Source of the DNA: Mycobacterium sp. SMC-8
Lineage (GTDB): Bacteria > Actinomycetota > Actinomycetes > Mycobacteriales > Mycobacteriaceae
Length of the DNA stretch: 64,000 nt
Direction: 5' to 3'
Assembly (NCBI RefSeq): GCF_025263565.1
Contig: NZ_CP079865.1
Coordinates: 868,001 to 932,000, forward strand
Positions 1 through 64,000 of the stretch are shown here, piece after piece. The notes beneath the pieces were generated by a model. It saw only the letters and a program-made list of their open reading frames with translations, was not told the origin of the DNA and made no database searches. Within the stretch, counting starts at the first letter, position 1. Every line of letters starts with the position of its first letter. The position numbers and the translations under genes are program-made.

Positions 1-26
1 CGCCCCGTCAGAGCTGTTCCGGCCGG

Positions 27-617
27 TTACAGCCTCGGCCACTGCGACAACGCCCCATCCTGCTCCGGCGGTTCCCCCACGTTCTCTACCAGGCGCGATA
101 GCCGTCGTCGTCCACTGATCCGCAACGCAGGATGAGCCCCCCGGGTGCCGATCAGAGTCGGTGCGATCCCGACCCTCATCATCGCCGACGCGAGCGCCGG
201 ATGCGTGTCGGGCGCGTGCGGGTCCAGCCCGAGCAGGTAGCGGTCGTCCTCGGGGCGCCCGGCGGCCAATGTCCAGGCCCGCAGCTGCCGAGGCCCGGGC
301 AGCCACTGCGGGGGGACCGTCTTGACCGCTCCCCTGGTCCACTCGGCGGCGATTACGACCAGTCTGGCGTCGACCGCGGTGCGCACCAGCGGGGTGTTCT
401 CGTCGGTCCGGGCGATCTCCGGGTCCAGGCCGGCCTCGGCGATCATCTCGGCCAGTCCCTCGGCCCGCCACAACGCGTCCACCACCACGGACAGCCGTGC
501 GGCCGCTCCGGTGGCGCCGCCGACGAGCACCGCCTGTCCGGGCGCGGCCAGGATCCCCGTCAGGTCGGCGATCGCCGGGGGCACCGACTCGGCCGAGAAG
601 AAGGACAGCTGGCTCAC
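27..617 (-). CDS. Conserved hypothetical protein, Rv3647c-like
   Basis: A 196-residue cytosolic protein with no membrane segment or catalytic motif that I recognise. It is rich in Ala, Leu and Arg. I chose the GTG at 617, which gives an N-terminus MSQLSFFSAESVPP; the open frame continues upstream to 647, but that extra part looks like leader sequence. It lies next to cspA, which is where Rv3647c sits in M. tuberculosis, just after topA (topA would lie outside the window to the left). The function is unknown. Confidence 0.75.
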   Translation of the reverse strand: MSQLSFFSAESVPPAIADLTGILAAPGQAVLVGGATGAAARLSVVVDALWRAEGLAEMIAEAGLDPEIARTDENTPLVRTAVDARLVVIAAEWTRGAVKTVPPQWLPGPRQLRAWTLAAGRPEDDRYLLGLDPHAPDTHPALASAMMRVGIAPTLIGTRGAHPALRISGRRRLSRLVENVGEPPEQDGALSQWPRL

Positions 618-689
618 AGAACAGACACTAGGGCAGCCGGGCCCCACAGCCCCGTTACCCGGCCATCCCGGGCGTGCGTGAAGAGAAGA

Positions 690-727
690 ACGCCCCCGTG
701 TCGTCCGGCAGGACGGCGCGGGGGCGT
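690..727 (-). terminator. Intrinsic terminator after cspA
   Basis: A long hairpin: ACGCCCCCG at 690-698 pairs exactly with CGGGGGCGT at 719-727. The inner bases also pair, with G-T wobbles, around a GGCA loop. On the minus strand it is followed by a T/C-rich tract. It lies 22 bases past the cspA stop and is placed to end that transcript. Confidence 0.7.
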
Positions 728-748
728 CTTGAGGTCTTGGGGGCCCGC

Positions 749-952
749 TCAGATGGCGCGAACGCCGGTGGCCTGGGGCCCCTTGGGGCTCTGGCCGACC
801 TCGAACTCGACCTTCTGGTTCTCCTCCAGGGTGCGGAAGCCGGAACCCTGAATTTCCGTGTAGTGGACAAAAACGTCAGCGGAGCCGTCCTCGGGGGCGA
901 TGAAGCCGAAGCCCTTCTCCGCGTTGAACCACTTCACAGTTCCCTGTGGCAT
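749..952 (-). CDS. cspA: Cold shock protein CspA
   Basis: A 67-residue single cold-shock domain with the RNA-binding motifs KGFGFI (RNP1, about residues 13-18) and VFVHY (RNP2, about 27-31). Proteins of this family bind single-stranded RNA or DNA and melt RNA structure. The length is normal for the family. The gene is monocistronic, with a strong hairpin terminator downstream. Its roughly 280-bp upstream region is shared with the divergent helicase gene and carries an 11-bp inverted repeat that could form a leader structure. It corresponds to Rv3648c. Confidence 0.95.
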
Positions 953-1070
953 CTTTCGTACTTTCCTTCTCTGTATTCACCGGGTGCGGCCCGCCGTCTT
1001 TCGGCAGGCCGGGCCCGTTCCGACCGCCATACCTTTGTGGAGTGCTCGGAACTCGACCCGACCTACAACC

Positions 1071-1107
1071 CTCGCAGGAACCGCGATCGCAACGTCGTTC
1101 CTGCGAG
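1071..1107. promoter_or_regulatory. Perfect 11-bp inverted repeat in the cspA/helicase divergent region
   Basis: CTCGCAGGAAC at 1071-1081 is the exact reverse complement of GTTCCTGCGAG at 1097-1107, with a 15-base spacer. It lies 119 bp upstream of the cspA start and 125 bp upstream of the helicase start. It could be a structured cspA leader or an operator. I cannot tell which from sequence alone. Confidence 0.45.
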
Positions 1108-1231
1108 TGCTGATACACGAACACAGAAGCTGCGACCGTCGTAAGTCAATCATGTTCAGGCCAGCTGCGACAGTTCTCGCGGCCATCACGTAGTGAACAA
1201 TTCACGTAGGACAACACCTGGAGGGACCGCC

Positions 1232-3580
1232 GTGACAGATCCGGGGCCGGATTTCGGCCGCGAACTGCTCGCGTGCGCCATCGACGGAACCGCCGCCGAC
1301 GAGCATCCGCTGCGTCATGTCGCGGATCTGGCGCCCAGACGGGCCCGGCGGCAGGCGTGGCCCGCATGGGCGGACCCAGATCTGGTGGGGGCGTTCCGTG
1401 ATCGCGGTGTCGAGGCGTTGTGGTCCCACCAGCTGGCGGCCGCCGAGCTGGCCCGCGACGGCCGGCACGTCGTGCTGAGCACCGGCACGGCCTCGGGCAA
1501 GTCACTGGCCTACCAACTGCCCATATTGACGGCGCTGAAGCAGAATCCGCGGGCGCGGGCGCTCTATCTGTCCCCGACCAAGGCACTCGGCCACGATCAA
1601 CTGCGTGCGGCCACCGCGCTCACCGCCGCGGTGCCCGGCCTGGCCGACGTCGCGCCGAGCCCGTACGACGGCGACAGCCCCTCCGAGGTACGCCGCTTCG
1701 CCCGCGAGCGGTCCCGGTGGATCTTCTCCAACCCGGACATGATCCACCTGTCGCTGCTGCGCAACCACGCCCGCTGGGCGGTGTTCCTGCGCCATCTGCA
1801 GTACGTGGTCGTCGATGAATGCCATTACTACCGCGGCATTTTCGGGTCCAACGTGGCGATGGTGCTGCGCCGCCTGCTGCGGCTGTGCGCGCGGTACTCG
1901 GCCGCCGGCTCCGAATTCGCCGGGCCCACGGTCATCTTCGCCAGCGCCACCACCGCCCAGCCCGCCGCGACGGCGTCGGAGCTGATCGGCCAGACCGTGG
2001 TCGAGGTGACCGAGGACGGGTCGCCGCAGGGGGCCCGCACCGTCGCACTCTGGGAGCCGGCGCTGATGACCGATCTGCTCGGCGAGAACGGTGCCCCGGT
2101 GCGTCGTTCGGCGGGCGCCGAGGCGGCCCGGGTGATGGCCGACCTGATCGTCGAGGGTGCCCGGACGCTGACTTTCGTGCGTTCCCGGCGCGGCGCCGAA
2201 CTCACCGCGCTCGGCGCACGGGACCGATTGGCCGACACCGCACCTGAGCTGGCGCCGCTGGTGGCGTCCTACCGCGCCGGCTATCTGGCGGAGGACCGCC
2301 GCGCGCTGGAGCGCGCGCTGACCGAGGGCGAACTGCGCGGCGTGGCGACGACGAACGCGTTGGAGCTCGGCGTGGACATCGCCGGGCTCGATGCCGTTGT
2401 GCTGGCCGGTTTTCCGGGGACGGTGGCGTCGTTCTGGCAGCAGGCCGGCCGCGCGGGCCGTCGCGGGCAGGGCGCGCTGATCGTGCTGATCGCCCGCGAC
2501 GACCCGCTCGACACCTACCTGGTGCACCATCCGGCGGCCCTGCTGGACAAACCGATCGAGCGGGTGGTCATCGACCCCGGCAACCCTTACGTGCTGGGTC
2601 CGCAGTTGCTCTGCGCAGCAACTGAATTACCGCTCACCGAGACCGAGGTCCGGATGTGGGGCGCCGAGGCGGTGGCCGAATCCCTGGTCGACGACGGCCT
2701 GCTGCGCCGCCGCCCCAGCGGCTACTTCCCCGCGCCGGGCCTGGACCCCCACCCCGCGGTGGATATCCGGGGCGCCACGGGCGGACAGATCGCGATCCTG
2801 GAGGCGGACACCGGCAGGATGCTGGGCAGCACGGGCGCAGGCCAGGCGTCGTCCTCGGTGCACCCGGGTGCGGTGTATCTGCACCAGGGCGAGAGTTACG
2901 TCGTCGATTCTCTGGATTTCGAGGACGGCGTCGCGTTCGTGCACGCCGAGGATCCCGGCTACACCACCTTCGCCCGGGAGCTGACCGACATCAGCGTTAC
3001 CGGTCCCGGTGAGCGCACCGACTTCGGGCCGGTCACAGTGGGTCTGGTGCCGGTGTCGGTGAGCAACACCGTCACGGGGTATCTGCGGCGGCGGATGAAC
3101 GGTGAAGTGATCGACTTCGTCGAACTCGACATGCCCACCCGCAGCCTGGAGACGATGGCGGTGATGTGCACCATCACACCGGAGGCGCTGCAGGACAACG
3201 GGATCGACCCGCTGCGGACACCTGGTGCGCTGCACGCGGCCGAACACGCGGCGATCGGCCTGCTGCCGCTGGTGGCCAGTTGCGACCGCGGCGACATCGG
3301 CGGGGTCTCGACCGCGATCGGCCCCGTCGACGGGCTGCCGTCGATCTTCGTCTACGACGGCCACCCCGGCGGGGCCGGGTTCGCTGCACGCGGGTTCGCC
3401 ACGATGGACCGCTGGTGGGAGGCCACCGCGTCGGCGATCGAGGCGTGCGAGTGCCCGTCGGGATGCCCGTCGTGCGTGCAGTCCCCCAAGTGCGGCAACG
3501 GAAACGATCCTCTGGACAAGGACGGCGCCGTGCGGGTTCTGCGACTGGTCGTGCGACTGCTCACGGCACGGCTGGACTGA
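1232..3580 (+). CDS. DEAD/DEAH-box helicase with C-terminal Zn-binding domain (MrfA/YprA type)
   Basis: A 782-residue superfamily 2 helicase. The Walker A motif STGTASGKS is near residues 83-91, a DECH box variant follows near residue 196, and motif VI (QAGRAGRRG) is near residue 400. The C-terminus has the cysteine cluster CECPSGCPSCVQSPKC, typical of the DUF1998 domain of B. subtilis MrfA. That family is linked to repair of mitomycin-type DNA lesions. I chose the GTG at 1232 because GGAGGG lies 6 bases upstream; an in-frame GTG at 1193 has no ribosome-binding site. It matches Rv3649 in position and length. Confidence 0.9.
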   Translation: MTDPGPDFGRELLACAIDGTAADEHPLRHVADLAPRRARRQAWPAWADPDLVGAFRDRGVEALWSHQLAAAELARDGRHVVLSTGTASGKSLAYQLPILTALKQNPRARALYLSPTKALGHDQLRAATALTAAVPGLADVAPSPYDGDSPSEVRRFARERSRWIFSNPDMIHLSLLRNHARWAVFLRHLQYVVVDECHYYRGIFGSNVAMVLRRLLRLCARYSAAGSEFAGPTVIFASATTAQPAATASELIGQTVVEVTEDGSPQGARTVALWEPALMTDLLGENGAPVRRSAGAEAARVMADLIVEGARTLTFVRSRRGAELTALGARDRLADTAPELAPLVASYRAGYLAEDRRALERALTEGELRGVATTNALELGVDIAGLDAVVLAGFPGTVASFWQQAGRAGRRGQGALIVLIARDDPLDTYLVHHPAALLDKPIERVVIDPGNPYVLGPQLLCAATELPLTETEVRMWGAEAVAESLVDDGLLRRRPSGYFPAPGLDPHPAVDIRGATGGQIAILEADTGRMLGSTGAGQASSSVHPGAVYLHQGESYVVDSLDFEDGVAFVHAEDPGYTTFARELTDISVTGPGERTDFGPVTVGLVPVSVSNTVTGYLRRRMNGEVIDFVELDMPTRSLETMAVMCTITPEALQDNGIDPLRTPGALHAAEHAAIGLLPLVASCDRGDIGGVSTAIGPVDGLPSIFVYDGHPGGAGFAARGFATMDRWWEATASAIEACECPSGCPSCVQSPKCGNGNDPLDKDGAVRVLRLVVRLLTARLD

Positions 3581-3664
3581 ACCTGACACCAACTGGCTCG
3601 GAGATCCCCGCGCCGCGAACCTTCCCCGCCGTCGGGCGCCTGCGGCCTCGGTAGGATCACCGGC

Positions 3665-4750
3665 ATGACCCACGACTGGCTGCTCGTGGAAACACTCGGC
3701 ACCGAGCCCGCCGTCGTCGCGCATGGCGCGTACACCAAGGACCTCGTCCCGATCGGCAACTACCTGCGCCGCAACCCGTACCTGATGGCCATCCAGACCG
3801 CCATCGGTGAGACAGTCCGCGCGGGGGCGGGCCTGAGCAGCATCACCCCCAAGAACGACCGGGTCATCCGCACCGAGGTGGTCCAGATGTCCGACGGCCG
3901 GATCCACGGTGTTCAGGTGTGGGCCGGCGCACCCGACGACACCCCACCGGAACGTCCACTGGTGGGGCCGCTGCTGTGGGATCTCACCAGTGGGACCGCC
4001 ACCGACACCCGCGAGTCGCTCGAGGTGGGCGGCTGGGATCCGAACAAACAGGCCACACACGGTCGTGCCTTCGCCGACGACCTGCCCCGCCGCGACCTCA
4101 ATCCGAACGAGGCCGAGGTGCTCACCATGGTGATCAGACCTGAGCCGGGGGTGACGTTGTGCAACACCTGGGAGGTCACCGACTACCGGGGTCAGCCCAT
4201 CACGGTCGGGTTCGTGGCCCGCTCACTTCCTGAGGTGGCCGACGACGGCAGAGAGCGGTTGATCTGCCGCGCCATGAATTGGCGCAGCGTACGCGAAGGC
4301 CCGAGCATCCAACACGACCTGTTGGCCCAGCGCATCGTCGACGGGATGCGACAGCCCGGCGTGTACAGGGCGCTGGTGGATCCGCGGCACTGGACCTTGC
4401 TGAAGTGGCTCGACGATCCGGTCCCGTTCCTCAACTGGCGCGCGCACATGTCCAGTGAGGCGACCGTCCATCCGCACGACCGGGCTACCACGATGGTCGC
4501 GATGGCCGCCGACTTCGCGACCGGCGTCGCCAGCGGCGTGCTGCGCATGGTGGGCCCCGACGGGGGCTGGACGCCGGTGCACGTCACGGTGAACCGGGTC
4601 AAGCTGGGCAAGAACGCCTATGCCGGCTTGGCGTCACTGCGGCTGCCGACGGCGGCCGAACTCGCCGCCGCGGGACTTGAGGGTGCGGTCGAGAGCACCG
4701 GACGCCGAACCAAGGCGCTCTCGCGCAAGGACAAAGCCGGCCGCATGTAG
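3665..4750 (+). CDS. Rv3651-like sensor-domain protein
   Basis: A soluble 361-residue protein with no transmembrane segment. As I recall, the M. tuberculosis counterpart Rv3651 was solved structurally as a protein of three small GAF/PAS-like sensor domains. That fold assignment is from memory; no diagnostic motif is visible here. It starts 84 bp after the helicase stop and may share its transcript. The C-terminus is basic (RRTKALSRKDKAGR). The ligand and role are unknown. Confidence 0.7.
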   Translation: MTHDWLLVETLGTEPAVVAHGAYTKDLVPIGNYLRRNPYLMAIQTAIGETVRAGAGLSSITPKNDRVIRTEVVQMSDGRIHGVQVWAGAPDDTPPERPLVGPLLWDLTSGTATDTRESLEVGGWDPNKQATHGRAFADDLPRRDLNPNEAEVLTMVIRPEPGVTLCNTWEVTDYRGQPITVGFVARSLPEVADDGRERLICRAMNWRSVREGPSIQHDLLAQRIVDGMRQPGVYRALVDPRHWTLLKWLDDPVPFLNWRAHMSSEATVHPHDRATTMVAMAADFATGVASGVLRMVGPDGGWTPVHVTVNRVKLGKNAYAGLASLRLPTAAELAAAGLEGAVESTGRRTKALSRKDKAGRM

Positions 4751-4768
4751 TCGAGCGGCCGGTCGGCG

Positions 4769-5998
4769 TCAGTCGTCGCGACCCTTGTTGGCGCCGTTAC
4801 CTTTTCCGTTTCCCTTCCCGTGGCCGTTGTTGCCTTTCTTGTCTGGGCCCTTGACGTCGGGCGCGGGCGGCGGCGGCTGCTGCGTCACCAGTGAGGCCGT
4901 GGGCGCGGGCGGCGGGGACGGGGGCTGTGTCGGGGGCGGAGCCGGCGTACTGGTGCTGACGGGTTGGACCGGCGTCGACGACGAGAACGGGTTCATCGCC
5001 ACGGCGAGCGCCGCGACCAGGAAGGCCGCCGCAGCCGCGGCGATCAGAGCGTATCTGCGTCTCAGGGACGCAGGCCGTTGCGGCGGCGCGGCCCGGTGGT
5101 AAGCCGACGGCGGCAACGGTTCGGCGAGCACCTTGGTCGCCGGACGTGGCGGCACCCCGATCGGTGCCGCGCCGGCGCTCATCGCCGCGGCATCACCGGC
5201 GAGTGCGGCGCGCATCTGGGCGGCGCTTCCGAAACGCAACCGGGGGTCACGGCTCATCGCGCGGTCGATGACCGCGGCGAGGACCGGATCGGCGCCGGTG
5301 CGCAGCCCGGCCAGCGGCGGTGGCGGCGCGTCCATGATCGCCCGGGCCAGCGCCACGGGATTGTCGTGCGGGAAGGCGCGGCGGCCCAGTACCGCCTCGT
5401 AGCCCATGACGCCGACCGCGTAGAGGTCGTCGGCGACCGAAGCCGGCGCGCCGGCGACGCGTTCAGGACTCATGTAGCACAGCGTGCCGATGATCTGCCC
5501 GGTCATGGTGTGCGCGGTTCCGCCGCTCTTGGCGATGCCGAAGTCGGCGACCTGCATGCGGTCGCCGGTGGCCGACAGCAGGATGTTGCCCGGCTTGATG
5601 TCGCGGTGCAGCACCCCGCCGGTGTGCGCGGCGTCGAGCGCGGCGAGCACGTCGTCGAGCATGGCCCGCACCTGCGCTGCCGGCAGCGGGACCTCGGCGA
5701 TGAGATCGGCCAGTGTGCGGCCCGGCAGCCGTTCCATCACGATGAACGGACGACCGTCGTGCTCGCCGAAGTCGTGGACCGCCACGATGTTGGGATGCGA
5801 CAGCGCCGCCGCGGAGCGGGCCTCGTCCTGAAATCTGAGCCGGGCTCCCGGGTCGGCGTTGAGGTTCGGCAGCAGCAGTTTGACCGCCACCGGACGGTTC
5901 AGCCGCGTGTCCCAGCCGTCGCGAACCTCGGCCATGCCGCCGCACCCGAGCAGGCCCCGTAATTCATAACGGCCGGCAAGCGTCTCGCTGCCAGTCAT
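4769..5998 (-). CDS. Membrane-anchored Ser/Thr protein kinase, PASTA-less
   Basis: A 409-residue Pkn-type kinase. The N-terminal catalytic domain has a glycine loop (LLGCGGMAEV, third glycine replaced by Ala), VAVK with the invariant Lys at residue 40, HRDIKPGNIL near 135, DFGIAK, and GTLCYMSPE. A single transmembrane segment (about residues 318-338) is followed by an external tail of about 85 residues, first Pro/Thr/Ser-rich and then Gly/Lys/Asn-rich. There is no recognisable extracellular sensor fold. The ATG at 5998 was chosen because it begins the canonical kinase N-terminus. In M. tuberculosis this position is occupied by PE_PGRS genes, so this kinase is a local difference. It lies next to the Tad locus on the same strand. 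Confidence 0.9.
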   Translation of the reverse strand: MTGSETLAGRYELRGLLGCGGMAEVRDGWDTRLNRPVAVKLLLPNLNADPGARLRFQDEARSAAALSHPNIVAVHDFGEHDGRPFIVMERLPGRTLADLIAEVPLPAAQVRAMLDDVLAALDAAHTGGVLHRDIKPGNILLSATGDRMQVADFGIAKSGGTAHTMTGQIIGTLCYMSPERVAGAPASVADDLYAVGVMGYEAVLGRRAFPHDNPVALARAIMDAPPPPLAGLRTGADPVLAAVIDRAMSRDPRLRFGSAAQMRAALAGDAAAMSAGAAPIGVPPRPATKVLAEPLPPSAYHRAAPPQRPASLRRRYALIAAAAAAFLVAALAVAMNPFSSSTPVQPVSTSTPAPPPTQPPSPPPAPTASLVTQQPPPPAPDVKGPDKKGNNGHGKGNGKGNGANKGRDD

Positions 5999-6053
5999 GC
6001 CGGCAGCGTATCCGTACCCGCGGGGAGGTAAACCCACCGCGTCAGCTCCCCGA

Positions 6054-6398
6054 TCAGCCGGCGACGGGACCGGCACGGGCCATCGCCGACGCCGGACCCA
6101 GGACGAATCCGCCGGTGCGCACCGGGACGCCGGTACGAACCACGACGTCAAGGTCGTCGAACGCGCAGCCGGTCAGCGTCGCGCCCAAGGACCGGGCCAC
6201 GTGCTCGGCGACCCCGCATGCCGCGGCCTGCCCCGCCGCGGTCCGAGATGCGGCGCTGAGCGCGGCAAGGTCGGCGGCGGCTTGCGCTCGATGGCGGGCC
6301 GTCACCGCCGACCCGATCGCCAGCCCGCCCCAGGTGAGGGTCAGCAGGACCAGCACCATCAGCGCCGCGGTGACGGTGGCGGCGCCGTCCTCATCGCT
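6054..6398 (-). CDS. TadE-like pseudopilin, Rv3654c-like; start codon unresolved
   Basis: About 114 residues. An acidic DEDGAATVTAAL stretch is followed by one hydrophobic helix and the ARHRAQAAADLAALSAA motif of the mycobacterial TadE-like family. It is likely exported or assembled with the Flp pilus. Nothing in frame between the end of the preceding gene and the membrane helix is ATG, GTG or TTG. The first in-frame ATG is at 6359, inside the helix. The ATG that overlaps the upstream stop (6392-6394) is out of frame and would give only 11 residues. I set the 5' limit at the first conserved residues (6398); the true start is uncertain. Confidence 0.7.
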   Translation of the reverse strand, partial: SDEDGAATVTAALMVLVLLTLTWGGLAIGSAVTARHRAQAAADLAALSAASRTAAGQAAACGVAEHVARSLGATLTGCAFDDLDVVVRTGVPVRTGGFVLGPASAMARAGPVAG

Positions 6399-6723
6399 GG
6401 CCGGGCTCGGCCACCGACATCCCTTCGGCCGCGATGACGATGCCGGGCAGTACCGCCGATCCCGCGGTGACCCGGGCGACGACGAAATCACCGTCGCGGC
6501 GCACCGCGACGACCGCCTCGGGCGGCGCGATCTGCCGCGCCGCGCGGGTGGCCGACGCGTGATCCCCGCGCGCCGCCAGCCGGGCCGCCTCACGGGCGGC
6601 ATCGATGCAGCGCACCTGTAGCGACACCGCGGTGAGCCCCGCGACGCAGACGACGAGCACGGCCACCAGCGCGGCGATCGCGAAAGCGGCTTCGGCGGTG
6701 GCGATTCCGGATTCACCGCTCAG
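6391..6723 (-). CDS. TadE-family pseudopilin, Rv3655c-like, probable CTG start
   Basis: A 110-residue protein with a short N-terminus (SGESGIATAEAAFAIAALV), one hydrophobic helix and a soluble tail containing QVRCIDAAREAARLAARGD, typical of mycobacterial TadE proteins. No ATG, GTG or TTG begins the conserved frame. A CTG at 6721-6723 overlaps the flp stop as CTGA, the same 4-base coupling used elsewhere in this operon, so I take CTG as the start. It is probably a minor pilin or assembly protein of the Flp pilus. Confidence 0.75.
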   Translation of the reverse strand: MSGESGIATAEAAFAIAALVAVLVVCVAGLTAVSLQVRCIDAAREAARLAARGDHASATRAARQIAPPEAVVAVRRDGDFVVARVTAGSAVLPGIVIAAEGMSVAEPGQR

Positions 6724-6923
6724 ATGTTGGTGTTCAGCGCCCGGCTGATGATGTTGGTCAGCGCGGACACGATCGAATCCCCGGTGACCACGGTGTACAG
6801 GATCGCGCCGAACGCCGCCGCGGCGATGGTGCCGATGGCGTACTCGACGGTGGACATGCTGTCGTCGGCGACAGCCAGCACGAGCATCCTGGTGCGAATG
6901 TCGCGGATACGGTCTTTCCACAT
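6720..6923 (-). CDS. flp: Flp-type (type IVb) prepilin
   Basis: A 67-residue major pilin. The charged leader MWKDRIRDIRTRMLVLAVADDS is followed by MSTVEYAIGTIAAAAFGAILYTV, with the type IVb Glu(+5)-Tyr motif at the head of the hydrophobic helix. The residue just before the expected cleavage site is Ser, where Flp pilins usually have Gly. It matches Rv3656c. No prepilin peptidase is in the window. Its export depends on TadA, which is broken here. Confidence 0.88.
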   Translation of the reverse strand: MWKDRIRDIRTRMLVLAVADDSMSTVEYAIGTIAAAAFGAILYTVVTGDSIVSALTNIISRALNTNI

Positions 6924-6947
6924 GCTTTTCCCCTTTTTCTCTGGTGT

Positions 6948-7520
6948 TCACAGCACTCCCGACTGCAGGACGTCTCCGGCCAAGCCGGCGACGACCGGCA
7001 CGATGCCCAGGCACAGGAACGCCGGCAGATAACACAGCCCGAGCGGCCCCGCCATCAGCACCGAGGCGCGTTCGGCCTTCGCACCGGCTGCGTCCGCGGC
7101 TTCGGCCCGGAGCTGGACGGCCAGATCCTCGACGCCGCGGGCCAGCGCCGCGCCCGACGTGGCGGAGCGGCGGGCCATCCGCAGCACCGCATTCAGGGCG
7201 TGGCCGGGGGCCGCGTCGGGACTCGACCACGCGTGCGCAGGGTCGGCGCCCAGCGCCGTCAGATCGGCCGCCCGCCGCAACAGCGCAGCCAATCCCCGCG
7301 GTGCGGACTCGGCCACCGCGGACGCCGCGGCCGACACCGCCATGCCGGAACGCAGGCACGCCGCAAGCACGTCCAGCGTGGCTGCGACGGCGAGGACGTC
7401 ATCGGGCCCCGGCCGTCCGCGCACGGGCCGCGCCGGTTGCCGGCCCCGGCGGACCCTGGCCTCCGAGGCGGCGGGCAGCGTCAGTACAGCGAGCGCCAGA
7501 AACAGTGCGGCCCAGGTCAT
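6948..7520 (-). CDS. tadC: Tad secretion inner-membrane protein TadC
   Basis: A 190-residue type II secretion F-domain protein. It has an N-terminal hydrophobic segment, a helical soluble region (LRSGMAVSAAASAVAESAPRG), and C-terminal membrane helices (about residues 155-188). The ATG at 7520 overlaps the tadB stop as ATGA, indicating coupled translation. It corresponds to Rv3657c and would form the pilus platform with TadB. Confidence 0.85.
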   Translation of the reverse strand: MTWAALFLALAVLTLPAASEARVRRGRQPARPVRGRPGPDDVLAVAATLDVLAACLRSGMAVSAAASAVAESAPRGLAALLRRAADLTALGADPAHAWSSPDAAPGHALNAVLRMARRSATSGAALARGVEDLAVQLRAEAADAAGAKAERASVLMAGPLGLCYLPAFLCLGIVPVVAGLAGDVLQSGVL

Positions 7521-8299
7521 GTCATGACGCCGGCCATGATGCGGTCGGACCACAGCAGTCCGGCGCAGACGAACGTCGTCCCGATCACCAGCAGCCATCC
7601 GCCCGCGCCGGACAACAGGAAGCTCAACGGATCTGCGCCGACCGCATGCCCGAGCAACACGCCGAGCACCGGCAGCCCGGCCAGGATCGCCGCGGTGGCG
7701 CGCGCACCGGCCAGACCGGCTTCGACACGGCCGCGGAAGCGCTCACGCTCGACGACATCGCATTGCGCGGCCTGAATCAGGCTGGCCACCGCCAATCCCT
7801 GCGCCTGCGCAAGACGCCAACACACCCCGAGCCGTTCCCAGTACCCCGGCAGCAGGGACCGGCGGCCCTCGGCGCGCAGACCTTCGGCGACGTCCGCCCC
7901 GAGCAGGGCTCGGGCCGCGACCGCGCCGAGCGACGTCGCCGTCCGGCCGGTGGACTCCTGCGCCGCGGCGCGCACCGCCGCGACCGGGTGGGCACCGACC
8001 CGCAGCTCGCCGAGGAGCACGTCGAGGGCGGCCTGCAGCGCCGCCGCTTCCGCCGCGCGATCCCGCCGCCGTGCGACGGCCCGGTTGCGCGCCAGCAGTG
8101 TCGCGGCCAGCAGGCCGAGGGACACCGCGGCGGCGGGCGTCGACGACACCGCCACGGCGACGCACACCCCCAACGCGCATACCGGCGCCGGGATACGCAG
8201 CCGGCGGGTCTGCGGCGCCGGGAACAGCACAGCGCGCCGGCGCGAGCGGACCGGCACCAACAGCACCGCCGCGGCCAGGGTCAGCGCGGCGACGGTCAT
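7517..8299 (-). CDS. tadB: Tad secretion inner-membrane protein TadB
   Basis: A 260-residue F-domain protein with several hydrophobic helices near the N-terminus (about residues 3-20 and 38-70) and near the C-terminus (about 200-255). The central cytoplasmic part resembles other TadB proteins (GELRVGAHPVAAVRAAA). Its ATG overlaps the tadA stop as ATGA, so in the intact locus it was translated straight after tadA. The transposon in tadA now separates it from the upstream promoter region, so expression may depend on readthrough or new promoters. Confidence 0.85.
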   Translation of the reverse strand: MTVAALTLAAAVLLVPVRSRRRAVLFPAPQTRRLRIPAPVCALGVCVAVAVSSTPAAAVSLGLLAATLLARNRAVARRRDRAAEAAALQAALDVLLGELRVGAHPVAAVRAAAQESTGRTATSLGAVAARALLGADVAEGLRAEGRRSLLPGYWERLGVCWRLAQAQGLAVASLIQAAQCDVVERERFRGRVEAGLAGARATAAILAGLPVLGVLLGHAVGADPLSFLLSGAGGWLLVIGTTFVCAGLLWSDRIMAGVMT

Positions 8300-8475
8300 G
8301 TCCTGCTCCCCCCCTGCACGAGGTCATGCAGCGTGTCGGCGGCCGGACCGAAACCCGTGTCGGCGTGCCAGCCGGTGAGGACCTCGACGATCCCGTCGTC
8401 TCGGCGCCGCAGCACCCCCACCTCGGCCAGGCGCCGGCGCCCGGTGCGATCACGCGCCACGTGCAGCACCACCCG
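8296..8475 (-). pseudogene. tadA: tadA 3' fragment, cut off by transposon insertion
   Basis: Sixty codons encoding the C-terminal tail of TadA (VVLHVARDRTGRRRLAEVG ... LHDLVQGGSRT, stop). It has no start of its own. Joining it to the 5' fragment at 16597 gives an uninterrupted reading frame (… AAAI then RVVLHVARD …), so the ancestral gene was split cleanly with no target duplication. The ATGA overlap with tadB is preserved. Confidence 0.9.
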
Positions 8476-8481
8476 TCCTCG

Positions 8482-8492
8482 TTATCTGTAAC
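8482..8492 (+). repeat. Left terminal inverted repeat of the transposon
   Basis: TTATCTGTAAC, the exact reverse complement of 16586-16596. A further copy in the right-end orientation lies at 16506-16517. Confidence 0.85.
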
Positions 8493-8845
8493 AAAGGGGG
8501 CCTAGCTGAGCTATCCGACTGTTCAGGACGAGTGTTACATGTGTACCTGGTCTAATCGGGCGCCGGATTGTCCTGCACATGTGTAGGACGCGGGTTGGCG
8601 ATTGCTGTCGCGGAGAACCAGAAGTGCTAGACCCTACGCTGGGGTGGCTTTGTCACTGCCGAGGACTCGACGCCTTGGGCGCCGCTACTCTGTGGCGCTA
8701 TGACTGCGGCCGTACTTCGCCATCGCGCGTGCCCGGAAGCCCGCCGACTGGCACCGCGCGGCACGCGGCGAAATCTATTTCAGATCAGCAACAACCTGCG
8801 ACAGCCACAATGACGCCCGTGGCTGTCAAGTGTCCGATTCGCCGA
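8493..8845. other. Transposon left-end non-coding region
   Basis: About 350 bp without a credible gene. ACATGTGTA occurs twice, at 8537-8545 and 8577-8585. The second copy sits inside a near-palindrome (TCCTGCACATGTGTAGGA, 8571-8588). These are plausible subterminal recombinase-binding sites. I see no coding signal. Confidence 0.5.
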
Positions 8846-9040
8846 TCAGCTCCGGGCGAGTTCGGCGCGGGCTCGGCGCTCGACGAACAGCGGAACGAAG
8901 TCCCGGATCCGGCTGTGTTCAAACTGGGCGTAGGCGCTCTGGACGATGGAGTTGATGCGCTCGGCTGGAATGTCTGCGTAGCTGTCGGCGAGCCGACGCT
9001 CGACTTCTTCAACCATGACGTGCTCATCGACCTCCGGCAT
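8846..9040 (-). CDS. Small three-helix-bundle protein
   Basis: A 64-residue, all-helical acidic/basic protein (EVERRLADSYADIPAERINSIV …). It resembles the small 'three-helix bundle dimerization domain' proteins common in mycobacterial accessory DNA. It starts at an ATG and lies alone on the minus strand near the left end of the transposon. The role is unknown. An overlapping minus-strand frame (8785-9075) is Ser/Thr-rich and is rejected as a shadow. Confidence 0.65.
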   Translation of the reverse strand: MPEVDEHVMVEEVERRLADSYADIPAERINSIVQSAYAQFEHSRIRDFVPLFVERRARAELARS

Positions 9041-9152
9041 GTCGATAGCATGCCTGGGCGGCCAGGTGCCGTCAACCGAGGAATTGACGTCCGTTCACCT
9101 CACATCGTGGCTATCGAACCCGTGAGGTTCGGGAAGTGTGAAGATCTGTTAG

Positions 9153-9371
9153 ATGAGCAACGACGAGTCCGACCTGGCGCAGGCCTTCCGACTGTTGTCA
9201 GCGTTGCACGAGAACATCACTCATACGACGAGGGCGATCGAGAAGTTCGAGCGGCAACGCCGCTTGGGGTCGCCCGCAGGACCGCAAGAGCAACTACTAC
9301 GCCGTGAACTCGCCGAAGCCCACGGGCACATCAACCGCATCTACGAACGGTTCCCCGAGACACGGCGGTAG
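9153..9371 (+). CDS. Small hypothetical protein in transposon cargo
   Basis: A 72-residue, charged, helical protein (SALHENITHTTRAIEKFERQRR …) probably forming a short coiled coil. It starts at an ATG. It has no family that I recognise. It is a single gene between the left-end region and a GC-rich stem-loop. Confidence 0.5.
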   Translation: MSNDESDLAQAFRLLSALHENITHTTRAIEKFERQRRLGSPAGPQEQLLRRELAEAHGHINRIYERFPETRR

Positions 9372-9492
9372 CGCCTTGATGTGAAAGCTCACAGGTCGCG
9401 CCAGACCGACGTCATCAACACCGGTGAGCCAGGCGATGTCCCCTGGGGTTTAGGACTCCGGTCGAATAATCGTCATGCTCATGTTGGGTGGC

Positions 9493-9526
9493 GTCGCGCC
9501 GCGCGAGGGGGGTCGCCCGGCGCGAC
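9493..9526. terminator. GC-rich stem-loop, possible terminator
   Basis: GTCGCGCC at 9493-9500 pairs with GGCGCGAC at 9519-9526 around an 18-base loop. It lies between the small plus-strand gene (9153-9371) and the convergent minus-strand gene (9612-9995), where a two-way terminator would be expected. There is no clear T-run. Confidence 0.35.
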
Positions 9527-9611
9527 ACCGGCCAGATGGCATATCCCGTTTCCGAGGCTAGTCCCGGCGTCCAGGACTTTGCGGTGATGCGCGGTTAACG
9601 AAGGCTAACGA

Positions 9612-9995
9612 CTAACCGGATCGGCGGTACCGGTCTGGCGCTGCGTGCGGCCCAGGACCGGTTCGCTCGCGGGCGGCGGGCGTGTTTTGTGGCGACGCAG
9701 ACGCGATGACCTTGGTGAGAAGGTGTCGCAGGCGTGGTTCGGCGCTCTGTCCGTGGTAGCAGTCCAGCCAGCTGGCGGTGGCGGCCATCAGTTCGTCGTC
9801 GAGAGGAATGTCGTTACATGCGATGGCGGTGATCAGGGCCTCGATCGCGGCGAACGTCTCGCCGATGCCCAGGGTGATGTAGATGCGGTCGGCGTCGATT
9901 CTGCTGAGATACGGGCGCGCGGTGGCGGCCAGCTCCCAGGCCAGGGCGGCATCATCGGGCGCCTTACGCACCGGCGGTTTGCGCGACGTGGACAC
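9612..9995 (-). CDS. Hypothetical protein in transposon cargo
   Basis: A 127-residue soluble protein. The N-terminal part is basic (STSRKPPVRKAPDD), the middle is helical (YITLGIGETFAAIEALITAI), and the C-terminus is a disordered Pro/Arg-rich tail. I recognise no family. It is transcribed away from the long non-coding region at 9996-10538. Confidence 0.5.
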   Translation of the reverse strand: MSTSRKPPVRKAPDDAALAWELAATARPYLSRIDADRIYITLGIGETFAAIEALITAIACNDIPLDDELMAATASWLDCYHGQSAEPRLRHLLTKVIASASPQNTPAARERTGPGPHAAPDRYRRSG

Positions 9996-10282
9996 CCGGC
10001 CCCCCTTTTCCGATGGTCTGGTCTTGTCCGGTGCCTACGGTAGCGGGTGGGCAGGCCTGCCGCGCAGTGTTCGACCCGGCTACCGCGCCGACCAGGCACA
10101 CCACATCCGGCAACGCCGATCTGTTTGCCTGCCATTCACTTTCCGTACCATTCACTGGGCCGCCAGCGGGATCGAGAACGTGGCAGGTCGGCCTCGGCGC
10201 ACGGGTGATCGCATCTGCCGTGCCATCCAACGCGACACACGTGCACCAGCTCCCCGGGCGACGAGACCTCATGCGTCACTAT

Positions 10283-10304
10283 CTTCACTGTGGCCACAGT
10301 GAAG
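10283..10304. promoter_or_regulatory. Perfect 22-bp palindrome, candidate operator
   Basis: CTTCACTGTGG followed directly by its own reverse complement, with no spacer. The core TTCACT also occurs at 10135-10140 and 10151-10156. It lies about 235 bp upstream of the cargo operon. A DNA-binding partner could be the HTH domain of the protease gene. Confidence 0.5.
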
Positions 10305-10436
10305 GAACACACCGTTCGACCCACACAGGCCGACTGCGGCCATTCGAGCCGCCGGGACGCGGAGCGGCATGCGCGCAACGCTCTTCATGGCCAGAAAGCA
10401 GCGCGACACGCATGATTTGTGCAGCTCACAACCATT

Positions 10437-10448
10437 TATACATGTATA
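10437..10448. promoter_or_regulatory. AT-rich palindrome TATACATGTATA near probable promoter
   Basis: A perfect 12-bp palindrome in an otherwise GC-rich setting, 91 bp upstream of the first cargo gene (10539). It contains a -10-like TATACT overlap (10445-10450). It could be an operator overlapping the promoter of the 10539-12567 operon. Confidence 0.4.
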
Positions 10449-10538
10449 CTTGCAGGATGCTAAGCAACGCAGAATTGCTGACCCGACACGCGGCGCGCCT
10501 CCGAAAGGGTGTAGGAAAAACCGTGCAGTATTTCCGCC

Positions 10539-11273
10539 ATGGTGGTTCCGGTGGAGCTGGCGAGACAGCTGGTGGCCTTGCATCGTCTCGCGTTGGCGAG
10601 GCTGCTCGGCGAGATCGGTGTGGCATTCGACGCGTCGCTGGCGCGGTGGTTCGGCGTGTTTCCCGACCCGATGCAGATTCAGGGCGGGACGTTGTGTCAG
10701 GACGTGCGCAGTCATGTGCTGGCGATGAACGGCATCGACGCGCAGAGCGCGAAGGCCCCGACCCCGCCAGCGGCGCCAGAGGGCGCCTCGTGCGGGCCGG
10801 GGTCGACGTTGCGGATGTCGACGGGCCCGAGTTCGTCGGTGCGTATCGGGGATGCGGGGATGGCGTGGGCGCGGGTGCGTCACATCAGCCCGCAGCGGGC
10901 CGCCGATATCGGTGCGCTACCCCCGCAGTCGATGCCGAAGTCCAAGCCGGGCAAGCAGATGGCGCTCGACGCCGGCGAGCCCGAGGATCAGCGGGTGTTC
11001 GGGCCGGCGGGGATCGGCGACGATTACGAGCTGGTTGTGTACTGGTGGGAGACCCCGGGCCGGTTGTCGGTGGGTGGTGGCATCTTGGCGGTGGTCGCCG
11101 ATCTGGATACCAGCGAGGAGCGGATTTTGGGGTTCGAGCCGTTGCCGCTGGCGATTCGGCCGAAGACCGTTGCCGAGCGGCAGATCGTGGCCGAGGACGA
11201 CGAGGACGTGCGCGAGGACTTCGAGCAGTTCTTGCCCAGGAATGCTTCCGAGACCGGGGACGCCGAGGCGTAG
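10539..11273 (+). CDS. Unknown partner gene of the HTH-ImmA/IrrE protease
   Basis: A 244-residue soluble protein with no family that I recognise. The N-terminal 45 residues are helical (ELARQLVALHRLALARLLGEIG). The central region is Pro/Ser-rich. The C-terminal third has a beta-like stretch (DDYELVVYWWETPGRLSVGGG) and ends in an acidic tail (EDDEDVREDFEQF). It lies 49 bp upstream of the protease gene on the same strand, so the two are probably co-transcribed. It could be the substrate, toxin or regulator partner of the protease; that is inference. Confidence 0.6.
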   Translation: MVVPVELARQLVALHRLALARLLGEIGVAFDASLARWFGVFPDPMQIQGGTLCQDVRSHVLAMNGIDAQSAKAPTPPAAPEGASCGPGSTLRMSTGPSSSVRIGDAGMAWARVRHISPQRAADIGALPPQSMPKSKPGKQMALDAGEPEDQRVFGPAGIGDDYELVVYWWETPGRLSVGGGILAVVADLDTSEERILGFEPLPLAIRPKTVAERQIVAEDDEDVREDFEQFLPRNASETGDAEA

Positions 11274-11322
11274 ACGATGAGCTGGTACCGGCCGGGCGCG
11301 TGTGGGGACGAGGTGGTCGGTG

Positions 11323-12567
11323 ATGGCGTCGGTAGAGGTGTTCGGCACACGGGTCCGCCAGGCCCGGGTGTTGCGACGACTGTCAGGCACCGCGGTGATG
11401 GAGCATCTGGGGTGGCGCTCTCCGCGCCAGACGCGGTTGGAGCAGTCCGAGACCGCGGTACTGGAGTCCACCGATTTCGATCGGCTGACAGCGTTGTTGC
11501 GTTTCCCGCCAGCATTTTTCACGACCGCACCGGCATCGCGGGTGACGGCGCGGGATCTGTTGTTCCGGGCGCCCAAGTCCACCACGGTCACCGAGAAGGA
11601 GTACCTGGCGGTGTTCGCCAACGTCGTCGGTGATCTGCTCGGGCAGCTCAATGCGGTGGCCAAGCTGCCCCCGGTGCTGCTGGAGCCGTTGCCGGCGGGC
11701 ACCGATGTGGTGACCGCGGCCGCCCAGGCCCGGCGCTGGCTGGGGGTGGCGCCCGGGGTGCCGATCAAGTCGCTGACCTACGAGCTGGAAGCTGCCGGGG
11801 TGCCGGTGGTGATGCGGATGAAGCACTCACGTTCCACCGGAGTGGTGGACTGGGACACCGATGAGGACGGGCCGGCCGGGTTGTTGACCGAGAAGCATCT
11901 GGGGTGCTCGGCGCGGACCGGGGAGTATCGAGAACGTCCGTTGGTGTTGTTGCGGGCGTTGGATTCTTGGGAGCGCACCCGCTGGACAGTCGCCCACGAG
12001 ATCGGGCACTTGTTGTTGCACCGCTATGGCGATGTCAGCGATGACCAGGAGCGCGAAGCCTCCCGGTTCGCCTCGGAGTTGTTGGCCCCGACCGAAGTGC
12101 TCGCCAAAGAGGTGCCGCCGGTTCCCACGCTCAGCGATCTGGTCGACGCGAAGGTGAAGTGGCGGATTTCGTTGGGGGCGTTGATCATTCACCTTCGCGA
12201 GTCGAAGCTGATCGATGAGGTCCGCGCCGATACGTTGCAGCGCCAGCTCTACACGCGGATCAACTCCGAGACCGGGCACACCTGGGGCAAGACCGAACCG
12301 GGCTGGAATGCCCGCACACCGGAGCGGCCCCGGCTGCTGCGCCGGTGGATGGAGGAATGCTACGGCTCGGTCAGCGTGGAGGCCTTGGCCGCCCACGACC
12401 TGATCTACCCCACAGACTTGTTGGCCGACATCCTCGCCGGCCAGCGCGGCGCCCCCGCGAAAGTTGCCGCGGCCCCGGACACCGTCTCGACGGTGCTCGA
12501 CGAGGAGGCGATCCTGGACCGCGGGGACACGGTGGTGGCGCTGCGCCGGCCCCGCCGGCAGGCCTAA
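11323..12567 (+). CDS. HTH-ImmA/IrrE metallopeptidase fusion
   Basis: A 414-residue protein. The N-terminus (about residues 1-60: FGTRVRQARVLRRLSGTAVMEHLG) looks like an XRE-type DNA-binding domain. The middle carries the zinc-protease motif HEIGHLLLH (about 225-233) with a downstream EASRFASELLAP, the hallmark of the COG2856 ImmA/IrrE family. Known members cleave repressors such as ImmR of ICEBs1 or DdrO of Deinococcus. The ATG at 11323 begins the HTH; an upstream in-frame start at 11302 adds seven residues. In a transposon it may control a cargo regulator or the element itself. Confidence 0.85.
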   Translation: MASVEVFGTRVRQARVLRRLSGTAVMEHLGWRSPRQTRLEQSETAVLESTDFDRLTALLRFPPAFFTTAPASRVTARDLLFRAPKSTTVTEKEYLAVFANVVGDLLGQLNAVAKLPPVLLEPLPAGTDVVTAAAQARRWLGVAPGVPIKSLTYELEAAGVPVVMRMKHSRSTGVVDWDTDEDGPAGLLTEKHLGCSARTGEYRERPLVLLRALDSWERTRWTVAHEIGHLLLHRYGDVSDDQEREASRFASELLAPTEVLAKEVPPVPTLSDLVDAKVKWRISLGALIIHLRESKLIDEVRADTLQRQLYTRINSETGHTWGKTEPGWNARTPERPRLLRRWMEECYGSVSVEALAAHDLIYPTDLLADILAGQRGAPAKVAAAPDTVSTVLDEEAILDRGDTVVALRRPRRQA

Positions 12568-12593
12568 CAGGGAATTGCGGGGGCGGATCGGGG

Positions 12594-13802
12594 ATGGCAC
12601 GGACACAACGGATCGCGCTGACCGGCGCCCCCGACACCTACACCGTGCTGGGCCCCGATCACCTGCCGATCGAGGCAGCCGAGCAATACCTGCAGTTCCT
12701 GCGCGATGACGGGGCCTCACCGAACACGGTGAAGGCGTATGCGGCCGGCCTGGCGGCGTGGTGGACGGTGCTAGAACACACCGGCACCGACTGGCAGGAC
12801 ATCAGTACGAGCCTGTTCGGGCAGTTTCTGGCCTACCTGCGCACCGGGGACCTGCCGGGCACCGCCCGGATCGGCGCACCAGAGGTTTGGCTGGGCCCGG
12901 CGAGCACCCAGCTGCGGGCCGCGGCGGTGCTGGCGTTCTACCGCTACCACGCGGACGCCCATGGGCTGGCCGGCCCGTATCAGCGGCTGTTCACCAGCCG
13001 CGGCAAGCGATCGCGGTCACGATATATCCCGATGCTGGCCGGAGTAGGCGCACGACGCTCCAAGGACCGGCCCATCTACACGGTGCGCAGCGGCAACAAG
13101 TCCGCCACTCCGGTGCTACTACCCGCCCAAGTGGCCGCGATTCTCGACGGCTGCGCCACCCAGGCCGGACAGGACTGGTCGGGGCCGCCCTCAGGGCTGC
13201 GGGACCGGCTGTTGTTCGCGGTGCTCGCCGAGACCGGGATGCGACTGGGTGAAGCGTTGTCGCTGCGCCACCACGATTTTCATATCGGCGCCGGCGGGAC
13301 ACCGTTCATCGACGTGGCCTCCCGACAAGACCATCCGCGCGGGGCCCGCGGCAAGACGCTACTGGCCCGACGCATCTACATCGGTGATGATCTGGAGGCG
13401 CTGTATTCGGCCTACGTGTGGCATCTGGTCGACCAGGGCGCCGATCTGGACGTGCCCGACCTGGACACTCACTTCGTGTTCGTCAATCTCACCCACGGGC
13501 AGCGTTTCCGGGCCATGCGTGCCGAAACGGTCTACGCCAAAATCGATTCGGTGACTAACCGCGCCGGCGGGGTGCTGCCCGATCGGTGGTCACCGCACTG
13601 GCTGCGCCACACCCACGCCACCGCACTGCTGCTCTCCGGAACCCCGCCGCACGTGGTCATGCGCCGCCTGGGCCACGCCGATATCCAGACCACGCTCTCG
13701 ACCTACGGATGGGTCACCGAGGACGCCGAGATGCGCACCCTGGCGCAATGGCGCAGCTACGTCGCTGGCTGGAAAGGGCTGCACCATGACCACACCGACT
13801 GA
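12594..13802 (+). CDS. tnpA: Tn554-type tyrosine recombinase TnpA
   Basis: A 402-residue phage-integrase family enzyme. An N-terminal SAM-like core-binding domain (EAAEQYLQFLRDDGASPNT) is followed by a catalytic domain with the first Arg in ETGMRLGEALSLRH, HxxR in HWLRHTHATALL, LGH, and the nucleophilic Tyr in TTLSTYGWV. It starts 27 bp after the protease gene with a GGGG stretch upstream, and its end overlaps tnpB by 17 bp. With TnpB it would cut and join the element ends. Confidence 0.9.
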   Translation: MARTQRIALTGAPDTYTVLGPDHLPIEAAEQYLQFLRDDGASPNTVKAYAAGLAAWWTVLEHTGTDWQDISTSLFGQFLAYLRTGDLPGTARIGAPEVWLGPASTQLRAAAVLAFYRYHADAHGLAGPYQRLFTSRGKRSRSRYIPMLAGVGARRSKDRPIYTVRSGNKSATPVLLPAQVAAILDGCATQAGQDWSGPPSGLRDRLLFAVLAETGMRLGEALSLRHHDFHIGAGGTPFIDVASRQDHPRGARGKTLLARRIYIGDDLEALYSAYVWHLVDQGADLDVPDLDTHFVFVNLTHGQRFRAMRAETVYAKIDSVTNRAGGVLPDRWSPHWLRHTHATALLLSGTPPHVVMRRLGHADIQTTLSTYGWVTEDAEMRTLAQWRSYVAGWKGLHHDHTD

Positions 13803-16020
13803 CCCGCCCGCACCCACCCTGGCCCCCGCACCCGCTGCGGGATCATGGGCGACCCAGTGGGCCCAAGTCCCTGAAGCGTGGCGCCGGCCGATCTATGCGA
13901 TCTACAGCGCCCCGTGTGATCAGGTGTTTCTGCGCAACCAGTTCTACCTGCAAGCACACCGCGCCGGAGCCACACACGATTTCACCCCCGACGCCCCCGC
14001 CCGATTCGGCGACGAGATCGCCTGGTGGGTCTGGACCTGCTGGGACCAGCAGCTACGCAAGATCGAACCATCCCTGCTGGCCTGGCTGACCCGCACCCTG
14101 CCGGCCGCGATCGCCGAACACCGCACCCGCACCGGAAAGACCCCCGCCAGCATCGCCGACCTGGACCCCAATGCCGTGCTCCGCCAAGCGGTCCTGACCT
14201 TTCAGCGCCGCAACATGCGACTCCCCTCGGCGGGATCGCGGCGCAACATCCGCCACCTCATCGAACACCTGCACCTGTGGGTATCGGTGCGCTGCACCGA
14301 CACCCCGTGGTGGGAACACGACATCTGGGATCTGCGCACCGACCCTCGGATCCCACGCCGCGACCACGAACCCCGCCACGACACCGCCGTGCGGCTGCGC
14401 GATATCGAACCGGCCTGGCTGCGCGAAGGGCTGCGGTTCTGGCTGCGCAGCGCGTTGACCTACGACCTGCTGGTCTGGTCCTCGGCCGCCGACCGGGCCC
14501 GCAACCTGGGCTCGCAGCTGGGCCGGTTCGCCCACGACTACGGCCACCACAGTGATCCGCTGATCAGCACCGATCCCGACCAGCTGCGCACCGTGTTCCT
14601 CGACTATCTCGAGTATCTGCGCTCCCCGGCCGCAGCCACCCAGTCCGACCGCCTTACCGCCGACACCGTGGCCACCCTGCAAGCCCAAACCCAGGCGTTC
14701 TACACGTTCATGCACGACAACGCCGCCGACGCGGCGACCGCGACGGCCAACCCGCGCTGGCGCGACATCACGCTGACCCACACCGTGCTGTGGTCACCGC
14801 TACACGCGCCCAAACAGCGCCGCCGCGAACGCGAACTCACCTGGTATGCCACCGCAGACCTACAGCGCATGCTCACCTACCTCGACGTCCTGGCCGCCCC
14901 CGCCGGGCACAAGGTGGTGCTGACCAAAGCCGACGGCACGATCACCGTCGCCGCCGGCCTCGGTGACCCCCAGGCCGCCCGGATCTGGCTGCTGCAGGCC
15001 CTGACCGGACGCCGAGCCTCGGAGATCTTGATGCTCGACCATGATCCGCTGCAGGCCATCCCGGGCCAGGAACGCCCCACCGACGCCGATCCCGACACGT
15101 TCGTGGCCCGGCTGCGCTACCAGCAGACCAAAGTCGACGACGTCATTCCCACCATCCTCGTCGAGCAGGCCATCGTTGACATCATCACCGAGCAGCAGAG
15201 CTGGCTGAAGGCGACATACCCCGACCTGGCGCCCCGATACCTGTTCCTCGGCGTGAAGAATCAGCACCGCGGCCAGCAACCCCGCTCCTACAACACCTAC
15301 CGCACATCGCTGGCCAAGCTCGACGACTGCCACGATCTCACCGACAGCGCCGGCCGACCACTGCGCTTCACCCAAACCCACCGGTTGCGCCACACCCGGG
15401 CCACCGAACTGCTCAACGATGGCGTTCCGTTCCACGTCGTGCAGCGCTACCTCGGACACAAGAGCCCCGAGATGACCGCCCGCTACGCGGCCACCCTGGC
15501 GGCCACCGCCGAGTCAGAGTTCCTCAAACACAAGAAAATCGGGGCCCACGGCACCGATATCTCCATCAGCCCCAGCGACATTTATGAGATGACGCAGCTC
15601 GGCGCCCGCACCGACCGGATCCTGCCCAACGGGGTCTGCCTGCTGCCGCCGCTCAAACAGTGCGACAAGGGCAATGCCTGTCTGGGCTGCGGTCACTTCG
15701 CCACCGACGCCACCCACCTCGATGAGCTACGCCAGCAACACGCCGCCACCGAAGCGCTGCTGGCCGCCCGCCGCGACCAGTATCGCCGACGAAGTGGACG
15801 CGAACTCGGCGAGGACAACATCTGGGTGATCGAACGCCGCCGCGAGCTGCGCTCGCTCGAAGCGATCATCGAACGCCTGTCGGCCACCGCAGACCAAGAG
15901 GCGGTATCCGGCGCCGGCACAGGGATAGGAAAACGGCTGCCGCTGCTGCAAATCCAGACCCGCGGCGCCCACCAGTCCGCCCTCGATAAAGCTCAGCGAC
16001 CCCGCACCCCGGATCAATGA
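13786..16020 (+). CDS. tnpB: Tn554-type tyrosine recombinase TnpB
   Basis: A 744-residue second recombinase. The catalytic residues are in LTGRRASEIL, HRLRHTRATELL, YLGHKSPEMTARY (nucleophile Tyr). After the catalytic domain comes a cysteine cluster (CLLPPLKQCDKGNACLGCGHF) that probably binds zinc, and then a long basic helical tail. This arrangement, longer than TnpA and with Cys after the Tyr, is typical of TnpB in the Tn554 family. It overlaps tnpA by 17 bp and tnpC by 4 bp. Confidence 0.9.
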   Translation: MTTPTDPPAPTLAPAPAAGSWATQWAQVPEAWRRPIYAIYSAPCDQVFLRNQFYLQAHRAGATHDFTPDAPARFGDEIAWWVWTCWDQQLRKIEPSLLAWLTRTLPAAIAEHRTRTGKTPASIADLDPNAVLRQAVLTFQRRNMRLPSAGSRRNIRHLIEHLHLWVSVRCTDTPWWEHDIWDLRTDPRIPRRDHEPRHDTAVRLRDIEPAWLREGLRFWLRSALTYDLLVWSSAADRARNLGSQLGRFAHDYGHHSDPLISTDPDQLRTVFLDYLEYLRSPAAATQSDRLTADTVATLQAQTQAFYTFMHDNAADAATATANPRWRDITLTHTVLWSPLHAPKQRRRERELTWYATADLQRMLTYLDVLAAPAGHKVVLTKADGTITVAAGLGDPQAARIWLLQALTGRRASEILMLDHDPLQAIPGQERPTDADPDTFVARLRYQQTKVDDVIPTILVEQAIVDIITEQQSWLKATYPDLAPRYLFLGVKNQHRGQQPRSYNTYRTSLAKLDDCHDLTDSAGRPLRFTQTHRLRHTRATELLNDGVPFHVVQRYLGHKSPEMTARYAATLAATAESEFLKHKKIGAHGTDISISPSDIYEMTQLGARTDRILPNGVCLLPPLKQCDKGNACLGCGHFATDATHLDELRQQHAATEALLAARRDQYRRRSGRELGEDNIWVIERRRELRSLEAIIERLSATADQEAVSGAGTGIGKRLPLLQIQTRGAHQSALDKAQRPRTPDQ

Positions 16021-16445
16021 CTGCTGCCCGCTCCACCGCCGGCCTCAGGAAAGCCAGCGCCAAAAGCCGCAACGACGCCCGACGAAAGATCAAGAAGGCG
16101 CTGCGCGAAATGCAGGTCGCCGGAATGGACATCAACCCCAATGCAGTCGCCCGCCACGCAGGGGTCGCCCGCAAAACGATCTACAACCACCGTGACCTCT
16201 ACGACCAAATCCGCGCCGCCTCCGCCACACCACGACCAAAGATCGCCGCCAGCGAATCCGAGGCGCCCACCCGCGGATCCTCGGTGGATGCAGCTCTGCG
16301 TCAACAACTGAGGACCCAGAAGCGCCAATACGACAACGACATCGCCGCTCTCAAAGCCGAAATCAAAGAACTCAACCAGCAGCTCGCGGCCGCCCACGGC
16401 GAGATCCACCGCCTACGCGGCACTGGCAACGCCAACAACAGCTGA
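16017..16445 (+). CDS. tnpC: Tn554-type TnpC accessory protein
   Basis: A 142-residue protein. A basic N-terminus and helix-turn-helix (INPNAVARHAGVARKTIYNHRDLYDQI) are followed by a C-terminal coiled coil (LRTQKRQYDNDIAALKAEIKEL). This matches the DUF6262/TnpC family that sets orientation and efficiency of Tn554 transposition. It starts at an ATGA overlap with tnpB and ends 151 bp before the right end of the element. Confidence 0.85.
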   Translation: MTAARSTAGLRKASAKSRNDARRKIKKALREMQVAGMDINPNAVARHAGVARKTIYNHRDLYDQIRAASATPRPKIAASESEAPTRGSSVDAALRQQLRTQKRQYDNDIAALKAEIKELNQQLAAAHGEIHRLRGTGNANNS

Positions 16446-16505
16446 TCGAGCCACACCATCCACTCGCACAGCGGCCCGCCACAGCGCCCCCACGCCGGTT
16501 GCACC

Positions 16506-16517
16506 GTTACAGATAAC
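16506..16517 (+). repeat. Internal copy of the transposon terminal repeat
   Basis: GTTACAGATAAC, 80 bp inside the right end, in the same orientation as the right terminal repeat and matching the left end to the twelfth base. The tadA readthrough frame stops within it (TAA, minus strand 16507-16509). Confidence 0.7.
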
Positions 16518-16585
16518 ACTGTGTTCCTCGTTGATTCCGCACCCTCAAACCAAGGGCGGTCACTGTCTTACACACAGCGATTCCC

Positions 16586-16596
16586 GTTACAGATAA
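16586..16596 (-). repeat. Right terminal inverted repeat of the transposon
   Basis: GTTACAGATAA, the exact inverse of 8482-8492. The next base (16597) resumes tadA coding sequence. Confidence 0.85.
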
Positions 16597-17595
16597 GATA
16601 GCCGCGGCGAGCTGGCTGTGCAGCGCGGCGCGGTCCAGACCGCCGAGGGCCGCCAGAGCCTCGAACCGGGCCGGCACCTCGGCGGGATTGTTCGCGTGTA
16701 CGGTCCCGGCGCCGCCGTCATGGCCGGTGTTCAGGGCCGTCAGCAGGTCCACCACTTCGGCTCCACGTACCTCGCCGACGACGATGCGGTCGGGTCGCAT
16801 CCGCAACGCCTGCCGGACGAGGTCACGCACGGTGACCTCACCGGCGCCCTCGACGTTCGCGCACCGCGCCACCAGTTTGACCAGATGGGGGTGCGCGGGC
16901 GCGAGCTCGGCGGCGTCCTCGACGCAGACGATGCGCTCCCGGCCCGGTACCGCGGCGAGCAGCGCCGCGAGCAAGGTGGTCTTGCCGGCACCCGTACCGC
17001 CGGAGATCACGAACGCCAGCCGCGCGCCGATCACGCCGCGCAGCAGCTCGGCCGCCTCTGGGCCGACCGCGCCCGCGGCGGCCAGCGCGTCGAGGTTCTG
17101 ATTGGCCGGCCGCAGCACGCGCAGTGACAGGCAGGTGCCGCCGGCGGCGACCGGCGGCAAGACCGCGTGCAGCCGGACGTTGAGCGCGGCCCCCGGCTGT
17201 GCGGCGCCCAGTCCGCTCAGATTCCCGTCCACCCACGGTCGGGCTTCGTCGAGTCGGCGGCCGGCCGCCAGCGCCAGCCGCTGCGCGAGCCGGCGCACCG
17301 CCGCGTCGTCGGCGAACCGCAGATCGGTCCGTCGTAAGCCGGTGCCATCGTCGACCCACACCGCGTCGGGTGCGGTCACGAGCACATCCGTGACGCCGGG
17401 TGCCGACAGCAGCGGATCGAGGATGCCCGCGCCGAGCAGTTCGGTCTGAAGTTGGCGAAGGTTGGTCAGCACTTCGGCGTCGCCGAGGACACCGCCGGAC
17501 TCGGCGCGGATCGCGGCGGCGACCACGCTGGGCCGAAGCGGGGACGACTGCGCGGCCAGCCGCTCCCGCACCCGGTCGATCAGCGGGGCGCTCAT
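16597..17595 (-). pseudogene. tadA: tadA 5' fragment (Tad secretion ATPase), truncated by transposon
   Basis: Encodes the first 333 of 392 residues of the CpaF/TadA ATPase that powers Flp pilus assembly. Visible are Walker A (SGGTGAGKTTLL, near residue 185), a Walker B-type region (RIVCVEDAAELAPAHPH), RMRPDRIVVGEVRGAE, and the His box in LNTGHDGGAGTVHANNP. The ATG at 17595 overlaps the ssd stop. Past 16597 the frame runs 29 codons into the transposon and stops at 16507, replacing the last 59 native residues with foreign sequence. The core ATPase motifs survive, but the C-terminal domain is lost, so the pilus is probably non-functional. Confidence 0.9.
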
Positions 17596-18692
17596 GCGGC
17601 GGCCTCGACGGCCGGCCCGAGTTGCGGATTCTGGCCGAGTACGGCTAACACCTCGCGGGCCGCGCGGGCCAGTGGTGAGCGGGTCCGCACACGCAACCCG
17701 CCACGCTCGAGCGAACTTTCGACACCGGGCTGCGGTCGCATCGCCGCGAGCACGGGCAGACCGACGATGCGCGCGACATCCAGCGGGCGCAGGCCGCCCG
17801 GGGACGGCCCGCGCACGACGACGCCGGCATTGGGGTTGATGGCCGTCGCCCACGTCGCGGTCACAGCGGCCGCGGCGCACGAACGGACATCGGCGGGCGT
17901 GACCAACACCACCAGATCCGCCGCCGACACGGCCGTGTCGCTCGCCGGGCCGGGCCGCCGCGCCACGTCGCAGACGACGGTCAGACCGGCGCGGCTGCCG
18001 GCCTCGACCACGGCTTCCAGCGGCGCGGCATCGATGTCGTTGCTGACAGCGCCACCAGACAACACCCGACTGGCAGAGAGGATGCTCACGCCGTGCCGCG
18101 ACGGGAGCGCATCGCGGAGGGCGGAGAAGGCGATCCGCCCACCTGCCGGCGAAAGATCGGGCCACCGCAAACCGGGTTCGGTCTCACTGCCCAGGACCAG
18201 ATCGAGCCCACCGCCCCACGGATCCCCGTCGATCAAAAGGGATTTCGCGCCGATCTTCGCCAGCGCGGTCGCGAATACCGACGCGCCTCCCCCACCGCGG
18301 CCGGCCAGCACGGCCACCACCGGTCCTCGCGCGCCGGTGTGCCGTGCGGCGTCGGCGGCGTCGGCCAGCACGGCCATCAGCGCGCGATCATCTGCGGGCA
18401 ACGTCACAACGCGTTGCACACCGACAGCCACCGCAGCCTCCCAGTCGCTGCGCTCGGGCGCTGCTGCGCCGCTGATCAGAAGCACTCTGGGACGTCGGGG
18501 CAGATTACGCGCGGCACACCGGCGGGCGGCCGCGGCGTCGAGCAGCACCGCCGCCGCCCCGGACCACACCCGATGACTGGACGGATCCGCCGCGCGCACG
18601 ACCTGCATGCCTGCGGCGGCGACGATCCGGTCGACGTCGGTGCCCAGCAGCGGGTCGTCGACCAGAACCAGGATGGCGTCGGAGGCGGACAT
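17592..18692 (-). CDS. ssd: Septum-site-determining protein Ssd / TadZ-CpaE-like ATPase
   Basis: A 366-residue MinD/ParA-superfamily protein. An N-terminal receiver-like domain (about residues 1-115) precedes a degenerate P-loop (LAGRGGGGASVFATAL, near 130), and DGDPWGGGLDLVLG follows. The Lys of a normal deviant Walker A is absent. It corresponds to Rv3660c, described as a septum-site regulator, and sits where tadZ/cpaE sits in Tad operons, so a role in placing the pilus machine is equally plausible. It is the first gene of the tad operon; its stop overlaps the tadA start. Confidence 0.85.
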   Translation of the reverse strand: MSASDAILVLVDDPLLGTDVDRIVAAAGMQVVRAADPSSHRVWSGAAAVLLDAAAARRCAARNLPRRPRVLLISGAAAPERSDWEAAVAVGVQRVVTLPADDRALMAVLADAADAARHTGARGPVVAVLAGRGGGGASVFATALAKIGAKSLLIDGDPWGGGLDLVLGSETEPGLRWPDLSPAGGRIAFSALRDALPSRHGVSILSASRVLSGGAVSNDIDAAPLEAVVEAGSRAGLTVVCDVARRPGPASDTAVSAADLVVLVTPADVRSCAAAAVTATWATAINPNAGVVVRGPSPGGLRPLDVARIVGLPVLAAMRPQPGVESSLERGGLRVRTRSPLARAAREVLAVLGQNPQLGPAVEAAA

Positions 18693-18891
18693 GACCCCAG
18701 CCTCGACCGGTTCCGCACCGCAGGCCAGGGCCCTGGAGGGTCCTGGCTACGATCTGTGGATCGACGCGAGACTGTGAATAACCGGCGGACAGCACGTCCG
18801 TGCGCAGCGAAAACAGCATTCCGCAACGTCGTTTTCGGGACATTTTCTATCCGCTTTGCGAAAGCCGCCACGACTTTGCCAATAGCCCCCA

Positions 18892-18988
18892 CAAAAGGGA
18901 CGACCCCCGCCAGGGGGGGAGGAGGCGGAGGTCGTCGTGTATCAGCCCCGGGGGGTCGGGCTGATGCACACCCGGCATAAGCCGAGTA
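18892..18988 (-). ncRNA. 6C: 6C (B11) small RNA
   Basis: On the minus strand a -10 hexamer TATAGT (19000-18995) precedes two stem-loops. The first pairs ATCAGCCC with GGGCTGAT (18958-18965 and 18941-18948) around a loop with six C. The second is a 13-bp stem (18924-18936 with 18899-18911, one mismatch) around a C-rich loop, ending in CCTTTTGT. Two hairpins with C-rich loops, the second a terminator, and a length near 95 nt are the hallmark of the actinobacterial 6C RNA. In M. tuberculosis B11 lies at this same place, between Rv3660c and Rv3661. Confidence 0.85.
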
Positions 18989-19136
18989 ATGACAACTATA
19001 CACACGCCGGACAGGGCCGGCGCAAGTATCGAAATGGCAACAACCCGGGCAGAGACCAGGAAAGATGCAGTCGCAGACAGGTGTCGTGATCTGCCAATTT
19101 GTACGATCTGCCGCAATCTGTCACACAGCCCACGCC

Positions 19137-19142
19137 TATGCT
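19137..19142 (+). promoter_or_regulatory. -10 element TATGCT for a leaderless transcript
   Basis: TATGCT ends seven bases before the GTG start at 19149. Transcription from it would begin at or next to the start codon, giving a leaderless mRNA, which is common in mycobacteria. No convincing -35 is visible. Confidence 0.4.
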
Positions 19143-19148
19143 GACCAT

Positions 19149-20006
19149 GTGACGTCACCCGAGCCGGCGACCGAGGGTAGCCAGGCACCGACAGCGGCGG
19201 CTCCGTCGGAGACTCCCGTTCGCACAGCGGCCTTCTTCGATCTCGACAAAACCGTCATTGCGAAATCGAGCACTTTGGCTTTCAGCAAACCGTTCTTCAG
19301 CCAAGGGCTAATCAATCGGCGCACCGTGCTGAAGTCGTCGTATGCGCAATTCCTATTCCTTATGTCAGGGGCCGACCACGACCAGATGGACCGGATGCGC
19401 TCCTACATCACCAACATGTGCGCGGGGTGGGATGTCGAGCAGGTGAAAGCCATCGTCGGCGAGACCCTGCACGAGATCGTCACCCCGTTGGTGTTCGCTG
19501 AGGCCGCCGAGCTGATTGCCGACCACAAGCTGTGCGGCCGCGACGTGGTGGTGGTTTCCGCGTCCGGCGAGGAGATCGTGGCACCCATCGCCCGTGCGCT
19601 GGGCGCCACCCACGCGATGGCCACGCGGATGGTGGTCGACGAGGGCAAGTACACCGGCGACATCGCCTTCTACTGCTACGGCGAGGGCAAGGTCGAGGCC
19701 ATCCGCGCCCTCGCCGACCGAGAGGGTTACGCGCTCGAGCATTGCTACGCCTACTCGGATTCGATCACCGATCTGCCGATGCTCGAACTGGTCGGGCATC
19801 CGACCGTGGTGAACCCCGACCGGGCGCTGCGCAAAGAAGCGGCCGCCCGTGGGTGGCCGGCGCGCACGTTCTCCAAACCGATGTCGCTGCGCGACCGGAT
19901 CCCCGCGCCGTCCGGGGCGGCCGTCGCGACCACCGCCGCGGTAGGGGTGAGCGCACTGGCTGCGGGCGCCCTGACGTACTCGCTGTTGCGCCGATTCGCG
20001 TTCTGA
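19149..20006 (+). CDS. HAD-superfamily phosphatase (SerB-like), Rv3661-like
   Basis: A 285-residue protein. Motif I (AAFFDLDKTVI, about residue 32) carries the catalytic Asp pair. Downstream are VVSASGEEIV (motif II) and YAYSDSITDLPML (motif IV). This is the HAD-IB subgroup that includes phosphoserine phosphatase-like enzymes; the substrate is unknown. A C-terminal hydrophobic stretch (about residues 258-278) suggests a tail anchor. The GTG at 19149 was chosen because a good -10 lies just upstream and the ATG at 19147 is out of frame. It lies between two small RNAs. Confidence 0.85.
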   Translation: MTSPEPATEGSQAPTAAAPSETPVRTAAFFDLDKTVIAKSSTLAFSKPFFSQGLINRRTVLKSSYAQFLFLMSGADHDQMDRMRSYITNMCAGWDVEQVKAIVGETLHEIVTPLVFAEAAELIADHKLCGRDVVVVSASGEEIVAPIARALGATHAMATRMVVDEGKYTGDIAFYCYGEGKVEAIRALADREGYALEHCYAYSDSITDLPMLELVGHPTVVNPDRALRKEAAARGWPARTFSKPMSLRDRIPAPSGAAVATTAAVGVSALAAGALTYSLLRRFAF

Positions 20007-20081
20007 GGCAAGCCACCTGCACCGACACACCGGTTGCTGGACCGGGAGAGTAACGATCCGGGTTCGCACCCTGATTGGCAC

Positions 20082-20110
20082 TTGATGTGACCGTGGTCAC
20101 GGAGTACAAA
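20082..20110 (+). promoter_or_regulatory. Promoter of Ms1 RNA
   Basis: TTGATG (20082-20087) and TACAAA (20105-20110) are separated by 17 bases, a good sigma-A spacing. Transcription would start near 20117, in a 447-bp gap without a gene. Confidence 0.6.
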
Positions 20111-20116
20111 GGAACG

Positions 20117-20432
20117 CAAGGCAGCCGGGTGAGGCCAAGGCCGAGCCGGAAGAGAAGGCTCGATCTCCCGATCTCGGCTCCTAGCACGGGTCCCGGAACC
20201 CACGCGGCGCACGCACCGCGGGAGAGGTGAAGGCGTTGCGGGCCTGCGTGATTGCGAAGATCTGACGGCCATTGCAGCCCTTTGGGTTGGGCTGCAGCCG
20301 TAGCGGAGCGCAATTACGCCGAGGCCACCCACGCAACCCGATATTGCACGCTTGGTAACCGGTGACCCGTGCTAGCGGGCGGTGAGCCGACTCGGTCGCA
20401 AGACCGATCGGAGCACCGCCCGCTTCGTGTTG
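20117..20432 (+). ncRNA. ms1: Ms1 / MTS2823 RNA polymerase-binding RNA
   Basis: A gap of about 450 bp follows the Rv3661-like gene. It holds a good promoter (20082-20110), many paired segments (for example GCAGCCC at 20274-20280 with GGGCTGC near 20289) and a strong terminator hairpin at 20374-20424. The predicted transcript is about 315 nt. In M. tuberculosis the 300-nt MTS2823 (ncRv13661), homologue of M. smegmatis Ms1, lies just after Rv3661 on this strand. Ms1 binds core RNA polymerase in stationary phase. The call rests on position, size and architecture, not on an alignment. Confidence 0.75.
20374..20424 (+). terminator. Terminator hairpin of Ms1
   Basis: AGCGGGCGGTG (20374-20384) pairs exactly with CACCGCCCGCT (20414-20424). 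An inner hairpin CGGTC-GCAA-GACCG lies between them. It is followed by TCGTGTT, a weak T-rich run. Confidence 0.75.
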
Positions 20433-20453
20433 CTGGAGGGCGCGGACGCCGGG

Positions 20454-21200
20454 TCAGGACGTCGCGGCCTGCGCAATCGAGAGCGCTTCGCGCGCGCCCG
20501 CGTGCAGCGCCTCGCTGCTTAACACCAGCCATGCCGCCAGACCGTCCGGCGTTCCGGAGGCGAATCCCCGTGCCGCAGCGCGGTAGTCACCGGATCGCCG
20601 CATCCAGTGCACCTCGGGCACCCCGAGCCCGTGCGGGTCCAGACCGGTGGCGATCGTGATGAGCCGCGAGACCGCCCTCGCGACCACACCGTCGGCGGTG
20701 CCGAACGGTTCCAGCGTCAGCAGTTCCCCGTGCGCGACCGCGGCCAGCACGGTCGCAGGCACCCGTGTTCCGCCGGTGGCGAGGTCGGCGAGCAGCTCCA
20801 GCCGGCGCCCCACCCCTTCCCGCGGCCGGCCCAGCGCGTCGTCGCCGACCAGGTCGGCCGCGGCCAACGCGTGCAGTCTGGCGATGGCCTGCAGCGGGGC
20901 GCGCCGCCACACTCCGACCAGTGCCCCTTCCCCGCCTTCGAGCGCCTCGGCGACCCGCAGCGCTCCGGCGAGCACCGGGTCGCGGTCTCCGTCCGGCGCG
21001 AACTGCAGTGGCCCGCCGTCGAGCACGGACGACGCGCGCGCGGCCCGCAGGGACGCCTCGGCGGCGTTCTTGGGCCAGCCGCGCAGGTTCGTACGGTGCC
21101 GGTGAGCCCTGCCCAGCGCTTCCCGGGCCTCGTCGCCGGCCTGCGCGACCCCGGGTAACGTCGTCAGCGGCGCCAACGGATCGCCGGCGGTCGGGCTCAT
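20454..21200 (-). CDS. Conserved hypothetical protein, Rv3662c-like
   Basis: A 248-residue helical protein rich in Ala and Leu, with REALGRAHRHRTNLRGWPKN near the N-terminus followed by EASLRAARASSVLDGG. That stretch is loosely like the N-terminal region of Fic-type proteins, but no HPFxxGNGR motif is present, so I make no functional claim. The ATG at 21200 was chosen; the frame stays open to 21311. It converges on Ms1 and is divergent from acs. In M. tuberculosis the dpp peptide-transport operon follows Rv3662c; it is absent here. Confidence 0.7.
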   Translation of the reverse strand: MSPTAGDPLAPLTTLPGVAQAGDEAREALGRAHRHRTNLRGWPKNAAEASLRAARASSVLDGGPLQFAPDGDRDPVLAGALRVAEALEGGEGALVGVWRRAPLQAIARLHALAAADLVGDDALGRPREGVGRRLELLADLATGGTRVPATVLAAVAHGELLTLEPFGTADGVVARAVSRLITIATGLDPHGLGVPEVHWMRRSGDYRAAARGFASGTPDGLAAWLVLSSEALHAGAREALSIAQAATS

Positions 21201-21346
21201 CGAAGGGCACCAGGGGTCACGCGTGGACACGGTAGTCGACCAGTGACCGCGCGCGCCGTGACGTTCGTCGCGGCGAAAGCGCCGCCCACAGCCGTAGAAG
21301 TGAGTTGCCAACCTCTTTGCAACGTTGGGTGACTACCCTCACACAC

Positions 21347-23308
21347 ATGACCGAGACGCATGTGGACGCGGTTGCGTCCTACCCCCCGGCTCCTGAGTTC
21401 GCCGCGAACGCCAACGCCACCGAGGCACTCTACGAGGAGGCCGAGGCCGACCGCTTGGCGTTCTGGGCGAAGCAGGCCGACCGGCTGAGTTGGGAGACCC
21501 CGTTCACCGAAGTGCTGGACTGGTCGGACGCGCCGTTCGCGAAGTGGTTCGTCGGCGGCAAGCTCAACGTCGCCTACAACTGCGTCGACCGCCACGTCGA
21601 GGCCGGCAACGGCGACCGCGTCGCGATCCACTGGGAGGGCGAGCCGGTCGGCGACGCCCGCGACATCACCTACGCACAGCTCAAGGACGAGGTGTGCCAG
21701 GCCGCGAACGCGTTCGCCGAACTCGGCCTGCGGGCCGGCGACCGCGTCGCCATCTACATGCCGATGGTGCCTGAGGCGATCATCGCCATGCTGGCGTGCG
21801 CGCGTCTGGGTGCGATGCACAGCGTCGTGTTCGCGGGCTTCTCCGCCAGCGCGCTGAAGGCCCGCATCGATGATGCGCAGGCCAAGCTGGTCATCACGAC
21901 CGACGGACAATATCGCCGCGGGAAGGCGGTCTCGCTGAAGGAGGGTGTCGACGAGGCCATCGACGGGCTCGGTGACGGCAGCCCGGTCGAGCACGTCGTG
22001 GTGGTCCGCCGCACCGGCATCGACACCCCGTGGACCGAGGGCCGCGACCTGTGGTGGGACAAGGTCGTCCCGAAGGCGTCGACCGAGCACACGCCTGAGG
22101 CTTTCGACTCCGAGCAACCGCTGTTCCTGCTGTACACCTCGGGCACCACCGGCAAGCCCAAGGGCATCATGCACACCTCGGGGGGCTACCTCACCCAGGC
22201 CGCCTACACGCACTTCAACGTGTTCGATCTCAAACCCGAGAGCGACGTGTACTGGTGCACCGCCGACATCGGCTGGGTCACCGGGCACACCTACATCGTG
22301 TACGGCCCGCTGGCCAACGGCGCCACTCAGGTGGTCTACGAGGGCACCCCGGCCTCGCCCGATGAGCATCGCCACTACCAGGTCATCGAAAAGTACGGCG
22401 TCACCATCTATTACACCGCTCCGACGCTGGTCCGCACGTTCATGAAGTGGGGCCGTCAGCTGCCCGCCGAGCACGACCTGTCGAGTCTGCGTCTGCTCGG
22501 GTCGGTCGGCGAGCCGATCAACCCGGAGGCGTGGCGCTGGTACCGGATGGCGTTCGGCGGGGACAAGACCCCGGTCGTGGACACCTGGTGGCAGACCGAG
22601 ACCGGCGCGATCATGATCTCGCCGCTGCCCGGCGTGACGGCGTGCAAGCCGGGATCGGCGATGCGCGCGCTGCCCGGCATCTCGGCCAAGATCGTCGACG
22701 ATGACGGCAACGAGCTCGAGCCGTCCGCTGACTTCGGCGAGCACGTCACCGGCTACCTGGTGCTCGACAAGCCGTGGCCGGCGATGCTGCGCGGCATCTG
22801 GGGTGATGAGGAGCGGTTCAAGGAGACCTACTGGTCCCGCTTCGCCGAGCAGGGCTGGTACTTCGCCGGCGACGGCGCCCGGTACGGCAGCGACGGCGAG
22901 ATCTGGGTGCTGGGCCGCATCGACGACGTCATGAACATCTCCGGGCACCGGATCTCCACCGCCGAGGTGGAATCCGCGCTCGTCGGGCACTCGGGCGTGG
23001 CCGAGGCGGCGGTCGTCGGCGCCACCGACGAGCACACCGGTCAGGCCATCTGCGCGTTCGTCATCCTCAAGTCCAGCGCGCACGGCGGGCAGGAGGACAT
23101 GATCGACGAGCTGCGCGCCGAGGTGGCCCGGGAGATCTCCCCGATAGCGAAACCGCGCGAGATCCACGTCGTGCCGGAGCTGCCCAAGACCCGCAGCGGC
23201 AAGATCATGCGGCGGCTGCTGCGTGACGTCGCCGAGGGCCGCGAGCTCGGCGACACCTCGACGCTGGTGGATCCGAGCGTGTTCGAGGCGATCCGGGCGA
23301 GCAAGTAG
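21347..23308 (+). CDS. acs: Acetyl-CoA synthetase
   Basis: A 653-residue AMP-forming ligase that makes acetyl-CoA from acetate, ATP and CoA. The adenylate-forming motif YTSGTTGKPKG is near residue 264, with VDTWWQTETG near 411 and the C-terminal RSGKIMRRLLR, which carries the Lys controlled by acetylation in this family. Length matches the usual 640-660 residues. The ATG at 21347 starts MTETHVDAV; the longer frame from 21305 has no support. It is monocistronic, and converges with the serine protease gene after 12 bp. Confidence 0.95.
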   Translation: MTETHVDAVASYPPAPEFAANANATEALYEEAEADRLAFWAKQADRLSWETPFTEVLDWSDAPFAKWFVGGKLNVAYNCVDRHVEAGNGDRVAIHWEGEPVGDARDITYAQLKDEVCQAANAFAELGLRAGDRVAIYMPMVPEAIIAMLACARLGAMHSVVFAGFSASALKARIDDAQAKLVITTDGQYRRGKAVSLKEGVDEAIDGLGDGSPVEHVVVVRRTGIDTPWTEGRDLWWDKVVPKASTEHTPEAFDSEQPLFLLYTSGTTGKPKGIMHTSGGYLTQAAYTHFNVFDLKPESDVYWCTADIGWVTGHTYIVYGPLANGATQVVYEGTPASPDEHRHYQVIEKYGVTIYYTAPTLVRTFMKWGRQLPAEHDLSSLRLLGSVGEPINPEAWRWYRMAFGGDKTPVVDTWWQTETGAIMISPLPGVTACKPGSAMRALPGISAKIVDDDGNELEPSADFGEHVTGYLVLDKPWPAMLRGIWGDEERFKETYWSRFAEQGWYFAGDGARYGSDGEIWVLGRIDDVMNISGHRISTAEVESALVGHSGVAEAAVVGATDEHTGQAICAFVILKSSAHGGQEDMIDELRAEVAREISPIAKPREIHVVPELPKTRSGKIMRRLLRDVAEGRELGDTSTLVDPSVFEAIRASK

Positions 23309-23320
23309 GCCGCGGGAAAG

Positions 23321-24025
23321 CTAGCCCGCCCCGACGGGTACGAAACCGCTGCCGGGCCGGCCCTTGGCGGTGATGTCGGCCAGCTGCGTGTTGAACGACA
23401 TGGTCACCGCCGGGGTGTGCAGCGGGATGAATTTGATCACGCACGTCGGCAGGTCCTCGGAGAACGCGCCGTGGATCATGCCGACGAGCCGGTTGTTGAC
23501 GGTGACGGGTGCGCCGGAGTCACCCGGCTGCCCGCACACCTGGTTGACGATGGTCCCCGGCTGTTCTCCGGGGCCCCAGGTGACTCCGCACGAATATCCG
23601 GTGGTGCGACCGAGTTTGCAGGCCACGTCGCCGAAGCGGGGATCTGGCGCCAGGCCGTCGATGCGGAAGCCGTTGACCGTGTTGACGGGTGTGACCTTGG
23701 CCGGGTCGAACTTGATGACGGCGTAGTCGAGGATGTCGTTGCCCGCGACCATCGTCCCGACGGGGCCCGCGTCCTGATCGGCCTCCGCGGCGACGACGGC
23801 GCCCGGGCCGCCGCAGTGCGCCGAGGTGAACCCGATCAGGCTGCCCTGGCTGTCGGTGCCGATGGCGGTCAGCGTGCACAGCGTCTCGCCGTCGACGACG
23901 AGCCCGGAGCCGCCACCGAGGGCCACCGGCGGTGCGGCGTGGGCGGGAACGGTGGCGAGGGTCAGCAGGGCGACCAGAGCCAGGAGCGCCGCGCGGACCG
24001 GCAGAAAGCGCCCGCTCGTGTTCAA
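23321..24025 (-). CDS. Secreted chymotrypsin-like serine protease, Rv3668c-like
   Basis: A 234-residue exported protein. The signal peptide (basic start, hydrophobic core about residues 10-28, cleavage near AHA) is followed by the catalytic triad: His in TSAHCGG, Asp in ILDYAVIKFD, Ser in GQPGDSGAPV. Several Cys probably form disulfides. The physiological substrate is unknown. The gene is single and converges with acs. Confidence 0.88.
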   Translation of the reverse strand: MNTSGRFLPVRAALLALVALLTLATVPAHAAPPVALGGGSGLVVDGETLCTLTAIGTDSQGSLIGFTSAHCGGPGAVVAAEADQDAGPVGTMVAGNDILDYAVIKFDPAKVTPVNTVNGFRIDGLAPDPRFGDVACKLGRTTGYSCGVTWGPGEQPGTIVNQVCGQPGDSGAPVTVNNRLVGMIHGAFSEDLPTCVIKFIPLHTPAVTMSFNTQLADITAKGRPGSGFVPVGAG

Positions 24026-24161
24026 ATGTCAATCCCCTATCGAGGTGCCCGACCCGCCCAGCAAGGAACTCGCGCAGTCTATCCTCGGGCGGAATCGTTT
24101 AGTGGGACGCCACGTGGCAACATGAACGCGACCGAGAAGAGTGGCCGGAAGGAAGCCCCGC

Positions 24162-24668
24162 GTGAGCGATCGCAGAAACGGCGTGCCGAACACCGTGACG
24201 TCGATACCGCTGGTGGACCCTCACGCACCGAAACCCGACCCGTCGATCGGGGATCTGGTCAAGGACGCGACCGCGCAGGTGTCGACGCTGGTGCGGGCCG
24301 AGGTCGAGCTGGCCAAGGCCGAGATCACCCGGGACGTCAAGAAAGGGCTCACCGGCAGCGTCTTCTTCATCGCCGCGCTGGTCGTGCTGTTCTATTCGAC
24401 CTTCTTCTTCTTCTTTTTCCTGGCCGAGCTGCTCGACAACTGGCTGTGGAAATGGGCGGCCTATCTGATCGTCTTCGGCATCATGGTCGTTCTCACCGGG
24501 CTGCTCGCGCTGTTCGGTTACCTGAAGGTGCGCCGTATTCGGGGTCCCCAGAAGACCATCGAGACGGTCAAGGAGATCCCGGAGGCGTTCACCCCCGGCC
24601 CGGACAAGAGAACCGTAGCGACCACCAACGGCGATCCGTCGACGCAAAAAGACCCCTCAGGCTGGTAA
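24162..24668 (+). CDS. Membrane protein of the DUF1469/holin-like family, Rv3669-like
   Basis: A 168-residue protein. A polar amphipathic N-terminal half (LVKDATAQVSTLVRAEVELAKAEITRD) is followed by two transmembrane helices (about residues 70-95 and 103-128), the first unusually Phe-rich, and a soluble tail. This is the arrangement of the actinobacterial phage-holin superfamily 6 proteins; the role is unknown. I chose the GTG at 24162 because GGAAGG lies about 9 bases upstream. Its stop overlaps the ephE start by one base (TAATG). Confidence 0.8.
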   Translation: MSDRRNGVPNTVTSIPLVDPHAPKPDPSIGDLVKDATAQVSTLVRAEVELAKAEITRDVKKGLTGSVFFIAALVVLFYSTFFFFFFLAELLDNWLWKWAAYLIVFGIMVVLTGLLALFGYLKVRRIRGPQKTIETVKEIPEAFTPGPDKRTVATTNGDPSTQKDPSGW

Positions 24669-25627
24669 TGAACCCACCCGATCCGTCGGTGGTGCGCATC
24701 GGCGGGCCGTGGCGGCATCTGGACGTGCACGCCAACGGGATTCGTTTCCACGTGGTGGAAGCGCAGCGCCCAGCCGAGCTCGACGACCGGTCACGCCCGT
24801 TGACGGACCGCCCGCTGGTCATCCTGCTGCACGGATTCGGGTCATTCTGGTGGTCGTGGCGCCATCAGCTCACCGGTCTGACCGGTGCCCGCGTCGTGGC
24901 CGTGGACCTGCGCGGCTACGGCGGCAGCGACAAGCCGCCGCGCGGATACGACGGGTGGACGCTGGCCGGGGACACCGCGGGCTTGGTCCGGGCACTGGGC
25001 CACAACAGCGCCACCCTGGTCGGCCACGCAGACGGCGGCCTGGTCTGCTGGGCCACCTCGGTGCTGCATCCGCGAGCCGTGCGGGCAATCGCGGTGGTCA
25101 GCTCCCCGCACCCGGCCGCACTGCGCACCTCGACCCTGACCCGGCGCGATCAGGGTCGGGCCCTGCTGCCGTGGATGTTGCGCTATCAGGTGCCGATGTG
25201 GCCCGAGCGCGCGCTGACCCGCCACGACGGCGCCGAGATCGAGCGGCTGGTGCGCAGCCGGTCCACGGCCAAATGGCACGCCAGCGAGGATTTCGCGGAG
25301 ACCGTCGGCCATCTTCGGCGCGCCATCCAGATCCCGTCGGCGGCCCACTGCGCCCTGGAGTACCAGCGCTGGGCGGTGCGCAGCCAGCTGCGCGGTGAGG
25401 GGCGCCGCTTCATGGGTTCGATGAAGCGGCCGCTGGGGGTGCCGGTGCTGCATCTGCGTGGGGACGCCGACCCGTATGTGCTGGCCGATCCGGTGCAGCG
25501 CACCCAGCGCTACGCCCCGCACGGCCGGTACGTCTCGATCGACGGCGCCGGTCACTACAGCCATGAGGAAGCACCGGAAGCGGTCAACGAACAGCTGCGC
25601 GGCTTCCTGGGCCAGGTGTACGGCTGA
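24668..25627 (+). CDS. ephE: Alpha/beta hydrolase, EphE-like, with substituted nucleophile
   Basis: A 319-residue alpha/beta-hydrolase fold of the epoxide-hydrolase family. The oxyanion motif HGFGSFWWSWRHQ is near residue 58, the nucleophile elbow reads VGHADGGLV near 120, the acid is in RGDADPYV, and the catalytic His in GAGHYSHEE. In active epoxide hydrolases the elbow is GHDWGG. Here the nucleophile position is Ala and the Asp is one residue later, so catalysis may be altered or lost. It is coupled to the upstream membrane gene and corresponds to Rv3670. Confidence 0.82.
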   Translation: MNPPDPSVVRIGGPWRHLDVHANGIRFHVVEAQRPAELDDRSRPLTDRPLVILLHGFGSFWWSWRHQLTGLTGARVVAVDLRGYGGSDKPPRGYDGWTLAGDTAGLVRALGHNSATLVGHADGGLVCWATSVLHPRAVRAIAVVSSPHPAALRTSTLTRRDQGRALLPWMLRYQVPMWPERALTRHDGAEIERLVRSRSTAKWHASEDFAETVGHLRRAIQIPSAAHCALEYQRWAVRSQLRGEGRRFMGSMKRPLGVPVLHLRGDADPYVLADPVQRTQRYAPHGRYVSIDGAGHYSHEEAPEAVNEQLRGFLGQVYG

Positions 25628-25631
25628 CGGG

Positions 25632-26825
25632 TCAGCCCGCGTTGATGCAGGTGCCGGTCGGGACGCGTTCGACGTTGCCGACCTTGGCCATCTGCCGGGC
25701 CACCTCGTCGGCGGTGAGCACGAATCCGGTGTCGACGTCGTCGACGGCCGCGCCGAACACCACACCGAGCACCTTGCCCTGCCGGTTGATCATCGGCCCG
25801 CCGGAGTTGCCCTGGCGCACAGTGCCTCTGATGGTGTAGACCTCGCGGGTGACGGTGGTGGACCGGTAGATGTCCGGCCCGTTGAGCTCGATGACCTCGC
25901 GCACCCGCGCCGGGGTCGCGGTGAAGTCGCCGCCGCCGGGATAGCCCATCACGATGCCGTCGGTGCCCGGCTGCGCCTCCGCGTCGACGAACTGCAGCGG
26001 GGCGGACGGCAGGTTGGGCACGTCGAGGATCGAGATGTCGGCGTTGGGGTCGTAGGAGACCACCCCCGCGTCGTAGGTCTGTCCGTCCACCTCGACGGTG
26101 ACACTGTTCGACCCGGCCACCACGTGCGCGTTGGACATCACCCGGTTGGGGGCGATGACGAAACCGGTGCCCTCCAGCACTTTCTGGCAGCTCTGCGCGA
26201 CTCCGCGCACCTTCACCACGCTCGACCGGGTCGTGTTGACCACCGGCGAGGTGGCCAGCGACGGGTCCGGCGGGTCGATCTCGGCGACCGGTGTCGGTCC
26301 GAACGGTTTGAGCACGTCGTGCAGTCCGGCGGTCTCCCACAGCGCCGAAAGCCGGTTGGGTACCGATCGCAGCCAGCTGGGAGCGACGGAGTCGACCTCG
26401 GCGATGACCTTGGAACCCTGCACCGCGGCGACCAGATTGGGTTGCGGCGAGGACACCAGCGCGGTGCCCAGCAGCCAGGCCGCCGTCAGCACCAGCACCA
26501 GCTGCAACGCGACCCCGACGACCGAGTCGACCACCCGCAGCCCGGGACTGCGGATCGCCCCGCGTACGGCTCTGCCGAGCACCACCCCCGCGATCTCGCC
26601 TATCACGACCAGCGCCAGAATCAGGAACAGGGTGACGAAGAGCTTGGTGCGCGGGCCGCTGATGTGGTCGACGACGTAGGGGGCCAGCAGGATTCCCGCC
26701 GCCGCGCCCAGCGCCACCCCGACAAGAGCCAGCAAGGAGCCCGGCGCGCCCGATCGCCAGCCGGAGATGGCGGCGATCAGGGCTAACGCCAGGATGCTGA
26801 TATCAAGCCACTGAGACGAGTTCAT
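25632..26825 (-). CDS. marP: Periplasmic acid-resistance serine protease MarP
   Basis: A 397-residue protein. Four N-terminal transmembrane helices (about residues 6-125, CvpA-like) are followed by a periplasmic trypsin-like domain with His in MSNAHVVAGS, Asp in DPNADISIL and Ser in RQGNSGGPM. MarP (Rv3671c) is needed for survival in acid and activates the peptidoglycan hydrolase RipA in M. tuberculosis. The ATG at 26825 overlaps the nudix gene stop as ATGA, and it belongs to a minus-strand operon reaching back to nth. Confidence 0.92.
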   Translation of the reverse strand: MNSSQWLDISILALALIAAISGWRSGAPGSLLALVGVALGAAAGILLAPYVVDHISGPRTKLFVTLFLILALVVIGEIAGVVLGRAVRGAIRSPGLRVVDSVVGVALQLVLVLTAAWLLGTALVSSPQPNLVAAVQGSKVIAEVDSVAPSWLRSVPNRLSALWETAGLHDVLKPFGPTPVAEIDPPDPSLATSPVVNTTRSSVVKVRGVAQSCQKVLEGTGFVIAPNRVMSNAHVVAGSNSVTVEVDGQTYDAGVVSYDPNADISILDVPNLPSAPLQFVDAEAQPGTDGIVMGYPGGGDFTATPARVREVIELNGPDIYRSTTVTREVYTIRGTVRQGNSGGPMINRQGKVLGVVFGAAVDDVDTGFVLTADEVARQMAKVGNVERVPTGTCINAG

Positions 26826-27604
26826 CGTTGCGCATCACCGTAACTGCCCTGGGCGTCCAGCAACGCCATTGCGTCGTCGAGTTCGTACACGTTGTCGCTT
26901 TCCCACGGCACCGCCCAGCCCGCCACCTCCAGCAGAGCAGCGATCACCTGCCCGGTGAACCCCCACACCATCATCTCGTTGAGCAGGAATGCCGGGCCGG
27001 CCGTGCGGCGGGTGTTCTGCTTGCGGTACACCGAGATCCGATTCTGGGGATTGACGAAGGCGCGCACCGGGACCCGGGCCACGACGGCCGTCTCGGCCGC
27101 GTCGACCACCGCGACCGGTCCCGGATCCGGTGAGTACGCCAGCACCGGCACGACATGGAAGCCCGACGGCGGGATGAACATCTTGTCCAGCACGGCCAGC
27201 GGCTGCAGTCGGCCGGTGTCGATGCCGGTCTCTTCGGTGGCCTCACGCAGCGCGGTGTGCACCGGGCTGCGGTCCTGTGGGTCGGCGGCCCCGCCGGGGA
27301 AGGCAGCCTGGCCGGCGTGATGGCGCAGGGTGGAGGCCCGCACGGTCACCAGCAGGTCGGCGTCGTCGGGCAGGACACCCGGCGCCCCGTCCCGGGGGCC
27401 GGAGAACAGCACCAGCACCGCGGCGTCCCGGCGGGTGCCGGTCACCGCGGCCGTGGTGTTGGCCGCAGCGAGCCCGGCCAGCACCTCGGGCGCAACCCTG
27501 CGGCGGTAGGCGTTCTTGACCGCGCCGGGGTCTTCGACGAGCGGGACCAGCCAGGGCGGAGCGGCGGACGGGATCAGCTCGTCGTGTCTGCTGTCCCAGC
27601 TCAC
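26822..27604 (-). CDS. NUDIX hydrolase, CoA pyrophosphatase-like
   Basis: A 260-residue NUDIX enzyme with the box GGAADPQDRSPVHTALREATEETGI (REATEETG core, residues about 118-126). An upstream HHAGQAAFPGG is typical of the YeaB/NUDT7 CoA pyrophosphatase subgroup. It would split CoA or related pyrophosphates. Its ends overlap marP and the thioredoxin gene by 4 bp each, so it is translated within one operon. It corresponds to Rv3672c. Confidence 0.85.
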   Translation of the reverse strand: MSWDSRHDELIPSAAPPWLVPLVEDPGAVKNAYRRRVAPEVLAGLAAANTTAAVTGTRRDAAVLVLFSGPRDGAPGVLPDDADLLVTVRASTLRHHAGQAAFPGGAADPQDRSPVHTALREATEETGIDTGRLQPLAVLDKMFIPPSGFHVVPVLAYSPDPGPVAVVDAAETAVVARVPVRAFVNPQNRISVYRKQNTRRTAGPAFLLNEMMVWGFTGQVIAALLEVAGWAVPWESDNVYELDDAMALLDAQGSYGDAQR

Positions 27605-28254
27605 GCGACTCCAATCTTCGGATCGACCGCGGCGGCGATCTCGTCAACGGTCGCAAATGACCGGGGCAGGATCTCGGCAACGCTACCGTCCGGGCGTAGC
27701 ACCACCGTGGCCGGCATCACGTTGGGCACCTGCAGCGCTGCGGCGATGGTCCTGCGCCCGTCCTGCACGGTCGGCAGGTGCACCCCCAACTCAGCCAGCC
27801 GCAGCAACGCCGCGCTCTCGTTCTCGTCCTGGTGCACCGTCAGCACGGTGACCGCCGGGCCGGCGCGGCGCTGATACTCGGCCATCGCGGGCAGCTCGTC
27901 GGCGCAGGGTCCGCACCAGTACGCCCACAGGTTGAGCACGACGGCCTTGCCGGCCAGTGCTTTCGCGACGTCGACACGCGATCCGTCCCCGGCGCACTCG
28001 AGCACGATGCCGCGCAGCGCCTCCGGGCCGGGACCGGGACCCGGCGACGGGCACGGCGCCAGATCGGCGCGGGCACGCGGACCGGTCAGCGCCTCCGGGG
28101 TGTCGGCGTCGCGCCGGTCCCGCGCAGACGGCACGTCGCGTCGCGCGCCCGGTTCGGAGTCGCCGGCACCTAGTTCGGTCCACAGCGCGACACCGAGGGC
28201 GATCAGGATGACCAGCGCCACGATGCTCCACCGGGTCGACGCACTGACGGACAA
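27601..28254 (-). CDS. Membrane-anchored TlpA/ResA-like thioredoxin
   Basis: A 217-residue protein. One N-terminal helix (about residues 9-27) anchors an external thioredoxin fold with the CxxC motif in YWCGPCADELP and the cis-Pro region near the C-terminus. Proteins of this type reduce disulfides outside the membrane. An additional Cys pair (LAPCPSPG and LECAGD) precedes the active site. It is in the nth-nudix-marP operon and corresponds to Rv3673c. Confidence 0.88.
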   Translation of the reverse strand: MSVSASTRWSIVALVILIALGVALWTELGAGDSEPGARRDVPSARDRRDADTPEALTGPRARADLAPCPSPGPGPGPEALRGIVLECAGDGSRVDVAKALAGKAVVLNLWAYWCGPCADELPAMAEYQRRAGPAVTVLTVHQDENESAALLRLAELGVHLPTVQDGRRTIAAALQVPNVMPATVVLRPDGSVAEILPRSFATVDEIAAAVDPKIGVA

Positions 28255-28263
28255 GACCTGCGC

Positions 28264-29031
28264 CTACAGCCCCGCCAGCGCCAGCAGGTGCTCGGTCTCG
28301 GGCCCCTTGACCAGCGGCGCGGCGATGAGCGGGTCGGTGGGGCCGGTCCCGTAAGACGGGCAGTCGTTGGCGAGCACGCACACCCCGCAGGCGGGCTTAC
28401 GGGCGTGGCACACGCGCCGGCCGTGGAAGATCACCCGGTGGCTGAGCAGTGTCCACTCGCGGCGCTCGATGAGCTCGCCGACGGCGTGCTCGACCTTGAC
28501 GGGGTCCTCCTCGGCGGTCCAGCGCCACCGACGGACCAACCGCCCGAAGTGGGTGTCGACGGTGATTCCCGGGACGTCGAACGCGTTGCCCAGGATGACG
28601 TTGGCGGTCTTGCGGCCGACGCCGGGCAGCGTGACCAGTTCGTCGAGGGTGGCCGGAACCTTCCCATCGAAGCGTTCCACCAACGCCTGGCCCAGCCCGA
28701 TCAGCGAGTTGGCCTTGTTGCGGTAGAACCCGGTGGGCCGGATCAGCTCCTCGAGCTCGGTACGGTCGGCGGTCGCGTAGTCCACGGCAGTCCGGTACTT
28801 CTTGAACAGAGCCGGGGTGGTGAGGTTGACGCGCTTGTCGGTGCTCTGCGCGGACAGAATGGTTGCGACGGTGAGCTCCAGCGGATTGGTGAAGTCCAAT
28901 TCGCAGTACACGTGCGGAAACGCTTCTGCCAGAGCGCGGTTCATCCGGCGGGCGCGGCGGACCAGGCCGAGCCGGGTCTCTTTGTCCCATTTCGCGGCGC
29001 GCGGGGCCCTGCCGGCCGGTTTCACGGTCAC
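28264..29031 (-). CDS. nth: Endonuclease III
   Basis: A 255-residue base-excision-repair glycosylase/AP lyase. It has the helix-hairpin-helix [14 protein letters not shown] with catalytic Lys, [11 protein letters not shown] with catalytic Asp, and a [4Fe-4S] cluster motif C-x6-C-x2-C-x5-C in [17 protein letters not shown]. The GTG at 29031 was chosen (a second GTG lies two codons on); a much longer open frame upstream has no protein character. It is the first gene of the nth-thioredoxin-nudix-marP set. Confidence 0.93.
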
Positions 29032-29136
29032 CAGGCCAGGGTACTGACGACGACCGACACACCCGGTGGTGGATAGGTCCTTAACGTGGACTTTTCGTGA
29101 TCCCGCCGAGACCTTCACCGTGTTTACTTCTGCGTT

Positions 29137-29469
29137 GTGTCGTGGTTGCTCGTCGCGCTGATCCCTGGGTTGCTGATGTTGGCGACCTTCGGTCTGGAGC
29201 GCGTCGAGGCCGGCCTGCGTCGCGACGCGTTCTCCCCGGCCGACGTCGACGAGTTCCTGCGCCGGGCCGACACCGACCGCGCCGAGACTCCGGCATCGGC
29301 GAACGCCGACAGGGCGCCGCGCACACCGCCCCGGCGCGTCGAGCAGCGGGACACTCCGACGGACGGGTTTCTCGAACCTGTGTCGGCGCCGGGACTGACC
29401 GCCGGCGGGTACTTCGCTACGCTCGCGAATACTGAGTTTCGGCAGACCCGACATGCCGATCGTGTGTAG
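29137..29469 (+). CDS. Small membrane-anchored protein, Rv3675-like
   Basis: A 110-residue protein. One N-terminal transmembrane helix (about residues 2-18) precedes a polar, charged region with many Asp/Arg/Pro, probably disordered. It lies divergent from nth and upstream of crp, as Rv3675 does. The function is unknown. Confidence 0.65.
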
Positions 29470-29581
29470 CGTGGGCAGGTCACACAGGGCTTGCCTCTAG
29501 ACTGACGTCACGACTTTCGAGGTCGGCTCGCGCATTTTTTGATCATCGAACGCACAAACATCGAACGCACAAAGGGGCAAC

Positions 29582-30256
29582 GTGGACGAGATCCTGGCCA
29601 GGGCCGGAATCTTCCAGGGTGTAGAACCGAGCGCCGTTTCCGCGCTGACCAAGCAGTTGCAGCCCGTCGACTTCCCGCGCGGACACACGGTGTTCGCCGA
29701 GGGTGAGCCCGGCGACCGCCTGTACATCATCATCTCCGGGAAGGTGAAGATCGGTCGCCGTTCCCCGGACGGTCGCGAGAACCTGCTGACGATCATGGGC
29801 CCGTCGGACATGTTCGGTGAGCTGTCGATCTTCGACCCGGGTCCGCGGACCTCGAGCGCCACCACCATCACCGAGGTGCGCGCGGTGTCGATGGACCGTG
29901 AAGCGCTGAGGGCGTGGATCGCCGACCGGCCCGAGATCGCCGAGCAGCTGCTGCGCGTGCTGGCCCGCCGTCTTCGCCGCACCAACAACAACCTCGCCGA
30001 CCTGATCTTCACCGACGTCCCCGGCCGCGTCGCCAAGCAGCTGCTGCAGCTTGCGCAGCGCTTCGGCACGCAGGAGGGCGGCGCGCTGCGCGTCACGCAC
30101 GATCTGACCCAGGAGGAGATCGCCCAGCTGGTCGGCGCGTCCCGCGAGACCGTCAACAAGGCGCTCGCCGACTTCGCCCACCGCGGCTGGATCCGCCTGG
30201 AGGGCAAGAGTGTGCTGATCAGCGACTCGGAGCGGCTGGCCCGCCGAGCGAGGTAG
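29582..30256 (+). CDS. crp: cAMP receptor protein Crp
   Basis: A 224-residue CRP/FNR-family regulator. The N-terminal cyclic-nucleotide-binding domain has the phosphate-binding cassette [16 protein letters not shown] (residues 78-93). The C-terminal winged helix has [20 protein letters not shown] as its recognition region. The GTG start at 29582 follows AAAGGGG. It corresponds to Rv3676, a global regulator of respiration and resuscitation genes. Monocistronic; the upstream 110 bp hold its promoter. Confidence 0.95.
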
Positions 30257-30269
30257 ACCCTTTCCGCGG

Positions 30270-31046
30270 TTACTTCCGCAGGAAGTTCAGCTGCGCTTGC
30301 ACCGACCATTCGGCGGCGTCCCACAGCTTCTCATCGACATCGGTGTACACGTGCTCGACGATTTGCCGGGCCGTGGCGTCCTCCCCCAATGCGCGTAGCG
30401 CGGCCCGGACCTGGTCGAGTCGCTCTTCGCGATGCGTCAGATACATCTGGCTGACGGCGACCATGTCGTCGAGTTCGGGTCCGTGCCCGGGCAGCACCCT
30501 ACGGTGCCCGAGACCGCGCAGCCGGCGCAGCGACTCCAGGTAGTCCCCGAGGTCGCCGTCCTCGTCGTCGATGACGGTGGTGCCCCGCCCCAGGATCGTG
30601 TCCGCGGTCAGCACCAAATCGTCATCGACGAGGAAGGACACGGAATCGGCGGTGTGGCCGGGGGTCGCCATCACGGTGATCTTGAGACCGGCCGCGTCGA
30701 TCACCTCACCGTCGGTCAGCGAGCCGCCGAGACCGCGCTGGAAACCGCTGCCCACCGACCGCACCACCGCACCGGTCAGGTCGACCAGTCGGTCGATGCC
30801 GCCGGTGTGGTCGCCGTGGCGGTGACTGATCAGCACCAGCGGAATCGGGCCGAGCGCGGCAAGCCGCTCGATGTGCTCGTCCTTGTCGTCGGGGCCGGGA
30901 TCGATTACGACCATCTCTTCGCAGCCCGGTCCGCGCAGCACCCAGGTGTTGGTCCCGTCGAGCGTCATCAGCCCTGGGTTCTCGCACAGCAGCACCGACG
31001 CGGTGTCGGTCACCGGTCGCAGCACGTTGTACGCGGGGTGCTCCAC
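30270..31046 (-). CDS. Metallo-beta-lactamase-fold hydrolase, Rv3677c-like
   Basis: A 258-residue protein with the zinc site HRHGDHTGG (about residues 76-84), ATPGHTADS, and a late VLPGHGPEL His. This resembles the LACTB2/hydroxyacylglutathione-hydrolase-like branch rather than true antibiotic lactamases. The C-terminal helical segment (REERLDQVRAALRALG) is typical of LACTB2. It converges with crp after 13 bp and follows the RidA gene in the same direction. Confidence 0.85.
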   Translation of the reverse strand: MEHPAYNVLRPVTDTASVLLCENPGLMTLDGTNTWVLRGPGCEEMVVIDPGPDDKDEHIERLAALGPIPLVLISHRHGDHTGGIDRLVDLTGAVVRSVGSGFQRGLGGSLTDGEVIDAAGLKITVMATPGHTADSVSFLVDDDLVLTADTILGRGTTVIDDEDGDLGDYLESLRRLRGLGHRRVLPGHGPELDDMVAVSQMYLTHREERLDQVRAALRALGEDATARQIVEHVYTDVDEKLWDAAEWSVQAQLNFLRK

Positions 31047-31072
31047 CTACGCGACCTCAGCCCGATCGTCGC

Positions 31073-31531
31073 TCACGCGACCTCCACGATCACTTCCACT
31101 TCCACCGGCGCGTTTCGCGGCAGCTCGGACACCCCGACCGCGGAGCGGGCATGGGCGCCGGCCTCGCCGAATATCTCGCCGAACAACTCGGAGGCCCCGT
31201 TGATGACACCGGGCTGCCCGCCGAAGCCGGGCGCGGAGGCGACGAAGCCCACGACCTTGACCACCTTGACCACAGCGTCGATGCCGACCAGCGCGTCGAC
31301 GGCGGCCAGCGCGTTGAGCGCGCACCGGCGGGCCAGCGCGTGCGCATCCTCGGCCGACACCTCGGCGCCCACCTTGCCGGTCACGGTCAGCTCACCGCCG
31401 GCGATCGGCAGCTGTCCGGCGGTGTAGACGAGGTTGCCGGTGCGCACCGCCGGGACGTAGGCCGCCAGCGGCGCGACCACCTCGGGCAGCGCGATGCCCA
31501 GCTCGTCCAGTCGGGCCGACCAGGCGCTCAC
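31073..31531 (-). CDS. RidA/YjgF-family imine deaminase
   Basis: A 152-residue protein of the YjgF/YER057c family, with NLVYTAGQLPI and the C-terminal ELPRNAPVEVEVIVEVA motif. Active members hydrolyse reactive enamines and imines from PLP enzymes through a conserved Arg. Here the loop after AVGVSELPRNAP matches the more distant Rv3678c subgroup. The GTG start overlaps the stop of the small gene upstream as GTGA. Confidence 0.85.
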   Translation of the reverse strand: MSAWSARLDELGIALPEVVAPLAAYVPAVRTGNLVYTAGQLPIAGGELTVTGKVGAEVSAEDAHALARRCALNALAAVDALVGIDAVVKVVKVVGFVASAPGFGGQPGVINGASELFGEIFGEAGAHARSAVGVSELPRNAPVEVEVIVEVA

Positions 31532-31689
31532 TTGGGTCGCTTGAGGTAGGCCACGTGCTGCTCGCCGGTGGGTCCGGGCAGCACCGAGACCAGTTCCCAG
31601 CCGTCTTCACCCCACTGGTCGAGGATCTGTTTGGTGGCGTGCGTCAACAGCGGGACGGTCGCGTACTCCCATTTGGTCGCTTCGCTCAC
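31528..31689 (-). CDS. Small DUF4177-like protein, Rv3678A-like
   Basis: A 53-residue protein starting at GTG (31689), reading SEATKWEYATVPLLTHAT then KQILDQWGEDGWELVSVLPG. The WEY...GxxGWELVxV pattern is the DUF4177 signature. It is shorter than the usual gene-calling cut-off. Its stop overlaps the RidA start by 4 bp, so the two are translated together. The function is unknown. Confidence 0.8.
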   Translation of the reverse strand: MSEATKWEYATVPLLTHATKQILDQWGEDGWELVSVLPGPTGEQHVAYLKRPK

Positions 31690-31763
31690 GCCGCCCACCT
31701 CTTCTGTTCGCTCATGCGGCTGAGCTTATCCGGGATCGGACAGGCCTTGGCTAGCATGCTTGG

Positions 31764-32822
31764 GTGGCTACCACCCCTTCCGGGTCTTCCGGTTCTTCCG
31801 GATCGTCCCGCACCAAGCAGCCCGGCTGGCCTTCGCGCCTGACCAAGGCGCGGCTGCACTTCGTCTCCGGCAAAGGCGGCACGGGCAAGTCGACCATCGC
31901 CGCGGCGCTGGCGCTGGCGCTGGCCGCGGGTGGCCGCAAGGTGCTCCTCGTCGAAGTCGAAGGGCGCCAAGGGATCGCGCAGCTCTTCGACGTCCCGCCA
32001 CTGCCCTATGAAGAGGTCAAGATCGCGACCGCCGAAGGCGGGGGCCAGGTCAACGCGCTGGCCATCGACACCGAGGCGGCGTTCCTCGAATACCTGGACA
32101 TGTTCTACAACCTCGGCCTGGCCGGACGGGCGATGCGCCGGATCGGCGCCGTCGAGTTCGCGACGACGATCGCTCCTGGCCTGCGGGACGTGTTGTTGAC
32201 CGGCAAGATCAAAGAGATCGTCACGCGTAACGAGAAGGATCAGCCGCGGGGCAAGGGCGCCGTGTACGACGCGGTCGTCGTCGACTCGCCGCCCACCGGA
32301 CGTATCGCACGCTTCCTCGACGTCACCAAGGCCGTGTCGGACCTGGCCAAGGGCGGGCCCGTGCATTCGCAGGCCGAAGGTGTGGTCAAGCTGCTGCACT
32401 CGGATCTGACGGCGATCCACCTCGTCACGCTGCTTGAAGCGCTGCCGATCCAGGAGACGCTGGAGGCGATCGAGGAGCTGCGGGAGATGGGTCTGCCCAT
32501 CGGCAGCGTCATCGTCAACCGCAACATCCCCGCCTACCTCGCTCCCGACGACCTGGCCAAGGCCGCCGAGGGCGTCATCGACGCCGATGCGGTGCGGGCC
32601 GGTCTGGCGAACGCGGGCATCACGCTCTCCGACGACGATTTCGCCGGCCTGCTCACCGAAACCATCCAGCACGCCACCCGCATCGCGGCGCGCAACGAGA
32701 GTGCCGAGCAGCTCGCCGAACTCGATGTGGCCCGGCTGGACCTGCCCTCGCTGCCCGATGGGGTCGACCTCGGCAGCCTCTACGAACTAGCCGAAGAGCT
32801 CGCCCACCAGGGCGTGCGGTGA
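31764..32822 (+). CDS. Get3/ArsA-like ATPase, first subunit (Rv3679-like)
   Basis: A 352-residue anion-transporting-ATPase family protein with a deviant Walker [14 protein letters not shown] (about residues 35-47) and switch region [10 protein letters not shown]. It lies next to a second ATPase with which it overlaps by 4 bp; in M. tuberculosis the Rv3679-Rv3680 pair forms a complex related to Get3. Starts at GTG 31764; the first 25 residues are Ser/Gly-rich and probably flexible. Confidence 0.88.
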
Positions 32823-33967
32823 GCGGGAGAGACACGATGAGCCACACCCCACCGGCCCTCGACATGGCGTCGATTCTGCGCGACACCTCCAACCGGGTCG
32901 TGGTCTGCTGCGGGGCGGGCGGCGTCGGCAAGACCACCACCGCGGCCGCGATGGCTCTACGGGCCGCCGAATACGGCCGCACCGTGGTCGTGCTGACCAT
33001 CGACCCGGCCAAGCGGCTCGCCCAGGCGCTCGGGATCCGGGATCTGGGCAACACCCCGCAGCGGGTGCCGCTCGCGCCGGAGGTGCCCGGCGAACTGCAC
33101 GCGATGATGCTCGACATGCGTCGCACGTTCGACGAGATGGTGATTCAGTACTCCGGACCCGGCACGGCGGACGCGATCCTGGACAACCAGTTCTACCAAA
33201 CTGTGGCCACCTCGCTTGCCGGCACACAGGAGTACATGGCCATGGAGAAGTTGGGACAGCTTCTGGCAGAAGACAAGTGGGATCTGATCGTCGTCGACAC
33301 CCCGCCTTCGCGCAATGCGCTGGACTTCCTCGACGCCCCCAAACGCCTGGGCAGCTTCATGGACAGCAGGTTGTGGCGGATGCTACTGGCACCGGGCCGC
33401 GGCATCGGCCGGTTGGTCACCGGCGCGGTCGGCCTGGCGATGAAGGGCATGTCGACGATTCTCGGTTCCCAAATGCTATCGGACGCAGCCTCTTTCGTGC
33501 AGTCCCTGGACGCGACGTTCGGCGGATTCCGGGAGAAGGCCGACCGTACCTACGATCTGCTCAAACGGCGGGGCACACAGTTCGTGGTGGTGTCGGCCGC
33601 CGAGCCCGACGCGCTACGGGAGGCGTCGTTCTTCGTCGACAGGCTCTCCTCCGAGCACATGCCGCTGGCCGGGCTGATCCTCAACCGGACCCATCCGACG
33701 TTGTGTCAACTGCACGCCGAGAAAGCGGCCGAGGCCGCCGACGATCTGGCCGAGACCGACCCGGACTCGGTGGCGGTGGCGGCGTTGCGTATTCATGCCG
33801 ACCGGGCCTCGACGGCCAAGCGGGAGGTGAGGCTGCTGTCGCGTTTCACCGGCGCGAACCCGCACGTGGCGCTCGTGGGTGTGCCGTCACTGCCGTTCGA
33901 CGTATCCGACCTCGAGGCGCTGCGAGCGATCGCCGATCAGATCACCGGCGGGCCAGCCGCGGCGTAG
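32819..33967 (+). CDS. Get3/ArsA-like ATPase, second subunit (Rv3680-like)
   Basis: A 382-residue ATPase with Walker [17 protein letters not shown] (about residues 33-48), [11 protein letters not shown] and [20 protein letters not shown], all standard for the ArsA/Get3 group. The start overlaps the upstream subunit (GTGA). The two unequal subunits likely act as a pseudo-dimer. A strong terminator follows at 33993. Confidence 0.9.
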
Positions 33968-33992
33968 ACCGCGAATTTCGCCCCAATGCAGT

Positions 33993-34017
33993 AGCCGCGC
34001 CCCGGAGGGCGCGGCTT
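33993..34017 (+). terminator. Intrinsic terminator after the Get3-like pair
   Basis: AGCCGCGCCC (33993-34002), loop CGGA, GGGCGCGGCT (34007-34016), then T. A perfect 10-bp stem 26 bp past the stop codon. Confidence 0.75.
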
Positions 34018-34081
34018 CCGCGTGTCCGATCGGCTGGGCCGACCCGCGAATCAGGCAATCGCGGCTCAGCTGTGCGAGGTG

Positions 34082-34438
34082 TTAGCCAGCAGTACGGTGT
34101 TTGCGCTGAGCGGCAAAGAAGTCGGCCCAGGAGACGACCTCGGGATGCTGCTTGAGCAGGGCGCGGCGCTGACGCTCGGTCATGCCTCCCCAGACGCCGA
34201 ACTCCACTCGATTGTCCAGCGCGTCAGCGCCGCACTCGGCGATGACGGGGCAATGCCGGCAGATCACCGCGGCTTTGCGCTGGGCAGCGCCGCGGACGAA
34301 CAGTTCATCCGGATCCGTCTGGCGACACCGGGCTTGTGAGACCCAGGCAATGCGGGCCTCGGCCTCTGCGCTGTGCGGAATGGACTGGCCGGATGGGTCC
34401 ACGGAGGTCTTACGAGCCGCAGGCTTGATTGTTGACAC
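34082..34438 (-). CDS. whiB4: Iron-sulfur regulator WhiB4
   Basis: A 118-residue Wbl protein. Four Cys at 38, 60, 63 and 69 (ARCRQTD, ICRHCPVIAEC) bind a [4Fe-4S] cluster. GVWGG near residue 82 and a basic C-terminal tail (RQRRALLKQH) give sigma-factor and DNA contact. In M. tuberculosis WhiB4 (Rv3681c) is an oxygen- and NO-sensitive redox regulator. It is divergent from ponA2. Confidence 0.92.
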   Translation of the reverse strand: MSTIKPAARKTSVDPSGQSIPHSAEAEARIAWVSQARCRQTDPDELFVRGAAQRKAAVICRHCPVIAECGADALDNRVEFGVWGGMTERQRRALLKQHPEVVSWADFFAAQRKHRTAG

Positions 34439-34769
34439 CGGCGATCCCCTTATCGTTCTGGCCGCGCCCCGACAACGCAGACGATGATTAACCCACGCGT
34501 CGATTGCTGATGCGATCTACGCCACACTGCGGGTACCAGGTGTGACCTGCATCGCACTGTCAGCTCAACTTAGGTGGTCAGGGACAGTTTGCGCAATACA
34601 TCCGTGACCACTTTTTTGGGACGACCGTGCCGTCATCCGGGTATCGTGCTGGACCTCAGCGGGCTCGTCCGCACATAACCGCGTCCGAATGGCGTTTGAC
34701 ATGGCCTGTCACGACCGTATCCGGGCTGCTCGTGACCGGGGGCCCGGAATTCGTCGCTAGTCTGTACGC
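34439..34769. other. whiB4-ponA2 divergent intergenic region
   Basis: 331 bp without a gene. A short palindrome CAGGT-GTG-ACCTG lies at 34537-34549. For ponA2, TAGTCT at 34758-34763 ends seven bases before the ATG and would give a leaderless transcript; TTGACA at 34696-34701 is a further promoter-like box. No other structure stands out. Confidence 0.4.
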
Positions 34770-37220
34770 ATGCCGGAGCACCCCTCGGGCCGTCCGCCGC
34801 GCGCGGTGACGGTCATCAAGCTCGCCTGGTGTGTGTTGCTCGCCAGTGTGGTGGCCGCCGGATTGATGTTCCCGATCGTCGGCGGTTTCGGGCTGGTGTC
34901 CAACCGCGCATCCGACGTCGTGGCCAACGGCTCGGCGCAGTTGGTCGAGGGCGAGGTCCCTCAGGTGTCGACCATGACGGACTCCAAGGGCAACATCATC
35001 GCGTGGCTGTATAACCAGCGGCGCTTCGAGGTGCCCAGCGATCAGATCGCCAACACGATGAAGCTGGCGATCGTTTCTATCGAAGACAAAAGGTTTGCCG
35101 ACCACAACGGTGTCGATTGGCAGGGCACGCTCACGGGCCTGTCGGGTTACCTGTCGGGCAACCTCGACACCCGCGGTGGTTCGACGATCGAACAGCAGTA
35201 TGTGAAGAACTACCAGCTGTTGGTGATCGCGCAGACCGACGCCGAGAAGCGGGCCGCGATCGAGACCACCCCGGCCCGCAAGCTGCGCGAGATCCGCATG
35301 GCGTTGACGCTGAACGAGACGCTCACCAAGCCGGAGATCCTGACCCGCTACCTGAACCTGGTGTCGTTCGGCAACAACGCGTTCGGCGTGCAGGACGCCG
35401 CGCAGACCTATTTCGGTGTCAACGCCTCGGAGCTGAATTGGCAGCAGGCCGCACTGCTGGCCGGCATGGTGCAGTCCACGAGCACGCTCAATCCGTACAC
35501 CAACCCCGACGGTGCGCTGGCGCGCCGCAACGTGGTGCTCGACACCATGATCGACAACCTGCCCGAGTACGCCGACGAGCTGCGCGCGGCCCGGGAGGAG
35601 CCCCTCGGGATACTGCCCCAGCCGAAGGAACTGCCGCGCGGCTGCATCGCCGCAGGCGACCGCGCGTTCTTCTGCGACTACGTGCTGGAGTACCTGGCCC
35701 GCGCCGGGATCAGCAAGGATCAGGTGGCCAAGGGTGGCTACATGATCAAGACGACGCTGGATCCGGACGTGCAGGCCACCGTCAAGAACGCGATCACCCA
35801 GTACGCCAGCCCGGATCTACCCGGCGTCGCGAGTGTGATGAGCGTGATCCGGCCAGGTAAGGAGTCGCACCCGGTGCTGGCGATGGCCAGTAACCGTACC
35901 TACGGCCTGAATCTGGACGCCGGGGAGACGATGCAGCCGCAGCCGTTCTCGCTGGTGGGCAATGGCGCCGGGTCGGTGTTCAAGGTCTTCACCACGGCCG
36001 CGGCGATGGAGATGGGCATGGGCATCAACGCCCAGCTCGATGCGCCCAGCCGCTTCGAGGCCAAGGGGTTGGGCAGCGGCGGTGCGCGGGGCTGCCCGCC
36101 CGCGACCTGGTGCGTACAGAACGCCGGCAACTACCGCGGCCAGATGAGCGTCACCGATGCACTGGCCACCTCCCCCAACACGGCGTTCGCGAAGCTGATC
36201 GCCCAGGTCGGGGTGCAGCGCACCGTGGACATGGCGGTGCGGCTGGGCCTGCGCTCCTACGCGCTGCCGGGCACCGCGCGCGACTACGACCCGGAAAGCA
36301 ACGAGAGCCTCGCCGACTTCGTGAAGCGGCAGAACATCGGTTCGTTCACCCTCGGCCCGATCGAGGTCAACGCACTCGAGCTGTCCAACGTGGCCGCGAC
36401 GCTGGCCTCCGGCGGCACGTGGTGCCCGCCCAACCCGATCGCCGAGGTGTACGACCGCTACGGCGAGCCGGTGTCGGTGACGACCGAGACGTGTGAGCAG
36501 GTCGTCCCGGAGGGGCTGGCCAACACACTGGCCGTCGCGATGAGCAAGGACGACACCGGTGCGGGAACCGCCGCCGGTGCGGCGGGCTCGGCGGGCTGGA
36601 CCCTGCCGATGTCCGGCAAGACGGGCACCACCGAGGCCAACCGTTCGTCGGCGTTCCTGGGCTTCACCAACCAGTACGCCGCGGCCAGCTACATCTACGA
36701 CGACTCGACGGCGCCCACCGAGCTGTGCTCGTTCCCGTTGCGGCAGTGCGGCTCCGGCAACCTGTTCGGCGGCAATGAGCCGGCCCGCACCTGGTTCACC
36801 GCGATGACACCCATCGCCACCGCGTTCGGTGACGTCACGCTCCCGCCCACGGATCCGCGCTACGTGGACGGGGCGCCGGGTTCGAAGGTGCCCAGCGTGG
36901 CGGGTCTGACCCAGGACGCCGCGCGGCAACGTCTGCGCGAGGCCGGATTCCAGGTCGCCGATCAGCCCTCGCCGGTCAACAGTTCGTCGTCGTACGGCAC
37001 CGTGGTGGGCACGTCCCCGACCGGGCAGACGGTTCCGGGATCGATCATCACCATCCAGATCTCGAACGGCATCGCCCCCGCTCCGCCACCGCCGCCGGCC
37101 GGTGCGCCGCCGCCGGGCGGGCCGCCACCGCCGGTCGGCCAGCAGGTGATCCAGATTCCGGGCTTGCCGCCGATCACGGTGCCGGTCCTCGGCCCGCCGC
37201 CGCCACCGCCGCCGGGCTGA
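34770..37220 (+). CDS. ponA2: Bifunctional penicillin-binding protein PonA2 (class A PBP)
   Basis: An 816-residue cell-wall synthase. One N-terminal transmembrane helix (about residues 13-35) precedes a GT51 glycosyltransferase domain with SIEDKRFADHNGVDWQG. The transpeptidase domain has the Ser in GAGSVFKVF, SPN in ATSPNTAF and KTGTT. One PASTA domain lies at about residues 705-775 (KVPSVAGLTQDAARQRLREA), and the tail is Pro/Gly-rich. It polymerises and crosslinks peptidoglycan outside the membrane. Corresponds to Rv3682. Confidence 0.95.
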   Translation: MPEHPSGRPPRAVTVIKLAWCVLLASVVAAGLMFPIVGGFGLVSNRASDVVANGSAQLVEGEVPQVSTMTDSKGNIIAWLYNQRRFEVPSDQIANTMKLAIVSIEDKRFADHNGVDWQGTLTGLSGYLSGNLDTRGGSTIEQQYVKNYQLLVIAQTDAEKRAAIETTPARKLREIRMALTLNETLTKPEILTRYLNLVSFGNNAFGVQDAAQTYFGVNASELNWQQAALLAGMVQSTSTLNPYTNPDGALARRNVVLDTMIDNLPEYADELRAAREEPLGILPQPKELPRGCIAAGDRAFFCDYVLEYLARAGISKDQVAKGGYMIKTTLDPDVQATVKNAITQYASPDLPGVASVMSVIRPGKESHPVLAMASNRTYGLNLDAGETMQPQPFSLVGNGAGSVFKVFTTAAAMEMGMGINAQLDAPSRFEAKGLGSGGARGCPPATWCVQNAGNYRGQMSVTDALATSPNTAFAKLIAQVGVQRTVDMAVRLGLRSYALPGTARDYDPESNESLADFVKRQNIGSFTLGPIEVNALELSNVAATLASGGTWCPPNPIAEVYDRYGEPVSVTTETCEQVVPEGLANTLAVAMSKDDTGAGTAAGAAGSAGWTLPMSGKTGTTEANRSSAFLGFTNQYAAASYIYDDSTAPTELCSFPLRQCGSGNLFGGNEPARTWFTAMTPIATAFGDVTLPPTDPRYVDGAPGSKVPSVAGLTQDAARQRLREAGFQVADQPSPVNSSSSYGTVVGTSPTGQTVPGSIITIQISNGIAPAPPPPPAGAPPPGGPPPPVGQQVIQIPGLPPITVPVLGPPPPPPPG

Positions 37221-37266
37221 CCCCCGGGAACCTGTGACGCACGGGGAGTAGCGATAGGCTGGGCGA

Positions 37267-38232
37267 ATGCACGTCGCTTCACCGGGATCGATCCTGAAGA
37301 CCACCGCCGCCGCGTCGGTCGGCACGCTCGTCGCCGGCATCGGGTACGCGTCGCTGATCGAGCGCAACGCCTTCGTGGTCCGCGAGGCGACGATGCCGGT
37401 GCTGACCCCCGGGTCGTCCCCGCTGAAGGTGCTGCATATCAGCGACATCCACATGCGGCCCACTCAGCGGCGCAAGCAGGCGTGGCTGCGCGAGCTCGCG
37501 GGCTGGGAACCCGATCTCGTCGTGAACACCGGCGACAACCTGGCGCACCCGAAAGCGGTGCCGGCCGTGGTGCAGGGCCTCGGCGACCTGCTGTCGGTAC
37601 CCGGTGTTTTCGTGTTCGGCAGCAACGACTATTTCGCGCCGAAGCTGAAGAACCCCGCCAACTATCTGACCAAGCCCACCCACCGGATCCACGGTGAGCC
37701 GCTGCCCTGGCAGGACCTGCGGGCGGCGTTCACCGAGCGCGGCTGGCTGGACATGACCCATACCCGGCGCGAGTTCGAGGTGGCCGGCCTGCACGTCGCC
37801 GCGGCCGGCGTGGACGACCCGCACCTGACCCGGGACCGCTACGACACCATCGCCGGGCCGGCCAGCCCGTCGGCGAACCTGACGCTGGGGTTGACGCACT
37901 CCCCCGAGCCGCGGGTGCTGGACCGCTTCGCCGCCGACGGCTACCAACTGGTGATGGCCGGCCACACCCACGGCGGTCAGCTGTGCCTGCCGTTCTACGG
38001 TGCGATCGTCACCAACTGCGACCTCGACCGGTCGCGGGCCAAGGGCCCGTCGCGCTGGGGCGCCCGCACCCAGCTGCACGTGTCGGCCGGCATCGGCACC
38101 TCGCCGTTCGCGCCGCTGCGGTTCTGCTGCCGCCCCGAGGCGACATTGCTGACGCTGGTGGCGGCTCCGACCGGGGGTTCCGACGCGGGATCGAAGGCCG
38201 GACAGTCGAGCCCCTCCGTATCGGCGCGGTGA
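37267..38232 (+). CDS. Membrane-anchored calcineurin-like phosphoesterase, Rv3683-like
   Basis: A 321-residue metallophosphoesterase. A hydrophobic N-terminal anchor is followed by the metal motifs SDIHMRP, NTGDN, FGSNDYF and [11 protein letters not shown]. The set is complete, so it should be active; substrate unknown. Four-base overlap with the next gene (GTGA). Confidence 0.88.
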
Positions 38233-39320
38233 GCCCGCCGGGCCCGTGTCAGCGGCAATCGCGGGCATGGGTGGACAACGCGGTCCGGCTGATCGAGGCC
38301 GACACGCACCGCAGCGCTGACACGCACCTGCTGCGCTACCCGTTGCCGTCGAGTTGGTCGGCGGGCGTCTCGCTGTATCTGAAGGACGAGACCACCCACA
38401 TCACCGGAAGCCTCAAGCACCGGCTGGCGCGGTCGCTGTTCCTGTACGCGCTGTGCAACGGCTGGATCGGTGAGGATACGACGGTCATCGAGGCGTCGTC
38501 AGGCTCCACGGCGGTGTCGGAGGCGTACTTCGCGGCGATGCTGGGGTTGCCGTTCATCGCGGTGATGACGGCCTCGACGAGTGCCTCGAAGATCGCGCTG
38601 ATCGAATCCCAGGGCGGGCGTTGCCATTTCGTCGAGGAGGCGGCGCAGGTGTACGAGGAGGCGCACCGGCTGGCCGACGAGACCGGCGGGCATTATCTCG
38701 ACCAGTTCACCAACGCCGAGCGCGCGACGGACTGGCGGGGCAACAACAACATCGCCGAGTCGATCTTCTCGCAGATGGGCCAGGAGAACCACCCGGTGCC
38801 CGACTGGATCGTCGTCGGCGCCGGCACCGGCGGCACCAGCGCCACCATCGGGCGCTACATCCGCTACCGGCGTCACCCCACCCGGCTGTGCGTGGTGGAC
38901 CCGGAGAACTCCGCGTTCTACCCGTCGTACATGAGTGGGGAGGATGTGGTCACCGGCGCGTCGTCACGCATCGAGGGGATCGGGCGTCCGCGGGTCGAGC
39001 CGTCGTTCGTGCCGGGAGTGGTGGACCGGATGATCTCGGTGCCCGACTGCGCGTCCGTGGCGGCGGCGCACCACGTGGGCCGGGTGCTCGGGCGGCGGGT
39101 GGGCCCCTCCACGGGGACCAACATCTGGGGGGCGTTCTGCCTGCTCGCCGAAATGGTGGCCGAGGGCTGCAGCGGGTCGGTGGTGACGTTGCTCGCCGAC
39201 AGCGGCGACCGCTACTCCGACACCTACTTCTGCGACGAGTGGCTGACCAGCCACGGCATCGACCCGGCCGAATCGTCCGGGGTGCTGGCCGAGTTCGAGC
39301 GGTCCGGGCGCTGGCCCTGA
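38229..39320 (+). CDS. cds1: PLP-dependent cysteine desulfhydrase/synthase-like protein Cds1
   Basis: A 363-residue fold-type II PLP enzyme. The Schiff-base Lys is in [10 protein letters not shown], the Asn-like loop in [12 protein letters not shown], and the phosphate loop in [15 protein letters not shown]. It corresponds to Rv3684, reported as a cysteine desulfhydrase producing H2S, and is distinct from the CysK/CysM synthases. The GTG at 38229 overlaps the upstream stop. It is the last core gene before the tRNA-Pro island. Confidence 0.85.
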
Positions 39321-39421
39321 TCGTCGGCGCGCCGCGTTAGCGGGCCGTCGGAAGTCAGGAACAGCCACAGCGCGGCCAGCAAGAAGAAGCCCAGGTAGAT
39401 CGATGCGCCCAACCCGGTCAT
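39224..39421 (-). CDS. Possible small single-helix membrane protein
   Basis: A 65-residue frame with one clear transmembrane helix at the N-terminus ([15 protein letters not shown]) and a polar tail. The ATG at 39421 lies in the gap upstream of tRNA-Pro; the 3' third overlaps the end of cds1 on the other strand. The helix is convincing, but the tail may be antisense noise. Confidence 0.45.
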
Positions 39422-39563
39422 GGCTCGCCTCGTTTCGTCGGTCTGTGTCTGTCAGTGTGCATAACGCCACCGACAGCTCCGTTCCTTCCCCGGGGTGTGT
39501 CGCGTCACGGATGGGCGTTTGGCGTCTTCGGCGCCCGGTGCGATACGCTGTCGTGGCTTCACT

Positions 39564-39637
39564 CGGGGTGTGGCGCAGCTTGGTAGCGTGCTTCGTTCGG
39601 GACGAAGAGGTCGTGGGTTCGAATCCCGCCACCCCGA
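39564..39637 (+). tRNA. tRNA-Pro (CGG)
   Basis: The acceptor stem pairs CGGGGTG (39564-39570) with CACCCCG (39630-39636), followed by discriminator A. The D arm has GCAGCTTGGTAGCGTGC, the anticodon loop TTCGGGA gives anticodon CGG, and the T arm has GGGTTCGAATCCC. CCA is not encoded. An integrase gene lies just downstream, so this tRNA is the integration site of an island. Confidence 0.95.
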
Positions 39638-39657
39638 CTGGTGTGTTCGCAGGTAGA

Positions 39658-39686
39658 GGCCCTGACCGGGAATTCTGGTCGGGGCC
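39658..39686. terminator. Two-way terminator between tRNA-Pro and integrase
   Basis: GGCCCTGACC (39658-39667) pairs with GGTCGGGGCC (39677-39686), with one G-T pair, followed by TTCTT on the plus strand. It can end the tRNA transcript and sits 3 bp from the integrase stop. Confidence 0.65.
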
Positions 39687-39689
39687 TTC

Positions 39690-40859
39690 TTACTTCCCAG
39701 TCCGCAGCTGGTCCGCAGTGGATTCCAAAGACCGCATCCGCGCCGCATCTAGTGCAACCGAAACCTGCTCCAGGTCGTCCGGGAACAAGTCTGCATAGGT
39801 GTCCAGGGTCAGGACTGCGGACGCGTGCCCGAGCATCGTCTGGACGGCCTTGACGTTGGCCCCCGCGCTGATCGACAGCGACGCCGCCGTGTGGCGAAGG
39901 TCGTGCGGTGTCACGGTGGGGTACGCCGGGTCTGCTGCCTGGAGACGTTGGACGGCCACGTTGAAGACCCGCGGCCGCCACGTCGACACTCGCAGCAGTG
40001 CTCCTCCTGGCGATGTGAACACCAAGTCCTCACGCCGCTTACCCATCATGAGCACGGCCAGCGGCTCGGCCAGGAACGCCGGGAACGGCACCGAGCGACG
40101 TTCGTGGGATTTCGGCGACGACCACACCACACGTCCCTTCACCTCGGCGACCGCCTCACGGATATTCACCCTGCGACGCAGCATGTCGAATGACTCCACC
40201 CGCAGCGCTGCCATCTCGCCCCAGCGCAACCCGGTGTAGGCCAGAAATCGAACAACGATGGCGTACTCGCCGACCTCGCGGGCCAGAAGTTCCACCTGCC
40301 GGTGCGTCAGGTAGCCCCGTGCTCGGTGCTGTCGTCGCGGCGACTTCACTCCCATACACGGATTGCGGGGGATCCGTCGATCGTCGACGGCCATCTCCAG
40401 AATCTGTCTCAGGACGCTAAGCGCATTCTCGATGGTGGCCGGTTTGGCTCCACCCGCCGCCAATTGCTGCACCCACGCCCTGATATCCGACGATTGCACG
40501 TCGGCTACTGCGACCGCGGCCCACCGGCCTTCGACGTAGCCCGACCATGCGAACGCGCGTGTCGCAACCGTCGTCTCCTTCAAATGGCCCTGGGTACCAA
40601 GCCACTTGGCGTGCAATTCACGGACGGTAATGCGCCCGGCTTTTGGCGCGACATAGGTTCCTATCGTCTGCGCGGCTGTGATCTCGTTGAGAAAGGCCTG
40701 AGCGTCCACCTTGCGGTCGAACGAACGGGTGTTCTCACCGCCTTGATCATCGACATACCGGGCCAACCATCGGCGCCCTTTGCCATTGCGCGCGGCAGGG
40801 GTCCCGTCCGATCGACGCCACCTGTCCTCGACGCCGGCGCGGCGGTTTCGTCGCTGCAT
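39690..40859 (-). CDS. Tyrosine integrase of the tRNA-Pro island
   Basis: A 389-residue phage-type integrase. An N-terminal AP2-like arm-binding region (WLARYVDDQGGENTRSFDRK) and core-binding domain are followed by the catalytic residues: Arg in LAYTGLRWGEMAAL, HxxR in TPHDLRHTAASL, LGH in MLGHASAVLTL and Tyr in DTYADLFPD. The ATG at 40859 (MQRRNRRAG) is preferred to the upstream frame to 40985. It points toward the tRNA 3' end, as usual for tRNA-targeting integrases. Confidence 0.92.
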   Translation of the reverse strand: MQRRNRRAGVEDRWRRSDGTPAARNGKGRRWLARYVDDQGGENTRSFDRKVDAQAFLNEITAAQTIGTYVAPKAGRITVRELHAKWLGTQGHLKETTVATRAFAWSGYVEGRWAAVAVADVQSSDIRAWVQQLAAGGAKPATIENALSVLRQILEMAVDDRRIPRNPCMGVKSPRRQHRARGYLTHRQVELLAREVGEYAIVVRFLAYTGLRWGEMAALRVESFDMLRRRVNIREAVAEVKGRVVWSSPKSHERRSVPFPAFLAEPLAVLMMGKRREDLVFTSPGGALLRVSTWRPRVFNVAVQRLQAADPAYPTVTPHDLRHTAASLSISAGANVKAVQTMLGHASAVLTLDTYADLFPDDLEQVSVALDAARMRSLESTADQLRTGK

Positions 40860-41027
40860 GTGAGCCACCTCCGTTGGGTGCCAGATTCCCACCGACCACC
40901 GACAGCCGACGAAATCGTTCGACTGGAGCCAATTTATAGGCGAAGTTGAGGGTACTGGTGGACAAATGCAGGGCGCCACCACCACCGTTGGATTCGTTGA
41001 CAGAACCCACTATTGAGGAGCAGCTAC

Positions 41028-41225
41028 ATGGATCTACTGAGTGCCAAACAGGTTTCAGACATCATCGGCATTCCCGTTGGAACTCTCCGCTACTGGCGCC
41101 ACTGCGACATCGGACCGGCCAGTTTCACCTTGGGCCGCCGAGTCGTCTACCGGCGCGACGAAGTGCTGCGATGGATCTCGGAGCAAGAAAGCGCAACCCG
41201 GCGCGGAGGCGGAGACGCCGCGTGA
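41028..41225 (+). CDS. Excisionase-like winged-helix protein
   Basis: A 65-residue MerR/AlpA-type HTH protein (LLSAKQVSDIIGIPVGTLRYWRH … DEVLRWISEQE). The ATG at 41028 has GAGGAG 7 bases upstream. It is divergent from the integrase across a 168-bp control region, the usual arrangement for a recombination directionality factor that also regulates the integrase. Confidence 0.8.
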   Translation: MDLLSAKQVSDIIGIPVGTLRYWRHCDIGPASFTLGRRVVYRRDEVLRWISEQESATRRGGGDAA

Positions 41226-41239
41226 ACCGCACCCACGAA

Positions 41240-41268
41240 AAAGACCCCGGGGCCTAGCCGAGGTCTTT
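41240..41268 (+). terminator. Terminator after the excisionase gene
   Basis: AAAGACC (41240-41246) pairs with GGTCTTT (41262-41268), with further GC pairing inside, followed by GTTCG. It lies 14 bp after the stop and separates the excisionase from the ATPase gene. Confidence 0.65.
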
Positions 41269-41358
41269 GTTCGAACCACCTGATCATCCGACACGGAAGT
41301 TCCACATGAGAATAGCTCGTCAACGCAGCCTGCATAAGCACCGTATGCAGGAAATCCT

Positions 41359-42942
41359 ATGAGCGACAACACCGAGACGGACAAGAAGTCGGTAGCCGCA
41401 CGCTTGGTCAGCATGGCACAGGAACGCTACCTGCTCGGGCTCTCAGAAGAGGGCGAGCCGTTCGGCGCTGACCGCGACCGCCCGCACTTGGTGATGCTGC
41501 TCCGCGCCGGCAAGGCCGGTCTACGCGCCGACCTCGCCGCACGGTACTTCGCCGAAACCGGCGCGGTCGCCGGCGGCCAGGCGCTGACTGACGCCACCCT
41601 GATCCTCGAAGGTTTGGCTGCCACGAAGCCGCCCGAACGCCTCAACCTCCGCGTCGCTGACGATGACGGCACCATTTACATCGACACCGGACGGCCCGAT
41701 GTCCAGACGATTCGTATCCGACAGGGCCGGTGGACGCTCACCGAACGGGCACCTGTGCGCTTTCTGCGTACCAAGTTGACCGGGGCGATGCCGCTGCCGG
41801 CTCAGGGCGGGAATGTCGAGAAGCTCTGGGATTTCGTCAACGTCGACTTTGAAGACCGACCGGTCCTCCTTGCTGCCCTCGTTGCCGCTCTTGTCCAGAC
41901 GGACGTCCCCCACCCGATCTTGGCGCTGTTCGCCGAGCAGGGCAGCGCCAAGAGCACAACCACGCGCATGCTGGTCGATCTCATCGACCCGTCACCGGTC
42001 CCCCTGCGGCAGGCACCGCGTGACGCCGACTCGTGGGTCACTGCAGCCTCCGGTTCGTGGGTCGTTGCCTTGGACAACCTGTCGACTATCTCGCCGTGGT
42101 TGTCGGATTCTCTGTGCCGCGCCGCCACCGGCGACGGCAACGTCAAACGGGCGTTGTACACAGACTCCGATCTCGCAGTCATCAAATTTCGGCGGTGCGT
42201 CATCATCAACGGCATCGACGTCGGAGCAGTGCGGCCCGACCTCGCGGAGCGACTGGCGACTGTCGACCTGCGACGCATTGATCGCCACATGCGACAACCG
42301 GAAGCCACGATGCGACAACAGTGGCGCACGGCTCTACCAGGGATTTTGGGCGGGCTTCTCGATCTGGCCGCCGTCGTCCATCAACGGCTGGAAACCATTT
42401 CGGTCGACGTGTCGCCACGGATGGCGGACTTCAGTCGCACGCTGGCGGCCGTTGACGAGATTCTGTCGACCCATGGCTTCCGGCGTTACCTGTCACGCGC
42501 CAATCAACTCTCCGAAGACAGCCTGTCCGCCGACCCGTTCATCGAACAGCTACGGCTGCACATCCGGGAACCGCTCGTCGCAAAGTCCGGAGGCGACCTG
42601 CTGGCGACAGTCACGCCAACCGGCGACACCTGGCGCAGGCCGAAGGAGTGGCCCCGGAACGGGCGGGATGTCACGGCCGTCCTACGACGGCACGCACCCG
42701 CGCTACGGAGTCTGGGTTGGGCGATCGAAGACGATGGCGCTCGAAATCATCGGAATGTCCTGTTGTGGACCGTCTACCCGCCCTACAAAGATGTGTCGGC
42801 CAAACAACACTCGCAATCCTCGCGTCCCTCGCGCATTTCGGCTCCGCGGGAGCAGTCGTCCTCTGTTCAAGAGCTGCCCGCGCACCGCCAGACTGTCCCG
42901 AAGGGTCATTCAGCCGACGATCTAGACGTCGAGGCGTCGTGA
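41359..42942 (+). CDS. AAA+ ATPase, probable island replication protein
   Basis: A 527-residue protein. A P-loop variant FAEQGSAKSTTTRML (about residues 192-206), a Walker B-like WVVALDNLS, and a conserved Asn/Arg in RRCVIINGID and RPDLAERL are arranged like the superfamily 3/primase-helicase ATPases of actinobacterial phage satellites. The N-terminus (about 1-130) lacks a visible primase motif. The C-terminus is Ser/Gln-rich and likely disordered. A role in island replication is inference from position and family. Confidence 0.65.
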   Translation: MSDNTETDKKSVAARLVSMAQERYLLGLSEEGEPFGADRDRPHLVMLLRAGKAGLRADLAARYFAETGAVAGGQALTDATLILEGLAATKPPERLNLRVADDDGTIYIDTGRPDVQTIRIRQGRWTLTERAPVRFLRTKLTGAMPLPAQGGNVEKLWDFVNVDFEDRPVLLAALVAALVQTDVPHPILALFAEQGSAKSTTTRMLVDLIDPSPVPLRQAPRDADSWVTAASGSWVVALDNLSTISPWLSDSLCRAATGDGNVKRALYTDSDLAVIKFRRCVIINGIDVGAVRPDLAERLATVDLRRIDRHMRQPEATMRQQWRTALPGILGGLLDLAAVVHQRLETISVDVSPRMADFSRTLAAVDEILSTHGFRRYLSRANQLSEDSLSADPFIEQLRLHIREPLVAKSGGDLLATVTPTGDTWRRPKEWPRNGRDVTAVLRRHAPALRSLGWAIEDDGARNHRNVLLWTVYPPYKDVSAKQHSQSSRPSRISAPREQSSSVQELPAHRQTVPKGHSADDLDVEAS

Positions 42943-43020
42943 CCGCGCTTGTCGGGCTAGCGGCGTCGGCACCATCGGGCAGAATCTGGACCAGGTCCCT
43001 CAACGGGAGGAGTGGTCTTC

Positions 43021-43479
43021 GTGAGCACGCAATTCGACGCGATCGTCCAGGCGGTCATCCACGACTGGCCTGACTACGGGTGGTCAGGCCAGTTGGAGGC
43101 GGCCATCAAGCAGCTGTATCTGTCAGATCTTTCTTATCCAGCAACATGGTCCAGCGAACGCCGCGAGGAGTTCGCAGAGCGCCACGCCGGCGACGATGCG
43201 CTTCTTCTCACCACCTCGTTGGACGATCTCATCGATACCGTCACAGATCGCTATGCGCGCGATCACGGAGTTCTCCCCCATCGTGACGATGCGACCCTGC
43301 TTCTCGAAGCGGCGCGACGAGACGCAATCGACGAACTGGAGCTCCGCTTCGTGGCTGACCTACCTGCCGAGATCGCCGCGTTGACAGCCCACGGTGTTGG
43401 AAGGGCAAATGGCTCTCTGACGGCGTGCGGGCCGGCCCAACGGCGGCAGAGCAGCACACTGCGCCTAAGCCGTCCTTAG
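43021..43479 (+). CDS. Hypothetical island protein
   Basis: A 152-residue acidic protein (DWPDYGWSGQLEAAIKQLYLSD and DDLIDTVTDRYARDHG). No family recognised. The GTG at 43021 was chosen because GGGAGGAG lies 8 bases upstream. The last 35 residues look disordered. Confidence 0.55.
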   Translation: MSTQFDAIVQAVIHDWPDYGWSGQLEAAIKQLYLSDLSYPATWSSERREEFAERHAGDDALLLTTSLDDLIDTVTDRYARDHGVLPHRDDATLLLEAARRDAIDELELRFVADLPAEIAALTAHGVGRANGSLTACGPAQRRQSSTLRLSRP

Positions 43480-43660
43480 GTAGGTTCCGTTTTGCGGCGG
43501 CACCATCCGCTTCGAAATGGCCTTTCGCACTCCCGTGTCGACAGACGAGATGCGATCGAGCGGCGCATAGATCCCTTGAAGCCGCGTTCGCTATTTCCGG
43601 ACCGGGGGCCGCTGCCTCTCCTGCTCCTCATCTCTGACGATAGCGCCTACACTTGTCGGT

Positions 43661-43681
43661 AGGTGCATCTAAGGTGCATCT
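43661..43681 (+). repeat. Tandem 10-bp repeat, one helical turn apart
   Basis: AGGTGCATCT at 43661-43670 and again at 43672-43681, an 11-bp period. It lies 16 bp before the first cassette gene (43698) and could be a paired operator on one DNA face. Confidence 0.5.
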
Positions 43682-43697
43682 CTATGGACAGGACAGT

Positions 43698-44534
43698 ATG
43701 ACCATCGATCCACACACACTTCGCCCAGCTGAGGACGTTCCATTGGGGGGGCTGCCCTCGGCCGATCCGACCCTGCTCGGAAACGCTCCCCTCGAAGTCG
43801 CAGTGATCGAGATCCGGTATACCGCCCGTACCGACGAGATCACACCGGAGGTCGCCGCTGCTTTCCGGGACGACCTTGTGGAGAACACGGGGGTGGACTT
43901 CCCGAGCATTCAACCCACCGTCCAACAGCAGATGAGGATCGACTTCGGGGCCAACGGCGTTTCCCAGGTGGCAGCGGAGTCCAGTGGGTGGCAAATTGCT
44001 TCCGCGGACGGAGCACACGTCACGCTCATGCCCGACATCCTGATCATGCAGGTCAACCGCTACGAGCGGTGGCGTACCAGCATGAAGGCTCCGCTAACCG
44101 TTCTGGTCGAATCTCTCGGACGGTTAGTCAAGCCATCGTTGGTGCACCGCATCGGTCTGCGGTACGTCGACCGCTTCCATGACAGTGGGTTCAACTCTGC
44201 AGAGGCTTGGCGTGGCCGGATCGACGACACCCTTCTGGGCCCTGTGCTTAACCCAGTGTTCGGCGGCAGTGTTCGAGGTGCTCAACAGCAGGTGGAGATC
44301 CGGCTTGATGATCATCACGGCGCGTTGCTGCGGCATGGACCAGTTCGCGATGATTCGGGCAAGTGCGTGCAGTATCTACTCGATACGGACGTGTTCCGCC
44401 ACTCCTCATTCACGTTCGACGTGCGAGAGGTCGTCATCTCAGCGGAGCGGCTGAACCGCACTTCGTTGTCACTTTTTCAGGCGTCGGTTACCGATACCTA
44501 CCTGAAAGAGCTTCGAGAAGGGAGCGCGAAATGA
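43698..44534 (+). CDS. TIGR04255-like protein, first gene of the cassette
   Basis: A 278-residue protein. The N-terminal EVAVIEIRYTART, central LVHRIGLRYVDRF and C-terminal SVTDTYLKEL features match the TIGR04255 family, which has no firm function and is common in accessory and defence regions. The ATG at 43698 was chosen (the upstream frame crosses the repeats). It overlaps the next gene by 4 bp (ATGA). Confidence 0.75.
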   Translation: MTIDPHTLRPAEDVPLGGLPSADPTLLGNAPLEVAVIEIRYTARTDEITPEVAAAFRDDLVENTGVDFPSIQPTVQQQMRIDFGANGVSQVAAESSGWQIASADGAHVTLMPDILIMQVNRYERWRTSMKAPLTVLVESLGRLVKPSLVHRIGLRYVDRFHDSGFNSAEAWRGRIDDTLLGPVLNPVFGGSVRGAQQQVEIRLDDHHGALLRHGPVRDDSGKCVQYLLDTDVFRHSSFTFDVREVVISAERLNRTSLSLFQASVTDTYLKELREGSAK

Positions 44535-45283
44535 CGATCATGGAGCAGCAGCCGACCGGCTCCCGCGTGCTCCGGTCACCTTCCTGGGCCCGAGCACAAA
44601 AGGGCCTGTACCCGGCCCCTTGCGAGGACGGACTCTGGTCCAGCACGTTCGTGGAGATGAGTTCATCGCCGGGGTTGCGGGATGTCGTCGCGCATTTCTC
44701 TGGAGCCCTCGACCCGTGCGGATGGGATCAGGTTCGCGTCGAAGTTTTCAAGAGTCTCGACGGGCAGATGAACCTTCCGGGCTCGGCGCTGTGGTTGACG
44801 ATGCCGTATACATTCATCGATACGGTGCTGTCCGACGAGCAACAGGTCGACGAGACGGTCGATGTTCTTGATGCCTTCGAACGAATCCGAGCCGAACTGG
44901 GCCTAACGCAGAAGGAGATGTTCAAGGCCACCGGCATCAACAAGCGCACGTTCCACTCGTGGGCGGCAAAGCCCCCCGCCAGCCGGCCCCGTGTAGCCAG
45001 CTTGGGTGGACTGTGGGAGTTGGCGGACGCCGTCGACGACCTCCGCAGCACACTGGACCAGCCGATGAACAGGTGGCTGCGTGCCGACAAGAAGCGAGCC
45101 TCCGCACTACTCGACGGCCGGTTCGACGACCTCGTTGACCTGGCTGTGGATCGGACGCCGTTCCCTCGGCGAGAGATCGGCACTTCGGTATACGAGGGGA
45201 TCGCCGAACACGTCGAGACACCGATCATTCGAACCGGTGGTCCGGTGGTGACCGAGAACGTCGAGGACGGATTCGCCCGGTGA
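44531..45283 (+). CDS. Helix-turn-helix protein, second gene of the cassette
   Basis: A 250-residue protein. The middle carries a clear HTH (LGLTQKEMFKATGINKRTFHSWAAK, about residues 121-145), similar to a DUF2384/Xre-type antitoxin core. The N-terminal 110 residues are beta-rich and unassigned. The C-terminus is helical and acidic/basic. The position between two partners suggests an antitoxin or regulator. Overlaps both neighbours by 4 bp. Confidence 0.65.
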   Translation: MTIMEQQPTGSRVLRSPSWARAQKGLYPAPCEDGLWSSTFVEMSSSPGLRDVVAHFSGALDPCGWDQVRVEVFKSLDGQMNLPGSALWLTMPYTFIDTVLSDEQQVDETVDVLDAFERIRAELGLTQKEMFKATGINKRTFHSWAAKPPASRPRVASLGGLWELADAVDDLRSTLDQPMNRWLRADKKRASALLDGRFDDLVDLAVDRTPFPRREIGTSVYEGIAEHVETPIIRTGGPVVTENVEDGFAR

Positions 45284-46161
45284 CTATTGATCGACTCCTG
45301 CCGGAGCGATGGCCCCCGCACACGCTTCTCGCTCTGGAGCGGTGGCGGCAAGGGCATCTTCTCCCGATGGATCGCGGCGCATGGATCGTCCCAGCGTGGG
45401 TAGACGACCCTGTAACCGGAGAACCCGCTGCCGATGGAGCGTTGGGTGAGGTGCGTGCTCGGTCAGCACCATTGAGTGACAGCGGGTATGCCGCGGTGGT
45501 GTCACAGACCTGCGACATTGCGGGCGGTCCCGGGATGCGGCATCCGCTGGTGCAGGCATGCCCGGTACGCGACATCTCAGTCTTTTCGACGGAGAAGGTC
45601 CAGCAGATCAAAGACCATCAGCTCTCCGACTACGTCTGGCTAAGTGAGCCTCCGGTTCCTGGAGCGGTTTGGGCCGTGGACCTGCGCGCGATCGTTCCGG
45701 TCAGCAAGGGTTTGCTCGCTGCGCAGGAACCGGTCGTGGGGTTCGCCTCGATTGAGGACGAGCTCATTCTCGGACAGCGCCTTGCCAGCAAACTTGGCCG
45801 GCCTGCTGTGCACGATGCGCTTGCCGGTCCGGTATTCGAAGCTCTGCGCAAACTCATTTCGAAGGCGAAGAAGTCGCAGGACTGGTGCGATGACGTCGAA
45901 CAGCTTCGTTTGGAGATCGTCGAGGGGACCACACTGTATCCGAAGCGTGTGCGACTACTCGTGCTGACAGACGTCCGCTTCGGACCGTCGGAGAAGAAAC
46001 CGCTTCGCGACGAATGGAAGTCCCATCGGAAGTCATTGAACGCCGCCGGGATTACTTGGGAACCAATCCATTTCCTCACGGTCGACAAATGCCCCGTGCG
46101 ACTCTATCGCGCGTCGGTACCCATCGAAGCGCCGACTCTCGAGCGCGGACGGTTTGCATAG
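45280..46161 (+). CDS. Third gene of the cassette, with a Ser-Gln-Thr-Cys-Asp motif
   Basis: A 293-residue protein of no known function. AAVVSQTCDIAGGPG (about residues 69-83) looks like a conserved active-site or nucleotide-handling loop with a Cys and Asp. The middle has DELILGQRLASKLGRP, and the C-terminus a beta-rich RVRLLVLTDVRFG. Starts at GTG, 4-bp overlap with the HTH gene. It may be the effector; that is inference. Confidence 0.6.
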   Translation: MTIDRLLPERWPPHTLLALERWRQGHLLPMDRGAWIVPAWVDDPVTGEPAADGALGEVRARSAPLSDSGYAAVVSQTCDIAGGPGMRHPLVQACPVRDISVFSTEKVQQIKDHQLSDYVWLSEPPVPGAVWAVDLRAIVPVSKGLLAAQEPVVGFASIEDELILGQRLASKLGRPAVHDALAGPVFEALRKLISKAKKSQDWCDDVEQLRLEIVEGTTLYPKRVRLLVLTDVRFGPSEKKPLRDEWKSHRKSLNAAGITWEPIHFLTVDKCPVRLYRASVPIEAPTLERGRFA

Positions 46162-46469
46162 ACCCACTCGGGGTGTCCGCCTCACCAATCGCACAGCTGA
46201 TTTCGGACAGGGTGGCCCCACGTACCTATCGAAGCACGCCGCGGTCCGCTCCCGGCCGGATCGCGGAGTCAGAAGGCAGGTTACGAGCGACTGCGCTCAC
46301 TGGCGACGGATCCGCCCTAGGGCGCTCGGCAACGCCGATGCCGATGTTGCGCAGGACGCACATCGATTGCCTGGCGGGTTATCTGCCACGTGACCCAGGT
46401 TACGCAGCGCGCATCACGCGGGCACAACGGGCGTTGACGACCAGATGATCGATACGGTTGCTGAGCCGT
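46162..46469. other. Intergenic region after the cassette
   Basis: 308 bp with no credible gene. A 12-bp match (CACTCGGGGTGT, 46165-46176) to the sequence spanning the 5' end of tRNA-Pro (39560-39571) is present; I treat it as weak. It lies between convergent genes. Confidence 0.4.
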
Positions 46470-47267
46470 TCAGGCGCGATACGGATAAACAGCTTTGGCG
46501 AGATCACGCGCCGCCGTCAGAGTCGCTCGGTCGAGGTCCTTGTGCCGTGCCCGTTCCGTGAGCCTCGCTAGCAGCGTGCACAGCGCCCGCTCGTCCCGGG
46601 AGGCAATGTCTGCGGCGTCGAGCGCGCTGACAGGGACAGGAGCCGGTGAATCTTCAGGCGTCAGGGCGAGGTCGGTCGCGGAACCGGCCCTCGGCACCTC
46701 GACGACGCGGATCGGCGTTCCGTGGCGCTCGGCAGCCATGCGTGCAGCAGATGAGTCGCGCCGACACGTGTCCGAGCAGTAGAGCCGGCAGCGTCCGCGA
46801 CGTGGCCTGTCTTCAGGATCCATCATCAACACATCGCATCGCACGCACCGCGGCCACTCCGTGTCCACACGAGCGTCGCGCCATGCATCAGCGCGCGCAG
46901 CCGGTTGCTTCTTAACGGCTTTCGCCGCCTTGCTGCGCAGCAGCGCGCGTATCTCTCTGACATCAACACCGACCAGCTCGGCGATAGCCGCCAACGTCGC
47001 GCCACGTTCCCGCATGTCCTTGATCGATGCACAGGCTTCCGCGTAATAGCGGCTGCGCCTGCGCTGCGCCTCCGCCTCCGCTTGCTGGCGAGACTGCGCG
47101 ACGCGACGGGCCTGCCATTCGTCCACATCCTGCAGGCGTCCGATCAACGCCCGAACGGCGGTCGCGTCATCGGCGTTGGCACGGTCCTGCTGCGCTCGCA
47201 CTTCGTTCGCTCGGCGTTGCGCCTCGACGGCGCGACGACGCGCCTCCAGTTTCGACACAGCAGTCAT
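46470..47267 (-). CDS. Coiled-coil/HTH/zinc-finger protein of accessory DNA
   Basis: A 265-residue protein. The N-terminal 85 residues are a highly charged coiled coil. An HTH (GATLAAIAELVGVDVREIRALL, about residues 89-110) follows, then a putative zinc finger (RCVRCDVLMM … RLYCSDTCRRD). I have no firm family. This domain order is common in mycobacterial island and plasmid genes. It may belong to the tRNA-Pro island. Confidence 0.6.
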   Translation of the reverse strand: MTAVSKLEARRRAVEAQRRANEVRAQQDRANADDATAVRALIGRLQDVDEWQARRVAQSRQQAEAEAQRRRSRYYAEACASIKDMRERGATLAAIAELVGVDVREIRALLRSKAAKAVKKQPAARADAWRDARVDTEWPRCVRCDVLMMDPEDRPRRGRCRLYCSDTCRRDSSAARMAAERHGTPIRVVEVPRAGSATDLALTPEDSPAPVPVSALDAADIASRDERALCTLLARLTERARHKDLDRATLTAARDLAKAVYPYRA

Positions 47268-47752
47268 GTCGACAACCTACGAAGCAACACGAGGTTTCGT
47301 CCACGACCACAGCCACATTCGTCTCAGTTCCGCGCGTCGCTCAGCGTCACTTCCGATGGCGCGCCCCGGCCGCTGTCGTCACTGCCGAGTAACCCGCCCC
47401 GCTTGCCACCAAGCCATCCCTGCCAGCCAGTTCCTCCAATTCCGACACACCTCTTGCACTCTGGGGCCAGCACGATCACTTTTCGTCGGACGATAAACAC
47501 GCATCGATCCGCAATGCCATTGACGAAAGTGCTACGGGGTCTCAACGCGAGCAACCGCACTGCGAACGCTGAGGCGGTTCACGTCGCCTGGCCCGACATA
47601 GTCGTCGTGGGCATGCCTGCGATCTGCGTGCACGGCCCCTAGCGAGTGACGGCGAACATTTCGCCGGTGCCATCGCCGACGTGACTGGAGTGCAGAGGAA
47701 AGTTCGAAGACCAGCCAGACTGGGCGCAGTGAAACTCGTTGCCGCTAGAGGG
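47268..47752. other. Intergenic region, no gene seen
   Basis: 485 bp with no convincing coding frame; an overlapping plus-strand frame (46905-47642) looks like a shadow with low-complexity Pro/Ser stretches. The composition is less GC-rich than its flanks. It is the likely transition between island and metabolic genes. Confidence 0.4.
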
Positions 47753-48439
47753 CTATGCGAGCGGTCGCCCTGCATGCAGACTGGCGGCCTTCACGCGCTT
47801 GGTCTCGCCATCGTCGCTCTTGCAGTGGGCGGCGAGAAAGCCATCGACGAGGTTCTCGCAGTCGTCGTGAGTGATGCCGCGAATCCCGGTCATCCGGGCA
47901 AACGCCAGTGGGCCGACCAGTTGGCACAGCGCCAGTTCTCGGTCGAAGTTCTCCAACTCGGCTTGCGCCGTCGGGCTAGAGAGTATGGCGTCGAACGGTT
48001 GCCGGTACTGGTCGACGACTCGGGCCCGCAACGCGCCGGATGTGTGTCGATCATCGGCTTCGTTCGTCGGGCCGGTGGGACCAAGGGACAGCCATGCCAG
48101 CGTCGTGACATGCAGTGGCGCGTCGTTGAAAAGAGCGGCTTGGCGGCTTAGCAATTCGATCAACTGGTCACGCAGAGGGCCGCTGGTCGGTACCGGAGTC
48201 GCCACCTGGGGAAGCAAGCGTTCGAACGTGGCTGCGAGCAGGTGCGACGAACTTTGGAAATGGCGGTAAAGCGTGGTTCTGGCCACTTTGGACGCTTTGG
48301 TGACGGCATCGATCGTGACGGCTTCCACGCCGCCAGTGCTCAGAAGGGTCGCGGCTGCATCCAGCAGTCGATTTCGAGACCGGATTCGCCGCGGGTCCAC
48401 GTCATCGTCAGGGACCGGCGCTGGCTGACTGTCGCTCAC
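47753..48439 (-). CDS. TetR-family regulator A
   Basis: A 228-residue TetR protein. The N-terminal HTH (AVTIDAVTKASKVARTTLYRHFQSS, about residues 39-63) is standard; the ligand domain is unassigned. It is divergent from the thioesterase gene, and the gap holds a motif shared with 49722-49738. Confidence 0.85.
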   Translation of the reverse strand: MSDSQPAPVPDDDVDPRRIRSRNRLLDAAATLLSTGGVEAVTIDAVTKASKVARTTLYRHFQSSSHLLAATFERLLPQVATPVPTSGPLRDQLIELLSRQAALFNDAPLHVTTLAWLSLGPTGPTNEADDRHTSGALRARVVDQYRQPFDAILSSPTAQAELENFDRELALCQLVGPLAFARMTGIRGITHDDCENLVDGFLAAHCKSDDGETKRVKAASLHAGRPLA

Positions 48440-48493
48440 TCATTCACCTCGGCGGTCGATTTCACGCGATGCTGTCCTGGCAGTCTAGCAGTG

Positions 48494-48510
48494 TGGTACT
48501 AACGGTATCG
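48494..48510. promoter_or_regulatory. Operator-like sequence upstream of thioesterase 1
   Basis: TGGTACTAACGGTATCG agrees at 12 of 17 positions with the perfect palindrome at 49722-49738, keeping TACTA and GTATCG. TAGTAT at 48523-48528 is a -10 element ending seven bases before the GTG start at 48535, so the transcript is probably leaderless and the operator would overlap the -35 region. Confidence 0.55.
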
Positions 48511-48534
48511 AAGCGAAACCGATAGTATTGGAGC

Positions 48535-49053
48535 GTGATTGTGCCGGAAAGCGCGTCGCTGCCGAAGCGGTTACCTTCGCACACGACAACGTGCATGGGT
48601 TGCGGCCCCGACAATCCCCACGGACTGCAGTTGGTGGTGCACCGCCGCGGCGACGCGGTGTACTCCGACGTGATTTTCGACGAGCGCCACATCGGGGCTC
48701 CTGGGCTGGCCCATGGCGGAGCAGTTGCGGCGGCGTGCGATGACGTCTTGGGATTCACATTGTGGATCGCCGGCACACCAGCGGTGACTCGCAGCCTGAC
48801 AGTGGAGTATCTGCGGCCGGTACCTCTGCATCAACCCCACAGGATCACCGCCCACATCCGGTGCCGCGAAGGACGGGCTCTGCACGTCATGGCGACGGGC
48901 ACTGATTCCGATGGGGCCAACCGCTTCACCGCCACTGCGGTATTTGTCGCGGTCAGCCAGGATCACTTCGCTGCGCACGGCGACGTCAGTGCTTTTGGCG
49001 GCCTTCTCGAACAGTTCTCACGTCACGGCGGCCTCGACGACGGGCGACCATGA
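48535..49053 (+). CDS. PaaI-type hotdog thioesterase 1
   Basis: A 172-residue hotdog-fold protein with CMGCGPDNPHGLQL (N-terminal Cys motif of the family) and GAPGLAHGGAVAAACDD, which contains the catalytic Asp/His-Gly helix. It would hydrolyse acyl-CoA thioesters. It is followed with a 4-bp overlap by TetR B, making a regulator-enzyme pair. A close relative lies at 51540-52094. Confidence 0.85.
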   Translation: MIVPESASLPKRLPSHTTTCMGCGPDNPHGLQLVVHRRGDAVYSDVIFDERHIGAPGLAHGGAVAAACDDVLGFTLWIAGTPAVTRSLTVEYLRPVPLHQPHRITAHIRCREGRALHVMATGTDSDGANRFTATAVFVAVSQDHFAAHGDVSAFGGLLEQFSRHGGLDDGRP

Positions 49054-49721
49054 CGCTCCCCCTTTCTCGCAGCCATGGCAAAACCCGACCGCTGGAGGCA
49101 AAATCAGCCGGCGGCCGGACGCGGACCGCTGTAGCGCCCGCCTCGCATTCATCCACCCAGCGCCGGGAAGCGATTCTGGACGCGGCCCTGCTCGTGGCCA
49201 CGTCAGGTGGCTATGAGGCGGTTCAGATGCGGTCGGTCGCCGAGCGGGCCGGTATCGCCGTCGGCACGCTCTACCGCCACTTCCCGGCGAAGACCAACTT
49301 GTTGGTGGCGGCGCTATCGCGCGAGTTTCGCCGACTCGACTCGGCTGACGACTGGGCTAGCGGTGACGGCACGCCATTGGAACGGCTCGAACGTCTCACC
49401 ACACACCTACATGACCGCTGGCAGCGCGATCCCTGGCTGACATCAGCCATGACACGAGCGTTCGCCGTTGCAGACACCCGGGCAGCCGCAGAACTAGACT
49501 GCGCCGCCGCCGAAATTCAGACCCTGCTGGCCCGCACGCTCAGGGGCGGCGAACCGACTCCAGCCGATTTACACATCGCCGCGATCATCTCCGACGTGTG
49601 GCTGGCCAACCTCGTGGCCTTTTGTGGCCACCGAGCGTCGGCCGCCGATACTCGCGAACGCATCGACCTGGCCACTCGGCGCGTGGTGACCAGCCGCGCA
49701 CGACCCGCGGAAACCGCATAA
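49050..49721 (+). CDS. TetR-family regulator B, KstR-like
   Basis: A 223-residue regulator. The HTH reads VQMRSVAERAGIAVGTLYRHFPAKTNLLVAALSREF, close to the M. tuberculosis sterol regulator KstR. The first 34 residues are disordered. Its start overlaps the thioesterase stop (ATGA). A perfect palindromic site lies immediately after its stop codon. Confidence 0.85.
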   Translation: MTLPLSRSHGKTRPLEAKSAGGRTRTAVAPASHSSTQRREAILDAALLVATSGGYEAVQMRSVAERAGIAVGTLYRHFPAKTNLLVAALSREFRRLDSADDWASGDGTPLERLERLTTHLHDRWQRDPWLTSAMTRAFAVADTRAAAELDCAAAEIQTLLARTLRGGEPTPADLHIAAIISDVWLANLVAFCGHRASAADTRERIDLATRRVVTSRARPAETA

Positions 49722-49738
49722 CGATACTAGTAGTATCG
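49722..49738. promoter_or_regulatory. Perfect palindromic operator CGATACTAGTAGTATCG
   Basis: Two 8-bp arms around one central base, 58 bp upstream of the gene at 49797. It shares TACTA and GTATCG with the site at 48494-48510. A TetR dimer site is the simplest reading; TetR A or B is the candidate binder. Confidence 0.65.
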
Positions 49739-49796
49739 CAGCGCTACCTGAAGTACCCTTAGGGCGAGGCTCGATGACGCGGCGAAGGAGAGTGCC

Positions 49797-50261
49797 ATGT
49801 ATACCCAATGGATCGAAAATTGTGTCGTGCAACGCGTCTCCGTGCGCGACGGCCTGGTCCTGGACCTGGACGACTACAACGAGATTGTCATCTCGTGCCC
49901 CTTGCTGCTGACACTGCCTGCGGTCGACCCGTATCCCGCAGAAGCGGTACGCATCGATCCACTCAAGATCGCGACTGACGAACGCCCGTTGTTGAACCTC
50001 GCCGGCGCGGTGTGCACTCAGGCCTGGTCCGGCGACGATGGAGGGCTACACCTGAGGTTCTCGCGTGGACACAGCATCGACGTCGACCCCGATTCCGAGG
50101 AAACGGCATGGGAGTTGTACGGCAAGCGCCACGGCTACATGGCATGCCTACCCCGGGGGCGGGTACGCGTGGTCCGCCACGACCTCCCCGACAGCGACGA
50201 CGCCAACATCCTCAACAACGCCGCACAACCGTCGGCGGGGTCGGCGCGACAGACGCACTAA
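49797..50261 (+). CDS. DUF6188-like hypothetical protein
   Basis: A 154-residue soluble protein, with VVQRVSVRDGLVLDLDDYNEIVISCPL and GGLHLRFSRGHSIDVDPD, matching the actinobacterial DUF6188 pattern as I recall it. AAGGAGAG precedes the ATG. The palindrome upstream suggests TetR control. Function unknown. Confidence 0.65.
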   Translation: MYTQWIENCVVQRVSVRDGLVLDLDDYNEIVISCPLLLTLPAVDPYPAEAVRIDPLKIATDERPLLNLAGAVCTQAWSGDDGGLHLRFSRGHSIDVDPDSEETAWELYGKRHGYMACLPRGRVRVVRHDLPDSDDANILNNAAQPSAGSARQTH

Positions 50262-50308
50262 ATGCGACCGCGGACGGGGACGGGTCAACTTCGGCGGCAA
50301 TGCGTGGA

Positions 50309-51358
50309 TCAGATTGAACGTGGACCGGACTGCCCTGGCGACATCGAGGCGGGCGAGCATTCCCGAATGATGCTGTCGAGGTTTTGCTGCACGCGCTCGG
50401 GAGCGATGCCAACCGATGGTGAATACAGCATGATGTGGTCGAGGACGCCGTCGTAGCGTCTCAGCTGTTCACGGACCTCGTGTGCCGTCCCCGCGACGCC
50501 CATGGTGTCGATCATCTCCTCGGACACCGCGGCGAACATCGCCGGGAAATCGCGCTGGGCGAATGCTTCCCGGATGGTTCGGCCTTCGCTGGCGAAGCCG
50601 TTCACATCAAGTACCGTCTCGTAGGATTTGACCGAGGAGTAGAACGCAATCTGCTGCGCCAGTTCGCGCCTGGCGACCTCGGCGTCGTCGTGGATGGCGC
50701 ACATCACCATGGAAATGATTTCCACGTCATTGGGGTCGCGGCCGGTGTGCGCGGCACCCCTGGCGATAGCGGGCCGGACGATCTCCTCGACGTAGGTGGT
50801 GGTGAACAGGGGATGTCCGGCCAGCCCGTCGGCCACCCGCCCGGCCGCCTCGCACATCCGAGGCCGGACACCGGCGGTGACGATCGGGATCGGCCGGCTG
50901 GAGGGTCCCACGTCGCCGGTCGGCGTGAGATTCATTCTGTAAAAACGACCCTCGTGATGGATCGGGCCTTCATGCAGGTTCCATATCCGGCGCAGCAGCA
51001 TCACGAGTTCTTCCATCCGCAGCGCGGGCGCGGAGGTGTCGGGCACGCCGTGCCAGTCGCTCATCATCCGCTTGGTGCCGTTGCCGATGCCCAGCACCAG
51101 CCGTCCGTTGGAGAGTTCGTCGAGATCACGCGCCTCGGTGGCCAGCACCAGGGGGCTTCGGCCGACGCCGTAGAGAATGGAGGAACCGATCCGGCAGTTC
51201 TGTGTGCAGTTGGCCATCGCGGCCATGGAGATCGAACCCGACCGGGAGTAGAACTCCGAGGCCCATACGGCGTCGAACCCGGCCGCATCGGCGGCGTGTG
51301 CGGTCTGGGCCAGTGACTTCAAATCCGCGCCGAGAACCGACAGGCCGTAGGTGCTCAT
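50309..51358 (-). CDS. LLM-class F420-dependent oxidoreductase
   Basis: A 349-residue luciferase-like TIM-barrel protein. AADAAGFDAVWASEFYSRS, RIGSSILYGVGRSPLVLATEARDLDELSNGRLVLGIGNGT and the C-terminal region match the mycobacterial F420-linked subgroup. Substrate unknown. The ATG at 51358 begins the barrel; the longer frame upstream is low-complexity. Confidence 0.85.
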   Translation of the reverse strand: MSTYGLSVLGADLKSLAQTAHAADAAGFDAVWASEFYSRSGSISMAAMANCTQNCRIGSSILYGVGRSPLVLATEARDLDELSNGRLVLGIGNGTKRMMSDWHGVPDTSAPALRMEELVMLLRRIWNLHEGPIHHEGRFYRMNLTPTGDVGPSSRPIPIVTAGVRPRMCEAAGRVADGLAGHPLFTTTYVEEIVRPAIARGAAHTGRDPNDVEIISMVMCAIHDDAEVARRELAQQIAFYSSVKSYETVLDVNGFASEGRTIREAFAQRDFPAMFAAVSEEMIDTMGVAGTAHEVREQLRRYDGVLDHIMLYSPSVGIAPERVQQNLDSIIRECSPASMSPGQSGPRSI

Positions 51359-51539
51359 GACCGGTCTCCTGTGCGCGGGCGCGGGCCGTCGAATACGACG
51401 GCGCTGACCCGTGGCCGCCGTCTGGTGGAGGTGATCCTCGGCGACCAGGTACATGAGTGCGTTGATGATGTTTGCGTCGAGCGGGGTAAGAGACGTGGAA
51501 CGCGCGCGGCCAGCCGTGCGCCACCTCCAAGGCTGGTGC

Positions 51540-52094
51540 TCAGCATCTTCCCTCCCTGGGTGACCGCACAATGCAGGGTGTCGAAGTCGCCTTCTGTATG
51601 GAACTAGTGAAGTGCGCCATCGTGACGACGACGAATAACCCTGAGGCGGACGCGACTAGCTGACCGGTAGTCTCCTCGCGCAATTCTGTCCGGACTTCGA
51701 GTTTCCGGCCGGTCTTGGACACCAGCTCCGCGCTGACCTCGTAGGGGACCCCCAGCAACACCGGCGCGTAGAACTCGGTATCGAACCTGCGGGTGACGGC
51801 CATCTCACCGACGACGTACAGCAACATGCCCACCATGTCGTCGAGTACGGTCATGACTGCGCCGCCATGTGCGATACCGGGTGCGCCGCGATGTCTGCCG
51901 TCGAAGATATGCCTGGCACCCACCCCGTCGCCATGCCGACGCGCTCGCAGGCGATGACCGTGCGGATTGTCTGTGCCGCAACCAAGGCACCACGGGTGGT
52001 GCGCATCAAGGTAGTCGCCGTCGGCGGCGACAGCACGATCCTGAAAGCTATGCCACCATGCGATGGCCGAATCTTCTTCCGCTTGCTCTTCGAT
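51540..52094 (-). CDS. PaaI-type hotdog thioesterase 2, no canonical start codon
   Basis: Reading the frame upstream of its first GTG (51923) extends the conserved family N-terminus: CLGCGTDNPHGHRL precedes GARHIFDGRHRGAPGIAHGGAV, matching thioesterase 1. No ATG, GTG or TTG lies in frame between the upstream TAG stop (52107-52109) and that GTG. A GGAGGG ribosome-binding site sits seven bases before an ATC at 52092-52094, giving a 184-residue protein (IEEQAEEDSAIAWW). So the start is a rare ATC or a lost ATG. From the internal GTG the protein would lack its N-terminal motif. Confidence 0.7.
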   Translation of the reverse strand: MEEQAEEDSAIAWWHSFQDRAVAADGDYLDAHHPWCLGCGTDNPHGHRLRARRHGDGVGARHIFDGRHRGAPGIAHGGAVMTVLDDMVGMLLYVVGEMAVTRRFDTEFYAPVLLGVPYEVSAELVSKTGRKLEVRTELREETTGQLVASASGLFVVVTMAHFTSSIQKATSTPCIVRSPREGRC

Positions 52095-52348
52095 GACGAA
52101 ACCCTCCTAAATAGACCCTCGTAGCGCGTGGTTCACCACACGACTGAAGAATTGCGCCGGCGTCGACTGGGCTGATCGCCGGTAGATATGTATGTAGGAC
52201 TCGTTAGCCCGCCGAGATCATCGCTGCGACACACCTTCCGATTAGGACACTGTCGGCTATCTGGTCCTGCCCGTAATCCCTTGGACTGCAGTGTATTCAT
52301 AGCCGGCCAGATCGCGTCACAATGAACTGGCACACAGTCCGCAGCGCC

Positions 52349-53017
52349 TCACAACTCCTGGGAGAAGGCGTCACGCTGGGCTCCAGCGCCAGCCATGAGC
52401 GGGCCGTACCGGTGATGCAACTCTGTAACGATGTCGGTGAAGGGGAGATCGTGGTACCAACCGCGGTCGTTGAGGTACTCCATGTGTTGGCTTCCCCCAC
52501 CGTCGTAGGCATGGAGGAGCGCATCGGTGTGGCCGTCGAAGTCGATCGGAGGTACACCGAATCGCGCGCAGAGCTCGGCATTGAACGCCGGAGTGGCCTT
52601 CACCCAGCGGTTGTTGAGTTGTAATTCGCTATATCCGTGGTAGACGAACACGTCGGTACCTCCCATCCGGGCACGCAATGTGGTGGTCTGCAGATGGTTG
52701 CGCACGTCCGCGAATCCGAGCCGGGCCGGAATGCCCGCCGCACGAGCTGCCGCGGTCAGCAGCACCGCCTTCGGTATGCAATACGCCCTCGACGCTGTCG
52801 CTACATAGCTCGCCCGATAATGCTCGGGATCGTCGTCGGTGCTATAGGGATCGTACCAAATCCTGTCCCGCACAGCGGTGAAGATCAACCTCGCCTTCTG
52901 CACAGGGTCACGAACGTCACCGACCGCGTCCTCGGTGAAGCGCTGTACATCGTCGTGCTGCCAATCGAGGAACCCAGTTGTCTCCAGGAAACTCGATTCG
53001 TTTGAAGTGTCGCTCAC
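52349..53017 (-). CDS. Transglutaminase-like protein
   Basis: A 222-residue protein with a papain-like core: Cys in ASRAYCIPKAVLL, His in VYHGYSELQLNNRWVKATPAFN. The Asp of the triad is probably near PPIDFDGH. Proteins of this type act as cysteine proteases or acyl/peptide transferases. The GTG start overlaps the stop of the BtrH-like gene (GTGA), so both are translated together. Confidence 0.8.
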   Translation of the reverse strand: MSDTSNESSFLETTGFLDWQHDDVQRFTEDAVGDVRDPVQKARLIFTAVRDRIWYDPYSTDDDPEHYRASYVATASRAYCIPKAVLLTAAARAAGIPARLGFADVRNHLQTTTLRARMGGTDVFVYHGYSELQLNNRWVKATPAFNAELCARFGVPPIDFDGHTDALLHAYDGGGSQHMEYLNDRGWYHDLPFTDIVTELHHRYGPLMAGAGAQRDAFSQEL

Positions 53018-54114
53018 AGATAGCCTTTCAGATAAGCCTCGAGGCCGGTATCGACAGTGCCAACGGATCGACTGGCCGTTTCGAGGGCTTCGACGAGGCG
53101 TGTTTCGGAGTCCGGGATCGTCGCGGCGATTTTGGCCGCAGCGAGACTACGACTCCGTAGCGATGTGCCGGCATCGGTGGCTGCGGCCGCAAGCTCAGAC
53201 CACGCTTGGGAAGCGTGTCGGGCCGCGGCCGCCGCTTCGGCTGCGGCGGCGTCCCCGAGGAGATCGGCGATATTCTGGCAACCTTGTGCTTGCAGCATAC
53301 GAAAGAGCCCGCCACCGGTTCCGGCTTTCTCGATGAACGCCCCGAGCCCGAACAATGCCGCGGTCAGGGCGTCGTCATCAAACACCGTTGGCCAATGCCG
53401 TACGTCATCGGCGAACTCCTGCACACCCTTCAAACCGGAGGCCTCGACTTCAGCTGCCTCGATGCGCAGTAGCGGCGCACCTACGGCACCGCCGCGCATG
53501 AAAGCTGCGCTCGCGGCTAATGCAGTGGCGGCAATCGGCCCAAGGTCGGGCACTCGCTCCGGCCAGTCGACGTGATATGTGGTGTGCCGGGTCGGTGTAG
53601 GGAACCCTACCGAGGACCGCGCCCGGCGCAGGTCGTCATAAGCCACCGTTTGGGTGGTCTCGCGGTCATTATCGACCACATAGGCAACCCCTTGTTCGTC
53701 ATCATATCCGGTGATGACGATGTCGTGACGGCTCATGTGCAATCGGACGCGCAGGTAAGGAAGTTCGCCGATGTCAGCCCAGACCATGACGGGTCGGCCC
53801 TTGTCGACTTCGTCGGTAACAAATGACCATCCCACGTCTGCGTCATCGGTCGATCGCACTACGCAGTTTGCACCAACTCGGGAGAGGTAGTCTTTTTCCA
53901 GGTCGCTTCCTCGTCCTACCAGGTAGATCTGGGGAAACAATTGCGTAGAGCGGACGTACGAGAAGTCCAAGGCTCCGCCGAGGGTGAAGACCAATCCTTC
54001 ACTGAGTGTTTCTGTCCCCCATCCTAGTTGTGCCCATTCAGTAAGGTCACGCAGCGCACCGGAACCACAGTGCCCTCCTCTCCTGTGGGGATAGGGAATT
54101 TCAATCCTCGCCAT
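53014..54114 (-). CDS. BtrH-like N-terminal domain protein with DUF4872-like tail
   Basis: A 366-residue protein. The N-terminus RRGGHCGSGALRDLTEWAQL then SEGLVFTLGGALDFSYV is the BtrH/peptidase-C39-like fold with its Cys. BtrH is the acyltransferase of butirosin biosynthesis. The middle has HDIVITGYDDEQGVAYVVDN, the C-terminus a helical DUF4872-like region. Coupled to a transglutaminase-like gene; the partner and product are unknown. Confidence 0.78.
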   Translation of the reverse strand: MARIEIPYPHRRGGHCGSGALRDLTEWAQLGWGTETLSEGLVFTLGGALDFSYVRSTQLFPQIYLVGRGSDLEKDYLSRVGANCVVRSTDDADVGWSFVTDEVDKGRPVMVWADIGELPYLRVRLHMSRHDIVITGYDDEQGVAYVVDNDRETTQTVAYDDLRRARSSVGFPTPTRHTTYHVDWPERVPDLGPIAATALAASAAFMRGGAVGAPLLRIEAAEVEASGLKGVQEFADDVRHWPTVFDDDALTAALFGLGAFIEKAGTGGGLFRMLQAQGCQNIADLLGDAAAAEAAAAARHASQAWSELAAAATDAGTSLRSRSLAAAKIAATIPDSETRLVEALETASRSVGTVDTGLEAYLKGYL

Positions 54115-54384
54115 CGCCGCTTCCTCTCTTGTCCAATAGCACTGTTAAGACTCATCGAAAGCTACGTTCCATCAAGGCGTCGCGGCTGGCGGTAGGTGCC
54201 AGAACTGGTCGACCGCAGCCAATCTCACCCGCGCAGCTCGACCGCCTATGACTATGGGAAACATTGCTTTCGATCGCTATCCGCATCAAAGCGTCAACGG
54301 TGAGAGCCCCTGACCCGCAGCATCGCCATCGTTGTACTGAGCTCGCTTGGTGCCGTTTTGCGCTTCCCTGCTTTCGGTGCTCTG

Positions 54385-55491
54385 TCAGAATCGGATGAGT
54401 CCTCGGATGTTGCGGCCTGACCGCATGTCGTCGTAGCCCTCATTGATCTCATCGAGGGTGTACTCACGGGTGATCAGCTCGTCGAGTTTGAGTTGTCCGG
54501 AGTTGTAGAGTTCGACGAGCCGCGGGATGTCGTGGGCGGCGTTGGACGAGCCGTAGAGGGCACCGCGGATCTGCTTTTCATACAGCGTTAATTCCAGCAG
54601 CGAGCCCGACATCGACGTGTCTTCGGGGTGTCCGATCGCGGTAATGACCACACGGCCGCGTTTACCGACCAGTGATAGCGCCTCAGCGGTGTAGGCCCCT
54701 TCGGCGACGTCGGTGGTCAAGACGCAGACGTCGGCGAGTTTGCCACGGGTGATGTCGCTGATCAGTGACCAGGCCTCATCGATGGTGGCAACGGCATGCG
54801 TCGCGCCGAAACCGCCAGCTTGTTCGCGCTTGAACTCCACTGGGTCGACAGCCACGATGGTCAACGCGCCAGCGATGCGGGCGCCTTGGATCGCATTCAT
54901 GCCGATGCCGCCGGCGCCGATCACGACCACGGTATCCCCGGCGCGCACGTCACCGGTGCGTACCGCCGAGCCGTAACCGGTCGTGACACCGCAACCGATC
55001 AAGGCCGCCTTGTCCAACGGTGTCCCGTGGTCAACCTTGACCAAGGAGGCCTTCGGCACCACGGTGTATTCCGAGAACGTGCCCAGCAAGCACATCTGGC
55101 CGACATCCTCGCCGCGGGCATGGAAGCGGTAGGTGCCGTCGATCTGGGGTCCCATCATGATCGCCGCACCCATGTCGCACAGGTTTCCCATCCCGCGCGC
55201 GCAGTAAGAGCAGTGCCCGCAAGACGGCAGGAACGTCAGGATGACCGAATCGCCCTCGGCCAGGTCCTCGACACCTGCACCCACCTCGACCACGGTGCCG
55301 GCGCCTTCATGACCACCGACGACGGGCAGCGGAAACGGCAGATCACCGGTCACCAGGTGTTCGTCTGAATGGCACAACCCGCTGGCGGTCAACCGGACCA
55401 GCACTTCATCCGCACCGGGCGGATCCAGCTCGATCTCATCAACCTCCCACTTCTCTCCCAAGCCCCAGAGCACGGCAGCGCGTGTTTTCAT
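54385..55491 (-). CDS. NDMA-dependent-type alcohol dehydrogenase
   Basis: A 368-residue zinc MDR alcohol dehydrogenase. Catalytic zinc ligands are in ASGLCHSDEH and GGHEGAG; the structural zinc Cys lobe is CGHCSYCARGMGNLC; the cofactor fold is VVVIGAGGIGMNAI. The sequence matches the mycobacterial NDMA-dependent methanol/alcohol dehydrogenase type with bound NAD. It is last in the P450 cluster and would oxidise the alcohol made by the P450. Confidence 0.88.
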   Translation of the reverse strand: MKTRAAVLWGLGEKWEVDEIELDPPGADEVLVRLTASGLCHSDEHLVTGDLPFPLPVVGGHEGAGTVVEVGAGVEDLAEGDSVILTFLPSCGHCSYCARGMGNLCDMGAAIMMGPQIDGTYRFHARGEDVGQMCLLGTFSEYTVVPKASLVKVDHGTPLDKAALIGCGVTTGYGSAVRTGDVRAGDTVVVIGAGGIGMNAIQGARIAGALTIVAVDPVEFKREQAGGFGATHAVATIDEAWSLISDITRGKLADVCVLTTDVAEGAYTAEALSLVGKRGRVVITAIGHPEDTSMSGSLLELTLYEKQIRGALYGSSNAAHDIPRLVELYNSGQLKLDELITREYTLDEINEGYDDMRSGRNIRGLIRF

Positions 55492-55536
55492 GTGTGTCCT
55501 CTCCTCAACGTCGGTGCTTCCGTAGCAGTGGATGGT

Positions 55537-57153
55537 TCACGCCAGCGTCTCGACGGCGAGCTCACCGTCGGCATGCTGGCGGCGCAGCTTCTTCTTGTCG
55601 AACTTGCCAGTAGACGTCAACGGAACGTCGGCGACGAACGCCCACCGTTCCGGTAGCCACCACTTGGCCACCCGTGCACGCAGGAACTCAGTCAACTCCG
55701 CAGCGGTGGCGGTGCAGTCAGCGGCCAGGACCACCACTGCCAGCGGCCGTTCCTGCCACTTGTCGTCGGGCACTCCAATCACCGTGGCGGTGCGTACTGC
55801 AGGGTGAGCGGCCAACTCGTTCTCCAATTCCACCGAGGAGATCCACTCCCCTCCAGACTTGATCACGTCTTTGGCGCGGTCGGTGAGAGTGATGAACGCA
55901 TCGGCGCTGATGGTCCCGACATCCCCGGTGCATAACCAACCGTCCGGCGACACCGCCGGACTGTCATGCTCGTAATAGGACTGAGTGATCCACGGGCCGC
56001 GGATCTGAATCTCCCCCACCGACAGTCCGTCCCAAGGTTGTTCTGCACCGCTGTCATCAACGATGCGCGCCTGCACACCGGCCACTACCCTGCCTTGGGT
56101 TCCCCGCAGGTAAAGGGACCTCTCCGGGGTGTCGGTGTTCCGCGGCAGAGCGACCGCAGCCAGCGGGGAGGTCTCAGTCATCCCCCAGGCCTGCACGATT
56201 CGGATGCCCAGTTCGTCATAGGCAGTCATCAACGACCTCGGAACCGCCGAACCACCGCACGCCACCATCTCCAGCGAACTCACGTCGTGGCCGGGATTGT
56301 CGCGCAGGTAGTGCAAGACATCGGTCCAGATCGTCGGCACAGCGCCCGCCATCGTGGGCCGGGCCGCCTCGATCATCTCCACCAATGGCCCCGCCTGCAG
56401 GAAACGGTCAGGCAGCAGAAGCTGCGCCCCCGCCATCATCGCCGCATACGGCAACCCCCAGGCATTAGCGTGGAACATCGGAACGATCGCCAACACCGTG
56501 TCGTCATGACCGATGCCCAAGGCGTTCGAGGTGCACGCCGATTGAGAGTGCAACCACGTCGAACGGTGGCTGTAGACAACGCCTTTCGGGTGCCCGGTAG
56601 TACCGCTCGTGTAGCACATCGCTGCGGCCGACTGCTCGTCGACGTCGGGCCAGTCGAACGTGCTCGGCTGGGCTGCCACCACATCGTCGTAGCGAAGGAC
56701 GTCCTTTCCGCAGCCCTGCACTGCGGTAAGATCACCCGTGCCGGTCACCAGCACCGTGCGCACCGAGGTCATCGACGGCAACGCCGCCGCCAACAGGTTC
56801 AGCACCGTACCGTCGACGATGATCACCTGATCTTCGGCATGATTGGCGATCCACGTCAGCTGTTCAGGTGGCAGCCGCAGATTCAACGTATGTAGCACCG
56901 CACCCATCGACGGCACCGCCGCGTAACAGTCCAGGTGCTCCTGGTTGCTCCACTGCAGCGTCGCGACACGCTCGTCTCCACAAATGCCTATCTCGCGCAA
57001 CGCATTCGCCAACCGCGCCGCACGCTGCCCCAACTCATGATACGACACCCCAGAGATCTGTTGGGGTCCGCGTGCGGTCAACACCTCGCGATCGCCATGG
57101 ACTGCCGCAGCATGGGCCACGATCGCGGGCACCGTCAACGCAACGTCCTGCAT
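55537..57153 (-). CDS. Acyl-CoA ligase (FadD-type)
   Basis: A 538-residue AMP-forming ligase. [18 protein letters not shown] is the ATP motif, [12 protein letters not shown] the acyl/AMP site, [16 protein letters not shown] and [11 protein letters not shown] the hinge and catalytic Lys. It would activate a fatty or terpenoid acid. GAGGAG lies 4 bases before the ATG at 57153; an alternative ATG at 57165 lies four codons upstream. Confidence 0.9.
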
Positions 57154-57201
57154 CGTGCTCCTCATCGAGAGCCCGCCCGACAACCCTTGATGAGGCGACG
57201 G

Positions 57202-57618
57202 TCACGCATCGATGAGGTCCTGCCGATCCTGACTCTGCAGCATCAACCGGTACTCGGGGAACAGATTCTTGGCCTGCGGAATCAACTTGATCAACTTCGG
57301 CACCGGGCCCTTTGCGCGCACCGTCCCCTTGGCCATCGCCATCGTCAGGTTCACCTTGCCCAGCCAGAACTTGTTTCCAGTGTCCGCCGACATGAACAAC
57401 TCCACGTTGGGCACCGCGGTACTGGCCGCTCCGGTCTCCACCACCTTCTTCGGCATGTCCACCGTTACCACCGCGTCCGGATCGGTGTAGTGCACCCGTA
57501 ACACCACACCCGAATTTGCGAGCTTGTCCGCCAGTCCCTCCTTCTCCAAGCCCCGTTGAAAGATCCCACCCAAGAAGGCATAGACCTCGTCCTCGTCCTT
57601 GAATACCGCCACCGTCAA
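57202..57618 (-). CDS. SCP2 sterol-binding-domain protein
   Basis: A 138-residue SCP2 fold (VELFMSADTGNKFWLGKVNL then TMAMAKGTVRAKGPVPKLIKLIPQ). It binds lipids in a hydrophobic cavity and may carry the hydrophobic substrate of the cluster. The start is TTG at 57618, or GTG at 57612. It lies 48 bp before the ligase and 259 bp after the reductase. Confidence 0.82.
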   Translation of the reverse strand: MTVAVFKDEDEVYAFLGGIFQRGLEKEGLADKLANSGVVLRVHYTDPDAVVTVDMPKKVVETGAASTAVPNVELFMSADTGNKFWLGKVNLTMAMAKGTVRAKGPVPKLIKLIPQAKNLFPEYRLMLQSQDRQDLIDA

Positions 57619-57877
57619 TCTCCACCAATCTCGTTGTCAGAACAGAACAGTCGCGAGCATCGACTCAAGACGATGCTCCCCCCGCAAAAATCGTCACGCC
57701 TGTTGGCGACCTCCACTAGCTTCTGATGCGCTGCGGTAACACCGCCGAGGTGCCCGGCGGCATCCGCTAGCCAGTCCCCGCGGCCAGCGGAGTTGGATGG
57801 CGGTTCTCGCTGACGTTCGTCTCCGACACACGCGTCGCAATCGCAGTCGCCGTCCCATCGCCCATGCAGCCATGACC

Positions 57878-59080
57878 TCAGACCGAGCCGGCGAGCATGA
57901 GTTCGGCCCGTTCGACGGGGACCTGCTGCGTAATGACCCGCTTGCTGAACATGAAGTCGCGGGGGCGATTGATGCAGTCGGCGGCGATGAGCTCGCCGGC
58001 ACGCAGGTAGAAGCAGGTGAAGTCGCGGTCGCGGGTCGGGTCGCCGCTGAGGACCACCTCGTCGTACCCGGTGTTGAGACCCGCGATCTGGAGCTTGAGG
58101 TCGTATTGATCTGACCAAAACCAAGGCAGCGCTGATATCTTCTTGGACTTCCCGCACAAAGTCGCCGCCGCGACTTTGGCCTGCTCGGCCGCACTGGGCA
58201 CGGACTCCAGACGTATACGGCGGCCGTAACGAGCCATGTCGTGGCTGACGCAGTCCCCGGCGGCCATGATGGCGGAGTCGCTGGTCTGGGCTTGGTCGTC
58301 GATCACGACGCCGTTGTCGACGACCAAGCCCGCGGCAGCGGCGAGCTCGGTGTTCGGCTCAACGCCGATGCCGACAATGACGAGGTCGGCGGAAATCGAT
58401 TCGCCACCGGCCAGGACTACTTCGCCGACTTTGCCGTCGCCAGACAGAGCCTCGACCCGCGCGCCCGTCTGGATGTTGACGCCCGCCTCCCGGTGGATCC
58501 GGTCGAAGAACGCCGATACCTCCGGGGCGGTCACCCGTTCGAGGACGCGCTCCGTCGCCTCGAGCACGGTGACCTCTAGACCCAACGCACGCAAGGAGGC
58601 AGCCGTCTCCAATCCGATGTAACCGCCGCCGATGATCACGGCTCGACGCCCCGGTCTGGTGGCGTCTCGGATCATCTCGACGTCCGCCGCGGTGCGTAGG
58701 TAGAAGACTCCGGCCAGGTCGGCGCCTGGGGTGGAGAGCCGACGGGGGCGCGCGCCCGTGCACAGCGCGAGCCTGTCGTAGGGCAGCACCTCGCCGGTGC
58801 TCAGCGAGAGGTGACCCGCTGCGCGATCGATTGCCTCCACCGTCGCATCCAGAACTTCGATTCGCAGCTTTGTGTAAAACTCGGCGCTGCGGATCGCGAG
58901 CTTGTCGACTGTGCAGTTCCCGGCCAGATATGCCTTCGACAGCGGAGGGCGTTGGTAGGGCGCTGCCGATTCATTGCCGACGAGGACGATCTCGCCGTCC
59001 CATCCTTCTTGACGAAGGCTGGCCGCCAGTTGGGCGCCCGCGTGGCTGGCGCCCACGATGACCGCTCGATGCAAAGTCAT
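57878..59080 (-). CDS. Ferredoxin reductase (FAD/NAD)
   Basis: A 400-residue FAD-dependent oxidoreductase. The FAD site VIVGASHAGAQLAASLRQEGW is followed by the NAD(P)H site VIIGGGYIGLETAASL and the FAD-closing DCVSHDM. This is the putidaredoxin-reductase type that feeds electrons to P450s. It overlaps the P450 by 4 bp, so the two are translated together. Confidence 0.93.
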   Translation of the reverse strand: MTLHRAVIVGASHAGAQLAASLRQEGWDGEIVLVGNESAAPYQRPPLSKAYLAGNCTVDKLAIRSAEFYTKLRIEVLDATVEAIDRAAGHLSLSTGEVLPYDRLALCTGARPRRLSTPGADLAGVFYLRTAADVEMIRDATRPGRRAVIIGGGYIGLETAASLRALGLEVTVLEATERVLERVTAPEVSAFFDRIHREAGVNIQTGARVEALSGDGKVGEVVLAGGESISADLVIVGIGVEPNTELAAAAGLVVDNGVVIDDQAQTSDSAIMAAGDCVSHDMARYGRRIRLESVPSAAEQAKVAAATLCGKSKKISALPWFWSDQYDLKLQIAGLNTGYDEVVLSGDPTRDRDFTCFYLRAGELIAADCINRPRDFMFSKRVITQQVPVERAELMLAGSV

Positions 59081-60468
59081 GCGCCGGCTTTCGGGGTGAG
59101 GCGGACCATCAGCTTGCTGATTCCCCTGACGAAGTTGGATTGCACGTATTCGGGCTCACCAATGACCTCGATCTTCTCGAAACGAGGAAGCAGCTCCTCC
59201 CACAGGATCCGCAACTGCATCTCGGCCAACCGGTTGCCCATACAGCGGTGGACGCCGAACCCGAAAGAGATGTGGTTGCGGGCGTTGTCCCGGTCGATGA
59301 TGAAGTCGTCGGGCCGATCGAATACGCGCTCATCGCGGTTTCCCGATGCGTACCACATCACGACCTTGTCACCCTTGCGAATGAACTGACCATTCAGCAT
59401 GGTGTCGGCCTTGGCGATCCGGCGCATGTAGGCGAGTGGCGTCTGCCATCGGATAATCTCGGAGTTCATGTTGGGGATCAGGTCGGGATTTGCTTTCAGC
59501 TTCTCGAACTGGTCCGGGTAGCGGTTCAACGCGAGAACGCCGCCGCTCATCGAGTTCCGGGTCGTGTCGTTGCCTCCGACGATCAGCAGCAGAAGGTTGC
59601 CCAAGAACTCCATCGGCCGGTCGATCAGGTCTTTGGTGCTTTCATTGCTCTGCAGCATGGTGATCAGATCGAACCCAGGCTCTTCTCCGGCACCGGTCCG
59701 GGCCGCCTTGTCGTGCCAGTGCCGGCTGAGATCTCGGGCCATGGCGCGCATGCCGACGAACGTCTCGTCAAGGTCCGAGGGACCGCCGTTGGTTTGCTCC
59801 ATCGAGGTTGCCAGATCCGACCACTCGACAAGCTTGCGACGCTGCTCGTACGGAAAGTCCAGCAGGGTCGCAAGCATTCGAGCGGTCAGCTCGATCGAGA
59901 CGTCGTGAACCCAGTCGAACGGCTGATCCACGGGGAGGTTATCCAGCACCTCCCTTACGCGCGAGCGAATCAGACCCTCCATTTCCCGTAGGTTCTTGGG
60001 TGCGACCACCCCTTGGACAGCCGCCCGCTGCAGGTCGTGGCGTGGTGGATCCATCGCGATGAACATCTTGATATCCAGGAAGCGGGGCGGCACCCCGATG
60101 ACGATCAATGGCTCAGCGGAGAAGACCTCATGATTCTTGTCGACGGCCACGATGTCGGCATGCCGGGTGACGGACCAAAACGGGCCGAAGGCACTGTGCC
60201 GCTGATAATGGACCGGAGCTTCGTTACGCAGGCGCTCGTAGTATGACTGCCAGCGCCCCTGGCGATAGAGAAAAGGATTGCTGAGATCGATGTCGGCGAG
60301 TTCGACCTCCTCGGCCGGCGGAATAGGACGCTCTACAAAGAGTTTCTTCCCGTTCGTACCGGTCACCCAACGCCGAGTTTTGTCGTAGGCGTGTGCACCT
60401 TGAATCTGCAGGTCGATCGGGATGGTCGCCTGAACTTTCTCGGCGACCTTTTCAGAGATTTTTACCAT
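59077..60468 (-). CDS. Cytochrome P450, CYP153 type
   Basis: A 463-residue P450. The I-helix is LLLIVGGNDTTRNSMSGGVLALN, ExxR is in NSEIIRWQTPL, and the heme Cys is in FGFGVHRCMGN. MFIAMDPPRHDLQR and DWVHDVSIELTARMLATL closely match CYP153A6, the terminal alkane/limonene hydroxylase. The N-terminus is longer than CYP153A6 by about 45 residues. With the adjacent ferredoxin and reductase it forms a complete three-component monooxygenase. Confidence 0.9.
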   Translation of the reverse strand: MVKISEKVAEKVQATIPIDLQIQGAHAYDKTRRWVTGTNGKKLFVERPIPPAEEVELADIDLSNPFLYRQGRWQSYYERLRNEAPVHYQRHSAFGPFWSVTRHADIVAVDKNHEVFSAEPLIVIGVPPRFLDIKMFIAMDPPRHDLQRAAVQGVVAPKNLREMEGLIRSRVREVLDNLPVDQPFDWVHDVSIELTARMLATLLDFPYEQRRKLVEWSDLATSMEQTNGGPSDLDETFVGMRAMARDLSRHWHDKAARTGAGEEPGFDLITMLQSNESTKDLIDRPMEFLGNLLLLIVGGNDTTRNSMSGGVLALNRYPDQFEKLKANPDLIPNMNSEIIRWQTPLAYMRRIAKADTMLNGQFIRKGDKVVMWYASGNRDERVFDRPDDFIIDRDNARNHISFGFGVHRCMGNRLAEMQLRILWEELLPRFEKIEVIGEPEYVQSNFVRGISKLMVRLTPKAGA

Positions 60469-60490
60469 GTTTGACCACTTCCCTTCGTCG

Positions 60491-60811
60491 TCACATCTGG
60501 AACTCCGGCAGATGGACGATCAAGCCGTCCCATGCCTCGGAGGCCGTCATCTGGCAGGACAGCCGAGAGGTCGGCTGACGCTCGGGGTTCATCGCGAGCA
60601 TCTCCTCTTCGCCGACGCCGGAGGAGCCGACCTGATCGGACCACTGCGGATCGACGACGACGTGGCAGGTACCGCACGCCGCTTCGCCTCCGCAGTCGCC
60701 GTCGATGCCAGGCACTGCATTGTTGGTCGCGACCTGCATGAGTGACTGGCCTTCATCGAGAGGCACCTGGTGCTTGTCGCCGTCGTGGGAGACAAAAGTG
60801 ACAACGGCCAT
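60491..60811 (-). CDS. [2Fe-2S] ferredoxin
   Basis: A 106-residue adrenodoxin/putidaredoxin-type ferredoxin. Cluster Cys: C-x5-C-x2-C in DCGGEAACGTCH, and a fourth in LSCQM. It lies 22 bp before the P450 and carries electrons from the reductase to it. First gene of the minus-strand operon. Confidence 0.93.
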   Translation of the reverse strand: MAVVTFVSHDGDKHQVPLDEGQSLMQVATNNAVPGIDGDCGGEAACGTCHVVVDPQWSDQVGSSGVGEEEMLAMNPERQPTSRLSCQMTASEAWDGLIVHLPEFQM

Positions 60812-60933
60812 TACCGACTCCTCTTAAGTTGCCCTGAATGTGAATACTTGTTAACAGGATTGTCCAATCCGAGCGCTTCCGCTATGTTTGCGCGGATCAG
60901 GAACTTGTGGATTGGGCTCAGGGGGCACGATCG

Positions 60934-61947
60934 GTGAAGTTCAGCAACGCCGGTGTGCCTCCGGTCGCGTTCGTGCAAATGCTGGAGAGCCAGGCACTCG
61001 ACCCGGACGCCGTCGCGCGGCTTCGCACCATCATGGCGCGCGAGGGAACCGACGAGGCGACGCTGATGCAGCACGATGTCCAGGCGCCACTGCGGTGGTT
61101 TCGCGATCTGTACCCCGATCTAGACGTCGACCGGGCAACCCTGCTCGGCTTCTCGTTTGCAGGACAGGCACAGTTGACATCTTTCGGCCCGTTGAGCGTC
61201 CCGCTGGTCAGCGCAGGCTCGGTAGCCGAGATCGTCGAGCTGCTCACCTATCTACCGTTGATCACCACGGCGATCAATGCACAATTCCGTCCAAACGACC
61301 AAGGTCTCACCGTCGGGCTCTGGGGGCACACAGGCGATCGGGCCCTGGACTGCTTAGCAGTCACATATACCGGCTCGGCGTTGTTACGACTGCTGGACAT
61401 GCTCGTCAGTGACGCGCTGACCGTCACGCTCCACTTGAGTTGGTCAGCGCCGGTCTCCCTGAACAAACTCGCGGCAGAGATGGTACTAGCCGGGCGCCTG
61501 TTCTTTGACGCACCGATGTCCTACCTTCATGTTCCCGTCAACGCGCTCAATGAAGTGTGCCGGTTCTCCGATCCCCTTGCGTATCGACTCGCCGTCGCCG
61601 AGCTGAGGCGGACCCTCGACGAGCAGAGCGGAGCCACGTCCTTCTCCAAGAAGGTGAGACGGTTGTTGGACGAGGATCCCGGACAGCGAAGTTGCCAGCG
61701 GGTCGCAGACGAACTCTCGGTATCCACCAGCACACTCAAACGCCGGCTCGCCGAAGAGGGCACCACGTTTCGCGAGTTGCGCCAGTCGTGTCTGCGGGAG
61801 AGCGCGATGATGCTGTTAATCACCCGATCAATGTCGGCAAGCCAGATCGCGACCGAGCTCGGATACGGCGATCTTGCTAACTTCTCACACGCCTTCAAGC
61901 GATGGACCGGCCGCTCTCCGAGCGAGTACCGACGCTCACAACGCTGA
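60934..61947 (+). CDS. AraC-family regulator of the P450 cluster
   Basis: A 337-residue regulator. An N-terminal arabinose-binding-like domain (OruR/VirS type) is followed by two HTH motifs (RVADELSVSTSTLKRRLAEEG and IATELGYGDLANFSHAFKRWTG). GTG at 60934 was chosen because AGGGGGC lies 8 bases upstream; GTG 60907 is possible. It is divergent from the ferredoxin gene, a layout typical of CYP153 clusters. Confidence 0.85.
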   Translation: MKFSNAGVPPVAFVQMLESQALDPDAVARLRTIMAREGTDEATLMQHDVQAPLRWFRDLYPDLDVDRATLLGFSFAGQAQLTSFGPLSVPLVSAGSVAEIVELLTYLPLITTAINAQFRPNDQGLTVGLWGHTGDRALDCLAVTYTGSALLRLLDMLVSDALTVTLHLSWSAPVSLNKLAAEMVLAGRLFFDAPMSYLHVPVNALNEVCRFSDPLAYRLAVAELRRTLDEQSGATSFSKKVRRLLDEDPGQRSCQRVADELSVSTSTLKRRLAEEGTTFRELRQSCLRESAMMLLITRSMSASQIATELGYGDLANFSHAFKRWTGRSPSEYRRSQR

Positions 61948-62168
61948 GGATGTCCCCGCACGCCCGGAGATAGCCGGTCATGGGTAGCTTCTTCTTCTGA
62001 AAAGAAGTAACCGGTGCTTAAGAATCAGCCACGACGTCACCGAACGGCCGTGGAGGCCGCTGACCGAAGTCGAGTGAGTCATCAGTAGCAGGCCAAACCG
62101 TGCCCGACACGGCGACTGAACGGCAGAGCCGGGCGCTGGTGTGAATAGTCATTCGCTATTGTCGATAC

Positions 62169-63677
62169 ATGCCAGCGAAGACAGTCCGCACCGAACTCAC
62201 CTCGGGCGCCATCGAAGGATTCACGCGGGACGGCGTCAATCGCTGGCGTTCCATTCCCTACGCCAAGCCACCAGTCGGCGCGCTGCGGTTCAAGGCTCCC
62301 CAGCCGGTCGAAGCGTGGGACGGCGTCCGACCCTGCCACCGATTCCGCTACTGCGCTCCACAGCCCCGCCGATACACCATCGTCGGTCCGGGCAAGTTCC
62401 AGCCCATGAGCGAGGACTGCCTCACCCTCAATGTCGTTGCACCCGACGGCGGCTCGGACCGACCTCTGCCCGTGATGTTCTTCATTCACGGCGGGGCGTA
62501 CTTCCTGGGCAGTTCCGCGACACCGATCTATGATGGCGCGTCGCTTGCCCGCAGCGGTTGCGTGTACGTATCGGCAAACTACCGCCTCGGCGCGCTAGGG
62601 GCTGTCGACCTGTCGTCGCTGTCCACCGCAGACATCCATATTGACGACAACCTCTACTTGCGTGACCTCGTGTCGGCGCTCAGGTGGGTACGCGAGAACA
62701 TCGCGGCATTCGGCGGCGATCCCGATAACGTGACGATCTTCGGAGAGAGCGCGGGCGCGCACGCCGTTACCACTTTGCTGGCCGTGCCAGCGGCGAAAGG
62801 GCTTTTCGCACAGGCTATCTCACAAAGTCCGGCCGGCGCGCTATCCCGCTCCCAGGAGCTGGCCGCGGAGTTCGCCGCCAAGTTCGCATCCATTCTCTGC
62901 GCCGACGAGCGGGAGCCCGCCCGCCTCCTGTTGGCGGCGCGTCCGGCTCAACTGGTGAATGCATTCGATCGCTTGCTCACCACGAGTGCATCGGACCTTG
63001 CTGGCGGTTACCCGGTGGGATGCACATTCGGAACCGACTATCTACCGTCCGAGCCCATTCAAGCGATGCGCGACGGCAAGGCGTACCGTGTGCCGCTGAT
63101 CGTCGGTACGAACGCCGACGAGGGCCGGTTGTTCACTCGCTTCCTCAAACTCCTCCCGACGAACGAAGCCAAGATCGAAGCGTTACTAGCGGGAGCGGAA
63201 CCCACCTGTCGCGAGCGAATTACTGCTGCCTATCCCGAATATCCGGCCCCCGATGCCTGTATCCGACTGGGGGCCGACTTCACATTCGGATCGACACTGT
63301 GGCAGCTCGCGGATTCCCACAGTCGGCACGCCCCCACATATCTGTACCGCTATGACTTCGCCCCGCGAACTCTGCAATGGGCCGGGCTGGGTGCCACCCA
63401 TGCGACGGAGCTTCTTGCGGTGTTCGACGCCTACCGCACGCCGCTCGGTCGGCTACTCAGCGCCGGAGCCGATCGCCGCTCGGCCCTACGCGTGAGCGAC
63501 GACATGCAAGGGCGCTGGGATGCTTTCGCACGCACCGGAGTTCCAGGAGACGGCTGGCCGCGCTACACCAGCGACGCCCGTCCGGTCCTCGTCTTCGATC
63601 GCGCTTCGCGAGTGGACAACGACCCCCACGCCGACCGCCGGAAAGCATGGGAAGGTTTTCAAGTCCTCGGACGCTGA
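62169..63677 (+). CDS. Type-B carboxylesterase
   Basis: A 502-residue alpha/beta hydrolase. Oxyanion HGGAYFLG, catalytic Ser in FGESAGAHA (about residue 197), Glu in NADEGRLF, His in GATHATELLAVF. It opens with RTELTSGAIEGF as in the family and lacks a signal peptide, so cytosolic. It is separated from the AraC gene by 221 bp. Confidence 0.9.
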   Translation: MPAKTVRTELTSGAIEGFTRDGVNRWRSIPYAKPPVGALRFKAPQPVEAWDGVRPCHRFRYCAPQPRRYTIVGPGKFQPMSEDCLTLNVVAPDGGSDRPLPVMFFIHGGAYFLGSSATPIYDGASLARSGCVYVSANYRLGALGAVDLSSLSTADIHIDDNLYLRDLVSALRWVRENIAAFGGDPDNVTIFGESAGAHAVTTLLAVPAAKGLFAQAISQSPAGALSRSQELAAEFAAKFASILCADEREPARLLLAARPAQLVNAFDRLLTTSASDLAGGYPVGCTFGTDYLPSEPIQAMRDGKAYRVPLIVGTNADEGRLFTRFLKLLPTNEAKIEALLAGAEPTCRERITAAYPEYPAPDACIRLGADFTFGSTLWQLADSHSRHAPTYLYRYDFAPRTLQWAGLGATHATELLAVFDAYRTPLGRLLSAGADRRSALRVSDDMQGRWDAFARTGVPGDGWPRYTSDARPVLVFDRASRVDNDPHADRRKAWEGFQVLGR

Positions 63678-64000
63678 CGAGCGGTTCCCCGCGGCGACGC
63701 ATGCGTTCACAGCATTTGGCACCGATTGTTTCTGGGAGCCAAGGGTGAAACGGTGGCAAGGAGCACCTCCGGCGTGCCAATCCCAAAAGGCCGAAGAGGG
63801 CCACATTCTTGCCGAGGACTTGACGTACGAATGCAACCCCGTGTTGCGGCCTTGGGATCCGATCTCGTCAATCGCTCGAACCGAATGCGGCCGACGAGGT
63901 GGCGAACCCAACATTTACGGAGCTGGCCACGCCGGTCGGGTTGCGCCGCCGGACGCAACGCGTTCGCTCACCAACTGGTCCTCGCGACATTCTGCCGGGT
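63678..64000. other. Right edge of window, no gene seen
   Basis: 323 bp after the esterase. Minus-strand frames exist here but have no recognisable protein character, and none carries a clear ribosome-binding site. It may hold the end of a gene lying beyond the window. Confidence 0.3.

What the first reader, a model, noticed from the sequence alone, without database searches (positions are those of the whole stretch)
8476..16596. Tn554-type transposon precisely splits tadA; both ends can be read
Deleting 8476-16596 joins the two tadA pieces in frame (999 + 180 bp = 393 codons including stop) with no duplication. The ends carry an 11-bp inverted repeat (TTATCTGTAAC) and the module is TnpA-TnpB-TnpC. 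The left end carries six extra bases (TCCTCG) outside the repeat, as expected if the element brought a core from its previous site. Tn554-family elements with this cargo have, to my knowledge, not been described in a mycobacterial Tad locus.
Basis: partly seen in the sequence, partly recalled or inferred. Interest (0 to 1): 0.8.

Follow-up and report, generated by a model that had tools for sequence, protein, structure and literature searches.

The report
Tn554-like transposon homing into tadA
A mobile DNA element has cut a pilus-motor gene of a mycobacterium in two, and relatives show that a whole family of such elements keeps landing on exactly this spot, each carrying a six-letter scrap of DNA from the place where it sat before.

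Summary
Confirmed and extended. Window 8476-16596 is a complete Tn554-like transposon (tnpABC) in the Tad ATPase gene tadA. TTATCTGTAAC occurs at 8482(+), 16506(-) and 16586(-), expected 0.00. Uninterrupted tadA of relatives shows clean insertion without target duplication.

New here: (1) tadA is a recurrent, one-orientation attachment site: at least 20 of 346 searched genomes of the genus are occupied at the same codon, plus Gordonia, Tsukamurella and Speluncibacter loci. (2) The 6 bp outside the left end stamp the previous site: 22 different 6-mers in 24 tadA copies, tadA-like in 1 of 24, but in 7 of 10 copies outside tadA (Fisher p=1.6e-4). Two sets of near-identical elements at different sites show reciprocal cores. 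(3) The stamp lies upstream of tnpA; passages on Tn554/SEs put it at the far end, so the bias looks mirrored. (4) The ImmA/IrrE gene is no cargo: it precedes tnpA in 46 of 48 loci. (5) A nested clade targets a decarboxylase gene, a distant tier IstB genes.

The actinobacterial Tn554-like class itself is published (PMC3414803). Real; new variant of a known kind. Circle formation and donor fate are inferred.

The parts
16597..17595 (-). N-terminal part of tadA (Tad/T2SSE-type ATPase), up to the insertion codon
   Evidence: PF00437 T2SSE E 6.2e-52; intact homologues in relatives
8296..8475 (-). C-terminal part of tadA (59 codons and stop)
   Evidence: open frame; resembles the C end of uninterrupted tadA in relatives
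8476..8481 (+). left core TCCTCG: 6 bp judged to come from the previous insertion site
   Evidence: varies between copies at the same tadA codon
8482..8492 (+). left terminal repeat TTATCTGTAAC
   Evidence: TTATC[AT]G at the left end of tadA copies
8536..8545 (.). TACATGTGTA, variant of a TACATGTA-type palindrome near the left end; possible regulator or recombinase site (inferred)
9612..9995 (-). small cargo ORF of unknown function
   Evidence: 83% identical in the sister element L092
10437..10448 (.). TATACATGTATA palindrome before the accessory genes; possible operator (inferred)
10539..11273 (+). accessory gene of a family without significant Pfam match, upstream of the ImmA/IrrE gene
   Evidence: no significant Pfam hit; 45 homologous proteins, 44 without a precomputed Pfam domain; no significant fold match
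11302..12567 (+). HTH plus ImmA/IrrE (Peptidase_M78) protein, probable regulator of the element
   Evidence: PF06114 E 8.4e-12 (scanned from 11320); present in 46 of 48 loci of the >=60% tier
12594..13802 (+). tnpA, tyrosine recombinase (402 aa)
   Evidence: PF00589; 28% identity to TnpA of a Tn558-like element, E 6e-40
13786..16020 (+). tnpB, long tyrosine recombinase (744 aa)
   Evidence: PF00589; 32% identity over 285 aa to TnpB of a Tn558-like element, E 1e-31
16017..16445 (+). tnpC-like small protein (142 aa), DUF6262/HTH-like
   Evidence: PF19776 hit below its cut-off; some homologues named DUF6262 or transposase
16506..16516 (-). subterminal copy of the terminal repeat, 80 bp inside the right end
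16586..16596 (-). right terminal repeat
16597..16602 (+). target core GATAGC (tadA's own 6 bp, Ala-Ile codons on the minus strand), kept at the right junction
   Evidence: 87 empty tadA sites have Ala-Val, Ala-Ile or Ala-Cys here

Best explanation
A complete, probably functional Tn554-like site-specific transposon of the actinobacterial long-TnpB class. Its recombinases recognise a conserved stretch of tadA and insert, in one orientation, at the left edge of a 6-bp core. Shown by comparison: the site, the orientation, the clean junctions, and (in the reciprocal cases) that the 6 bp outside the left end equal the core of another site where a near-identical element sits, while the target's own 6 bp stay at the right end. 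Inferred: TnpA and TnpB with TnpC join the two ends around the 6 bp next to the right end, giving a circle (CAGATAA-core-TTATCTG); on insertion that core goes to the left end. The element thus moves between tadA of mycobacterial chromosomes and secondary sites, several of them on plasmids, which probably carry it between species. The HTH-ImmA/IrrE protein probably represses the element and releases it under stress (inferred from what is recalled of the family).
For: Recurrence at the same tadA codon and orientation. Left cores: 1 of 24 tadA copies tadA-type against 7 of 10 non-tadA copies; background of such 6-mers 1.34%. Reciprocal cores: L102 in tadA (left GACCAG, right GACCGC) and L103 outside (left GACCGC, right GACCAG), 99.97% over 14,062 bp; L051 in tadA (left CGACGT, right CACGGC) and L110 outside (left CACGGC, right CGACGT), 99.96-100% in four aligned segments with indels between. 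L077 in tadA (left CGACGT) is 99.98% identical to L051 in the element but 81% in the flank, so it is a separate arrival with the same stamp; L104/L105 likewise (99.99% against 73%, both CACGCC). Empty homologues of two secondary sites are contiguous across the core. The window's element is on an M. abscessus plasmid. A nested clade repeats the pattern at a decarboxylase gene, with core CTGCTC on the right and at the left of two non-primary copies.
Against: 3 of 10 non-tadA copies (L151, L098, L100) and 3 of 5 non-primary copies of the decarboxylase clade (p=0.18 for that clade) have left cores matching neither primary site, so secondary-to-secondary hops must be assumed. Six close empty relatives of the L103 site read GAGCAG where L103 and L102 have GACCAG, a seventh, more distant one reads CAGCAG, and the empty relative of the L110 site reads CGATGT against CGACGT: taken here for natural variation. 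One tadA copy (L199, Gordonia) has a tadA-type left core. No donor is known for most left cores, the window's TCCTCG included. Movement itself and a circle were not observed.
Confidence: 0.9

Rival explanations
1. Same element, moving by Tn916-like cut-and-paste: excision leaves the left 6 bp behind and restores tadA's length with two changed residues.
For: Tyrosine recombinases and coupling-type 6-bp cores are shared with that class (recalled). tadA is empty in G315 and G362, whose secondary copies bear tadA-type left cores.
Against: None of 87 empty tadA sites shows a foreign 6-mer at the core; they code Ala-Val/Ile/Cys. G362's own core (GATGGC) differs from its copy's left core (GACCGC), which suggests that copy came from another genome. 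Most sampled genomes may never have been occupied, so this is weak.
Confidence: 0.25
2. The variable left 6 bp are made by error-prone joining or drift and hold no memory of a donor.
For: They differ in almost every copy (22 kinds in 24).
Against: Reciprocal cores, shared cores in separate arrivals and the 7-of-10 enrichment of tadA-type cores outside tadA (P about 9e-12 on background frequency).
Confidence: 0.03
3. The tadA insertion is a regulated on/off switch of the Tad system rather than plain parasitism.
For: Exact, in-frame, single-orientation site in a gene with a match in 87 of 90 genomes.
Against: No sign of precise restoration; cargo differs between elements; a nested clade uses a decarboxylase gene and distant kin IstB genes.
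Confidence: 0.05

Closest known systems
Actinobacterial Tn554-related transposons (Van Houdt et al. 2012, PMC3414803; section 10 and passages read)
   Same: One ordinary and one long tyrosine recombinase plus a TnpC-like gene, in mycobacterial chromosomes and plasmids.
   Different: The section read gives no attachment gene, ends, cores or ImmA/IrrE partner; the tadA site and the core itinerary are added here.
Tn554/Tn558/Tn6188 of Bacillota (PMC3788773, PMC9616846, PMC12486829; passages seen)
   Same: tnpABC, strong preference for one conserved gene (radC for Tn554, Tn558, Tn6188), 6 or 7 bp at junctions, copies on plasmids, donor att brought along.
   Different: Target is tadA; footprint at the tnpA-upstream end instead of the right end; extra HTH-ImmA/IrrE and upstream genes; proteins 28-32% identical where alignable.
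[quoted passage not shown] passages seen)
   Same: Two tyrosine recombinases, a small partner, inverted ends, 6-bp footprint from the donor flank.
   Different: No Tfp counterpart found here; in SEs the target's 6 bp lie at the intA-proximal end and the footprint at the far end, here the reverse; hosts differ.

Membership tests
Tn554-related transposons | tnpA and tnpB tyrosine recombinases in tandem | tested here: met
Tn554-related transposons | TnpC partner | tested here: inconclusive
   small HTH-like, DUF6262-like protein in the right place; Pfam hit below cut-off; not compared with Tn554 TnpC
Tn554-related transposons | no target duplication | tested here: met
   left TCCTCG and right GATAGC differ; empty sites contiguous
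Tn554-related transposons | one strongly preferred conserved gene | tested here: met
   tadA codon, one orientation; radC itself is not the target
Tn554-related transposons | core carried over from the donor site | tested here: met
Tn554-related transposons | footprint at the right (tnpA-distal) end | tested here: not met
   footprint at the tnpA-upstream end in the tadA and decarboxylase clades; the rule is taken from passages of PMC10214605 and PMC12486829, not from a Tn554 sequence analysed here
SE elements | Tfp gene between the two recombinase genes | tested here: not met
   tnpA and tnpB overlap, no gene between them
SE elements | circles without empty donor site | not testable with these tools
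   needs DNA from living strains
RIT elements | three tyrosine recombinases | tested here: not met
   third gene is 142 aa without integrase hit
Integrative conjugative elements | own conjugation genes | tested here: not met
   none among the 6 element proteins scanned; smaller ORFs were not scanned

The most novel reading that the evidence does not exclude
A family of Tn554-like elements across Mycobacteriales uses tadA as its chromosomal home and plasmids as vehicles, alternating between them, with strand bias mirrored relative to Tn554 and SEs; the 6-bp left core is a readable itinerary that names the previous site and can trace which plasmids carried genes between mycobacterial species.
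Probability: 0.6. Interest if true: 0.75.

Novelty: new variant of a known kind. Interest (0 to 1): 0.62.

Why it matters
It gives an attachment site to a published but little characterised class of actinobacterial transposons, and indicates from natural genomes that the donor-core rule holds outside Bacillota and Gammaproteobacteria. Each copy's left 6 bp point back to the previous site, so routes of spread can be tested from sequence alone. The mirrored end is a direct handle on which recombinase sets the strand bias. It also explains naturally split tadA genes in mycobacterial genomes.

Tried and rejected
Viral contigs gave no relative and phages only two weak Listeria records, so no support for phage origin. 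A plasmid search with the L110 flank found nothing. Fold prediction of the upstream gene gave a fair model (mean pLDDT 79.6) but no match at E<=0.001 in PDB or viral libraries. PADLOC hits of the HTH-ImmA/IrrE protein were not taken as evidence of defence, since the family is broad. An ORF listing of the upstream gene in other loci probably mixed reading frames and was not used. Cores of the IstB tier were not resolved. I first thought that copies sharing a left core (L051/L077, L104/L105) might be inherited; speaks against it.

Left out of counts: rows L236 (masked), L247 (cut by contig end) and L276 (spurious) from the tadA cores; copies with masked flanks (L058/L172; L070 at the right) or cut at contig ends (for example L053, L063, L091, L092, L106) and copies whose left end was not found (for example L097, L099, L198) from the left-core counts. 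L064, L074 and L076, relatives of the decarboxylase clade with other left cores, were not in the 5 non-primary copies. Loci of one genome found twice were counted once.
Full report
WHAT IS THERE. The window's 8476-16596 holds a complete Tn554-like element inside a Tad-type ATPase gene on the minus strand. TTATCTGTAAC stands at the left end (8482) and twice, inverted, at the right (16506 and 16586); shuffles of the window give 0.00 matches. TnpA (402 aa) and TnpB (744 aa) carry integrase domains, TnpC is a small HTH-like protein. Six bases, TCCTCG, lie between the left repeat and the C-terminal piece of tadA; tadA's own 6 bp, GATAGC, lie at the right.

EMPTY SITES. A tadA-type match was found in 39 of 41 genomes in one search (outside the genus some are paralogues) and in 87 of 90 in three others, mostly one per genome of the genus. 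In 18 of 20 loci first read, tadA runs through with the predicted spacing; the other 2 have an insertion at the same codon. In 107 rows surveyed, these 20 included, 87 are empty, 17 occupied, 3 unusable; the 87 empty cores code Ala-Val (71), Ala-Ile (12) or Ala-Cys (4). The genomes were chosen because they carry elements, those largely because they lack full-length ones, so 17 of 107 is no frequency.

TADA IS A RECURRENT ATTACHMENT SITE. A TnpB search of 346 genomes of the genus found a match in 167, most of them weak or distant. I fetched flanks for 60 of the matches, 48 of the tier with 60-100% identity (fragments included) and 12 of a tier near 35-42%, and extended 40. At least 20 of the 346 genomes have tadA occupied at this codon by elements of the upper tier; the remaining genomes were not all checked. 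A scan of named genomes (66 loci, of which 9 are short Bacteroidales matches) adds Speluncibacter, Gordonia and Tsukamurella copies in tadA. In the 24 tadA copies with a readable left end, that end faces tadA's C-terminal side.

THE LEFT CORE IS A MEMORY. Those 24 copies have 22 different left 6-mers, 1 of them tadA-type (L199). Of 10 copies outside tadA in the same part of the tree, 7 have tadA-type left cores (Fisher p=1.6e-4; background 1.34%). Two cases are reciprocal. L102 (in tadA; left GACCAG, right GACCGC) and L103 (Mycolicibacterium pyrenivorans, named; left GACCGC, right GACCAG) carry elements 99.97% identical. L103's site is a regulator-like gene; the flank is found on 2 plasmid records, both typed mobilizable. 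Six close empty relatives run contiguously across the site with core GAGCAG, one base off; a more distant one reads CAGCAG; there is a length difference of about 88 bp further upstream. G362's own tadA core is GATGGC, which suggests this copy came from another genome. L051 (in tadA, left CGACGT, right CACGGC) matches L110 (outside tadA, left CACGGC, right CGACGT) at 99.96-100% in four segments, with indels between; the empty relative of L110's site reads CGATGT. L077, in tadA of another species, also has CGACGT: its element is 99.98% identical to L051's and its flank 81%, so the two are separate arrivals with the same stamp; L104 and L105 (both CACGCC) show 99.99% against 73%. In Mycobacterium dioxanotrophicus the plasmid copy's left core CACGGC equals the core of its own occupied tadA, though the two elements are only 98.8% identical. 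Three of the ten (L151, L098, L100) do not fit a direct tadA origin.

POLARITY. The target's own 6 bp stay at the right end (downstream of tnpC) and the foreign 6 bp sit at the left end (upstream of tnpA), in the tadA and the decarboxylase clades. The SE paper states the opposite for SEs (target 6 bp at the intA-proximal end) and says that Tn554-related elements also copy 6 bp from the left of the donor to the right of the new site (PMC10214605, passages); the Tn552-II paper places the brought-in att at the right (PMC12486829, passages). I did not re-derive Tn554's polarity from sequence.

MODULE AND CARGO. The HTH-ImmA/IrrE gene lies upstream of tnpA in 46 of 48 loci of the upper tier; the 2 without it (L053, L091) are cut at contig ends; none of the 12 lower-tier loci has it. 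A gene family without significant Pfam match precedes it in the window and in part of the tier. A TACATGTA-type palindrome was found between the left end and the first gene in 11 of 15 elements listed, and again before the accessory genes in the window and L095 (for L093 the left end was set wrongly). Of 7 cargo proteins scanned, 4 (from 4 elements) are MMPL transporters, the others a TetR regulator, a thioesterase and a sulfatase.

OTHER TARGETS. A clade nested in the tadA-using tree (quick method, very long outgroup branch) inserts into an Orn/Lys/Arg decarboxylase gene (PF01276 E 3.8e-15) at core CTGCTC: left CTGCTC in 0 of 6 primary copies and 2 of 5 others (Fisher p=0.18, not significant). 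The lower tier inserts into Walker-A codons of IstB-type genes (7 loci read by eye; PF01695 E 5.5e-45 for the one tested).

WINDOW'S ELEMENT ELSEWHERE. It matches a copy on plasmid NC_021278.1 of Mycobacteroides abscessus subsp. bolletii 50594 at 99.8% over 6,451 bp and 99.7-99.9% over two shorter segments; that copy lacks window 9192-9549 and carries an extra insertion of about 3.4 kb, has left core CGCCAG and right core ACGGAT, and sits in another ImmA/IrrE gene. TnpB is 100% identical in M. canariasense and M. novocastrense contigs.

LITERATURE. The class is published (PMC3414803, section 10 read). Searches: Tn554 with Mycobacterium, 26 papers, 25 listed (three of them opened in part); tadA, transposon, Mycobacterium and Tn554 together, 0 papers; mycobacteri, integrative element, tyrosine recombinase and tad locus, 3 of 4, 13 papers, 12 listed, none that I recognised as describing this (listing). 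Subscription papers are mostly missing from that library, so absence from print is not proven.

Noticed in passing
L082, L083, L085-L087, L089, L090: A distant tier (about 35% TnpB identity) of Tn554-like elements, some about 4 kb, sits in Walker-A codons of IstB-type ATPase genes, with two or three copies in some genomes.
   Followed up: partly
L067-L069, L071, L072, L075: Nested clade inserts at the Glu-Gln codons of a conserved Orn/Lys/Arg decarboxylase motif (SVHKMGAGFEQGS), near the presumed active-site lysine.
   Followed up: partly
L151 15108-18938: On the M. abscessus plasmid a second tnpABC set lies directly downstream of the window-type element, which itself is inserted in an ImmA/IrrE gene probably belonging to that second set.
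   Followed up: partly
L057, L105, L093, L111: MMPL transporter genes recur as cargo in four different tadA elements.
   Followed up: partly
window 8536-8545 and 10437-10448: TACATGTA-type palindromes near the left end and before the accessory operon; possible operator of the HTH-ImmA/IrrE protein.
   Followed up: partly
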